A DNA stretch of 42,410 nt from a virus: IMG/VR virus record IMGVR_UViG_3300025108_000116, positions 1 to 42,410 of that record; one strand, given 5' to 3'. Positions 1 to 42,410 of this stretch are shown piece by piece. The translations under genes and the position numbers were made by a program. Every line of letters begins with the position of its first letter. Within the stretch, counting starts at the first letter, position 1. The notes below the pieces were generated by a model. It searched no databases. It saw only the letters and a program-made list of their open reading frames with translations, and had not been told where the DNA came from.

Positions 1-423
1 AGATGCAGTCTTTCCAAATTTGAAAGTTTTTGCATCCAGCCCGAACCTTTGCAGATTGTGGGTATCCATACAGCCCACTTCACCGATACATAATTGCATT
101 ATGAAGCCAGCCTTTGCCAGTCCTATCCCATCCATTCGGGATAATTCAACAAGACAATCAACAAGCTTTACCTTGCCAAGCTTGGTATCTTTCAGGATAC
201 GGTATATCTGTTTTTTGTTTTGTTGGACATAGTCCCATGTTTGTTCCTTCATTCCCCAGCAATATGGGGAAGCTTTCCCCTTGTTTAGGATATCCCGGTA
301 TTCATCAAATACCCTTGGCGTTTGAGTTTGTATTGTTGCAGATACCAGCAAGCATACCTTGGCGGTATTGTCTACTGAACGCATTGCCCATTTTGAGATT
401 TTGGTTTGGTGTTTTTTGAACAT
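1..423 (-). CDS. Helix-hairpin-helix (HhH-GPD-like) glycosylase/nuclease-like protein, cut by window edge
   Basis: The minus strand is open from an ATG at 423 to base 1 without a stop, giving the first 141 residues; the C-terminus lies outside the window. Residues 98-107 (DGIGLAKAGF) followed by 119-129 (MDTHNLQRFGL) resemble the HhH hairpin plus the Asp-Thr-His segment of endonuclease III/MutY-type enzymes, where the Asp is catalytic. The position of the endonuclease III lyase lysine appears to be Ala103, so a bifunctional lyase is unlikely. No iron-sulphur cluster loop can be judged in the visible part. A purine-rich AGAAAGGG lies upstream of the start. The hairpin cassette at 446-519 separates it from the neighbouring minus-strand gene. 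Functions in base excision, host DNA attack or DNA modification are all possible; the HhH assignment is inference from motif spacing. Confidence 0.6.
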   Translation of the reverse strand, partial: MFKKHQTKISKWAMRSVDNTAKVCLLVSATIQTQTPRVFDEYRDILNKGKASPYCWGMKEQTWDYVQQNKKQIYRILKDTKLGKVKLVDCLVELSRMDGIGLAKAGFIMQLCIGEVGCMDTHNLQRFGLDAKTFKFGKTAS

Positions 424-445
424 GATTGATTGACCCTTTCTGGTC

Positions 446-519
446 GGTTGGTTTTAGGCGTTTATAAGAATAATATAATATACCCCTAAAGGGGTATATA
501 TTATTCTAATATTTCAGCG
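446..519 (-). repeat. Hairpin cassette, copy A
   Basis: A block running from GGTTGGT (446-452) through GGCG, TTATAAG, an A/T-rich hairpin (467-507, core CCCC-TAAA-GGGG) and CTAATATT to CAGCG (519). It has the same order of elements as copy B at 715-790. It sits between two minus-strand genes; its right end contains the stop codon of the 60-residue gene. It could act as terminator, promoter region or RNA-processing site. Confidence 0.7.
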
Positions 520-696
520 CATGTCAGCACTCAAATCGAATTGGATTTGAACGTCTGAAATGCTGGAAAATCCCCATTCGTCTGGATAGACTGAACCAGT
601 TTTTTCCAGATGGTTTCTGATTTGCTCAGAAATAATCATTTGCGCTTGCAAATCCAAATCGGATAATGCGAGAACTCTTGTTGATTTTTGCGTCAT
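514..696 (-). CDS. Small conserved-looking hypothetical protein (60 aa)
   Basis: Unrecognised protein. The start is placed at the ATG at 696, because GAGGTG lies seven bases upstream on the minus strand; an upstream in-frame GTG at 705 would overlap that ribosome-binding site. Residues 13-35 are likely helical, and the rest is mixed with an acidic Pro-Asp-Glu-Trp segment. No membrane span, signal peptide or cysteine is seen. It lies between the two hairpin cassettes, in the same direction as the partial HhH gene, and its stop codon is inside cassette A. It looks like a typical small early phage protein; no function is proposed. Confidence 0.6.
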   Translation of the reverse strand: MTQKSTRVLALSDLDLQAQMIISEQIRNHLEKTGSVYPDEWGFSSISDVQIQFDLSADMR

Positions 697-714
697 GGTT
701 TGCACCTCATGGCT

Positions 715-790
715 GGTTGGTCGATTTGGGGCGTTATAAGTATATAATACCCTTTACTTCGTAAAGGGTTTATATACTAATATTCCAGCG
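715..790 (-). repeat. Hairpin cassette, copy B
   Basis: Second copy of the element at 446-519: GGTTGGT (715-721), GGCGTTATAAG, a hairpin at 740-777, then CTAATATT and CAGCG (790). The hairpin has a perfect CCCTTTAC/GTAAAGGG stem with a TTC loop and an outer arm pairing GTATATAA with TTATATAC. It lies immediately upstream of the 60-residue minus-strand gene, so it may hold the promoter or leader for that gene. Confidence 0.7.
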
Positions 791-801
791 ATTTTGGGTA
801 G

Positions 802-890
802 TTTGTTCTGGGTTTGTTCTGGATGAAAAATTCATCTTTGTTCCTCGTTTGTTCTCATCAAAGTTCTTGGTTTGTTCTCTTCATTTGTTC
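802..890. repeat. Iteron-like array of TTTGTTC
   Basis: Perfect TTTGTTC heptamers start at 802, 813, 837, 848, 871 and 884, with a decayed AAGTTC copy at 861. The steps are 11, 24, 11, 23 and 13 bases, close to one or two helical turns, so all sites fall roughly on one face of the DNA. Extended consensus is GTTTGTTCTSG. Reading frames through it are broken, so it is not coding. It resembles replication iterons or a multi-site operator. Confidence 0.65.
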
Positions 891-995
891 TGGTAATGAT
901 GAAACAAAAGACAAGGGGAAATTGTAATAAAATTAGGGGAAAGCTTGATAATATCTAATGAATACAACCTATTGATGTAAAGACATGGGAAGGGG

Positions 996-1017
996 GGTGT
1001 GGTATTAATGCAACACT
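996..1017. repeat. 22-base dyad element, copy 1
   Basis: GGTGTGG followed by an A/T-rich centre and GCAACACT. It differs from the copy at 1473 at three positions. The outer GTGT and ACAC arms form an interrupted inverted repeat, as expected of a dimeric DNA-binding protein site. Confidence 0.55.
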
Positions 1018-1072
1018 ATACACATCTTCTGCCTAAGAATTGTGCAAAAACTCAGCAATCCTGCTAGATTTT

Positions 1073-1094
1073 GGTGTGACATTTTTGCAACACT
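1073..1094. repeat. 22-base dyad element, copy 2
   Basis: Identical to the copy at 1473-1494 except for one base (GGTGTGA versus GGTGTGG at the seventh position). It starts exactly 400 bases before it. A TTGTGCAA octamer follows at 1103. Confidence 0.65.
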
Positions 1095-1288
1095 ACTTAT
1101 GGTTGTGCAATCTTTGGTATAAAAAGGATGTTATGCCTAATTTTTGTGCAATCCTAGCAAGTATACATAGAACCCCCACCCAAAAACTGTCTGTCTATTT
1201 ATATATATAATATACCCCTGCCATATATTTTCAAAAATTAAAGGGTCTTTCATAGTAGGCCGGGGGCTAATTAGTATATATAAAATAT

Positions 1289-1317
1289 TTGACAAAAGAA
1301 GTATAATAATATATAAT
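1289..1317 (+). promoter_or_regulatory. Consensus sigma-70 promoter for the late operon
   Basis: TTGACA at 1289-1294 and TATAAT at 1312-1317 are both perfect and separated by exactly 17 bases. It faces the first plus-strand gene at 1515, predicting a transcript start near 1324 and a ~190-base leader. A second TATAAT at 1302-1307 is too close to the -35 box to be used with it. Host RNA polymerase recognition is implied. Confidence 0.8.
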
Positions 1318-1383
1318 ATAGTTAAATTAGATTATGAATATAATAGTAAATGAATAGTATTGGTAGGTGTGTCGGGATGTCTT

Positions 1384-1467
1384 CGGGGGTATATATTTAC
1401 CCCGGTGGGTCTAAATAGAAAATAACATATCTTTACAGATTTCGCAATAGGGGTATTTTATTTTTTT
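1384..1467 (+). promoter_or_regulatory. Structured leader with alternative GGGGTA/TACCCC pairing
   Basis: TACCCC at 1398-1403 can pair with GGGGTA at 1386-1391 in a tight hairpin, or with a second GGGGTA at 1450-1455 that is directly followed by a T-rich run (1456-1467). This is the geometry of an attenuator, but the second stem is only six pairs with a long loop, so the terminator form would be weak. Confidence 0.35.
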
Positions 1468-1472
1468 AATAA

Positions 1473-1494
1473 GGTGTGGCATTTTTGCAACACT
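1473..1494. repeat. 22-base dyad element, copy 3
   Basis: GGTGTGGC, five T after an A, then GCAACACT. The inverted arms GTGTGGC and GCAACAC match at six of seven positions. It lies just before the ribosome-binding site of the first late gene, so a bound protein could block the operon; the same element in the mRNA could also act. Confidence 0.6.
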
Positions 1495-1514
1495 TATATG
1501 GAAGGAAAATTAAA

Positions 1515-1727
1515 ATGTTTAAAGCAATGATTGTTGCCTGTGTAATAGGCAGTCCAGATAACTGTATGGAAGTATCGGATACATACGGTCCGTATAGAAG
1601 ACAAGAAGAGTGTCTAGCTAGAGTAGGGAAAATGCAGCATGATTTAAAAGGAATATGGAAAGAATATAATATGCCTTTTGAAATAAAGCAAATTGGTTGT
1701 CTCTCTGTAGATGGAGAGCTTACTTAA
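1515..1727 (+). CDS. Small cysteine-containing protein with hydrophobic N-terminus (70 aa)
   Basis: The start is the ATG at 1515 with GGAAGG ending eight bases before it; an in-frame GTG at 1476 has no such signal and lies within a repeat. The protein opens with a short hydrophobic stretch (residues 3-11) and has four cysteines at positions 9, 17, 33 and 62, a pattern suggesting one or two disulphides outside the cytoplasm. The motif YGPYRRQEEC around residues 24-33 recalls small proteins seen near terminase genes in other marine phages (recalled, not searched). It is the first gene of the late operon, and its stop abuts the terminase start. Function unknown. Confidence 0.6.
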   Translation: MFKAMIVACVIGSPDNCMEVSDTYGPYRRQEECLARVGKMQHDLKGIWKEYNMPFEIKQIGCLSVDGELT

Positions 1728-3293
1728 ATGTTAGATTTAGAAGTAGATGAAAATAGAACACCAGAAGAAATACACAATGTAACTCTATTTCTGGACCTAA
1801 GAGAAAAGATGCATCACTATGCAAACATAAAGGCAAAGGATGACTTCCTTACCTTTGTAAAGATATTTGCTCCTACCATTGTTTCTGACTTTAAGATGGG
1901 AAGACACATAGAACTACTATGTGAAAAGCTACAGGGTGTGTTAGATGGTAGTACAAAAAGACTTATGGTATTCTTACCACCCCGTTCTTCTAAGTCAGTA
2001 ATATGTAGTAAACTATTTCCTGCGTGGTACATTGGTAACTTTGGTCACCATGAGATTATGTCTGTCTCACACAGTGACCAGCTTGCAAGTGACTTTGGTA
2101 GAACTGTACGAGACATTGTAAACACAGACAGGTTTCAAAAGATATTCCGTGGTGTGTCTCTTAGAAGTGATGTGAAGGCAGCAGGTAAATGGAAGACAAA
2201 TAAAAACGGGTCTTATTATGCAGCAGGTGTAAGAAGTCAGGTTGCGGGTCGAGGTGCTCACGTAGCATTACTAGATGATGTTATGTCTGAAGAAGACAGC
2301 TTCAGTGAAGCAGGTAGACGTTATATTAAGGAATGGTATCCTGCAGGTCTACGTACTCGTATTATGCCTAATGGTGCAATCATTATTATTAATACAAGAT
2401 ATCACTATGACGATTTGTGTGGTTGGCTGTTAAAGCAAGAACAGAACGCAGAAGAAACGCCAAACCCTTGGGAAGTAATTAGTATACCTGCGTGGCTTAA
2501 TGAAGAAGCAGCAGAGCTTCTTGACTTACCAGAAGGTTCTTCTTACTTTCCTGAATGGAAACCAGACGAGCTATTAAAGATAGATGAGATGGAGATTAGA
2601 AGTTCTAATGGTAGTAGATACTGGAACTCTTTATATATGCAAGACCCATCACCTGATGATGGTGGTATTATTAAAAAGAAATGGATAAGTTGGTGGGATG
2701 ATGATGAGCCTCCACCATGTGACTTTATAATACAGACATATGATACTGCTTTTAGTACTGCACGTACTGCTGACTATAGTGTAATACAAACATGGGGAAT
2801 ATTTAGGTCATATGAAGAAGATGAATATGGAACAGAACAAATAACTTCTAACTTAATACTATTAGGTAATATAAGAGGTAGATTTGAATATCCAGAACTA
2901 AGACGTAAAGCACAAGAAGTATATGCACAATATAAACCAGATGTATGTATAATAGAAAAGAAAGCTTCTGGTCAGTCTCTTATTCAAGACATGAGAAGAG
3001 CAGGTCTTCCTGTATTAGACTATCTTCCAGATAGAGATAAGGTTGCTCGTGTCTATGCTTCTACTCCTTTGATGGAAGCAGGTCGTGTATGGATACCAAA
3101 AGACAAAACATGGTCAGACGATTTGTTTGCTGAATGTATGTCTTTTCCTGCAGGTTCACACGATGATCAGGTAGATTGTATGACAATGGCAATTCATTAT
3201 ATGAAGGACAGTTGGAACTTAATACATCCAGAAGACCCGGAATGGGAAGATAGCCCAAGAACAAAAAGAAGGGTTGCATATTGGAGAACATAA
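1728..3293 (+). CDS. terL: Terminase large subunit (packaging ATPase/nuclease)
   Basis: Motor protein that cuts concatemeric DNA and drives it into the prohead through the portal. The ATPase half shows a P-loop-like PPRSSKS at 84-90, a Walker B segment ALLDDV at 180-185 and the motif NTRYHYDDL at 222-230. The nuclease half has an RNase H-like acidic set: D339 in QTYDT, E410 in CIIEKKASG and D479/D480/D483 in HDDQVD. The 521-residue length is normal for the family. The P-loop lacks the usual glycine before the lysine (SSK instead of GK), a deviation worth noting. The start follows the preceding stop directly, with GGAG eleven bases upstream. The small subunit is not adjacent but lies at 36658-37170 on the other strand. 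Confidence 0.95.
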   Translation: MLDLEVDENRTPEEIHNVTLFLDLREKMHHYANIKAKDDFLTFVKIFAPTIVSDFKMGRHIELLCEKLQGVLDGSTKRLMVFLPPRSSKSVICSKLFPAWYIGNFGHHEIMSVSHSDQLASDFGRTVRDIVNTDRFQKIFRGVSLRSDVKAAGKWKTNKNGSYYAAGVRSQVAGRGAHVALLDDVMSEEDSFSEAGRRYIKEWYPAGLRTRIMPNGAIIIINTRYHYDDLCGWLLKQEQNAEETPNPWEVISIPAWLNEEAAELLDLPEGSSYFPEWKPDELLKIDEMEIRSSNGSRYWNSLYMQDPSPDDGGIIKKKWISWWDDDEPPPCDFIIQTYDTAFSTARTADYSVIQTWGIFRSYEEDEYGTEQITSNLILLGNIRGRFEYPELRRKAQEVYAQYKPDVCIIEKKASGQSLIQDMRRAGLPVLDYLPDRDKVARVYASTPLMEAGRVWIPKDKTWSDDLFAECMSFPAGSHDDQVDCMTMAIHYMKDSWNLIHPEDPEWEDSPRTKRRVAYWRT

Positions 3294-3337
3294 GTATATA
3301 ATAACAATTAACTGGACTCAATTAAGAAGGAAGTAAA

Positions 3338-5836
3338 ATGGCTATTGAAAAAAATCCTAATGACCCTATTGGTAAAGAAAATGTTATTCAATTAAATATT
3401 GAACAAAACGAAGAAGATTTTCCAAATGTAAATTTTGAAGTAGATTCAGAAACAGGCGAACTAGAAGTAGAGTTTATGCCAGAAATGGATTTACAAGATA
3501 TAGACAATATTGTAGATTTTAATATTGAAGACGAATTTTATTCTAACCTTGCCGAGCAAATAGAAGAAGACGAACTTATTAGTATCGGTGAAGAAGTTTA
3601 CGAAAAATACGAAGCAGATAAAGAGTCACGGGCAGAATGGGAATCCATGTTTGAACGAGGCTTTGACCTGCTTGGTTTGAAACTGGAAGAAACTACAGAA
3701 CCTTTTGAAGGTGCAGCAACTGCTGTACATCCACTACTCATAGAGTCTGCGGTTAAATTCCAGAGCCGTGCATCCCAAGAACTATTTCCTTCCAGTGGCC
3801 CAGTTAAAGCTCAAGTTCTTGGTGATGTATCGGTTGAAAAACAACAACAAGCAAATCGTGTTCAAAACTTTATGAACTATCAGTTGACTGATAAGATGCC
3901 AGAATACTTCGATGAGTTTGAGCGTATGTTGTTTCATTTACCATTAATTGGTAGTTCATTTAAAAAGATTTATTATGATGGTTCAGTAGAGCGTCCTGTT
4001 AGTGAGTTTGTTCCTATTGACCAGTTCTATGTATCTTACTATGCCACAGACCTAAGACGGGCTGATAGGTATACTCATGTTCTATATCGCAGCCCTCGTG
4101 AGATTGCAAACGCAATGTACTCAGGTATGTATGCAGAAGTAGAACTACCTGATGCATATATCCCAGAACAATCAGACCTAACACAAAAAATGGACACAGT
4201 ACTTGGTTTGTCTCCTTCTTCCGATACAGATATGCAGTATGTTCTTCTTGAACAGCACTGTTATCTTGATATTGAAGGTCATGGTTATGAATGTCCTTAC
4301 ATTGTAACTATTGAAGAAACAACACGTAAAGTACTGTCTATTCGTAGAAACTGGAATGAAGAAGATAAAAATAAAGAAAAGAAAATGTTCTTTACTCATT
4401 ATCGTTTTGTTCCGGGATTTGGTTTCTATGGTCTTGGTCTTATTCACTTCCTTGGTAACCTTACAATGTCTGCCACTGCAGCTATGCGTAACCTTATTGA
4501 TGCAGGACAGTTTGCTAACTTGCCCGGTGGCTTTAAAGCAAAAGGTGTTCGCATTGTAGGAGACAATGACCCTATTGCTCCGGGTGAGTTTAAAGAAGTA
4601 GAAGCAACAGGTATGGACTTGTCTCGTTCAATTGTACCTTTGCCTTATAAAGAACCATCAGGCACATTATTCCAAATGCTTCAGTTTGTCTCAGGAGCAG
4701 GTCAAAAGTTTGCTGATACTACAGAGCAAGTTATTACAGAAGGTTCTAACTATGGTCCTGTAGGTACAACTATGGCATTGCTTGAGGCTTCTAGTAAGTT
4801 CTTTAGTGCAATTCATAAACGATTACATAAATCACAACGGGATGAGTTTAAAATTCTTGCACGTATTAACTATGAAAGTTTACCTGCTAAATATCCTTAT
4901 GATGTTCCCGGTGTAAGTGAAACAATTTTTAAACGTGACTTTGATGGTCGTGTTGATGTACTTCCTGTATCTGACCCTAATATTCCTTCGTCTGCCCACA
5001 GGTTGATGATGGCACAGATGGTTATGCAGCAAGCACAGCAATCACCACCCGGTATGTTTAATATGGAAGAACTAAACCGCACACTTCTTAATGCGGCAAA
5101 CATTCCTAACTTAGACAGGATACTTCCACAAAAGCCAGAGGCACAAGCTCTTGACCCTGTAACAGACATTGAAGCAGCAACTAAAGGTCTTCCTATTAAA
5201 GCATTTGCAGGACAAAATCATGATGCACATATTCAAATTAAAACTATGTTTATGCAAGACCCTGCTAATGGTGCCAACCCAATTATGCAACGTGTAGTTC
5301 CTATTCTACAAGCTAACATACAAGAACACGTAGTAATGAAGTATGAAGAGCAGATTAATGGTTTAACACGTCAAATGATGGCACAAGCACCACAAGGTGA
5401 CCCTAATGCTCAGAACCCACAAGTTATTGAACAGGTAATGATGGCAGCTGCACAGCAAGTAATGCAAGCTAATCAAGCTGCAGCACAAAGAGGTCCATCA
5501 CCTGAACAAGCAATGGTTCAGATGGAAGCACAAAGACTTAGTATTGAACAAGAAAAGGTACAGGCACAACTTGCTAAAGAAGCAAGTGAAGGTGCTTTGA
5601 AGAACCGTGACCTTGACTTGAAAGAACAGAAGCTGGCACTTGACGCATATAAGATTGGTGCAGAGGGTACACTCAAGGCTGACGAGAAAGAAAAAGACAG
5701 AAATGCCAAAGCAGCTATTAAGGCAGTAGAACTTCTTGCAGATATGGTAAAGCATGAAGACAATCTTGAAAGCTCAGAAGCTGCTAAAGCAATTGATGTT
5801 ATTAGTAAAATGATTTCAGGCACAAAGAATAAATAA
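3338..5836 (+). CDS. Portal protein (P22-like, 832 aa)
   Basis: Dodecameric ring at the capsid vertex through which DNA enters and leaves. Identification rests on position right after TerL, on the conserved region with EPFEGAATAVHPLL and SRASQELFPSSG near residues 120-155, and on the long helical C-terminus. The N-terminus (1-90) is strongly acidic. Residues from about 670 are rich in Gln, Met and Ala, turning into a charged coiled coil to the end, which fits the barrel helix of long P22-type portals. A good AAGGAAG ribosome-binding site precedes the ATG. The 44-base gap before it carries an ATAACAATTAACT string also found before the gene at 9790. Its stop overlaps the next start by one base. 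Confidence 0.9.
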   Translation: MAIEKNPNDPIGKENVIQLNIEQNEEDFPNVNFEVDSETGELEVEFMPEMDLQDIDNIVDFNIEDEFYSNLAEQIEEDELISIGEEVYEKYEADKESRAEWESMFERGFDLLGLKLEETTEPFEGAATAVHPLLIESAVKFQSRASQELFPSSGPVKAQVLGDVSVEKQQQANRVQNFMNYQLTDKMPEYFDEFERMLFHLPLIGSSFKKIYYDGSVERPVSEFVPIDQFYVSYYATDLRRADRYTHVLYRSPREIANAMYSGMYAEVELPDAYIPEQSDLTQKMDTVLGLSPSSDTDMQYVLLEQHCYLDIEGHGYECPYIVTIEETTRKVLSIRRNWNEEDKNKEKKMFFTHYRFVPGFGFYGLGLIHFLGNLTMSATAAMRNLIDAGQFANLPGGFKAKGVRIVGDNDPIAPGEFKEVEATGMDLSRSIVPLPYKEPSGTLFQMLQFVSGAGQKFADTTEQVITEGSNYGPVGTTMALLEASSKFFSAIHKRLHKSQRDEFKILARINYESLPAKYPYDVPGVSETIFKRDFDGRVDVLPVSDPNIPSSAHRLMMAQMVMQQAQQSPPGMFNMEELNRTLLNAANIPNLDRILPQKPEAQALDPVTDIEAATKGLPIKAFAGQNHDAHIQIKTMFMQDPANGANPIMQRVVPILQANIQEHVVMKYEEQINGLTRQMMAQAPQGDPNAQNPQVIEQVMMAAAQQVMQANQAAAQRGPSPEQAMVQMEAQRLSIEQEKVQAQLAKEASEGALKNRDLDLKEQKLALDAYKIGAEGTLKADEKEKDRNAKAAIKAVELLADMVKHEDNLESSEAAKAIDVISKMISGTKNK

Positions 5837-6027
5837 TGCTTATAGAAGAAATAGATAAATTATTACATAGAGAAATTGAATTAGTAAAAAATTCGCTTGC
5901 ATCAGGAGCAGCTTCGGATTATCATACGTATATGAACTCTGTAGGTCGCATTTCAGGATTGGAGTGGGCCAGAGCAGAAGTTAAAAATATGGTAAACAAA
6001 GTAATGTATGAAGACGATGAGGAGTGA
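5836..6027 (+). CDS. Small helical head-region protein (63 aa)
   Basis: Translationally coupled to the portal gene through a TAATG overlap. The product is almost entirely helical and acidic at its end, with the central segment RISGLEWARAEVKNM. Its placement between portal and GroES genes suggests a head assembly helper or minor head protein, but the function is not recognised. No membrane span and no cysteine are present. Confidence 0.75.
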   Translation: MLIEEIDKLLHREIELVKNSLASGAASDYHTYMNSVGRISGLEWARAEVKNMVNKVMYEDDEE

Positions 6028-6029
6028 TT

Positions 6030-6446
6030 ATGAGAGCAGTGGCAATGGAAAAATCTATTCTTAATGATGCATGGAATACTAATGAAGAAATGCCAGACCC
6101 AGAAGTACTACCAGTAGTTCCGGGCTATCATCTTCTTATACGGCCTGTTTCTGTTAAACAAGAAACAAAAGGTGGTATTATACTTCCAGATTCTACAAAA
6201 GAAGATATTGCATATCTTACAACTGTGGGTAAAGTTCTCGCAATAGGTAAAGATGCTTATAAAGATACAACAAGATATCCTAATGGTGCTTGGTGTAAAG
6301 AAGGTGACTATGTATGTTATGGTAAACATTCTGGTCAAAAGTTTTTCTACAAAGGTATCAAGTTACTATTACTTCTTGATGACCAGATTTCAATGATTGT
6401 AGAAGACCCTAAAGAATTAGACCCTACCTTTAATTTATCTAATTAA
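6030..6446 (+). CDS. GroES-like co-chaperonin (138 aa)
   Basis: Predicted to cap the host GroEL ring in place of host GroES, helping fold phage proteins, most probably the capsid protein, as T4 gp31 does. The fold is readable: a beta-strand VVPGYHLLIRPV (29-40), a mobile-loop equivalent with KGGIILPDS (47-55), VGKVLAIG (66-73), and KEGDYVCYGKHSG (90-102) corresponding to the GDIV segment of GroES, ending in an ISMIVED strand. It is longer than GroES (~97 residues) by an N-terminal extension of about 25 residues and a short tail. The ATG at 6030 is chosen because GAGGAG sits just upstream; an in-frame GTG at 6024 would overlap the ribosome-binding site. It lies in the head gene cluster between portal and scaffold. 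Confidence 0.85.
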   Translation: MRAVAMEKSILNDAWNTNEEMPDPEVLPVVPGYHLLIRPVSVKQETKGGIILPDSTKEDIAYLTTVGKVLAIGKDAYKDTTRYPNGAWCKEGDYVCYGKHSGQKFFYKGIKLLLLLDDQISMIVEDPKELDPTFNLSN

Positions 6447-6468
6447 TTTAATATAAGGGTATTGTATA

Positions 6469-6493
6469 ATTATATTACTTGTTGTAATATAAT
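6469..6493. promoter_or_regulatory. Perfect A/T-rich hairpin between GroES and scaffold genes
   Basis: ATTATATTAC (6469-6478) is the exact reverse complement of GTAATATAAT (6484-6493) around a five-base loop. There is no G/C core or T-run, so it is a poor terminator; an operator, mRNA-processing site or internal promoter region (TATAAT at 6465-6470) are alternatives. Confidence 0.45.
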
Positions 6494-6545
6494 ATCAAAT
6501 GCGTAACTCGTCATAGTGTCGCAACTGACGTAAAAGGAGAAATAT

Positions 6546-7547
6546 ATGTCTGAAGAATGGACTACGGTTGATACTTCCAATGCCGAAAATAAGGAAGAGA
6601 AAGTTGAGTTTGAAATTGAGAGTGAAATATCCGAAGATACTTCCCAAGAGGAAGCCGTACAAACGAAACAACAACAAGATGCAGATACACAGCATACTGG
6701 GCAACATGATGAAAAACAAGACGTTAGCTCAGAGAGTAAAGGAGATGCATCTGAAGAGCCTCAATCAGGAGCACAAAAGCGGATAAGACAATTAGTTCGT
6801 CAAAAGAAAGAACGTGAAGAACAAATTGAAACTCTGATAACTCGTCAACAAGAGTTAGAAGAAAAATTAAAAGCTCAACAGCAGGAAATCAAAACTTCTT
6901 TGGAAAAGAATTTTGAATCCGCAGAAGCACAAATTAATAGTCGTATTGAATTAGCTGAAGATTCTTATAAACAGGCTCTTGAGTCAGGTGATACAGATAG
7001 AATTGTACAAGCACAGAAAAACCTTAATAAGGCTCAAGGTGATGCTACAACTCTTAATCTAACACGTAATCAATATAGACCAGAAATTGAAGAACAACAG
7101 GTAGCACAACCTGCTCCACAACAACAGCAGCAACAACAATCAGCAGAATATGATAGATTAGCAGTTGAATGGGCAGGACGTAATCCTTGGTTTGGTCAAG
7201 ACAATGTAATGACAACATTAGCACTTGAGATTGACCATGAATTAAAAACAGAGGGTTATGATTCTACAGATGTAGATTTCTACCAAGAAATTGATTCTCG
7301 CCTACGCAGCAGATATCCGCAGCGTTTTGGTGGAGAAGTTCAAGAAGAACGTCAGCAGGAAACGTCAACTCCTGCCCAAGTGGTCGGTGGAGCATCACGC
7401 ACTTCATCAGCCTCATCTGGTAAGAAAGTACGTCTTACTAAAGAAGATGTACGACTTGCAGAAAAATGGGGTATACCTTTGGAACAGTACGCAGCCGAAA
7501 AGTTGAAAGTAGATTCAGCAGACGGTGAGTACACTTCAGTTTACTAA
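6546..7547 (+). CDS. Capsid scaffolding protein (333 aa)
   Basis: Internal assembly core of the prohead, removed before DNA fills the capsid. The product is acidic and repetitive in the first 75 residues, has a long Glu/Gln/Lys coiled coil (about 75-170), a Gln run near 190-198, a folded-looking segment with WAGRNPWFGQDNVM, and a basic C-terminal helical part containing KKVRLTKEDVRLAEKWG. In P22 and related phages such a basic end binds the coat protein. An AAGGAG ribosome-binding site lies seven bases before the ATG. Position between portal/GroES and the capsid genes supports the assignment; there is no protease domain. Confidence 0.8.
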   Translation: MSEEWTTVDTSNAENKEEKVEFEIESEISEDTSQEEAVQTKQQQDADTQHTGQHDEKQDVSSESKGDASEEPQSGAQKRIRQLVRQKKEREEQIETLITRQQELEEKLKAQQQEIKTSLEKNFESAEAQINSRIELAEDSYKQALESGDTDRIVQAQKNLNKAQGDATTLNLTRNQYRPEIEEQQVAQPAPQQQQQQQSAEYDRLAVEWAGRNPWFGQDNVMTTLALEIDHELKTEGYDSTDVDFYQEIDSRLRSRYPQRFGGEVQEERQQETSTPAQVVGGASRTSSASSGKKVRLTKEDVRLAEKWGIPLEQYAAEKLKVDSADGEYTSVY

Positions 7548-7566
7548 TAGCGTGGAGGAAAATTAA

Positions 7567-8061
7567 ATGGCACGTAATACAAATACAACACGTAATGTTG
7601 AGGCTCGTGAACTCAATACAAGGGAACAAGATATGGAATATCGTGAGCCTAGCTTATTAGATATTCCTGACTCAGTATCTGAACGGTTTTTAAATCAAGG
7701 CCTTACACTTCGTTGGATACGAGTAATGACCCGAAACCAAGATGATTACAAAAATGTAGGCAAAAAGGTTCAAGAGGGTTGGCAGTTTGTAACTGTAGAT
7801 GAAGTTCCTGAGTTACAACATAATTCCTTCGTGAGGGATGAAGGACGATATAAGGGTGCAGTCTGTCGTGGGGACTTAGCTTTGGCAAAAATGCCTCTGC
7901 AAAAAGCACAAAATCGTCAGGCATATTTTGAAAATCAAAGCCGTGAGATGGTTGATGCAGTTAATCAACAGCTTATGGGACAGAATAATTCTCGTATGCC
8001 AATTAAAAATAGTAGTAAATCAAATGTTACTAAGGGACGTACACCTAATTTTCAAGATTAA
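7567..8061 (+). CDS. Conserved head-region protein (164 aa), function unknown
   Basis: A soluble protein following the scaffold gene with a good AGGA ribosome-binding site. Recognisable conserved-looking segments are LTLRWIRVMTRNQDDYKNVG, a valine-proline strand VDEVPEL, and CRGDLALAKMP. The N- and C-terminal thirds are polar and probably disordered. The same gene order (scaffold, this protein, decoration, capsid) occurs in other marine phages as I recall, so it is likely a minor head or scaffold-associated protein. I do not know a tested function. Confidence 0.75.
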   Translation: MARNTNTTRNVEARELNTREQDMEYREPSLLDIPDSVSERFLNQGLTLRWIRVMTRNQDDYKNVGKKVQEGWQFVTVDEVPELQHNSFVRDEGRYKGAVCRGDLALAKMPLQKAQNRQAYFENQSREMVDAVNQQLMGQNNSRMPIKNSSKSNVTKGRTPNFQD

Positions 8062-8103
8062 GTATACTGAATTTAGTAGTGCTTTTTAAAAGGGAGACTA
8101 AAA

Positions 8104-8718
8104 ATGACTTCAACATTAGCGTTGTCTGGCTTCCGTCCTTCCCGTAAACGTGGTAATAACCCAAACAATCAGGGTCAAAGTGAGTACCCTATTGCTTCAG
8201 GTTATGCTTCTAACATTTTTACTGGCGATTTAGTCCGTATTAATGCAGGGAATTTGGAAGTTATCACCACTGTAACTGAAGTAGTCCAAGGTGTTTTCAT
8301 GGGCTGTCACTATGTTGCAGATGGCGAACAAAAATTTAGTAAATATTGGCCTTCAGGTACATCTGCAACTGATGCAGTGGCACTTGTAGCTGATGATTCA
8401 CGTACCGTATTTGAAGTACAAGCAGATGCATCTGTAACTGCTGGTGATCTTTACGGTTCACAAAACTTTGCTGTAACATTAGGTTCAGGCTCAACCTTTA
8501 CAGGTATGTCTGGTCATGGTGTTGAAGCAGCAACTCGTACATCTGGTATTGCTATGTGCCGTGCTCTGGATTCAGTTGATGAGCCGGGGAACGATGTAGA
8601 TGTAGCCGCTGAGAATGCTTATTTGAAATTGAATGTACAACTCATTCAACACACAGATAACTTCTTGACTGCTGCTGTAACTGCACCTGCAACCATTACT
8701 GCGTACCTATTAGGTTAA
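8104..8718 (+). CDS. Probable head decoration protein (204 aa)
   Basis: Predicted to bind the outside of the expanded capsid and stabilise it. Evidence is indirect: it lies directly before the major capsid gene, has a suitable size, and reads as a beta-rich protein with many Gly, Ala, Ser and Thr residues (for example GDLVRINAGNLEVI and TAGDLYGSQNFAVTLG) and no helical coiled coil. A GGGAG ribosome-binding site indicates strong translation, as expected of an abundant virion protein. It could instead be a second capsid subunit. Confidence 0.7.
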   Translation: MTSTLALSGFRPSRKRGNNPNNQGQSEYPIASGYASNIFTGDLVRINAGNLEVITTVTEVVQGVFMGCHYVADGEQKFSKYWPSGTSATDAVALVADDSRTVFEVQADASVTAGDLYGSQNFAVTLGSGSTFTGMSGHGVEAATRTSGIAMCRALDSVDEPGNDVDVAAENAYLKLNVQLIQHTDNFLTAAVTAPATITAYLLG

Positions 8719-8731
8719 GGGAGATTAAATT

Positions 8732-9670
8732 ATGGCTATTAATAGAGCAAGTATTGCAAAAGAGCTTCTCCCCGGTCTTAATGCCGTATTCGGTATGGAG
8801 TATGGGGAAGTAGCAGACGAACACGCACCATTGTTTGAGACTGAAAACTCAGACCGTGCATTCGAAGAAGAAGTGCTATTCACAGGCTTCGGTACTGCAC
8901 CTACTAAAGGTGAAGGTGCTGCGGTTACTTATGATGATGCACAAGAAAGCTACACAGCACGTTATACACACGAAACTGTTGCATTGGCATTTGCCGTAAC
9001 AGAAGAAGCAATGGAAGATAATCTTTATGATACCTTCTCCAAGCTTCGTGCTCGTGGTCTAGCCCGTGCAATGGCTAATACTAAGCAGGTTAAAGCTGCT
9101 GATGTATTTAACAACGGTTTCAACACTGCCTTTGCAGGTGGTGATGGTCAACCATTTTTCTCAGCATCACATCCAACGATGTCTGCTGGTAATCAGTCAA
9201 ACACTTTTGGTGCTACTGACTTGTCAGAAGCTGCTCTTGAGTCTGCTCTTATTCAGATTTCAAAAGCAAAAGATGATCGTGGTATCTTGATTGGTCTGCA
9301 AGCTAAGTCTTTGCACGTCCCATCAGATTTGGCATTCACTGCTGACCAAATTTTGAACAGTCAGATGTCAACCACTATTGGCGTAAACCCAACAACTGCA
9401 GCTAACGGTGCAACAAATGTTAATGACATTAACTCAATCCGTAATCAAGGTTTGATTCCGGGTGGCTTCTATGTCAACAGACGTTTCACAGATACAGATG
9501 CTTGGTTCATTAAGACAGATTGTCCTAATGGTGCAAAGATGTTTGTACGTGCTCCTCTGCAGACAAAGATGGAACCGGATTTCGACACTGGTAACCTTCG
9601 CTTTAAAGCTCGTGAGCGTTATAGCTTTGGTTTCTCAGACTGGCGTAGTTATTACGGTTCTTCAGGCTAG
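8732..9670 (+). CDS. Major capsid protein, Mu gpT-like HK97 fold (312 aa)
   Basis: Main shell subunit of the head. The sequence resembles the Mu gpT-type major head family: an N-terminal helix ending in GLNAVFGMEYGEV, the ETVALAFAVTEEAMEDN segment, GQPFFSASHPT near residue 140, and a C-terminal region with MKMFVRAPL-like and LRFKARERYSFGFSDWR motifs. The 312-residue length fits without a cleaved scaffold domain, consistent with a separate scaffold gene. GGGAG precedes the ATG, and a strong terminator follows the stop, so this gene ends the head transcription unit. Codons are the most G/C-rich of the head genes, which suits high expression. It is the likely client of the GroES-like protein. 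Confidence 0.9.
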   Translation: MAINRASIAKELLPGLNAVFGMEYGEVADEHAPLFETENSDRAFEEEVLFTGFGTAPTKGEGAAVTYDDAQESYTARYTHETVALAFAVTEEAMEDNLYDTFSKLRARGLARAMANTKQVKAADVFNNGFNTAFAGGDGQPFFSASHPTMSAGNQSNTFGATDLSEAALESALIQISKAKDDRGILIGLQAKSLHVPSDLAFTADQILNSQMSTTIGVNPTTAANGATNVNDINSIRNQGLIPGGFYVNRRFTDTDAWFIKTDCPNGAKMFVRAPLQTKMEPDFDTGNLRFKARERYSFGFSDWRSYYGSSG

Positions 9671-9700
9671 TACTGAAAAACTTAAAAAAATAAAAAAGAG

Positions 9701-9730
9701 AAGAGGGGTATTTCATATCCCTCTTTTTTT
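9701..9730 (+). terminator. Intrinsic terminator after the capsid gene
   Basis: AGAGGGGTAT (9702-9711) pairs with ATATCCCTCT (9715-9724) around a TTC loop, including one G-T pair, and runs straight into seven T. A-rich sequence before the stem would give a U-run on the opposite strand, so it may work both ways. It probably gives partial termination, raising head gene mRNA over downstream genes. Confidence 0.9.
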
Positions 9731-9789
9731 GTGTATAATATAATAAATAGAATAACAATTAACTAATTAACAATAATCGGAGAAATTCT

Positions 9790-10095
9790 ATGGCTTCAAA
9801 TATACGTAACGCATTCGTTACAGGCTCTGGTGCTTTGCTTGATAGCTTAACTAGCACTACTATTTCAGACACTCGAATTAAAAGTGTTACTTATTCTGGC
9901 GTGGGTACTTTTACTATTACTGGTTCTCAAACAGATGATTATGGTAATCTAAGGGGTGGTAATATTAAATTTGTAGGTACAACTAATGTAGATGCAGGTG
10001 ACATATATATTCCTGATTTTGGTGTAAGAATGGTAGGTCCAGTTAAAGTTTCTGCTCCTACATCAGCAGCAACAGTAGCAATTTATTATGGCTAA
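9790..10095 (+). CDS. Small beta-rich virion protein (101 aa)
   Basis: First gene after the terminator, with a CGGAGA ribosome-binding site. The product is Thr, Ser, Gly and Val rich, without charged clusters or membrane span, reading as alternating beta strands (SVTYSGVGTFTITGSQ and IYIPDFGVRMVGPVKV). It overlaps the next gene by eight bases and is therefore co-translated with the putative connector. A minor structural or head-completion role is likely, but no family is recognised. Confidence 0.7.
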   Translation: MASNIRNAFVTGSGALLDSLTSTTISDTRIKSVTYSGVGTFTITGSQTDDYGNLRGGNIKFVGTTNVDAGDIYIPDFGVRMVGPVKVSAPTSAATVAIYYG

Positions 10096-10744
10096 TTATT
10101 CTTATCTTGTAGACGATATTACTCAAGCTGCAGAGAATGATGGAACAGAGTTTGCTAACTATATTCCTAAAATGATTAATCGTGCAGAAGAAAGACTAAC
10201 TCGTGACCTTGATGATTACGGGCTAGTATCCTATACTTCTGTTGCAATTCCTTTAGGTATTAATCAAGTTACCCTTCCATCAGGAACAAGAATATTAAAA
10301 AACTTTAATATAATTGCTAACTCAACACGAATTAATTTGTTGCCTAGAACCGATGAATATATACGTGATTACTGGCCTGTATCAGCAAGTACAGGCACTC
10401 CTGAATATTATGCACGTAGAAACAATACAACGGTCCTCATTGCACCTACTCCTGTTTCTACATTCAATGGAGAGATAGTACATATATCTAGACCTACTAC
10501 TTTAGCAGCAGCAGCACCTAACAACTATTTTTCAGATTTTTGTTATGATGCTTTATTTAATGCTAGTATGGTAGAGGCAATGATATTCCAAAAAGATTAT
10601 AATGCATCTAATCTTTTTGAGCAAAGATATATGCAAGCCGTAGCAACCTTACAAAATCAAGCACGTAGAACAAGACGGGATGATATGCAAACTCCTGCAA
10701 GCAAAGCAGGTGCAGATAATCCAGTTATAGCAGGGAGTAACTAA
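10088..10744 (+). CDS. Head-tail adaptor-like protein (218 aa)
   Basis: Likely ring protein bound under the portal. The opening (YLVDDITQAAENDGTEFANY followed by AEERLTRDLD) matches the pattern of adaptor proteins of short-tailed phages such as SU10, with an N-terminal helical hairpin, then a beta domain beginning SVAIPLGINQVTLPSG, then a C-terminal helical part. Length is usual for this group. It overlaps both neighbours by one to eight bases. A related-looking protein with a different start is encoded at 15669-16340, so the phage appears to carry two connector-type proteins. Confidence 0.7.
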   Translation: MANYSYLVDDITQAAENDGTEFANYIPKMINRAEERLTRDLDDYGLVSYTSVAIPLGINQVTLPSGTRILKNFNIIANSTRINLLPRTDEYIRDYWPVSASTGTPEYYARRNNTTVLIAPTPVSTFNGEIVHISRPTTLAAAAPNNYFSDFCYDALFNASMVEAMIFQKDYNASNLFEQRYMQAVATLQNQARRTRRDDMQTPASKAGADNPVIAGSN

Positions 10745-11850
10745 TGATTAGTAAAGCACTTAAAGTTGCAGCAAAGTCTTTGGCAAAGAAAAAAGGAAGG
10801 CCAAAGGTAGATAAGCGAAAAACAAAAGGTAAACGTAAAGCACAATCTGCTGCACGTCAAAAGACATACCAAGCAAAGCAAACAGAAGCTGCAGAAAAAG
10901 CAGGAACTTCTAAAGCTTCCCTTGTTCAAGAACGTGCAATTGAACGTAAGTCACAGACTATTCGTAGTAAAGATATTGATGGTTCTACAAAAACATTAGC
11001 TATTAAGATACTAGAAGATAGTAAAGGTAAACTTACTGCTGCAGAAGCAGTTACTAAAGCTCAAGCTAGTGGTAAAACTAAAATACAAAAAGTTATGTCT
11101 ATGGCAAGAAAAGATACTGCAAGAATGAAACGTAAAGGACTTCTTTCTGGCTTGTCTGAAGAGCAAATGAAAGAACGTAAAAACCTTATTTCTCAAAAAC
11201 TAAAAGAAATGAAAAATGAAGGTAAAACTAAAACTGTTGTTTCTTCACGTACTCTTTCACTTACTCCTGAAGGAGAACGTGTTATTAAACAAAAAGGCGG
11301 TATTGATACAATTATTGCTGAGTCTGGTCCTACTGGCACAAAGAAAAATAAATACCTATATGAAGGTGCAAATGAAACTTTACCAGCAAAAGGTGGCGGT
11401 ATAGACACTAAAGGTAAAACAGGTAAAGAAGCTAGTGAAATAAAACGTAAAGCTTACCAATCTATGTCTAAAGGTGAAAAGCTAGAGTTTATTCGTAAAC
11501 AGTTTGCACGAGGTTATACAAATTCTCAACTAGCCGATATTATGTATAAGCCTAAAACAGCTAAACAAAAGAAAGCTAGAGCATCCATCATTCAACGAAT
11601 GAAGACTGCTAAGAATCAAGGTTATCCTTTTAAGACTCAAAGAGAAAGAGGGTTTGATAAAAAATCTTTTGATGACATTATGAAGTCTTTTGGTACTGGC
11701 AAACCAGATACGTATAGTGTAGCTAATACATCTGTAGGTAGAAAAGCAGGTGGTAAAGTAGGTATGTATAAATCAGGTAAACAAATTAAATCTAAAGGAC
11801 CTCGTGGTTGTGGTAAAGCATTACGTGGTTATGGAAAGGCTATGAAATAA
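10744..11850 (+). CDS. Large lysine-rich basic protein with RGxGKAxRG-type tail (368 aa)
   Basis: No enzyme signature. The first 60 residues are almost pure Lys/Arg/Ala/Gln (KKKGRPKVDKRKTKGKRK), probably disordered and nucleic-acid binding. Middle segments are helical; residues around 240-290 (GYTNSQLADIMYKPKTAKQK) look like a helix-turn-helix. The last residues, GPRGCGKALRGYGKAMK, repeat a Gly-Lys/Arg-Gly-Ala pattern also seen at the end of the 335-residue protein at 12074. Stop and start overlap with both neighbours (TAATG). It opens a run of eight basic proteins. Suggested roles are DNA condensation inside the head or an ejected DNA-binding protein; both are inference. Confidence 0.7.
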   Translation: MISKALKVAAKSLAKKKGRPKVDKRKTKGKRKAQSAARQKTYQAKQTEAAEKAGTSKASLVQERAIERKSQTIRSKDIDGSTKTLAIKILEDSKGKLTAAEAVTKAQASGKTKIQKVMSMARKDTARMKRKGLLSGLSEEQMKERKNLISQKLKEMKNEGKTKTVVSSRTLSLTPEGERVIKQKGGIDTIIAESGPTGTKKNKYLYEGANETLPAKGGGIDTKGKTGKEASEIKRKAYQSMSKGEKLEFIRKQFARGYTNSQLADIMYKPKTAKQKKARASIIQRMKTAKNQGYPFKTQRERGFDKKSFDDIMKSFGTGKPDTYSVANTSVGRKAGGKVGMYKSGKQIKSKGPRGCGKALRGYGKAMK

Positions 11851-12062
11851 TGTTTGGTAACAAGAATAAAACAAAGAAAAAAGGTAAGGTTCGTGGCATA
11901 GTTGAAAAAGGAATGGCCTTATACGGAGCAAGTCCTGCAGGTATTATGGATATAGCAGACCTTGTTGAAATGGGTGTTAAATTAGGTGGTATGAAAAAAG
12001 GCGGTAAGGTTTCTAAAGCTAAAAAGAAAACTATACAGTCAGGCCACAATAGATTATATTAA
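11850..12062 (+). CDS. Small basic protein ending in HNRLY (70 aa)
   Basis: Coupled by TAATG to the preceding gene. A basic head (NKNKTKKKGKVRG), a central hydrophobic, possibly helical stretch (GMALYGASPAGIMDIADLVEMG) and a basic tail ending QSGHNRLY. The same ending occurs on the 101-residue protein at 15116 and the 106-residue protein at 35195, which are otherwise different. Too short and plain to assign; may be a virion cargo protein or membrane-associated peptide. Confidence 0.7.
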   Translation: MFGNKNKTKKKGKVRGIVEKGMALYGASPAGIMDIADLVEMGVKLGGMKKGGKVSKAKKKTIQSGHNRLY

Positions 12063-12073
12063 GGAGTAAAACA

Positions 12074-13081
12074 ATGGCAGCATCAACACTATTTAAATTA
12101 GGGGGTGAAATTTATAAAGCAACATCTCCGTATATTAAAAAGTTTCTTACCCAAAAAGGAGCTAAACCTGTAAATAAAGTTACAGCAGATAGGATTAATA
12201 AAAATCCTTCAACAATTACTAATGTAAATCAAATTAAATCTAAGGGTAGGTCTACTTTAAGACCTTCAACTAAAGTTGTTAAACCTAAGTCTGGTGTAAC
12301 TTCTCAACAAAGAAGTGCTTTGTCTGACATGGGTGGACAAACTGTTAAACTATCTAAGCCTAGTCCTTCAATGAAGCCTAAACCTAGAGTTGTAAAACCT
12401 AGTGTAGCTGCATCTAAGCCAAGTGCATCTGCGGCTAAACCACGTACTAAAATTACTACACAGCCTCCTAAGAAGAGTACAAAGCCTATGACTCGGGGAA
12501 GAGCAGCTAGAATAGGTGGCGCAACTACTGCTATAACATTAGGAGCATTATTTGGTAATAAAGGACAAAAGAAATCTGGTGCAGTTACTGGACCTAAACC
12601 ACGTCCTAAAACTAAAGAGGGTGGTCCGGGTCGTAAGTTTGCTAAACCTTCTGAGGGTGTAGACCCACGGGGTAATCAAATTAAAGCTACTCCGGGTAAA
12701 ATGATTATGCCTAAAAAGTTTGATGGTGGTTATAACTCAAAGACACAAAAGCTTGTGAGTATTACTGTCGATGGTAAAAAATCTACCTATGAAATTCCAA
12801 AGGGTATGACAACCAAGCAAGCTAAAAGTCTTTTGACTGGTACTGTTAAAAAGAAAAAGGGTGGTAACCCTACACTTGAAAAAATGCCTATGCCTAAAAC
12901 AAAACCAAAGTCAAAGAAAACTCCACCTTCTAAGTATAAAGGATTTTCTAAGTTACCAGAAAGTGTACAAAAAAGAATAAGTCCTAATCTTGCTTCTAAA
13001 TATAAAGGTGGTGGTTCAATTAAATCTGGGGTTGCACGTCAAGTAAAAGGTTTTGGAGCAGCACGTAGACCTAAAAAATAA
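12074..13081 (+). CDS. Lysine/proline/serine-rich basic protein (335 aa)
   Basis: A well-placed AAGGAG precedes the ATG. Most of the chain (residues 40-200 and 270-335) is low-complexity Lys, Pro, Ser and Thr, probably disordered. A short folded part around 230-275 contains KLVSITVDGKKSTYEIPKGM. A hydrophobic stretch near residue 145 (ARIGGATTAITLGALFG) might insert in a membrane. The last residues, SGVARQVKGFGAARRPKK, match in pattern the tail of the 368-residue protein. Function unknown; its company suggests a packaged or ejected nucleic-acid-binding protein. Confidence 0.65.
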   Translation: MAASTLFKLGGEIYKATSPYIKKFLTQKGAKPVNKVTADRINKNPSTITNVNQIKSKGRSTLRPSTKVVKPKSGVTSQQRSALSDMGGQTVKLSKPSPSMKPKPRVVKPSVAASKPSASAAKPRTKITTQPPKKSTKPMTRGRAARIGGATTAITLGALFGNKGQKKSGAVTGPKPRPKTKEGGPGRKFAKPSEGVDPRGNQIKATPGKMIMPKKFDGGYNSKTQKLVSITVDGKKSTYEIPKGMTTKQAKSLLTGTVKKKKGGNPTLEKMPMPKTKPKSKKTPPSKYKGFSKLPESVQKRISPNLASKYKGGGSIKSGVARQVKGFGAARRPKK

Positions 13082-13095
13082 AAAGGGGCAGGTAA

Positions 13096-13410
13096 ATGAA
13101 AAAACCTATTAAGTCTCGTAATCCTGTAGCTAAGTCTTTAGCTAATAGATTATATCAACCAAAGGTAGTAAAACCTAAAAAAGGAAAAGGCTCTTACACT
13201 AGAAAAAGTGTAAGGGCTTTAGCCTCTGGTGGTAAACCTAAGTCTACAGTAAACAAAGCAGGTAATTATACTAAACCTACTATGCGTAAGAGATTATTTG
13301 AACGTATTAAAGCAGGTGGAAAGGGCGGTGCTCCGGGTCAGTGGAGTGCTCGAAAAGCTCAAATGCTAGCTTCTGCTTACAAAAAAGCAGGTGGCGGCTA
13401 TAAAAATTAA
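13096..13410 (+). CDS. Small basic protein with PGQWSARKAQ motif (104 aa)
   Basis: Strongly basic throughout, with the C-terminal block KGGAPGQWSARKAQMLASAY followed by KKAGGGYKN. This block is a widespread phage motif, which I believe is catalogued as a domain of unknown function (possibly DUF5872; from memory, unverified). It is also reported in proteins of large DNA viruses as far as I recall. The N-terminal half is Lys/Pro/Ser rich. Its stop overlaps the next start (TAATG). A nucleic-acid-binding role inside the virion is plausible but not shown. Confidence 0.75.
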   Translation: MKKPIKSRNPVAKSLANRLYQPKVVKPKKGKGSYTRKSVRALASGGKPKSTVNKAGNYTKPTMRKRLFERIKAGGKGGAPGQWSARKAQMLASAYKKAGGGYKN

Positions 13411-13811
13411 TGGCACGTATAAGTGAAAACACTGAGGTAGCATTACCTTTACGTAATATTATAAGTATGGTTGCTGCAGCTTCCTTGGCAACATGGGCAT
13501 ACTTTGGTATAATAGAACGACTTAACCAGATAGAAACTAACATTACTATGATGGAGTCTGACTTAGAGCAAAACACAGAGTTTCGTATTAAATGGCCTCG
13601 TGGCGAGATGGGCAGTTTACCTGCTGACAGCGAACAGTTTATGTTGATTGAACATCTTTCTGACCAGCTAGACGAACTAACAACACAGATAGATGAAGGT
13701 AGAGCACCACATGACCAGCAACAGAAACTAACATTGGAATTTTATGAGAAACGTATTAGTGCAATAGAAGCTAGACTAGAGATAATGAGAAACGGAAAAG
13801 ATGGTGACTGA
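13410..13811 (+). CDS. Membrane-anchored coiled-coil protein (133 aa)
   Basis: Residues about 15-33 (IISMVAAASLATWAYFGII) form one membrane span, followed by an acidic amphipathic region and a coiled coil at the end (about 85-128). The short N-terminus is cytoplasmic if the positive-inside rule holds weakly here. It overlaps the next gene by 11 bases, and three consecutive genes here (13410, 13801, 14023) all have membrane or export features, forming a small membrane cassette inside the basic protein cluster. Possible roles are lysis control, spanin-like action or superinfection exclusion; none is established from sequence. Confidence 0.7.
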   Translation: MARISENTEVALPLRNIISMVAAASLATWAYFGIIERLNQIETNITMMESDLEQNTEFRIKWPRGEMGSLPADSEQFMLIEHLSDQLDELTTQIDEGRAPHDQQQKLTLEFYEKRISAIEARLEIMRNGKDGD

Positions 13812-14019
13812 GACAATTACATTAATACTATATCTTTCTGGTAGTATAGCAGAGCATACTGCTTTTGAAAAGCTATCTAAATGTTTAAAAGCTAAACGTA
13901 CTATTGAAAGAAATTTATATAAAGATACAGGAACAGTAAGATACTCTTGTGAAAATAAAACAGTTGAAATAAATAAAGGTCCAGATGGAAAAAATTACAT
14001 CGTAAAGATTGTGGAGTAG
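13801..14019 (+). CDS. Small exported-type protein with two cysteines (72 aa)
   Basis: Opens with a hydrophobic stretch (TITLILYLSGSIAEH) of signal-peptide length but without an N-terminal positive charge, then a mixed domain with two cysteines (residues 28 and 50) that could form a disulphide. The general plan, a short hydrophobic lead plus Cys-containing domain, is shared with the first late gene at 1515. It overlaps the previous gene by 11 bases. Function unknown. Confidence 0.65.
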   Translation: MVTETITLILYLSGSIAEHTAFEKLSKCLKAKRTIERNLYKDTGTVRYSCENKTVEINKGPDGKNYIVKIVE

Positions 14020-14022
14020 CAA

Positions 14023-14460
14023 ATGTTAGCAGAGATAGCCGCAGCCAATGCTGCATTTGCAGTAATTAAAACGGCTATTAGTAATGGTCGTGAGATTGCA
14101 GATGTTGCAGGAAAAGTAGGTGAGTATGTTAATGCTACCGAAAGCTTACGTAAGAAAGCAGATAAAAAGAAAAGACGTACAGGCTCTGCAGATTTAGAAG
14201 AGTTTATGCATCTTGAAAAGTTAAAACAACAAGAAGAAGAATTAAAACAATTAATGATATATACTGGTAGACCCGGACTATGGCATGATTGGATTAGGTT
14301 TCAAGCACAAGCAAGAAAGCAAAGACTGCTTGCAGAACAAGAAAGAAAAAAAAGAATGGAAGATTTAATACAAACAATATTAATATCTACTTTTATTATC
14401 TTAGGTTTGTTTGGTTTAGCTGTACTAGTTTGGTGGGCTTTTTATTTAAAGTCATTGTAA
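14023..14460 (+). CDS. Coiled-coil protein with C-terminal membrane anchor (145 aa)
   Basis: N-terminal helical Ala-rich region (IAAANAAFAVIKTAISNG), a charged coiled coil (about 60-120, with a central GRPGLWHDWIRF segment), and one strongly hydrophobic membrane span near the end (about 118-142, LISTFIILGLFGLAVLVWWA). The tail-anchored layout suggests a protein on the inner membrane with its bulk in the cytoplasm, or a virion protein that inserts in the membrane at entry. Similar proteins occur near structural genes in other marine phages (recalled). It begins three bases after the preceding stop. Confidence 0.75.
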   Translation: MLAEIAAANAAFAVIKTAISNGREIADVAGKVGEYVNATESLRKKADKKKRRTGSADLEEFMHLEKLKQQEEELKQLMIYTGRPGLWHDWIRFQAQARKQRLLAEQERKKRMEDLIQTILISTFIILGLFGLAVLVWWAFYLKSL

Positions 14461-14493
14461 ATATAAACATTTAATGATATAATAGGAACTATC

Positions 14494-14754
14494 ATGGCAC
14501 TAAAAAAATCACAAAGGAGCTTAAAGGCTTGGACAAAACAAAAGTGGAGAACCAAGAGTGGTAAACCCTCTACACAAGGTTCAAAGGCTACAGGTGAACG
14601 CTATCTCCCCAGCAAGGCAATTAAGGCGTTATCCGCAAAAGAATATGCTAAGACTACGGCAGCTAAAAGAAAAGGAACAGCAAAGGGAAAGCAGTTCGTT
14701 AAACAACCTAAGACTGTCGCAAAGAAAGTCAAACAGTATAGGAAGGTAAAGTAA
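14494..14754 (+). CDS. Small basic phage protein with WTKQKWRTKSGK motif (86 aa)
   Basis: Compact conserved-looking protein: SLKAWTKQKWRTKSGKPS at 9-26, GERYLPSKAIKALSAKEYA at 34-52, and the block RKGTAKGKQFVKQPK near 59-73. I recall this pattern as one of the commonest small unknown proteins of marine phages. About a third of its residues are Lys or Arg. Preceded by a 33-base gap, it restarts the basic series after the membrane cassette. Nucleic-acid binding is likely; a specific role is not known. Confidence 0.8.
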   Translation: MALKKSQRSLKAWTKQKWRTKSGKPSTQGSKATGERYLPSKAIKALSAKEYAKTTAAKRKGTAKGKQFVKQPKTVAKKVKQYRKVK

Positions 14755-15116
14755 TGACTACCAAAAGTAAATATCCCGGAGTTAAAAGATTACCATCAGG
14801 AAGGATTGAATACCGTGGTACAACATTTGCAGGATTTAATAAACCTCGTAAGTCAACACGTCCAGAAAAGAAAGGTATGGTTCTTGCTAAAGAGGGAGAT
14901 ACAGTTAGAGTTATTCACTTCGGACAAAAAGGATATGGTCATAACTATTCTTCTACGGCACGTAAGTCATTTAAGTCTCGCCATGCTCAGAATATTAAAA
15001 AAGGTAAACTATCTGCTGCTTACTGGGCTGATAAAGTTCTTTGGGCTGGTAAGAGTGGGAGCAAGAAAAGCCCACCAAAAACTCAAAAGCATAAGAAACT
15101 AGGAAGGAAAGCATAA
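14754..15116 (+). CDS. Small basic phage protein with SFKSRHAQNI motif (120 aa)
   Basis: TAATG-coupled on both sides. Residues 31-60 hold a beta-like segment (GMVLAKEGDTVRVIHFGQKG), and the C-terminal half carries KSFKSRHAQNIKKGKLSAAY followed by WADKVLWAG, a recurrent motif of phage hypothetical proteins (recalled). The tail is Lys/Ser/Pro rich. The pattern suggests a small folded RNA- or DNA-binding domain. No enzyme residues are evident. Confidence 0.8.
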   Translation: MTTKSKYPGVKRLPSGRIEYRGTTFAGFNKPRKSTRPEKKGMVLAKEGDTVRVIHFGQKGYGHNYSSTARKSFKSRHAQNIKKGKLSAAYWADKVLWAGKSGSKKSPPKTQKHKKLGRKA

Positions 15117-15421
15117 TGGCTACTAAGTATGATAAAATGACAGCTGCACAATTAAAGGCTATTTTAAAAAAGAATGGTATTAGTTTTCCAACTAAAGGAA
15201 TAGATAAAGATACATTAGCTGATGCAGTACATCAATTTAATACTCAAGGAATGGTAAAAAAATCAGCAGGTATGTCTGTAGGTAGAGCTAACTATCCGGG
15301 TAAGAAAAAACCACAAGAAGGTCCTATGTATGACCCACGTAAAACTACAGTAAAGAAAAAGAAAAAAATTGTCAAGAAAAAAAGTGGTGGTTCAGTTGGT
15401 ACACATAATAGGCTTTATTAA
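15116..15421 (+). CDS. SAP-like DNA-binding basic protein ending in HNRLY (101 aa)
   Basis: Residues 7-38 (MTAAQLKAILKKNGIS, then KGIDKDTLADAV) fit the helix-loop-helix pattern of a SAP domain, a motif that binds A/T-rich DNA and is frequent in phage proteins. The second half is Lys-rich and disordered, ending in SVGTHNRLY. The ending matches those of the proteins at 11850 and 35195. DNA binding is inferred from the SAP-like pattern and basic charge. Coupled by TAATG to both neighbours. Confidence 0.75.
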   Translation: MATKYDKMTAAQLKAILKKNGISFPTKGIDKDTLADAVHQFNTQGMVKKSAGMSVGRANYPGKKKPQEGPMYDPRKTTVKKKKKIVKKKSGGSVGTHNRLY

Positions 15422-15669
15422 TGGCTATAAGTCGTTCATCCGTTGGGCAACAAATAATGAAGCCCGGAAAAAAGAAACAGGCCAAGAAAAAGAAAAACGC
15501 AAACGCCAAGCCAAAAATAAAAATAACAGAGCTGTTACAAAGACATCGTTCTGGCATGAGAATTGGTGCAACGAATTTAGCCCGATTAAAAGCGAGAGGC
15601 CTAGTAGCAAGAACTTCTGGAAAATATAAAGGCAAGAAAAAAGATTTAGGAAGAAGAGGTAAATCATAA
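15421..15669 (+). CDS. Very basic small protein (82 aa)
   Basis: By my count about 27 of 82 residues are Lys or Arg and only two are acidic. Begins SRSSVGQQIMKPGKKK, then a Lys/Asn/Ala run, then a helical second half (LLQRHRSGMRIGATNLARLK) that resembles a short helix-turn-helix or ribosomal-protein-like RNA-binding helix. Overlaps both neighbours by one base. A histone-like or packaged condensing role is a reasonable guess. Confidence 0.75.
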   Translation: MAISRSSVGQQIMKPGKKKQAKKKKNANAKPKIKITELLQRHRSGMRIGATNLARLKARGLVARTSGKYKGKKKDLGRRGKS

Positions 15670-16340
15670 TGGCTACTTCAGGTACATATAACTTCAATAT
15701 GGATATAGACGAAGTTATCCAAGAAGCAACAGAAATGATTGGCGGTGAACAAACTCTTGGGCATGAGCCTAAGTCTGCTCGTAGGTCTATTAATTTATTG
15801 CTGCAAGATTGGCAGAACCGTGGTGTAATGCTTTGGACTGCTGATACTTCTACTGTAACACTTGCTACAAGTGTAACTACTTTTAGTTTATCTTCTGCAA
15901 CGATTGATGTATTAGAAGCTGTACATAATCGTGACGATAGAGACATACAGCTTGAACGTATATCTATGCAAGAATATCTTAAAATACCTAATAAAAGCCA
16001 AACAGGACGTACTACACAATATGCAGTTAGACATCAACGTGGTAATCCTGTTGTACATCTGTGGCCCATTCCCGAAAACTCTACTGACGAAATTAAATTA
16101 GAACTAGTATCTTATATGGAAGATGTAGATAAATCTGCTATTCAAAATGCAGATATATCTCGTAGATTTCTTCCGTGCTTAACTGCAGGTTTAGCTTACT
16201 ATATGTCAATGAAACGTCCTAATGTAGAAGCAGGACGTATTACTATGATTAAACAAGAGTATGAAGAAAGACTACAACGTGCTATGGATGAAGATAGAGA
16301 ACGAGTTAGTATTTTCTTAAAGCCAAGGGTTATGGTATAA
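15669..16340 (+). CDS. Head-tail connector / tail tube-type protein (223 aa)
   Basis: The opening MATSGTYNFNMDIDEVIQEA followed by ARRSINLLLQDWQNRGVMLW is a signature I know from structural proteins of marine short-tailed phages, where it is annotated as connector or tubular protein. A central beta domain (VTLATSVTTFSL) and the RGNPVVHLWPIPE segment follow, then a long C-terminal helix (YEERLQRAMDEDRERVS). In overall plan it parallels the adaptor at 10088, so the two may stack beneath the portal. Coupled by TAATG to the next gene. Confidence 0.75.
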   Translation: MATSGTYNFNMDIDEVIQEATEMIGGEQTLGHEPKSARRSINLLLQDWQNRGVMLWTADTSTVTLATSVTTFSLSSATIDVLEAVHNRDDRDIQLERISMQEYLKIPNKSQTGRTTQYAVRHQRGNPVVHLWPIPENSTDEIKLELVSYMEDVDKSAIQNADISRRFLPCLTAGLAYYMSMKRPNVEAGRITMIKQEYEERLQRAMDEDRERVSIFLKPRVMV

Positions 16341-16624
16341 TGTCTACATCAGGAAGAAAAAATGTATTAGCTATCTGCGATACTTGTGGTTTTAGATATA
16401 AACTAAACCAATTGAAAAAGAATAGTATGGGTATGATGCAATGCCCTAAAGATTATGATGGTTCGTATGATTTAAAAAGCCATCCTCAAAATAAATCACC
16501 AAGAATTGAGGAAAGATACTTTATTCGTGATGCAAGACCTGAAGGTGATGGTGGAATAAACTTACAGTGGCAACAAGCTACTTCGCAATGGAACGCTAAC
16601 TTAAAGTATTGGAATTTGATATAA
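16340..16624 (+). CDS. Small zinc-ribbon-like protein (94 aa)
   Basis: Cysteines at about residues 12 and 15 (CDTCGF) and a third in MQCPKDYDG, a pattern of a small metal-binding knuckle with Cys and Asp or a missing fourth ligand. The C-terminal half is polar, with WQQATSQWNANLKYWN. It lies between the connector and the fibre genes, overlapping both by one base, so it may be a minor tail or connector part. The zinc site is inference from spacing. Confidence 0.7.
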   Translation: MSTSGRKNVLAICDTCGFRYKLNQLKKNSMGMMQCPKDYDGSYDLKSHPQNKSPRIEERYFIRDARPEGDGGINLQWQQATSQWNANLKYWNLI

Positions 16625-18519
16625 TGAGTTTAACAGGAAAACAAATAGCAAATTCATATCTTGATTTGCTTCAAATGAATAACAATAATGCAGGTGTTCC
16701 AACAGGTACACCTATTACTGTACGTGATGGTAATGGCAATTCTACACCTTTACAGCTTTCTCAAAATACTGTTAATATTAATGGTAGCTTTCAATATAAT
16801 GGTGTAACACTTACTACTAATGTTTCTGGTCTTAATGCAGCAGCCGCAGGTTCTTCTTTAGTAAATGGTATTGTTGCAGAAGATGGTAGTACAAAATTTG
16901 GTAGAACATTAACTGCTTCTACAGGTGTAACAATTACTAATGCAGACGGTACTGCAGGTAATCCTACATTTGCTATAGCAGATACTTCTGTTTCTGCAGG
17001 TTCTTATGGACCTATGAATACAATTACTGTAGATGCACAAGGTCGCATTACAGATGTAACTGCCACAACAACCATTTCTGCTAATGCATTTATTGGTGGC
17101 ACTCTTTCTGGTTCTTCTCTTTATGTAGAAAATAATGTATCTGTTTCAGGTACTATGGCAATAGCTGGTAATACAAATATTTCAGGTACAGTTTCTATTG
17201 CAGGAAATACATCTATAGGTGGTAATTTAAAAGTAGGTGGTAACTTTGGTGTATCAGGTTCAACAAGTATTTCAGGTAACCTTACTGTAGACAACATTAC
17301 AACAAGTATTGTTAGTGCAACATTCTTATATGGAGATGGCTCTAACATTACTGGTCTTGCAGGTGCAGGTACTATGACTGCAGTTAAGGCAGGAACTGGA
17401 ATACATTTAACAGAAAATAATGTAACAACAACTAATATTACTGGTTCAGGTACAGTTGCTCTTAATACAAATCAAACATTTGGTGTTGTTAGTGCGACAT
17501 CATTTGTTATAGGCGGTGATAATGTTGCAATGTCTGCTACAGTTGCAAGTCTTTCTGCAACTATGGCAACTTCTATTAATAATTCTAATACAAATATTAC
17601 AACAAACACTAATGCTATTACTTCTATTAATAGTGTTGTTGCAGGAGTAAGTGCTCTTACATCAGTCAATGCAGCCGCAATAACATCTATTAATACTGTA
17701 GTAGGTAATTTATCTGCAACTATGGCAACTAGCATTAACAATAGTAATACTAATATTACAACAAATACTAATGCTATTACATCTATTAATACTGTAGTAG
17801 GTAATTTATCTGCAACTATGGCTACATCTATTAATAATAGAACAACAGCTATAACTTCTATTAATACTTATATTACAAATTTATCTGCAACATTAGCTAC
17901 ATCAATTGCTAATGCAGATAATTCTTCTGCTATTACATCTATTAATACTGTTATTGCAAATTTATCTTCTACATTAGCAACAAGTATAAATAATAGTAAT
18001 ACTAATATTACAACCAATATAAATGCAATAACATCTATTAATACTGTAGTAGATAATTTATCTGCAACAGTAGCAACAAGTATTAATAATAGAACTTTAG
18101 CTATTACATCTATTAATACAGTTATAACAAACTTATCAGCTACTATGGCAACAAGTATTGGTAATCATCTTCCTTTAGCAGGTGGAACTTTAACTGGTGG
18201 AGTAATTGCAGCTACACAAACTGTATCTGCAAATGCAACAACTACTCCTGACTTTGGTTCATATACTAATTTTGTTTGGACGTTAGATGGCAATTTAACA
18301 TTAGGTAATCCTACAACAGAAGCAGGAGGTATGGGGGGTACATTTGTATTTATACAAGACAGCACAGGTACTAGAACATTATCAGTAGGTAGTGAATATA
18401 AAACAGTAGGCGGAAGTATTACACTTTCAACAGCAGCAGGTTCAGTAGATGTTGTACCTTATTTTGTACAAGTAACAGGTACAGTTCTTCTTGGCTCACC
18501 TTCTCTAGCCTTATCTTAA
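16624..18519 (+). CDS. Repetitive tail fibre protein (631 aa)
   Basis: Start set at the ATG at 16624 (TAATG with the preceding gene); an upstream in-frame TTG at 16609 has no advantage. The first part has short Ser/Gly/Val repeats (GNTNISGTVSIAGNTSIGG), typical of beta-helical fibres. Residues about 310-515 are imperfect repeats built on AITSINTVVGNLSATMATSI, separated by Asn/Thr linkers, giving an alpha-helical or stalk-like trimer. The end (about 530-631) looks like a globular beta domain, with FVFIQDSTGTRTLSVGSEYK, related in style to the end of the protein at 23743. The repeats at DNA level invite slippage and length change. Likely fibre shaft or connector for the following large protein. 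Confidence 0.8.
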   Translation: MSLTGKQIANSYLDLLQMNNNNAGVPTGTPITVRDGNGNSTPLQLSQNTVNINGSFQYNGVTLTTNVSGLNAAAAGSSLVNGIVAEDGSTKFGRTLTASTGVTITNADGTAGNPTFAIADTSVSAGSYGPMNTITVDAQGRITDVTATTTISANAFIGGTLSGSSLYVENNVSVSGTMAIAGNTNISGTVSIAGNTSIGGNLKVGGNFGVSGSTSISGNLTVDNITTSIVSATFLYGDGSNITGLAGAGTMTAVKAGTGIHLTENNVTTTNITGSGTVALNTNQTFGVVSATSFVIGGDNVAMSATVASLSATMATSINNSNTNITTNTNAITSINSVVAGVSALTSVNAAAITSINTVVGNLSATMATSINNSNTNITTNTNAITSINTVVGNLSATMATSINNRTTAITSINTYITNLSATLATSIANADNSSAITSINTVIANLSSTLATSINNSNTNITTNINAITSINTVVDNLSATVATSINNRTLAITSINTVITNLSATMATSIGNHLPLAGGTLTGGVIAATQTVSANATTTPDFGSYTNFVWTLDGNLTLGNPTTEAGGMGGTFVFIQDSTGTRTLSVGSEYKTVGGSITLSTAAGSVDVVPYFVQVTGTVLLGSPSLALS

Positions 18520-18539
18520 TTAATTTGGAGTTATAAAAT

Positions 18540-21500
18540 ATGTCATTAGTTAGTAGTCCATTTTTTCTTGCACAAGGTGTAATAGGAGATGTTACAGGCC
18601 AATCCATTCGTTTTGAGGATGATGATAGTCCATATTTTTCATTTGAATTTGGTACACCCACTAATCAAATAAAGTGGACTATGAGTTTCTGGTGCAAGCG
18701 TGGTGAGATAGGCAGAGAACATGCTATCTATGGGGCGGCAAACGGTGGTGGTGAGACATTCTTTGTAGCATTTTATCCTGATGATATTGAAGCATACATA
18801 TCAAGTGGCAGAAACCACGTCACAAACGCTGTGTTCCGTGACCCGTCAGCTTGGTATCACATCGTGCAAGTATTTGACTCTGCAAACGCAACTGCAGATG
18901 ATAGGTTTATTACTTATGTAAATGGAGTGCGTCAGACAACCTCCACAAATGCTGTGACTCTGAACGACACTATTGCATGGAATACGTCTGGAGTAACTGG
19001 CTACTTTGGCAAAAACTATGGCGCATGGTTTGGTGATAGCAGAGATTACTTTGATGGTTACTTTGCCAACGTAACTTTTATTGATGGGCAAGCCCTAGAC
19101 CCAACTAGCTTTGGTGAGTATTCTGATACACTGTGGAAACCTAAAGCTGACACAGTTATACAGTCATTAACATTCGGGACAAACGGGTTCTACCTTCCGT
19201 TTAAACAGACCACTGAGGCTGAAGGGTTTTCGGCTGTAACCTATACTGGCAATGGCGCTATACAGGCTATTGATGGCGTAGGCTTTGAACCAGATTTTGT
19301 ATGGCTAAAAGGTAGAAATGAAGCAGATAGTCATGTGTTAACTGATTCTGTTCGTGGAACTGGAAAAACCCTAAAGTCAGATTCTACTGACGCTGAGACA
19401 AATTCTGCTGATGATTTAGTATCGTTCAATTCCAGTGGATTTACTAAAGGCACAAATGACAGGGTTGGTGGCAATAATGACACTATGGTTGGATGGTGCT
19501 GGGATGCTGGTGATAACTTAGCTTCTACAGGATTTGCTGCTGTAAACTATCTTGGCAATGGCGCTACACAGTCCATTAATGGTTTGGGCTTTGAGCCGGA
19601 TTTCGTGTGGATAAAGGAAAGAGATGCCACCTCAAATCATGGTCTTTTTGATTCTGTAAGAGGTGCTGGAAAATCTTTAAAATCCGATGATTCTGCCGTT
19701 GAACAAACACAAACAGATAGTCTTACTTCTTTTGATTCTAATGGATTTACTTTAGGAGCTAACAATGATGCAGGGCCAGATGTAAATTTCACAAATGGTA
19801 ACGACTATGTCGCATGGTGCTGGGATGCTGGCTCTAGTTCTGCCGCAAGCAATACTAATGGCAGTATTACTAGCTCGGTCAAGGCGAATACCACACAGGG
19901 TTTTTCTATAGCCACCTATACAGGCAATGCTACGGATGGCGCAACTATTGGGCATGGGCTGTCACAATCTCCAGATATGGTCATTGTCAAAGACAGAACA
20001 AACTCTGCGTCTTGGCGAGTGATGCACAAGGATATTAGTTACGCCTCAAACACCTTGTATCTTGATGCCAATTTCGCAGAAACAGCAGATGACAGAGTTA
20101 AGGCTGTTAGTAGCACTACCTTTACAGTGACAGGTGGTGGTGGTGTCAATGGCTCTGCTCGTGATCATGTCGCTTACTCGTTCCATTCAGTCTCAGGCTA
20201 CTCGTCCTTCGGGTCTTATACAGGTAATGGTTCTACAACTGGCCCTGTAGTATCAACAGGATTTAGACCTGCTTTCGTCATGATTAAACGTACTGATACT
20301 GCAGATAATTGGATTATTTATGACACTACCCGTAGTCCTTTTAACCCTGCGGATAAAGGTTTATTTCCAAATGATTCTGGTCAAGAACTAACAGGAAATG
20401 ATATTGACTTTAATGCTTCAGATTTTCAGCTTAAAACATCAGATAATGGTTTTAACGCCTCTGGCGGTACATATATCTATATGGCCTTTGCTGGCGGTCA
20501 GGACTTGATATCACCAGTAAACACTGATGGCACTATTACCAGCCGTGTTAAAGCGAATACCGCAAAGGGCTTCAGCATAACATCCTTTGTTGGAAATGCG
20601 ACTGCTGGGGCTACAGTAGGGCATGGCCTCACCAGCACACCAGAAATGATAATCTCAAAAAATAGGGATGATGCTAATAACTGGCTTGTTTATCACAAAG
20701 ATTTAGACGCATCTAATCCAGAGCAAAAGCGAATATTTCTTAACCTGACTAGCGCAGTATCTGATTCAAATACACCTTGGAATGATACCGCCCCGACATC
20801 CAGCTTGCTCACACTAGGAACGTCTGGTTATACCAACGGCTCTAACGATGACATGATTATGTACTGTTTCCACTCAGTCTCAGGCTACTCGTCATTCGGC
20901 ACTTATAGCGGTACAGGCTCTGCTGGCAATGCTGTAACGACAGGTTTCGAGCCAGCATTTGTAATGGTGAAACGTATTGACGATACTTCTGATTGGGCTA
21001 TACTTGATAATACCCGTGACGTTGACACCGCTAAAGATAGTCGGTTGCGTCCTAACTCTAGTGCCGTTGAAAGCACTGTTGATGGGTTGAGGTTTAGCAG
21101 TACAGGGTTTTCTTTTGCAGATGGTAGCTATAACAATAGCGGATCAACATGGATTTACATGGCCTTTGCCGAAACTCGTAACGCCACTTTTTTTGGTGAT
21201 ACTTCTGGCAACAACAACGATTGGACACCCTATGCCTTGACCAATACTGATGTAGTGCTGGATGCCCCTGTGAGTGGCGGTAACTTTGCTACATATAACA
21301 GCGTTTTAAATACAGCATTAGTGCTAAGTGAGGGGAACTTAAAAGCGGTTTATAGTTCAGCCGCTTGGCGTACTACATCAGCAACTTTCTATGTTTCAAG
21401 TGGAAAGTGGTATTGGGAAACTAGAAATACAGATAATGACTATCACATGGTAGGCATTGTTGCTGATAGTTTCGGGACTTATACAAACTTTGTAGGTAGT

Positions 21501-22913
21501 ACAGCAGATAGTTACAGTTATTATAATTGGGCATCAAGTGGGTCTGCTGGGTTTAAATACAATAATAATGTAGCTACCAGTTATGGTGACCAGTGGGCGG
21601 CTGGAGATATTATAGGGGTAGCATTGGATTTAGATGCTGGAACTATAGAGTTTTATAAAAACAATGTAAGTCAGGGTGTAGCGTTTACAGGAATTTCTGG
21701 GACATACGCTCCTGCAGAAAGTTTGTGGACAAGTGGTTCTATAGCCAACTTCGGTCAGGACAGTTCCTTTGCTGGCAATGAAGCACCGCAAGGCAATACA
21801 GACGATAATGGTGTAGGTGACTTCTACTATGCACCACCTTCAGGTTTCCTTGCGTTGTCAACTAGCAATCTGCCAGCCGCTACCATTACTTTGCCAGACG
21901 AATATTTCAATACTGTGCTGTATGCTGGCAACAATACAACAGGCCACGCAATAACTGGTGTAAATTTTCAAAGCGATTGGACATGGATTAAACTTCGCAA
22001 CGGTGCTTCTGGTCACAGGCTTGTTGATTCTGTTCGGGGTGTTACAAAATACTTAGACAGCACTGGAACATCCGCAGAGACAACTAACACTGACAGGGTT
22101 ACTAGCTTTGATAGTGATGGATTTACATTAGGAAACTCAGCTACAGTTAATGGCGGGTTTAACTATGTTGCATGGAACTGGCTGGCTGGCGGTACTGCGG
22201 TTAGTAATACAGACGGGGATATCAATAGCCAAGTCAGCGCAAAGCAGGATGCAGGGTTTAGTGTGGTGACTTACACTGGCAATGGAACTACTGACCAAAC
22301 AATAGGGCATGGGCTTGGTGCTGCTCCTGACATGATTATCGTAAAGAAAAGGTCTACAACTGGAAACTGGCTTGTCTGGCACAGGTCTGTTACAAGCGGC
22401 AACGGCAAATATATGTTTCTTGATTTGACTAATGCCTTGAGTGGTCCTTCTGTTGTTCCAGCTTGGGACAGTACAAATACAACAACTCAGTCCAGCACGA
22501 CTACTTTTGACGTAGGGGCTAACTCAACTGTAAACGGGTCTGGGTCTGATTATGTAGCGTATCTTTTCTCAGAGGTTGAGGGCTACAGCAAGGTAGGCTC
22601 ATACACGGGCAATGGCTCGTCAGACGGCACGTTTGTACACTGTGGGTTTAGGCCAGCATGGGTTATGCTGAAAGCGGCTACTGGTGCGGTTCAACACTGG
22701 TGGATGTTTGACAATAAACGTGAGGGCTACAATGTGGACAATGACCAACTATATGCAAACCTTAGTAGTGCAGAGGGAACGTCCAACATTTTAGACTTTA
22801 CATCTAACGGCTTTAAGTTAAGGACCTCATCCGCTGTTGCAAATGGCTCTGGGCAAACCTTTATATTCCTCGCCTTTGCAGAGTCACCATTCAAATCAGC
22901 CAACGCCCGATAG
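18540..22913 (+). CDS. Giant modular receptor-binding/tail fibre protein with LamG-like and SPRY-like domains (1457 aa)
   Basis: Probable host-recognition protein. Residues 1-220 form a concanavalin/LamG-like domain (KWTMSFWCKRG, YHIVQVFDS, FITYVNGVRQT, GYFANVTFIDGQALD). Then nine modules of about 100 residues follow, beginning near residues 234, 336, 459, 559, 682, 788, 1129, 1244 and 1353, each with a YTGNG-type strand and a PDFVWIK/PDMIIVK/PAFVMIKR core; I believe this repeat is catalogued as DUF7483 (unverified). A SPRY-like domain (SSGKWYWETR, GVALDLDAGTIEFYKN) sits at about 940-1080. Base composition is visibly richer in G+C than neighbouring fibre genes, suggesting acquisition from another source. 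TTGGAG precedes the start. Confidence 0.85.
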   Translation: MSLVSSPFFLAQGVIGDVTGQSIRFEDDDSPYFSFEFGTPTNQIKWTMSFWCKRGEIGREHAIYGAANGGGETFFVAFYPDDIEAYISSGRNHVTNAVFRDPSAWYHIVQVFDSANATADDRFITYVNGVRQTTSTNAVTLNDTIAWNTSGVTGYFGKNYGAWFGDSRDYFDGYFANVTFIDGQALDPTSFGEYSDTLWKPKADTVIQSLTFGTNGFYLPFKQTTEAEGFSAVTYTGNGAIQAIDGVGFEPDFVWLKGRNEADSHVLTDSVRGTGKTLKSDSTDAETNSADDLVSFNSSGFTKGTNDRVGGNNDTMVGWCWDAGDNLASTGFAAVNYLGNGATQSINGLGFEPDFVWIKERDATSNHGLFDSVRGAGKSLKSDDSAVEQTQTDSLTSFDSNGFTLGANNDAGPDVNFTNGNDYVAWCWDAGSSSAASNTNGSITSSVKANTTQGFSIATYTGNATDGATIGHGLSQSPDMVIVKDRTNSASWRVMHKDISYASNTLYLDANFAETADDRVKAVSSTTFTVTGGGGVNGSARDHVAYSFHSVSGYSSFGSYTGNGSTTGPVVSTGFRPAFVMIKRTDTADNWIIYDTTRSPFNPADKGLFPNDSGQELTGNDIDFNASDFQLKTSDNGFNASGGTYIYMAFAGGQDLISPVNTDGTITSRVKANTAKGFSITSFVGNATAGATVGHGLTSTPEMIISKNRDDANNWLVYHKDLDASNPEQKRIFLNLTSAVSDSNTPWNDTAPTSSLLTLGTSGYTNGSNDDMIMYCFHSVSGYSSFGTYSGTGSAGNAVTTGFEPAFVMVKRIDDTSDWAILDNTRDVDTAKDSRLRPNSSAVESTVDGLRFSSTGFSFADGSYNNSGSTWIYMAFAETRNATFFGDTSGNNNDWTPYALTNTDVVLDAPVSGGNFATYNSVLNTALVLSEGNLKAVYSSAAWRTTSATFYVSSGKWYWETRNTDNDYHMVGIVADSFGTYTNFVGSTADSYSYYNWASSGSAGFKYNNNVATSYGDQWAAGDIIGVALDLDAGTIEFYKNNVSQGVAFTGISGTYAPAESLWTSGSIANFGQDSSFAGNEAPQGNTDDNGVGDFYYAPPSGFLALSTSNLPAATITLPDEYFNTVLYAGNNTTGHAITGVNFQSDWTWIKLRNGASGHRLVDSVRGVTKYLDSTGTSAETTNTDRVTSFDSDGFTLGNSATVNGGFNYVAWNWLAGGTAVSNTDGDINSQVSAKQDAGFSVVTYTGNGTTDQTIGHGLGAAPDMIIVKKRSTTGNWLVWHRSVTSGNGKYMFLDLTNALSGPSVVPAWDSTNTTTQSSTTTFDVGANSTVNGSGSDYVAYLFSEVEGYSKVGSYTGNGSSDGTFVHCGFRPAWVMLKAATGAVQHWWMFDNKREGYNVDNDQLYANLSSAEGTSNILDFTSNGFKLRTSSAVANGSGQTFIFLAFAESPFKSANAR

Positions 22914-22926
22914 GAGATAATAAAAC

Positions 22927-23472
22927 ATGACATGGAAATATGGACATAAAACTATTAAACTTGGTAGAGCATGGGTTGATAATAATGGTATTCAACATCC
23001 TACTAACTGGGGTATTTGGTCAGATGAAGAAAAAGCATCTAAAGGATTAGTATGGGAAGCAGACCCAGCACCTTACGATAATAGGTTTTGGTGGGATGCT
23101 AACACGCCTAAAAACATTAACGATGTTAATGAAGTGGACGAGGATGGTAATCCTATCCTAGGCATTAATGGTAACCAGCTAGTAACTCTGGGGCTTAAAA
23201 GCCAGTGGAAAGCAATAACTAAAGAACGTGCTGGCAACTTACTAGCCCCGACTGATTGGATGGTAGTGAAGGCGGCAGAGGTTTCTAGCTATAGTGTACC
23301 TTCTAATATCCTAACATATCGTGCTGCTGTACGTACTGCATCTAATGATATTGAAGCAGCTATAGATTCTGTTACAGACCATAATGCCTTTTTAGCATTG
23401 CATCAATATACAGAAGATGCAGAAGGTAATCAAATAGTTGCACCTATTAATGATTGGCCTGAAGAGATATAA
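22927..23472 (+). CDS. Fibre assembly chaperone-like protein (181 aa)
   Basis: The N-terminal half is aromatic-rich (WKYGHKTIKLGRAWVDNNG, then FWWDANTP). The C-terminal half has LLAPTDWMVVKAAEV and ILTYRAAVRTASNDIEAAI, which matches the small domain found in many phage tail fibre assembly proteins (XkdW/DUF4376-like), where a Tyr-Arg helix follows an Asp-Trp strand. It comes straight after the large fibre gene, the usual place for a fibre chaperone or a fibre-end protein. It may help trimerise the protein at 18540. Confidence 0.7.
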   Translation: MTWKYGHKTIKLGRAWVDNNGIQHPTNWGIWSDEEKASKGLVWEADPAPYDNRFWWDANTPKNINDVNEVDEDGNPILGINGNQLVTLGLKSQWKAITKERAGNLLAPTDWMVVKAAEVSSYSVPSNILTYRAAVRTASNDIEAAIDSVTDHNAFLALHQYTEDAEGNQIVAPINDWPEEI

Positions 23473-23473
23473 A

Positions 23474-23698
23474 ATGGAAATGGCAAACCTTATAGATATT
23501 CTTTTAGGCATTATTGTTGCAGGTGGTGCATGGTGGGCTAATAATATTTCAACAGAAACTAAAAGATTAGAAATATTACTAAACAGAACAAGAGAAGACT
23601 ATGCAACTCGTAATGAATTAAAAGACGATATGGACAGGGTTATGGAAGCCTTACATAGAGTAGAGGATAAGTTAGACAAAATCTTGTCTAATAGGTAA
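23474..23698 (+). CDS. Small membrane-anchored coiled-coil protein (74 aa)
   Basis: Start placed at the ATG at 23474, two bases after the previous stop; an in-frame TTG further upstream would lie inside that gene. Residues 5-21 (LIDILLGIIVAGGAWWA) are one membrane span, followed by a charged coiled coil to the end (RVMEALHRVEDKLDKIL). The plan resembles small phage hemolysin/holin-accessory (XhlA-like) proteins, though it is far from the lysozyme gene. Role uncertain. Confidence 0.7.
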   Translation: MEMANLIDILLGIIVAGGAWWANNISTETKRLEILLNRTREDYATRNELKDDMDRVMEALHRVEDKLDKILSNR

Positions 23699-23742
23699 TT
23701 TTATTATATAATTAACATAATATAAATTTATAAGGAAATAAG

Positions 23743-24804
23743 ATGGCATCTTCATATACCAGTAGAATACGTTTAGAAAAACAAGCAGACGGTGAAAACC
23801 CTAACTCTTGGGGTGATATCCTTAACCAAAACGTCATTGACTTGCTTGATGACGCAATTGGCGCATATACCACTATTGGTACAGCAGGTGTTCAGCTTGT
23901 TAATGACAATCCTCTTACAACAAATAATGGTAATGCAGATGAAGCTCGTTCTGCAGTATTGGAACTTCAAGGATATGTTGTTAGTGCTTCTGCTGCAAAC
24001 ATTGTTATTCCTGCTCAATCTAAATTTTATATTATTCAAAATGAAGTAGTTAACTCTTCTGCAACAGGCACTTTACGTATTATTAATTCAGGAGCAACCG
24101 CCACAGGATTTACTGTACCTACTTCAATATCAGGTACATCTACTTTTGTTATTATGTCTGATGGTGTTAATGTACGTGGTCTTGATGCAAAGGGTTTAGG
24201 TTTTGGAGATTCAGTAGATAGAGATGTACTTACAAGTATAGGTGAAATACAAACAACTACTGTTGACCCTATTACTTCTGTAACTGCAACAGGTAATTTA
24301 ACCTTTATTGCAAATACAACTACGGTTGACCCTAAATTAATAGCTTTATCAACTACTGATATTCGTTATGTAAATACAAGTATTGGTTATTTAAATACTA
24401 TTGGTGCAGATAACGAATTTAATAGTCAAATTAAAGTAAGTGCAGGTTATGCCTTTTCACCTCTTGTAACTATTGCGGTTTCGGATACAAGTATTTTTGC
24501 AATTAATATGCAAGCAGGTAATAACTTTGTATTCCAAGTAAGTGCAGATAGTACATTAAGACAACCAGACAATATTAACGTAGGGCAACAAGGTATTATT
24601 TATGTAATTCAAGATGGAACTGCTGGTAGCAAAACACTTTCATTTGCTAATGATTTTAAATTTAATAATGGTACAGTTCCAACAATTACAACATCTATTA
24701 GTGCAGTAGACTTACTTGCATACTCTGTACGTAGTGTAGAAGTATCTGCCAGTGTTACATCTGCATTTATTGACATGGTAGCAATTCAAGACATGAAAAG
24801 GTAG
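23743..24804 (+). CDS. Tail fibre/structural protein (353 aa)
   Basis: The N-terminus SRIRLEKQADGENPNSWGDI followed by LNQNVIDLLDDAIGAYTTI is a virion-attachment-like segment I recall from marine phage structural proteins. The remainder is Thr/Ser/Asn/Ile-rich beta repeat, with ASAANIVIPAQSKFYIIQNE, and a C-terminal domain (GQQGIIYVIQDGTAGSKTLS) similar in style to the end of the fibre protein at 16624. Preceded by a 44-base A/T-rich gap and a TAAGGA ribosome-binding site. Probably a short fibre or tail spike part. Confidence 0.75.
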   Translation: MASSYTSRIRLEKQADGENPNSWGDILNQNVIDLLDDAIGAYTTIGTAGVQLVNDNPLTTNNGNADEARSAVLELQGYVVSASAANIVIPAQSKFYIIQNEVVNSSATGTLRIINSGATATGFTVPTSISGTSTFVIMSDGVNVRGLDAKGLGFGDSVDRDVLTSIGEIQTTTVDPITSVTATGNLTFIANTTTVDPKLIALSTTDIRYVNTSIGYLNTIGADNEFNSQIKVSAGYAFSPLVTIAVSDTSIFAINMQAGNNFVFQVSADSTLRQPDNINVGQQGIIYVIQDGTAGSKTLSFANDFKFNNGTVPTITTSISAVDLLAYSVRSVEVSASVTSAFIDMVAIQDMKR

Positions 24805-24807
24805 GTT

Positions 24808-26643
24808 ATGGCTTCTACAGCAGGAAGACTTACTACTCTTAATTTTGAACCCGGTTTCCATAGAGAATCTACTCAATACTCTGAAAGAGGTAAGTGGTTT
24901 GATGGAAATAGAGTACGTTTTAGAGAAGGTAAGCCAGAAAATTTAAGAGGTTACACAAAGGCAATATCAGATAGTTATACTGGTATTGCTCGTGATTTGC
25001 TAACTTGGTCAGATAATGACACTAAAAAACTTATGTCTTTTGGTACAGAAAAATTTCTTTATGCTGTACAATCTTCAGAATTATTTGATGTAACTCCTTT
25101 TGTTTCTGCAATGGCTTTAACAAGTGTAATGAGTACACAAATAAATTCACCACTTGTTAGTATTAGTATTACTAATCATGGTGTATCTGTTAATGATAGA
25201 ATATTTATTACCTCTGCTACTTCTATTGGTAACAGTGGTATTATTTTATCTGGTGAGTATTCTGTAGTAGCAGTAGCAGGACTTAATGCTTTTACTATTT
25301 CTGCTACAACTTCTGCAGCAGCTACCTATACAGACGGTGGAACTGCAGATTTAGAATTTATTCTTAATGTAGAAGGAACTGTTCCTGTACAGGGAACTGG
25401 TTATGGAGCAGGTGTATATAATGCTGGAACATCTACCACTGGGGGTAGAGCATGGAATAGACCTGCTTCTGCAGGTGCTATTACTTTTCTCAATTCTCAA
25501 TGGACTTTAGATAATTGGGGTGAAGACTTAGTAGCTTGTAGACGTGGTGGTAGAATATATCATCTTGATGTAGATGCTTCTGTAACACCAGAACGTGCAG
25601 TAGTTGTGTCTGCTTCTCCTTCTGTTAATAATTATATTAAAGTTTCGCCTAATGATAGACATCTTATTTCTTTTGGTTGCAATGAATTTGGAACTGGTGA
25701 ATACAATCCTATGCTTGTTCGTTGGTCAGACCAAGAAAATTATAATAACTGGACACCTTCTATTTCTAGCACATCAGGTGAAGTTGTACTTACTGGTGGT
25801 ACTAAAATTATGGGAGCAGTTCGTTCTCGTAATGGTATTCATATTTGGACAGACAATGCAATGTTTGTTCAGTCTTTTTCAGGTCCACCTTTTATCTTTA
25901 ATTTTCAAAATGTAGGTACTAACTGTGGTTTAATTGGCCCTCATGCAGCTATAGATGTAGATGGTGTGTCTTTCTGGATGGGTGATAATAACTTCTATGC
26001 TTTTGATGGTAGAGTAAGAGAACTAGATTGTACTGTACGTAGGTATCTTTTTGATAGTTTTAATATGGTAAATAAAGATAAAGTATTTGCAGGAGTGAAC
26101 TCTGAGTTTAGAGAAATTATTTGGTTATATCCTTCTGCAACTTCTCAAGAACCAGATTCATATGTAATATATAATGTTGCAGAAAATACATGGGTGTTTG
26201 GTACATCTTTCTATAGTACATTTGCTGACCGTAGTATTTTTGATAATACCATAGCAACTGGTAAAGTTTCTGCTACAGCAGATAATTATGTTTGGAACAA
26301 TGAACCTGATAATGTATATACAGGTGACGGTAAAATACTTTCTTCTTTTATTGAATCTGCATCTTTTGATATTGAAGATGGAGATAAAATATTATTTGTA
26401 GACCGAATTATACCTGATTATAAATTTACTAATAATGGTAATATTCAATTTTCTATTAACTTCCAAGAATATCCTAATGGAACAGTAACTACAAAAGGTC
26501 CTTTTACGATTAATAGTTCTACAAAGAAAATTGATTTAAGGGGTAGAGGAAGACAAGCAGAGATTATTGTGTCTGCCAGTTCAGATAGTTCGTGGCGTTG
26601 GGGTAAGGTAAGAGCTAATGTACAACCAGATGGTGAACGGTAA
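24808..26643 (+). CDS. Tail hub / DNA-stabilisation-like protein (611 aa)
   Basis: Begins TAGRLTTLNFEPGFHRESTQ and then GKWFDGNRVRFREGKPENLR, a strong signature of a large tail protein of short-tailed phages often annotated as packaged-DNA stabilisation (P22 gp10-like) or tail tubular protein B-like. The body is beta-rich with recurring aromatic-aspartate turns (VRWSDQENYNNWTPS and DGVSFWMGDNNFYAFDG), consistent with a propeller. Four bases separate it from the preceding gene, and TAATG couples it to the next. It probably plugs or extends the portal/connector. Confidence 0.8.
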   Translation: MASTAGRLTTLNFEPGFHRESTQYSERGKWFDGNRVRFREGKPENLRGYTKAISDSYTGIARDLLTWSDNDTKKLMSFGTEKFLYAVQSSELFDVTPFVSAMALTSVMSTQINSPLVSISITNHGVSVNDRIFITSATSIGNSGIILSGEYSVVAVAGLNAFTISATTSAAATYTDGGTADLEFILNVEGTVPVQGTGYGAGVYNAGTSTTGGRAWNRPASAGAITFLNSQWTLDNWGEDLVACRRGGRIYHLDVDASVTPERAVVVSASPSVNNYIKVSPNDRHLISFGCNEFGTGEYNPMLVRWSDQENYNNWTPSISSTSGEVVLTGGTKIMGAVRSRNGIHIWTDNAMFVQSFSGPPFIFNFQNVGTNCGLIGPHAAIDVDGVSFWMGDNNFYAFDGRVRELDCTVRRYLFDSFNMVNKDKVFAGVNSEFREIIWLYPSATSQEPDSYVIYNVAENTWVFGTSFYSTFADRSIFDNTIATGKVSATADNYVWNNEPDNVYTGDGKILSSFIESASFDIEDGDKILFVDRIIPDYKFTNNGNIQFSINFQEYPNGTVTTKGPFTINSSTKKIDLRGRGRQAEIIVSASSDSSWRWGKVRANVQPDGER

Positions 26644-26915
26644 TGCCTAATTATCCTAAACTTCCTAATTATTCTACGGCAAAAACTATGGATGCTGTGC
26701 AAATTTATACTGAGTTACAACAATACACAGATACATTAACTTTTGAACTTGATGTTAGAGATGAAGAAATAAATAGTAGACCTACAAATAAAATATACAG
26801 TGTAGTTACTGTTACTGAAATAGGTAGACCTTCTCCGGGAGATATTGCTTTTTCTTTAGGTGAAGAAAAATTTAAAGGATATGTAAGTAGCACAGGGTGG
26901 GTAAATTTAAACTGA
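26643..26915 (+). CDS. Small tail-associated protein (90 aa)
   Basis: Coupled on both sides (TAATG, then ATGA). N-terminal half helical with AVQIYTELQQYTDTLTFELD; C-terminal half beta with PSPGDIAFSLGEEKFKGYVS and a final GWVNLN, resembling the ends of phage fibre or tail proteins that terminate in Trp-X-X-Leu. Likely a minor virion protein bound to the tail hub. No firm family. Confidence 0.7.
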   Translation: MPNYPKLPNYSTAKTMDAVQIYTELQQYTDTLTFELDVRDEEINSRPTNKIYSVVTVTEIGRPSPGDIAFSLGEEKFKGYVSSTGWVNLN

Positions 26916-27130
26916 TGAATAAACAAGAATATTTTAATTTAATTAATAATAGTACATATATTAGTAATGTTAATAGTGGAACTACTATAACAACTGACTA
27001 TTTTGGTACAAAAACTGTACAAGGTATGGCATATAACCTTGGTTCGTTGTATAATAAAAGCAGTAACTTCCAAGCAGATATGACAAAAGCACAATCAAAC
27101 TATATGACACCAAATAAGGTAAACACATAA
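26915..27130 (+). CDS. Small hypothetical protein (71 aa)
   Basis: The ATG at 26915 overlaps the previous stop (ATGA), so the longer reading from a GTG at 26897 is rejected. The protein is Asn, Thr, Tyr and Ser rich with few charges and no membrane span, including YFGTKTVQGMAYNLGSLYN. Its stop overlaps the next start. Function unknown; position suggests a virion or assembly protein. Confidence 0.65.
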   Translation: MNKQEYFNLINNSTYISNVNSGTTITTDYFGTKTVQGMAYNLGSLYNKSSNFQADMTKAQSNYMTPNKVNT

Positions 27131-27864
27131 TGGCATATTTTACAAATAGACAAGCACCTCAAAGTGGCATAGCAAACTTACTTGCCATGAAAGGACGTAT
27201 GGGTGATACAGAACTAATACATATGTCTAAGCCAGAAATAAATATGTTGCGGTCAATGGGTAAACTTACATCTAACCCTATGACAGGATTGCCTGAAGCT
27301 TTTAATTTAGAAGAAGCAATGAGTGGTTTAGCAGGACTTATTAATCAAGATATATCTGGTAAAGAGGCAATGCAGGAATTAATAAACTTTGGACGTAATA
27401 AAATATCCGAATATAACGAACCACCTATTCCTGAGCCTACAATGCCCGTACAGCCACAAGTGCCTATGCCGGGTATGATTCCTAATGAGCCTATGCAGAT
27501 GCCTACTCAGCAACCTTTAAACGAAGGAAATTTTCAACAACCTAGTGGAATTGCAGCACTTGCAGGGGGTAAACGTCCATTTGAAGGAATGTTAGACGTA
27601 AAACGTGGTGGTGGTTCTATGGACGGCATGTCTGATGATATTTTATTTAAAGTTAAGGGTGACCCAGTTATTGATAAAGCACTTCTTAGCAGAGATGAAT
27701 ATGTAATACCTGCTGATGTAGTATCTAATCTTGGTAATGGTTCATCTGATTCAGGTGCAGAAAAGTTAGATAAGTTTTTAGGTGATGTTCGTGAAGAGTC
27801 AACAGGAACACGCAAACAAATTAAAGAAATTGACGGAGACAAAATGTTAAGGGAGTTAGCCTAA
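27130..27864 (+). CDS. Internal virion-associated protein (244 aa)
   Basis: Two recurrent phage segments are visible: GDTELIHMSKPEINMLRSMG with PMTGLPEAF near the N-terminus, and ALLSRDEYVIPADVVSNLGN followed by GAEKLDKFLGDVRE near the C-terminus. Between them lies a Pro/Met/Gln-rich linker. I recall the same pair of motifs in virion proteins of many marine phages, immediately before the large ejection proteins, as here. Helical head, flexible middle and small beta module suggest a connector between tail and internal core. Coupled by one-base overlaps. Confidence 0.7.
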   Translation: MAYFTNRQAPQSGIANLLAMKGRMGDTELIHMSKPEINMLRSMGKLTSNPMTGLPEAFNLEEAMSGLAGLINQDISGKEAMQELINFGRNKISEYNEPPIPEPTMPVQPQVPMPGMIPNEPMQMPTQQPLNEGNFQQPSGIAALAGGKRPFEGMLDVKRGGGSMDGMSDDILFKVKGDPVIDKALLSRDEYVIPADVVSNLGNGSSDSGAEKLDKFLGDVREESTGTRKQIKEIDGDKMLRELA

Positions 27865-29504
27865 TGGTTGCACAATACACACCACCAGAGGATTATAAAT
27901 CTGGCCTAAAAGAAATTCTAGGAGAAGCAGGTAAAATATACCAGCAGCAGAAAGCTGCAGGGTATCAGACTTATCAAGGTCCTCAGATTGCAGGGTTTGC
28001 TCCCGAAGAACAAGCAGCCATGCGTGGCATTGCAGGACTTGTAGGTACAGGTCAGCAATACTTTAATCCTGCTACTGCTTTAACAATGGGTGCAGCACGA
28101 CAATTTACTCCTACTGAAGCTGCTACTTATATGTCTCCTTATCAGCAAGCAGTAGTAGACGTTGAAAAACGTGAAGCTTCTCGTTACTTCCCACAACAAA
28201 TGCAACAAATTGGTGCTCAAGCTGCAGGTGCAGGTGGTTATGGTGGTTCACGCCAAGCAATCCTTGAAGCTGAAACATTACGTAATCAATCACAACAGTT
28301 AGGTGATATTCAAACTCGTGGTTCACAACGTGCATTTGAACAAGCTCAAAAAGCTTTTGGTGAACAGATAGGTAGAGAAAGAGGGGCAGCAAGCGGATTA
28401 ATGCAATTAGGTCAGGCAGTACCGCAACAAGCTATGACTGAACTATCTGCTCTTGCAGGTGTAGGTGAAGCACAGCGTGGTATGTCACAAGCAGGACTTG
28501 ATATTGCAAGACAAGAATATGAAAGACAGTTAAACTTCCCATATGAAGCTCTTGGTCAATATCAATCTACTGTATATCAAATGCCTCTACAAGGCTTTTC
28601 AAGATATCAACCTGTAGCTAAACCTTCTTCTGCACAAAACCTTGCAGGTGTTTTGGGTGCAGCAGGTAGCATTTTAGGTCCAAGTGGCTTTGGTGTATTT
28701 AAAGAAGGTGGTCATGTGGCTTTCCGTTCACAAGGCGGTTTATCAGGAATGGTAAATAGACTATCTGAAGGTGCAACTGTAGGTTCTGAAGAAGATACAA
28801 CTCAACAGGTAGCAAGTCCTAAAGCTGCTTTATTAGAATCTTTATTAAAAATGCAAACAGGTTTGTCTGATTATCAAAAACAATTAGAAGAAACTTCACA
28901 AGAACAGCAGCGTTTAGCAGAAGAAAAAAAAGCTAGGTTAGAAAAACAAGCAGGACCTGCTAAATATATATCTGATTTACTATTGGGGTATGCTTCAGCA
29001 GACCCTGAAAAAGGAATGGCTGGTCAGATTGCTGAAGCTGCAATGTATGCAGGTGAGCAAAAGCAAGCAGTACAAGGTGCATTAGATCAGATTGAAGCAG
29101 ATTTAGCTTCTGGAAAACTAACTCAAGCAGAAGCAGCTATTAAGTTACAACAACTTCAAGCATCTTCTCTTGGAGATATTATTGAAGCTACGGGTGCAAA
29201 CACGATAGATGCTACAACATATAATGCTTTAGCACGTCAGTCTGCTGCAAGAGCAGGTGTAACATGGAATGAACAAACACAATCTTATGAAGGTAGTGCT
29301 GCTCAAGCACAAGAAGCTGCACAACTTTTAGAAGATGCTTTGTCTGCATTTGAAACAGGCGGCTTTAAAGGTGCTCAAAGAACAATTACAATTGGACCTA
29401 AAGTTTCTGATATAGGTGGTGGTGCTGGTGCATCTGAAAGCAATGATGTAACAGAAACTGAAACAGGTAAAAAAGCTGACGAGTTAATTCAAGGATTAGA
29501 ATAA
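27864..29504 (+). CDS. Internal virion/ejection protein (546 aa)
   Basis: Gln/Ala-rich, largely helical protein. The start has YTPPEDYKSGLKEILGEAGK followed by the conserved-looking IAGFAPEEQAAM and MSPYQQAVVD; a Gly-rich patch AQAAGAGGYGGSRQAILEAE follows near residue 115-135, and another around 280-300 (KEGGHVAFRSQGGLSGMVN) separates two helical halves. The second half contains coiled coil (about 330-370). Such proteins are packaged in the head and pushed into the host envelope at infection in short-tailed phages. Position between the tail genes and the 1252-residue protein supports this. Confidence 0.75.
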   Translation: MVAQYTPPEDYKSGLKEILGEAGKIYQQQKAAGYQTYQGPQIAGFAPEEQAAMRGIAGLVGTGQQYFNPATALTMGAARQFTPTEAATYMSPYQQAVVDVEKREASRYFPQQMQQIGAQAAGAGGYGGSRQAILEAETLRNQSQQLGDIQTRGSQRAFEQAQKAFGEQIGRERGAASGLMQLGQAVPQQAMTELSALAGVGEAQRGMSQAGLDIARQEYERQLNFPYEALGQYQSTVYQMPLQGFSRYQPVAKPSSAQNLAGVLGAAGSILGPSGFGVFKEGGHVAFRSQGGLSGMVNRLSEGATVGSEEDTTQQVASPKAALLESLLKMQTGLSDYQKQLEETSQEQQRLAEEKKARLEKQAGPAKYISDLLLGYASADPEKGMAGQIAEAAMYAGEQKQAVQGALDQIEADLASGKLTQAEAAIKLQQLQASSLGDIIEATGANTIDATTYNALARQSAARAGVTWNEQTQSYEGSAAQAQEAAQLLEDALSAFETGGFKGAQRTITIGPKVSDIGGGAGASESNDVTETETGKKADELIQGLE

Positions 29505-29507
29505 TAA

Positions 29508-32500
29508 ATGGCTATTGCTCCTAATACACAAGAGTTTTATAACTTAAAACAAAGTGTAGAATCAGAAATAACTGCTGGTAATATTAAAACCAAAGCTCAA
29601 TTGAAAGAGCTTTTGGAAGCACAGGGTATTAACTTTAATCAGTTTATGTCTGTAGACAAAGAGTATGAACGTAGAAAGAAAGAAGGTACTCTTACAGAAG
29701 ATACCACATTTGACCTTGGTAAAATTGTAGGCTCTGCGGTTGGTAAAGCAGCAGAAGATGTAGGTCAAGTAGGTGGTGATGTAATAGAATTTATTGGTGG
29801 TAAGGAAACAAGAAAAACTGTAGAAGGAGCTTTCCAAGATGCAGCAAACTTTCTTGACGAAACACTACCTACAGAAATAACTTATGCAGCTAAAGAAACA
29901 TTTGACCCTCGTGTAAATTTAGGTGAAGATGTAGCTGCTGAGATAGGTTCTTATGCTGTTCCTGCTGCTGGTCTAACAAAGGCTACAAAGTTTATTAAAC
30001 CTAAAACAAGAGCAGGTAGGTTAGCAAAAGGTACAGGTATTGGTATAGGTGCAGATGTATTGTCTCGTGGAGAAGACGAAACATTTGTAACAGAGTTTGC
30101 TGCACTTGTTCCAGAAAGCGAAGAAGTTTTACAGCAATTAGCTATTGACCCTGATGACGGTGTAGCAGAACGTAGACTAAAACAAATAGTAGACTCTGCA
30201 ATTGCTGGTGGTATTATTGCTATACCTGCTGCAATTGCTTTTAAGTTATTAAAAGGTGGAAGTAGAAGATTATTAGGTAAGTTTAATGCTGTACGTAATG
30301 AAGGCATTACTACTCCTATTACACGTACACCTACAGCTACTGCCACAAGAGCAACTGTAGAAGAGACATCTCCCGGTATATTTAATCAACGTGGTCAAAT
30401 TAGTCAAGCAGTAGCTAAGATTAATACTAAGTTAGGTAGAGCCTTAACTTCTACTGCAGGTTTGCCTAAACCTATATTTGATTCTGTAATAAGAAAAAAT
30501 CAGTTTGTTCAAGCTTCTTCTGCTCTTATACAAAAAGAAGCTAGAGCTTTAGAAAAAGCATTAAAAAATTCTGATGTAGATAAGCAGCTTGTTAATCGTC
30601 TTCTTACAGGAGAAACATTATCTGCACAGGAAATGGCACAGATACCTGAAAATATAATAAAGCAAGTAATGCGTATGCGTACTAAGATTGATAATAATTC
30701 AAGAAGAATTTTAGATGCATTAAATTTACCAGATGATAATAAACTTCGTGCAGTAATAGACCCTGACACAGGTGGTGCATATCTTACCAGAACATTTGAA
30801 TTTTCTACAAATCCTAAATGGTCTAAAAATATAGCTAAAGCAATTAAAAATGAACTATCAGATACACCGCACAATGCTGATGTGTTGTCTGCTGTTCGTA
30901 ATGCACAAATACATTTAGCAAAAAACAATCCTAGTTTGTCTTCTGAACAAATTAATGGATTAATTATGAACTTGGTAGACCGAGGTAAAAAGGACACGTC
31001 TTTTAATGTATTGTCTGAGTTAATTTCTAATGGTACTGGCGGTCCTGCAGCTAAAATTCTTCGTGGTAGAAAAGACCTTGATAGACCTATACTAGAATTA
31101 CTTGGTGAGGTTAAAGACCCTGTAAGAAACTTTACAGAAACCATGACTAACCAAAACAAACTAATTGCTAAAGCAAATTATATTAAAGATATTAAAAACT
31201 TTGCTGAACAGAATGTAGGCAAAGATGTTAAAATAAAAGGTCTATTACCTTTTTTACCTGAAGAAACTGCAACATTTTTACGTAAAGCAGAAATAACTCC
31301 TTCTGGTTTAGATGTAAGAGAGTCTTTAGAATCTCTTGCTCAAAAAGAATTGGGTGCTTTTGGTGCAGGTGGAGAAGCCGTAGGGCTAAACAAGTTTGTC
31401 ACAACAAAACAATTTAGTGATATGCTTGAAAAAGGTATTGATACTTTTGGTGTAGACAACCCAGTAGGTAAGGGATGGTTAAATATCTTTGCTAAACCTG
31501 CTGCTGTTGGTCAGGCTATGGAAACAGTGTTTGACCATACTGCTCACTTAGTTAATACATATGGTATGGTACAACAGTTAGCTATGAATGGTGTATTATA
31601 TCGCCCAAGAGTTGTTAAAGAAGCTATTAATTCTGCTAAAGCTATGTATGAAAAAGCTGCAAAAGGAGATGAAGAAACTCTTAAATTTTTACAAGCATTA
31701 AAAAATAGAGGTATTATTGATTCTAGTGTTGTTGCAGAAAATATTAAAAAGAATATTGATAGATTTGGTGATGGTGCAGAAGGTGTAGAAGGTGCTATTA
31801 CTAAAGCAATTAAAGCTCCCTTCAGAGGAATGTCTGCAGTGTATGGCGGAGTAGATGACTACGGAAAGATTGTTGCTTTTCAAGCAGAATATAATGCATA
31901 TAAAAAAGCATTTCCAAATTTAGCAGACGAAGAGATATTTAATAAAGCAACTGAAACAGTTCGTAATACTATGCCTTCTTATACTACTGCTGCTCCTGTA
32001 GTACGTGCATTAGCTCGTTTACCCTTTGGTACATATGCAACATTTCCTGCAGAAATGGTACGAACAACTAAGAATATTCTTATGCAGGGAGCAAGAGATA
32101 TTGCAGAAGGTAAACGAACAAATAATCCTGAGTTAATAAAAATTGGTATGCGTAGGCTTGCAGGTTTAGGAGCAACAACTGCAGGTATTGAGTATGCAAT
32201 TAGAAACAACAACAGTCAAAATGGCATATCTGAAAATGAAATCCGTGCCGTTAATTTAACTGTGCCTGACTATCAAAAAAATACAGAAAAAGTATTTACT
32301 CAACCTTTTTACAAAGACCCTGTTACAGGTGAAATTATGACAAGGTTTATTGATTCTGGTACATTAGATTCTATGCAATATATTAAAGGACCTACTCGTG
32401 CAATTATTGCTCGTATACTTGCAGGAGAAGACATTACACAAAGAGAATTAGATGATGCTTTGCCTGATGCAATAGCTGAATTGTACTCACCTTTTGTATC

Positions 32501-33266
32501 AGAAAAGTTTTTAACTGAAGCAGTTATTAATGCTTATCGTGGTGTAGATGCAGAAGGTAATGAGCTTAGTACTGAAGAAAGAGTAAAGGGTCTTTTGTCT
32601 GTAGGTATTCCGGGAAGTATTAAAGCAGGTCAAAAATATCTTAATGCTAAACAGTCTGAAATGTTACGTGGAGAAGGTCGTGGTCAAACTGCTGCAGGGT
32701 TTCCTATGCGTAAAGAAGATGCAGCAACTTTCTTTTCAACAGGTATAAGAAATAATACTATGAACTTAGATAAGTCTGTTAGCTATAGTCTTTATCAAGA
32801 CTCTCAAGAAATAAATAATGCCTCAAAAGAATTTTCTGCTTATTTAAAAACTGTTGCTGATAAACAACTTACACAACAAGATGTTGATGATATACTTGAA
32901 AAATATGTAGAAACACAAATGGCTAAAAAAGAAGCTATGGCTCGTATGTCAGATAAAGTTAATGTTTTTAGAAATGTAGAGTTTTATGAAAAGGGAAAAG
33001 ATGGTAAAATATATAAAACAAAGTATGGTATTGATGGTATAGTTAAAGCTTCTACAGGTAAAGGTAAATATAAAATTAACCCTAACTTAATATATGGACT
33101 AGCTCAAGGTGATAAAGGTCAAGGAGTATTTATACCTGATAGTATAAACTCAGGTCAAATTAAAAATATGTTGGTAGAAAGAAAGTTTCCACCAGAGTTA
33201 ATTCAAGGACTTAAAAGATTAGAGGGTGCTCTAACAGGACAGCCACTAAGAAAGGTAGCAGAATAA
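29508..33266 (+). CDS. Large internal virion (ejectosome) protein (1252 aa)
   Basis: By size and place this corresponds to the biggest ejected core proteins of short-tailed phages. It is largely helical, with a small N-terminal domain (KAQLKELLEAQGINFNQFMS), a hydrophobic Gly/Ala region near 165-250 (AIAGGIIAIPAAIAFKLLKG) that could enter a membrane, a long helical body, and a basic C-terminal domain with GKYKINPNLIYGLAQGDKG. I see no lytic transglycosylase Glu motif or peptidase site, so any cell-wall enzyme is elsewhere. It begins four bases after the previous gene and overlaps the next by one. Confidence 0.75.
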   Translation: MAIAPNTQEFYNLKQSVESEITAGNIKTKAQLKELLEAQGINFNQFMSVDKEYERRKKEGTLTEDTTFDLGKIVGSAVGKAAEDVGQVGGDVIEFIGGKETRKTVEGAFQDAANFLDETLPTEITYAAKETFDPRVNLGEDVAAEIGSYAVPAAGLTKATKFIKPKTRAGRLAKGTGIGIGADVLSRGEDETFVTEFAALVPESEEVLQQLAIDPDDGVAERRLKQIVDSAIAGGIIAIPAAIAFKLLKGGSRRLLGKFNAVRNEGITTPITRTPTATATRATVEETSPGIFNQRGQISQAVAKINTKLGRALTSTAGLPKPIFDSVIRKNQFVQASSALIQKEARALEKALKNSDVDKQLVNRLLTGETLSAQEMAQIPENIIKQVMRMRTKIDNNSRRILDALNLPDDNKLRAVIDPDTGGAYLTRTFEFSTNPKWSKNIAKAIKNELSDTPHNADVLSAVRNAQIHLAKNNPSLSSEQINGLIMNLVDRGKKDTSFNVLSELISNGTGGPAAKILRGRKDLDRPILELLGEVKDPVRNFTETMTNQNKLIAKANYIKDIKNFAEQNVGKDVKIKGLLPFLPEETATFLRKAEITPSGLDVRESLESLAQKELGAFGAGGEAVGLNKFVTTKQFSDMLEKGIDTFGVDNPVGKGWLNIFAKPAAVGQAMETVFDHTAHLVNTYGMVQQLAMNGVLYRPRVVKEAINSAKAMYEKAAKGDEETLKFLQALKNRGIIDSSVVAENIKKNIDRFGDGAEGVEGAITKAIKAPFRGMSAVYGGVDDYGKIVAFQAEYNAYKKAFPNLADEEIFNKATETVRNTMPSYTTAAPVVRALARLPFGTYATFPAEMVRTTKNILMQGARDIAEGKRTNNPELIKIGMRRLAGLGATTAGIEYAIRNNNSQNGISENEIRAVNLTVPDYQKNTEKVFTQPFYKDPVTGEIMTRFIDSGTLDSMQYIKGPTRAIIARILAGEDITQRELDDALPDAIAELYSPFVSEKFLTEAVINAYRGVDAEGNELSTEERVKGLLSVGIPGSIKAGQKYLNAKQSEMLRGEGRGQTAAGFPMRKEDAATFFSTGIRNNTMNLDKSVSYSLYQDSQEINNASKEFSAYLKTVADKQLTQQDVDDILEKYVETQMAKKEAMARMSDKVNVFRNVEFYEKGKDGKIYKTKYGIDGIVKASTGKGKYKINPNLIYGLAQGDKGQGVFIPDSINSGQIKNMLVERKFPPELIQGLKRLEGALTGQPLRKVAE

Positions 33267-34504
33267 TGGCAAACAAGAAAAAGAAAAAGACAAGCACAAA
33301 AGGTTTAGCAGGTATTCCTGTTTATGGTTCTAACTCTAATTCAGGTGAAGATATTCGTCTTAATAAAAAGGTTAAACCTAAAAAAGTAAGTGGTATTGTT
33401 AACTATTTAGGTGATACAGAAACAGTTACTGTGCCTAAACAGTGGTTGTCTTCTCCTGACCATGTAGTTGCAGAGCTTGCTTATATTACACCTGCTGAAC
33501 AAAAGATACTTCTTGAAGCTAACTTGTATGGTTCTCTTAAAGGTAAACCTAATAGTGGTCCGGGTGGTTTGATGTCATTACAAGGTGGTGGTGAACAAGA
33601 AGCTAAAGACGCAGGTGCTAGTAATACTAGTCAAGCTTCTTCATCTGGTAGTTCAGGTGGTGGTGGAGGAAGCAGCAGTAGTTCTTCTTCTAGTTCTAGC
33701 TCAGATGATGGTGGGGCATATGACGATGATGATGCAGATGCAGAACTTGCAGAAATGTTTAATCAAGATGTTGCTACTAGAGGTAGAAGTGTAGATACAG
33801 GTAGACCTTCTCGTGCAAAGTTTGGTGGATATGACCCAAGTAGAGATGATGAAGAGCAAACTTCTGCTATAACTATTCGTAGCTATGACCCAAATACAGG
33901 TAAGGGTGGTGATTTTTTAAGTGAACAAGGAAGACAAGATTTAAATGTTCTTGGTGAAAAAGCTGCTGAATACTTTCAAGGTCCTGTTACAAAAGCAATT
34001 CAAAAAGCAGAAAAGTTTTCTCCTTTAGCTATGTTAGCTAGAACTATTGGAGATGTTCCTAGTATTACAAGAACTAAATCAGGGCTTGCTGCAGGTAGAA
34101 TTGGTCAAATGCAAACAGGTGTACAAGCTGGGGGTATTGTTAAATATGATAGTGCAGGTAATATTTCTCATGTGGAAATGCCTGATGGTAGTAAGGTAGG
34201 TGAAAAACCAACTTTTGATACTTCTGATAGTAAAGATAATAGTAGTCCAAAACCTAGCACATCTGGTGCGCCAATACCCAAAGCTCCCCCTGCGGTTACA
34301 CCCAATGCTTATTATCAGAAAGGTGTAGGTACACAGACCATTGACTTGTCTGACCCTGTACAACGTAGATTATATTTACAAAATCTTATTGGTGGTACGT
34401 CTAGTCCAATAGGTGGTTCATTTAATCCTTTAACAGCTACATATTCTATGCCAGATGGTGGTCAAAGAAAAGTATCAGGATTAGATATATTCAAGAGAAA
34501 ATAA
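33266..34504 (+). CDS. Low-complexity virion-associated protein with Ser/Gly linker (412 aa)
   Basis: A basic N-terminus (NKKKKKTSTKG) is followed by a helical piece with LAYITPAEQKILLEANLYGS, then a long Ser/Gly run and acidic stretch (about 120-165: GGGGGSSSSSSSSSSSDD, YDDDDADAELAEMF), then polar segments with QGPVTKAIQKAEKFSPLAML and a Pro/Ser-rich C-terminus. The LSDPVQRRLYLQNLIG segment near the end looks folded. It belongs with the internal virion proteins by location; the linker suggests two domains held flexibly. Unrecognised family. Confidence 0.7.
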   Translation: MANKKKKKTSTKGLAGIPVYGSNSNSGEDIRLNKKVKPKKVSGIVNYLGDTETVTVPKQWLSSPDHVVAELAYITPAEQKILLEANLYGSLKGKPNSGPGGLMSLQGGGEQEAKDAGASNTSQASSSGSSGGGGGSSSSSSSSSSSDDGGAYDDDDADAELAEMFNQDVATRGRSVDTGRPSRAKFGGYDPSRDDEEQTSAITIRSYDPNTGKGGDFLSEQGRQDLNVLGEKAAEYFQGPVTKAIQKAEKFSPLAMLARTIGDVPSITRTKSGLAAGRIGQMQTGVQAGGIVKYDSAGNISHVEMPDGSKVGEKPTFDTSDSKDNSSPKPSTSGAPIPKAPPAVTPNAYYQKGVGTQTIDLSDPVQRRLYLQNLIGGTSSPIGGSFNPLTATYSMPDGGQRKVSGLDIFKRK

Positions 34505-34713
34505 TGGAGAGTCAGTCATTAATAACAGACAAGAAAACTTATCAAAAAAACAGACGGTACATGGCTTGGTCTGCTCTTGCAATGATGCTTGTAGCAACGA
34601 TAGCTGTACTTGTAAGCCCGGAAAGGTTTGCAAGTGCCGAAGCAATACTGATGATGATGTATGGAAGCCTATCGGCACTAGTCGCATCTTATTTTGGGTT
34701 TAGTAAAAAATGA
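34504..34713 (+). CDS. Candidate holin (69 aa, two membrane spans)
   Basis: Two hydrophobic segments, about residues 20-37 (MAWSALAMMLVATIAVLV) and 43-64 (ASAEAILMMMYGSLSALVAS), joined by a short charged turn, with a basic cytoplasmic-type N-terminus and a Lys-Lys end. Size and topology fit class II holins. It overlaps the lysozyme gene by four bases (ATGA), the classic holin-endolysin pairing. A holin would open the membrane for the lysozyme, which has no signal peptide. Confidence 0.75.
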   Translation: MESQSLITDKKTYQKNRRYMAWSALAMMLVATIAVLVSPERFASAEAILMMMYGSLSALVASYFGFSKK

Positions 34714-35195
34714 AGTATAGTGAATCACATTTTTTAGATAAGCTTATTGAACATGAGGGAATGGTTCTTACTGTCTACAAGGATACCCTTGGCATAGACA
34801 CAGTAGGAATAGGAAGAAATTTAAAAGACCGTGGAATAAGTAAAGAAGAGCTTGACTACATGGACTATCCTAGTATAGATGCTGTTTATGAACATGGTAT
34901 TACAGAAGCAGATGCACGTTACCTAGCAATGAATGATATTAAAATTGTAGAACGTGAACTATGTGCAGTACATAAATGTGTAGAAGACCTAGATGGTGTA
35001 AGACAATTAATACTAATGGACATGGCTTTTAATATGGGTGTTCCAAGGTTATGTAAATTTAAAAAAATGTGGAATGCTATACATGAAAAAAACTGGGAAG
35101 CCTCATCAAGGGAAATGTTAGATTCCAGATGGGCGAGACAGGTAGGACAACGTGCTAAAAAACTAAGCGAAGCTATGAAAGCAGGAGAATTTTAA
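34710..35195 (+). CDS. T4-type lysozyme endolysin (GH24, 161 aa)
   Basis: Cell-wall hydrolase that cuts the N-acetylmuramic acid to N-acetylglucosamine bond. The catalytic triad of T4 lysozyme (Glu11, Asp20, Thr26) is matched in kind and spacing by E16, D25 and T31 in LIEHEGMVLTVYKDTLG and the following IDTVGIGRNL. Length equals T4 lysozyme (~164). The AFNMG motif (near 106-110) and SRWARQVGQRAKKLSEAM at the end are also family features. No signal peptide, so release depends on a holin. Confidence 0.93.
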   Translation: MKYSESHFLDKLIEHEGMVLTVYKDTLGIDTVGIGRNLKDRGISKEELDYMDYPSIDAVYEHGITEADARYLAMNDIKIVERELCAVHKCVEDLDGVRQLILMDMAFNMGVPRLCKFKKMWNAIHEKNWEASSREMLDSRWARQVGQRAKKLSEAMKAGEF

Positions 35196-35515
35196 TGACT
35201 AAGCCTTTAGTACAAAGAGAAAGTAATTTAACACAACTTAATAGAATACTAAAGCCTTTAGGTATGGAAATAAAACCTAAAGTAAAAAAAGATTCTAAAG
35301 GAAGGGTAATTGTTGACCCTAGCCCAAAGCCTAAAAAAGTTCTTAAAAGACCTTTGAAGGTGTATAAAAAAGTATCAAAACCTTTTGTAAAACCTAAAAG
35401 ACAGTATGTTACTAAAAAACCTAAGTCTACTTTGTTTGGTTTTAGTTTTAAATCTGGTGGTAGCATAGGTAGTAAAAAAGGTAAGAAACAATCAGGACAT
35501 AATAGATTATACTAA
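35195..35515 (+). CDS. Small basic protein ending in HNRLY (106 aa)
   Basis: TAATG-coupled to the lysozyme and to the next gene. The first 25 residues (PLVQRESNLTQLNRILKPLG) may form a short helix; the rest is Lys/Pro/Val/Ser rich and probably disordered, ending GKKQSGHNRLY. It lies 20 kb from the other two proteins with that ending, and the codons used differ, so the shared end is not a recent DNA copy. Function unknown; a virion cargo tag is proposed under findings. Confidence 0.75.
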   Translation: MTKPLVQRESNLTQLNRILKPLGMEIKPKVKKDSKGRVIVDPSPKPKKVLKRPLKVYKKVSKPFVKPKRQYVTKKPKSTLFGFSFKSGGSIGSKKGKKQSGHNRLY

Positions 35516-36306
35516 TGGGTACTCCAAGCTCAATATCAAGAACAGGTAAACATGAGCCTTTTAAACTTCAGGTTGCAAGAGGTCAAATTGCTTTTCATAA
35601 AAATATTTTTAAATTTGGATTTAATCCTGATATAGATGACAGTCTTGAAACTGTATGGGCAGAAGGTGGACTATACTCTTACTTGTCTGCTGCTTCAATA
35701 CTAAAAGTTTCTAGCTCTAGTGCTGCTGATGACGAAGGAAGTACTGGTGCAGAGACGGTACAGATTTACGGTTTAGATGCTGATTATAATCAGATTAATG
35801 AAGTAATAATTCTTGATGGACAAACTGCTGTTGATACAACAAAAGAATACTTACGTATTAATCGTATGGTTGTACGTAGTGCAGGAAGTGGCGGTACTAA
35901 TGCAGGTGTTATTTATGCAGGTACAGGAGCAGTAACTGCTGGTGTTCCGGTAAATAAATATGCAACTGTCGGAGCAGGAGATGGTCAAACACTAATGGCT
36001 TTATGGACTGTACCTGCAGGATATACTGCATATGTATACCAAACAGATATAACTGTAGCTACCACACAAAATAATAAGTATGCAGAAATTCATTTTGTGG
36101 CACGTCCCTTTGAAGAGGTTTTTCAAGTAAAGGATAAATTTGTAAAGTCGGAAGGTGGGCATACTCAAGTGTATGCTTTTCCTTTAAAGTTTGAAGAAAA
36201 AACAGATTTAGAATTTAGAGCAATAGGTGATAGTGCAGGTGCAAATATTGCTATTAGTGCAGGTTTGGACATACTTTATATTAAGAATATAATACCACCT
36301 CAGTAA
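35515..36306 (+). CDS. Beta-rich structural protein (263 aa)
   Basis: Reads as a compact beta domain: KLQVARGQIAFHKNIFKFGF at the start, the strand ETVQIYGLDADYNQINEVII, and a jelly-roll-like C-terminal half with VFQVKDKFVKSEGGHTQVYA and FPLKFEEKTDLEFRAIGDS. The last segment resembles the end domains of phage head or tail accessory proteins that bind as trimers. No enzyme motif. Placed after the lysis genes, which is unusual for a structural protein; it may be a fibre or decoration component acquired later. Confidence 0.7.
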   Translation: MGTPSSISRTGKHEPFKLQVARGQIAFHKNIFKFGFNPDIDDSLETVWAEGGLYSYLSAASILKVSSSSAADDEGSTGAETVQIYGLDADYNQINEVIILDGQTAVDTTKEYLRINRMVVRSAGSGGTNAGVIYAGTGAVTAGVPVNKYATVGAGDGQTLMALWTVPAGYTAYVYQTDITVATTQNNKYAEIHFVARPFEEVFQVKDKFVKSEGGHTQVYAFPLKFEEKTDLEFRAIGDSAGANIAISAGLDILYIKNIIPPQ

Positions 36307-36342
36307 TGTTAGGTAAAGTTTTAGAAATATCAGGAGACTATT

Positions 36343-36726
36343 ATGTTAAACCTTCTCGTAGGACCAATTGCAGAATTAGCAGGTACTTGGCTGCAAGGTT
36401 CGGTAGAAAAGACAAAAGCAAATGCAGAAGCAAAGGTAGCCAAAGCAAAAGCTGAAGCTACCATCATGGAAAAAAAAGCCACTGGAGAAATCGACTGGGA
36501 TTTGGAAATGGCAAAGGGAAGCCACACGTCATGGAAAGACGAATGGCTTACTATTCTGTTTTCAATCCCATTGATTCTTGCTTTCATTCCGGGTATGGAA
36601 GACTTAGTAGCTAATGGATTTGCTCAACTAGAAGCAATGCCTGAGTGGTATCAATACTCACTCGGCATCATTGTCGCTGCCAGCTTCGGTGTCCGTAGTG
36701 CTACTAAGTTCTTCGGTAAGAAGTAA
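36343..36726 (+). CDS. Holin-like membrane protein (127 aa)
   Basis: A helical Ala/Lys-rich segment (about 20-46, with KANAEAKVAKAKAEATIMEK), a conserved-looking WKDEWLT at 64-70, then membrane spans at about 69-84 (ILFSIPLILAFIPG) and 104-118 (YSLGIIVAASFGVRS). This matches the layout of the 3-TM holin family described for gene transfer agent release and found in many marine phages. An AGGAGA ribosome-binding site fixes the start. Its last 69 bases overlap, on the opposite strand, the end of the small terminase gene; no terminator separates the two operons. Confidence 0.75.
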   Translation: MLNLLVGPIAELAGTWLQGSVEKTKANAEAKVAKAKAEATIMEKKATGEIDWDLEMAKGSHTSWKDEWLTILFSIPLILAFIPGMEDLVANGFAQLEAMPEWYQYSLGIIVAASFGVRSATKFFGKK

Positions 36727-37170
36727 CTCTTCTTCTTGTTCTTCTTCTCCATCATTAAACTCATCTGGAAAAGCCTCTGCAAAAAGAAGAAAGCATTGGT
36801 CAAAGCCTAGTGCTTGCATAATACCTTTGATGTCTTCTTCCAAACTTTCTGTTGTCTGATCATCTACATCTGTATTATTACCACGAACACGAGACAATAG
36901 TTCTAAGGCTTTTAAAGCTGTTGTTCCATGCCCACCATTACGAGCTACTTCATATTGCTTCTCAATCTCACTGACCACATCTACATTGGTCACCATTTCA
37001 TTTGTAAGTTCTTTTAATCTTTCTTGGATACGTTCTTCTTGTAAAAGTCTATGCCCTTGATTATAAGCAGATGATTCACTATATCCTGCAGCCTTTGCCG
37101 CCTTTGTAGCATTTCGACTGAGGACATAGTTCTGGCAAAACTGCTCTTGTTTATCATTAAGCTGCGACAT
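36658..37170 (-). CDS. terS: Terminase small subunit (170 aa)
   Basis: Recognises phage DNA and starts packaging by the large subunit. The N-terminal LNDKQEQFCQNYVLSRNATK followed by AAKAAGYSESSAY and RIQERLKEL is the helix-turn-helix region of the Terminase_2-type small subunits. A central helical part follows, and the C-terminal 60 residues are highly acidic (GEEEQEEELLLTEE). The start lies 14 bases inside the end of the upstream fusion gene, so translation is coupled. It is about 34 kb from terL and on the opposite strand, and its final 22 codons overlap a convergent gene: both unusual. Confidence 0.88.
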   Translation of the reverse strand: MSQLNDKQEQFCQNYVLSRNATKAAKAAGYSESSAYNQGHRLLQEERIQERLKELTNEMVTNVDVVSEIEKQYEVARNGGHGTTALKALELLSRVRGNNTDVDDQTTESLEEDIKGIMQALGFDQCFLLFAEAFPDEFNDGEEEQEEELLLTEELSSTTDTEAGSDNDAE

Positions 37171-39454
37171 TTAGTAACTCAGAGTAATGTTTTTCTTGAC
37201 CCCTCTTAGAAGATTTCCAAACTTCTGAGCACAATGTTCCTTCACCATGAAAGACTACACCCATGTCAATTTCCATTTGGTCAAAAAGTTTTTCACAGTC
37301 TTGTGCCATAGCAAGTAGCTCACCAGTAGTCCAGAAGTGATTGTTGTTTAGTTCTACCTTCATGTATTTAGGTTTACTCTGTTCTGTATCTGTAGTTTCT
37401 TTTTTCATTTCTTCTGTTACTTCATCTATAGAACAATCAAAACCAAACAGTTCAAAGTTACGGAAGCCAAGAGTATGTCCAATGGCAAGTGTTCTCATGG
37501 CTGCACAAGTCCCACCTGTAATGAGAGTAGAACCCTCGTCAATACCTGTAGCCTTGTCTACTACAATCTTATCTTTTACTTCCATATCACGTAAAGCATC
37601 TGAGTATGCTTGCCATCCTTTTACATTAGCTTTCTTTTTTATAAGATGCTTAGTAACAGAAGGGTCAGTCATAGAAGCAACAAGGAAAATAGTTTCTTGG
37701 TCTACCTTCTTAAATAAATCTTTACGTTTTACACCATGTGTACTAACACCATCAATAGGTCTAGGGTCAAGTATCACACAAGCAAATGGTTGAATACCAT
37801 TCTCAATCAAACGTGGATAGCTATGCTTGACACAGAATACCTTATTGTTTGTTGTAGCAATACGTTCTTTTAGTTTATCAAAATTAATGTTACCACCAGA
37901 TACAATAATTGCTGTTTCATTATTTACTTTACTTGTTTTAATCCAATCAAAATCTTTTATTAACTTTCTATTTTCTTTTACATTATTAATAATTTCTTCT
38001 TTAGGTCTTGAATCTTTAGGTGTAACCAAAATAGGTACACGAGTTAGTTCGTCTGGTAGTTTAGGAAGTCCCTTCTTGTTAGCTACAAAACAAAGATGTG
38101 TAATGCCACCACCAAGAACCCCGTCAGAACTAGGCAATACCACTTTTCCATAAGCTTCTACCTCTTTCATTAACTTGTTAACACCTAGATGTTCCTCTTT
38201 AGGAAGGTTACCATTCTTATCTTCTGAAAAGTAATCATCAAAGACAACAACAGGAACGTGTTCCTTTATGTTTTCCCAATCTGCTTTTACCGTTTCATAA
38301 GAATGTCCACCATCTATGTAAGCAAAGTCTGCTTCTTTAAGTTTGGCACAAGCAGGAACAGTTTTCTTACTATCTCCTTTGTGTAACTCATAGGTAAACT
38401 TTTTTTCTGTGCGTGACATTCTATAAGAGAAATCATCCAACCGTCTTTCAACAGCTTCTACCATGTTGTGCGCCTTGCTGTTCATTTCATATTCATCTGA
38501 CTGTTCTGTCGCATCCTGAAACAAATCAAAACCAATATAATGCACTTTGTCTGTGTTTTCAAAAGCAGCCAGAGCCATTTCAATAGCACGTCCACCATTC
38601 CATGTACCTGTTTCTACAATAGTACTAGGTTTATAAAAGCGTACTATATCTGCAAGTTGCTTGTATCTTTTAGGACCAGTAACATCTGGTGCAACTTCTG
38701 TACTACTAAGTTTCTTTTTTAGATTACCTTTATAGTGGTCAAAGTATTCAGACAAAGGTGACTGAGCAAAGGCTGCTAGTCCTTTGGCGTGTTCAGATAA
38801 ATTTCTTGTGACCATTCCGTGGGCTTTGTAGATGTTGAGGAGTCGTTCAAAAATGAATCCATCATGCCACTCTCTATATGCAATGGTTTCTCCAATAGTG
38901 TAAGCACCTCTAAAATCAGCAATGATGCTGCAAGTATTGTGAGAAGATAGGTTAAACCCAAGAAAACTTGTTTCACTATAGTCTGCATCCTTTCTTCCAA
39001 GATGTACTAAGTCTGCTTTATCTGGAAGCCACTTAGGAAATTGTTTTACATCTAACCTTTTAGTTGTTACTGTATCTGCATCTAACCAAATCATCCAGTT
39101 ACTTTCGTCATGTACTTCTTCTTCCATCATTTCAAATGCAAGGTCTGATAGAGCATAAACTTTGTGACACCACTTAATTGCATCTAGCCTCCAATTATAT
39201 GGCTGTGTTCCACCATGCGTACCGTCATATGTCTTCATACGTTCACGATACTGAACCATTTCTGTTATGTCGTTAAGATTGCGATAATGAATATTATCAG
39301 CCACAGGAGCATCGACATCTTTAATGTCAAAGTCATGGTAATAGGCATATAATTGAAAGTGTTTTGGATTCCATTTTTCTGTAACACTTTCCAACATTTT
39401 CTTAGCATATTCATGGTATCCGCTTTCACTAAATGAGGTTACAAATATATACAT
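37157..39454 (-). CDS. Three-domain fusion: glycosyltransferase-like, SAM methyltransferase, MAF/DUF115-like (765 aa)
   Basis: Domain 1 (1-245): glycosyltransferase-A-like with WLDADT (DAD at 125-127, metal/sugar-nucleotide site). Domain 2 (about 255-460): class I methyltransferase; the SAM loop is VETGTWNGGRA (280-290), with the acidic strand end at FD (309-310) and FAYIDGGHSYETVKADW (377-393) as in Methyltransf_24 enzymes. Domain 3 (about 510-765): similar to DUF115/MptE-like motility accessory factors, with TAIIVSGGN (514-521), FACVILDPR (557-565) and TGGTCAAMRTLAIG (646-659). MAF proteins transfer nonulosonic acids to flagellin. Likely role: building or attaching a methylated sugar on host surface, virion or DNA. 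Coupled by TAATG to the upstream glycosyltransferase and overlapping terS. Confidence 0.8.
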   Translation of the reverse strand: MYIFVTSFSESGYHEYAKKMLESVTEKWNPKHFQLYAYYHDFDIKDVDAPVADNIHYRNLNDITEMVQYRERMKTYDGTHGGTQPYNWRLDAIKWCHKVYALSDLAFEMMEEEVHDESNWMIWLDADTVTTKRLDVKQFPKWLPDKADLVHLGRKDADYSETSFLGFNLSSHNTCSIIADFRGAYTIGETIAYREWHDGFIFERLLNIYKAHGMVTRNLSEHAKGLAAFAQSPLSEYFDHYKGNLKKKLSSTEVAPDVTGPKRYKQLADIVRFYKPSTIVETGTWNGGRAIEMALAAFENTDKVHYIGFDLFQDATEQSDEYEMNSKAHNMVEAVERRLDDFSYRMSRTEKKFTYELHKGDSKKTVPACAKLKEADFAYIDGGHSYETVKADWENIKEHVPVVVFDDYFSEDKNGNLPKEEHLGVNKLMKEVEAYGKVVLPSSDGVLGGGITHLCFVANKKGLPKLPDELTRVPILVTPKDSRPKEEIINNVKENRKLIKDFDWIKTSKVNNETAIIVSGGNINFDKLKERIATTNNKVFCVKHSYPRLIENGIQPFACVILDPRPIDGVSTHGVKRKDLFKKVDQETIFLVASMTDPSVTKHLIKKKANVKGWQAYSDALRDMEVKDKIVVDKATGIDEGSTLITGGTCAAMRTLAIGHTLGFRNFELFGFDCSIDEVTEEMKKETTDTEQSKPKYMKVELNNNHFWTTGELLAMAQDCEKLFDQMEIDMGVVFHGEGTLCSEVWKSSKRGQEKHYSELLNVAA

Positions 39455-40230
39455 TAGATTACTTCTCCTACTAGTTTATCCATAAACACTTTGCTTTTAA
39501 ATGCTTGCCATTCACCAGCATATTCAGTGTCTGATTTGCGTTTACCTTTCCAATCATCAAACCAAGGACCACCTGTAGTAAAGTGTACGTTCTTAGGTAA
39601 GATATTTTCTGGTGACCATCCGTCCAACCAATTCCACTCTGGTTCAATAGAACCTATTTCATTGTCAGACAACCAAGAGAAGCCATGCAACCAGCTACCT
39701 GTCTTTGTGTTTACGTCATCTACAGTTAGGTTAAGATTAGATGGGTGAGAACAATTCCAAAGAACAAAGCTAGACCAGTTCTTACGATTATAATTCTGTT
39801 GTACTTGTCCATCCATCTTTAGACCTTCGTTAGGTCTGTAGTTATGTTTGACTACTTGAACAGCAAACTCTTCACGTTTACCATAGGTATTAAATAGTTC
39901 TTCAATATCCCAACGTACAAACATATCTGCATCCATAAACAATGCAAGACCGTCATACTGATTAAGGGCAGGAACTAAGAAACGTGTAAAGGTAAAGTCA
40001 GAACTGAAAGGTCTGCCATCACATTCATCTATACGAACAGGTGATTCAGCATTACTATCGAAACGAATAGTACGCCTATACAGACCTGCTCTACGTAATG
40101 CAGGTTGTACGAGAGGGATAATGTCAAACTTTTCATTGTACTGAAGAATTGATTTACGTAGTACTTCATAAGCCTCATGCTCCCTTGCATCATATCCAAT
40201 ATAAATTACTGGTCTTTTCTCTGTAAACAT
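39454..40230 (-). CDS. Glycosyltransferase, GT-A fold (258 aa)
   Basis: Predicted sugar transferase. The N-terminus VIYIGYDAREHEAYEVLRKS is a nucleotide-sugar binding start, PFSSDFTFTRFLVP precedes the DXD site in LALFMDADMFVRWDIEELF, and the later FVLWNCSHPSN and GGPWFDDWKG segments are typical of small phage GT8-like enzymes. The start is the ATG at 40230, because an in-frame GTG at 40242 would leave no room for the AAGGTG ribosome-binding site. It is the first gene after the promoter at 40264-40292, and its stop overlaps the start of the three-domain gene, so the two probably act in one pathway. Confidence 0.88.
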   Translation of the reverse strand: MFTEKRPVIYIGYDAREHEAYEVLRKSILQYNEKFDIIPLVQPALRRAGLYRRTIRFDSNAESPVRIDECDGRPFSSDFTFTRFLVPALNQYDGLALFMDADMFVRWDIEELFNTYGKREEFAVQVVKHNYRPNEGLKMDGQVQQNYNRKNWSSFVLWNCSHPSNLNLTVDDVNTKTGSWLHGFSWLSDNEIGSIEPEWNWLDGWSPENILPKNVHFTTGGPWFDDWKGKRKSDTEYAGEWQAFKSKVFMDKLVGEVI

Positions 40231-40263
40231 AATAATACACACCTTTCAATTATAACTACTATA

Positions 40264-40292
40264 ATTATACTTAAACAATTTATAGTTGTCAA
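40264..40292 (-). promoter_or_regulatory. Consensus sigma-70 promoter for the glycosyltransferase-terS operon
   Basis: On the minus strand TTGACA (40292-40287) and TATAAT (40269-40264) are perfect and 17 bases apart, with predicted start near 40257, about 27 bases before the ATG at 40230. The -35 box overlaps the stop codon of the 41-residue gene. It has the same boxes and spacing as the late promoter at 1289. Confidence 0.85.
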
Positions 40293-40414
40293 TCTTTTTT
40301 TCTAAACCTATGTCTAAAAAATACAACAGTATTTAAAACAGTGTTAATTGTAACCATTGCAAGCAGCCACCATTGCCACCACAGTAATGCAAACTGTCCT
40401 GTGTCATCAATCAT
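40289..40414 (-). CDS. Tiny membrane protein (41 aa)
   Basis: A short reading frame starting four bases after the stop of the 215-residue gene. The product has one membrane span, with tryptophans at its entrance (FALLWWQWWLLAMVTINTVL, residues 8-27), and a basic end (FRHRFRKKD). A clean positive-inside arrangement with acidic N-terminus (MIDDTG) supports a real single-span protein. It may be an early membrane effector. Its stop codon lies in the promoter for the next genes. Confidence 0.65.
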   Translation of the reverse strand: MIDDTGQFALLWWQWWLLAMVTINTVLNTVVFFRHRFRKKD

Positions 40415-40417
40415 TTA

Positions 40418-41065
40418 TTATTTCTCACTCTCAGTTTTCCAAAAGTAATCTTCACTGTCTCCCAATGTTCCCCAATCTGAGAAAGGATTTTCTACTTCAT
40501 AATATTCTGTAGATACTTTGAAGTCAGGTGTCTTCACTTCTTTAGGTGATAAGGACACATCATATATTCTCATTCTATTGTTAGGATATAAACAGTACTG
40601 TCCATTCTCAAGCTCAAGACAATTAAATGACTTATGCTCTTGAGGTACTTCACTAACATTACAATCTACTTGCTGAATGTTCTCATGCAGATTGTCTAAT
40701 GTGAAAAGATACTTACCACCTATCATTCCATGCCTCTTTGTTCGAGCTTGAAAGCCCATAGAGCCTATGAACTGTTTCTCAATGGCGGTTACACCATAGT
40801 CCATGCAGTTCCAGAACTGTAGCTCGTCCAGAGGAAGGTCAGGGTCTGGTAACTTAGGCTCTGAAACAAAGGCAGAGATAGGAAGTTTATCATACATAGC
40901 TGCATAGCTAGGAAGATATGTTTCAAAGTAAAAGGTTCTACCGGGCAACGACTTTGCCGTTACCCAGTATCCCTCTACAAATTCACCATGTCCAGACTGA
41001 TGGTCTGTTAGATATTCTTTTCTTACCCATACTTTAGTAGGGGGTATGTTTACTATGTTACTCAT
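40418..41065 (-). CDS. Conserved hypothetical protein near ribonucleotide reductase (215 aa)
   Basis: The start is set at 41065 by a TAATG overlap with the 53-residue gene; an in-frame ATG at 41074 lies inside that gene. Soluble protein with aromatic, Pro-rich segments: NIPPTKVWVRKEYLTDHQ, SLPGRTFYFETYLPSYAAMY, LPLDELQFWNCMDYGVTAIE. I recall proteins of this type near nrd genes in marine phages with no tested function. No enzyme motif is evident; no membrane span. Confidence 0.75.
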   Translation of the reverse strand: MSNIVNIPPTKVWVRKEYLTDHQSGHGEFVEGYWVTAKSLPGRTFYFETYLPSYAAMYDKLPISAFVSEPKLPDPDLPLDELQFWNCMDYGVTAIEKQFIGSMGFQARTKRHGMIGGKYLFTLDNLHENIQQVDCNVSEVPQEHKSFNCLELENGQYCLYPNNRMRIYDVSLSPKEVKTPDFKVSTEYYEVENPFSDWGTLGDSEDYFWKTESEK

Positions 41066-41226
41066 TACCACCATCCCATCTTTTGTGTGTTATGAAATAT
41101 AATTGCTAGACAGGCAAGGACATGAAGAACAACCCAAGCAGTTCTAAGTATTGCTACTTTGTTTGCTTTGGCATTATCGTCATATGCCTTGCTGCCCATT
41201 GCTTTACACCAGTATTCCCACATCAT
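41065..41226 (-). CDS. Small membrane protein coupled to ribonucleotide reductase (53 aa)
   Basis: ATG at 41226 overlaps the reductase stop (ATGA), and its own stop overlaps the next start (TAATG), so the gene is embedded in a translationally coupled series. The product begins MMWEYWCKAMGSKAYDD and has one membrane span at about 24-44 (VAILRTAWVVLHVLACLAII) with a short polar end. This small gene is often missed. Function unknown; regulation of host membrane or anchoring are guesses. Confidence 0.75.
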   Translation of the reverse strand: MMWEYWCKAMGSKAYDDNAKANKVAILRTAWVVLHVLACLAIIFHNTQKMGWW

Positions 41227-42410
41227 GCTGCAGTCAAATCCACTACTTCACATACACCTGCTGTACAAGCTAACTCACGCCCACCTGATGTTGTGTCTTC
41301 TTTCTCAAACTCTGAGAGTAAAGACCAATCAATCTTAGCTGGCATATTTTCCATTGCCTTATCATATTCTTCGCTAGTAATATCCTGATAAGGTGCTTGT
41401 TGATAAGTATGCTCACTGAAAGGAAGGAAACTAATACCAGAGACTTCGTCAAAGTTTTTGTATACCCACTGACCAACCTCAAGCCATTCATGTTCTTTGA
41501 CTGAGATAGTAACAGAAGGTTTATGTTCACACCAATGCCTTTGATATAATAACCACAACTCAAGCTGTTCAATGGCTGTCATTTCTGTGCGACATACTGC
41601 CCCTAATGGTGAAGACATGGGAAAGCTGAAGACTGTAGTGCTATCAGGCTTACCAATATCAGGCTCACTAGGAACACCCTGTGCAATCATAAACTGTGTT
41701 ATAGGGTCTTTGTTATCACCACGTACAGTACGAATGTAGTAAGGATTGTGACGTGAATGGATACCTGATGCACTATCTACCAACTGAGATACTGTACCAG
41801 AAGGTTTAACACAAGTAATAGCTGCAGCCTGTGGAATACCCAAACTTTTTGAAAGGTGTTCGTTTGTTTCAACTGCTTGGTCTTTTAACTCAGTAAGAAT
41901 AGTTTTAATATTCATACCATGCATAGGTCCTCTACCTGACATCAACTGGTTATCCATAATCCCTGTAAGAGATACGCCAAGTAACCTTTCCTCTTCTGTG
42001 TTGTCCTTCCAGACTTTACGAATGTATTTAAAGTCTGTCAGTGTGGCTTGGAATGTACCAAGAATGGTAGCCAAACGCACCTTTTCTTTTAGTGTTTCTA
42101 CATTATCTGAAGCACGTACAACCACCTCTGATAAATTACAGAACTGATAAGGACGTAGAATAATTTCTGAGCATGGATTACAACCAAAGTTATGGTCAGG
42201 GTCACGTCTGCCATTACTTGCTGCTTGTTTCTTTGCAGATTCACGATTGAAGATACCACGTTCTCCTGAATGTGATTCGTACAGAGACAACCACTCACGC
42301 ATGAATGTACCCATCTGAGGCTTCTCTTTGTAGGCTACAGAGTTATTGGCTAGAGCACGTTGTCCTTCACGCTTAATGTTCTTGTCTGGCTCATCCCACC
42401 ATTCACCTGT
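41223..42410 (-). CDS. nrdJ: Adenosylcobalamin-dependent (class II) ribonucleotide reductase, C-terminal part
   Basis: Makes deoxynucleotides from ribonucleotides for phage DNA synthesis, using a B12 cofactor. The frame is open to the window edge; 395 residues are visible, so the N-terminus is missing. Features include ALANNSVAY and MGAF-like MGTFMREW, the active-site NPCSEI (Asn-Pro-Cys-Ser-Glu), CVKPSGTVSQLVDSASGIHS, and a C-terminal redox pair CTAGVC with four residues between cysteines, the spacing of the monomeric Lactobacillus leichmannii enzyme (Cys731/Cys736). A B12-dependent reductase needs no oxygen or iron, a common choice in marine phages. First visible gene of the right minus-strand operon. 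Confidence 0.9.
   Translation of the reverse strand, partial: TGEWWDEPDKNIKREGQRALANNSVAYKEKPQMGTFMREWLSLYESHSGERGIFNRESAKKQAASNGRRDPDHNFGCNPCSEIILRPYQFCNLSEVVVRASDNVETLKEKVRLATILGTFQATLTDFKYIRKVWKDNTEEERLLGVSLTGIMDNQLMSGRGPMHGMNIKTILTELKDQAVETNEHLSKSLGIPQAAAITCVKPSGTVSQLVDSASGIHSRHNPYYIRTVRGDNKDPITQFMIAQGVPSEPDIGKPDSTTVFSFPMSSPLGAVCRTEMTAIEQLELWLLYQRHWCEHKPSVTISVKEHEWLEVGQWVYKNFDEVSGISFLPFSEHTYQQAPYQDITSEEYDKAMENMPAKIDWSLLSEFEKEDTTSGGRELACTAGVCEVVDLTAA

Follow-up and report, generated by a model that had tools for sequence, protein, structure and literature searches.

Genes and promoters at the locus

The window analysed here is a 42,410-nucleotide stretch of a viral record from IMG/VR and belongs to a marine-type phage. 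Its replication-side gene block ends, after RNR, with a pair of genes in which a separate GT8-type glycosyltransferase (GT) precedes one protein that joins three domains (Table 1). The two genes overlap by a single base (TAATG), with the upstream gene starting at an ATG at position 40230 (an alternative GTG lies at 40242), and the 3' end of the fusion in turn overlaps the TerS gene (PF03592, E = 9e-18 in Pfam) by 14 nt. A recheck of the open reading frames bore out the frames and coordinates of an earlier sequence-only reading of this DNA, whose range of 37157–40230 leaves TerS outside.

That reading had also proposed a perfect promoter, and a 12/12 site is indeed present. The window holds two perfect TTGACA-N17-TATAAT sites, against 0.01 expected per window. 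When 81 distinct upstream regions from relatives are compared, the one upstream of the GT8 gene is intact (12/12) in 13 and has a single mismatch (11/12) in 26 more; because of this conservation it is not a chance match. A 54.5-kb record of the same phage likewise contains only two perfect promoters, one before the GT8-fusion operon and one before the structural operon. The related record G008 has the two as well, and this pattern fits a timing of the operon with virion assembly.

Table 1. Features of the GT8-fusion operon and of the second perfect promoter in the window
Feature	Position	Strand	Basis
GT8/GT-A-type glycosyltransferase, 258 aa, first gene of the operon	39454..40230	minus	PF01501, PHROG phrog_28018, homologues
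Three-domain fusion, 765 aa: GT-A + Methyltransf_24 O-methyltransferase + DUF115/Maf-like glycosyltransferase domain	37157..39454	minus	ORF, Pfam, predicted structure, alignment
N-terminal GT-A domain, residues 1-250	38705..39454	minus	AlphaFold model and Foldseek; invariant D125-A-D127
Predicted class-I O-methyltransferase domain, residues 255-460	38075..38692	minus	Pfam, Foldseek, motifs
DUF115/MptE-like domain, residues 480-765	37160..38017	minus	Pfam, Foldseek; S519-GG, D563-PR, GG648-T, D673
Terminase small subunit TerS, last gene of the transcription unit in the window's clade	36658..37170	minus	PF03592, gene order
Perfect sigma-70-type promoter TTGACA-N17-TATAAT, upstream of the GT8 gene	40264..40292	minus	12/12 consensus match
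Second perfect promoter, upstream of the TerL/portal/structural operon	1289..1317	plus	12/12 consensus match

Domains of the fusion and its partner

Structure prediction followed by fold comparison returned GT-A, COMT-type methyltransferase and Maf folds, and the proposal of three real enzyme domains is upheld by Foldseek for all three and by Pfam for the second and third. The N-terminal domain matched no Pfam family; its assignment comes from the GT-A fold of the AlphaFold model, for which Foldseek finds alpha-1,3-galactosyltransferase (GT6) and LARGE1, together with a DAD motif (residues 125-127) that is invariant in the alignment of relatives. It is also the only one of the fusion's domains with relatives in named phages: unfused homologues occur in Pelagibacter phage Mosig and podovirus ct7QV12, and the genes around the unfused relatives in ct7QV12 and ctDrO704 encode terminase/portal and capsid proteins.

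The middle domain is, by sequence and predicted fold, a putative metal-type O-methyltransferase of the Methyltransf_24 family (PF13578, residues 280-408, E = 6e-12, 46.8 bits against a gathering cut-off of 26.3). It contains the SAM loop ETGTWNGGRA, of which TGTWNGGRA spans residues 282-290, and the metal-site motifs DGGHSYE (YIDGGHSYE, residues 379-387) and VFDD; in the alignment of relatives, ExGTWNGGRA and DGGHS are invariant and DD406-407 nearly so down to 45% identity. Foldseek matches this part to Rv0187, TomG and COMT, and a sequence search of solved structures with the fusion profile gave one weak methyltransferase match and nothing else. In family score, invariant SAM/metal motifs and fold it resembles the TylF/Methyltransf_24 metal-dependent sugar O-methyltransferases, but, unlike these enzymes, it sits between two GT domains.

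The C-terminal domain belongs to the MptE-like family (formerly DUF115, PF01973; residues 487-677, E = 5e-14, 53 bits against a cut-off of 34.6) and matches the Maf structure 5mu5 in Foldseek (E = 7.7e-7, span of the match not listed), with the Cst-II-like fold of the Maf central domain. It thus resembles the DUF115 central domain of the Maf/PseD nonulosonic-acid transferases (PDB 5MU5). However, those proteins begin with a Rossmann-like domain and end in a helical bundle, without GT-A or methyltransferase parts, and the NCBIfam PseD flagellin-modification model matches the fusion weakly, over residues 506-621 only (24.6 bits against a cut-off of 670). Of the proposed DUF115/MAF-like domain, the Maf-like fold and PF01973 membership therefore stand, whereas the full-length Maf architecture is absent. 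The literature searched gave no relevant account of phage DUF115/MptE-like proteins. As the Pfam family is named after MptE and conserved residues by themselves do not reveal chemistry, the domain might instead keep an MptE-type pyrophosphokinase role or be a non-catalytic acceptor-binding module, leaving the fusion with one GT, a methyltransferase and a targeting domain. We consider this unlikely: Foldseek gives Maf 5mu5 and the PseD model, if weakly, also matches, the Maf central domain resembles the sialyltransferase Cst-II (PMC11339370), and with two GTs and a sugar methyltransferase as neighbours, pterin chemistry has no obvious role.

The partner falls just short of the curated GT8 cut-off (PF01501, E = 3e-5, 24.1 bits against 24.3). 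It matches phrog_28018 of the PHROG profiles (E = 7e-54) and is 41% identical to a Mosig GT that itself passes PF01501 with 30.9 bits; D100 and D102 of its DxD (residues 100-102) are invariant in 20 homologues. LgtC and GlyE are among its structural matches, although these are supportive only, as they rest on a low-confidence model (pLDDT 66). Neither the partner nor the fusion has membrane-like segments in its sequence.

Conservation and gene order

Relatives of the fusion occur in hundreds of IMG/VR stretches from uncultured phages, while no isolate in the collection searched carries the arrangement. The homologue search called for by the sequence-only reading found the same three-domain order in all 115 distinct full-length loci, and its prediction of conserved active sites agrees with catalytic motifs that are invariant down to 45% identity. 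With a dN/dS of 0.04-0.13 per domain, all three domains of the fusion are under purifying selection. The proposed direct coupling of a GT to the fusion, seen here as the one-base overlap, is equally general: GT8 precedes the fusion in every one of the 115 loci with room upstream, and all 70 loci newly fetched via GT8 carry the fusion. A protein of an uncultured Caudovirales phage in BFVD (A0A6J7X5Q0, 714 aa), named in the database only as 'Methyltransferase domain containing protein', is 32% identical to the fusion over the whole predicted structure and is probably of the same three-domain kind. We also considered a cellular origin or prophage relatives; a scan of genome contigs gave 27 pattern matches, none of which was a relative, and the idea was dropped.

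The position of TerS varies more. In about 90 of the 115 distinct full-length loci it follows the fusion in the same direction, often overlapping it, which could speak for a functional link between glycan building and TerS, such as a packaging- or procapsid-coupled modification; the sequence-only reading had taken co-expression as a pointer to packaging. Yet TerS is absent downstream in 17 distinct loci of one sister clade (L097-L109, L195-L206; record G006), each with at least 698 nt downstream, where the gene after the fusion matches no family. The GT8-fusion pair is intact in this clade, and in G006 TerS lies next to TerL, some 19 kb away from it. TerS is simply the last gene on its strand, convergent with the late operon. 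The clade comparison has already largely refuted the link, and we rejected it as very improbable; gene overlap with TerS need not imply a functional connection.

A candidate assembly line for a methylated glycan

What, then, might the operon make? The sequence-only reading saw a builder of methylated glycans, and the three enzyme domains, the coupled GT and the shared promoter support it. More specifically, we favour, with about evenly balanced confidence, the view that its soluble, cytosolic enzymes together assemble an O-methylated glycan, with a virion structural protein as the most likely carrier. In the order of reactions that we infer, the GT8-type enzyme would attach a first sugar and the fusion's GT-A domain the next; a third or capping sugar would be added by the Maf/Cst-II-like domain, and a sugar hydroxyl methylated by the Methyltransf_24 domain. 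The donor sugars would come from the host, because no CMP-sugar synthetase family was found in the nine related contigs searched. A virion structural protein would be the most likely acceptor by analogy with chlorovirus A064R and Vp54 and with the glycosylated mycobacteriophages. Unfused relatives lie within glycan clusters or beside terminase/portal and capsid genes, which favours this target, whereas the lack of a conserved position beside capsid or tail genes speaks against it. One idea for an acceptor is the Ser-rich protein of the virion operon (33266-34504), whose Ser/Gly runs are poorly conserved and which matched no Pfam family.

Soluble GTs could equally act on host lipid-linked or core glycans at the inner membrane face. 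In an infected cell the same enzymes might then modify a host surface glycan (LPS/core or a capsule precursor), so that the receptor is changed and superinfection, or re-adsorption of progeny to debris, is blocked. Several points lean this way: the LPS core is the substrate of GT8 relatives such as LgtC, which with GlyE is among the partner's structural matches; Methyltransf_24 enzymes occur frequently in loci for surface glycans; and the operon has a host-type sigma-70-like promoter of its own, which lies on the replication-side strand. However, the annotated genes of the window and of record G001 include no recognisable flippase, membrane GT (GtrA/B/C type), acyltransferase or polymerase, and no integrase was recognised either, so long-term serotype conversion would be of little use. 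We regard a host-surface target as possible but doubtful.

Phage DNA, which the sequence-only reading had also named as a target, fares worse. T4 alpha- and beta-GT glycosylate phage DNA, and Pyle et al., as cited in PMC12619734, reportedly described phage DNA glycosylation in 2024; here, the GTs would glycosylate a hydroxylated base and the methyltransferase would cap it. But PF00303, the thymidylate-synthase/dCMP-hydroxymethylase family, is absent from nine related, possibly incomplete contigs in a search whose positive control worked (a Tet_JBP profile search of related contigs did not recover its positive control). The resemblance of the domains is also to oligosaccharide and flagellin GTs rather than to the DNA GTs of T4 type, and the TerS link, the main argument for DNA, is lost in the sister clade. 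On these sequence comparisons DNA modification is unlikely, and we give such hypermodification little credence.

Relation to known systems

The closest parallel to, and a proven precedent for, the proposed glycan assembly line is PBCV-1 A064R, a GT-A + GT + methyltransferase protein that builds a methylated glycan on the major capsid protein Vp54 (PMC9614988). Each is a single viral cytosolic protein in which a GT-A domain with a DxD motif is joined to a class-I SAM methyltransferase and to a second, unlike GT, and each works beside separate single-domain GTs. However, the order in A064R is GT-A, GT, MT and in the fusion GT-A, MT, GT; the second GT of A064R is a new rhamnosyltransferase family and that of the fusion is Maf/DUF115; and A064R comes from a virus of algae. 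Compared by domain architecture, the two appear analogous, not homologous. Tentatively, a widespread group of uncultured phages may have independently evolved an A064R-like single-polypeptide assembler, with a sugar O-methyltransferase between two unlike GTs, whose product would be a methylated and possibly nonulosonic-acid-capped glycan on the virion, in convergence with giant algal viruses; the literature searched describes no phage-type virion glycan of this kind.

Among phages, Pelagibacter phage Mosig EXVC030M (MT647606, Mosig_00183-00191) encodes, side by side as here, homologues of both the GT-A domain (26%) and the GT8 partner (41%). Its glycan cluster differs in being unfused, with two FkbM methyltransferases instead of Methyltransf_24, an extra sulfotransferase and further GTs, and no recognised DUF115 domain.

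The role of phage-encoded glycosyltransferases in environmental phages has so far mostly been guessed. The present analysis defines a conserved, unnamed operon, present in hundreds of sequences from uncultured phages, whose enzymes should together build a small methylated glycan in full. Should it act on the virion, the operon would give phages a counterpart of the chlorovirus enzyme A064R and offer a case in which virion glycosylation by environmental phages can be tested.

Results

The conserved unit of this locus is the GT8-fusion pair; the terminase small subunit (TerS) is its neighbour. GT8, fusion and TerS run consecutively in this order, GT8 overlapping the fusion by 1 base (TAATG) and the fusion overlapping TerS by 14. 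Single scans of IMG/VR returned 302, 409 and 569 related stretches in overlapping lists, of which the best 80 each were fetched. The order GT-A, methyltransferase, DUF115 holds in all 115 distinct full-length fusions of these loci, GT8 lies upstream in every one of those with upstream room, and loci newly fetched via GT8 carry the fusion in 70 of 70 cases. In L165 and L178, the two genes are separated by sequence with distant similarity to phrog_3704, the gene next to RNR. In an alignment reaching down to 45% identity (window numbering), the invariant residues are D125-A-D127 in the GT-A domain, E281, GTWNGGRA, D310 and DGGHS in the methyltransferase, and S519-GG, D563-PR, GG648-T and D673 in the DUF115 domain. 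Given these motifs and a dN/dS of 0.04-0.13 against four relatives for each domain separately (0.05-0.08 for GT8), all three fusion domains are maintained.

Features of the window phage and its relatives (window coordinates unless a locus or record is named)
Feature	Position	Strand
GT8 gene, 258-aa glycosyltransferase	39454-40230	-
Fusion gene, 765 aa	37157-39454	-
TerS gene	36658-37170	-
TerL (terminase large subunit) gene	1728-3293	+
Perfect sigma-70-type promoter ahead of GT8	40292-40264	-
Perfect sigma-70-type promoter ahead of TerL/portal/structural operon	1289-1317	+
412-aa Ser/Gly-rich protein	33266-34504	+
Lysozyme-like protein, late region	34710-35195	+
phrog_3704 ('ferredoxin')	40418-41074	-
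Hydrolase_2 protein, early region	L180:2614-3045	+
191-aa protein	L108:8228-8803	+
IscU/NifU_N and IscA-type Fe-S_biosyn pair	L108:9792-10507	-
TerS	G006:3740-4123	
TerL	G006:2067-3563	
GT8 and fusion	G006:22.9-26.0 kb	

Co-expression with TerS had been taken as a hint of packaging, a coupling that we demote. TerS follows the fusion in most loci; one clade, at roughly 52% identity (L097-L109, L195-L206), has 17 distinct loci whose sequence runs on for 698 nt or more past the fusion and contains no TerS there. In G006, a record of this clade, TerS adjoins TerL while the pair stays intact elsewhere. In the window's clade, the terminase genes are distant and on opposite strands, a difference reflecting gene relocation inside one phage group. 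In the TerS-less clade, L108 also encodes an iron-sulphur assembly pair (E 2e-54 and 4e-19) and a 191-aa protein that overlaps the fusion end and has no match in Pfam or PHROG.

Pfam supports two of the proposed domains above cut-off, Methyltransf_24 (residues 280-408, E 6e-12) and MptE-like/DUF115 (487-677, E 5e-14), and has no match for residues 1-250. An AlphaFold model built on 34 homologues (mean pLDDT 78) spans the three regions, mostly confidently, and Foldseek against the PDB places all three: best hits of the predicted structure include alpha-1,3-galactosyltransferase and LARGE1 for the GT-A region, Rv0187/TomG/COMT for the methyltransferase and the Maf glycosyltransferase 5mu5 for DUF115. 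The NCBIfam flagellin-modification model PseD matches residues 506-621 weakly (8.8e-6), and the central PF01973 domain of Maf is like the sialyltransferase Cst-II (PMC11339370). The partner enzyme is probably GT8-like, as it scores just under the PF01501 cut-off, which a 41% identical homologue exceeds, has a DxD invariant among 20 homologues, and gives a low-confidence model resembling UGGT, LgtC and GlyE.

The window record is an uncultured tailed phage (42.4 kb, GC 37.6%). G001, a 54.5-kb IMG/VR record 99.9% identical across 41.5 kb, is the same phage and supplies the replication half (T7-like primase/helicase, DNA polymerase A, endonuclease I, RNR). The related genome G005 is circular or circularly permuted, since the fusion spans its contig ends. 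Structural genes match phages of Pelagibacter, Roseobacter, Gammaproteobacteria and cyanobacteria at <60% identity. The phage has two cell-wall enzymes, the early Hydrolase_2 protein (located in L180) and the late lysozyme-like one, and its phrog_3704 gene (no Pfam match) adjoins RNR, as does a 47% identical homologue in Pelagibacter phage Mosig.

The perfect promoter reported ahead of the operon held up. The window contains two such sites against 0.01 in shuffles, and G001 has only these two 12/12 promoters; both recur in the related record G008. Among 81 distinct upstream regions of homologues, the GT8 promoter is kept at 12/12 in 13 and 11/12 in 26, making it real in the evolutionary sense, and is weak or missing in several other subclades.

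Discussion

What the sequence-only reading observed is confirmed, and its interpretation as a methylated-glycan builder holds in part, without the TerS coupling. Three predicted glycosyltransferase active sites and one O-methyltransferase would together yield a short glycan in which a sugar is methylated. No membrane-like segment occurs in either protein, and assembly would take place in the cytosol. We infer the acceptor, most likely a virion protein. The pair of perfect promoters suits expression of the glycan operon together with virion genes, and virion decoration by phages occurs, according to the work on mycobacteriophage capsid and tail-tube glycosylation cited in PMC12619734. A possible O-glycosylation acceptor is the 412-aa virion-operon protein, which matches no Pfam family and whose long Ser/Gly runs (SSSSSSSSSSS) differ between relatives. 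The main rival to a virion acceptor is modification of a host surface glycan by the pair. Modification of phage DNA is unlikely, because the hydroxymethylase family PF00303 was not found in nine contigs, which are possibly incomplete (a Tet/JBP search was uninformative, its control giving no match).

A single scan of genome contigs (genome_contigs) found no cellular relative, and in named phages only the N-terminal GT-A domain has relatives. In Mosig, its homologue adjoins a GT8 homologue amid two FkbM methyltransferases, a sulfotransferase and further putative glycosyltransferases; in podovirus ct7QV12, it lies near TibC-like glycosyltransferase, methyltransferase and aminotransferase genes, immediately ahead of the large terminase. 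In ctDrO704, a GT8 homologue sits between major capsid and tail-stabilisation genes, beside an FkbM methyltransferase. A 714-aa phage protein in BFVD matches the entire fusion model at 32% identity; the type is thus already in databases under a generic name.

The best-studied parallel, with glycosyltransferases and methyltransferase in one viral protein, is chlorovirus PBCV-1 A064R, which joins a GT-A rhamnosyltransferase, a second rhamnosyltransferase and a methyltransferase and works on the capsid glycan alongside separate cytosolic glycosyltransferases (PMC9614988). The fusion combines domains of known enzyme families in a new way and, by this analogy, appears convergent in design with A064R.
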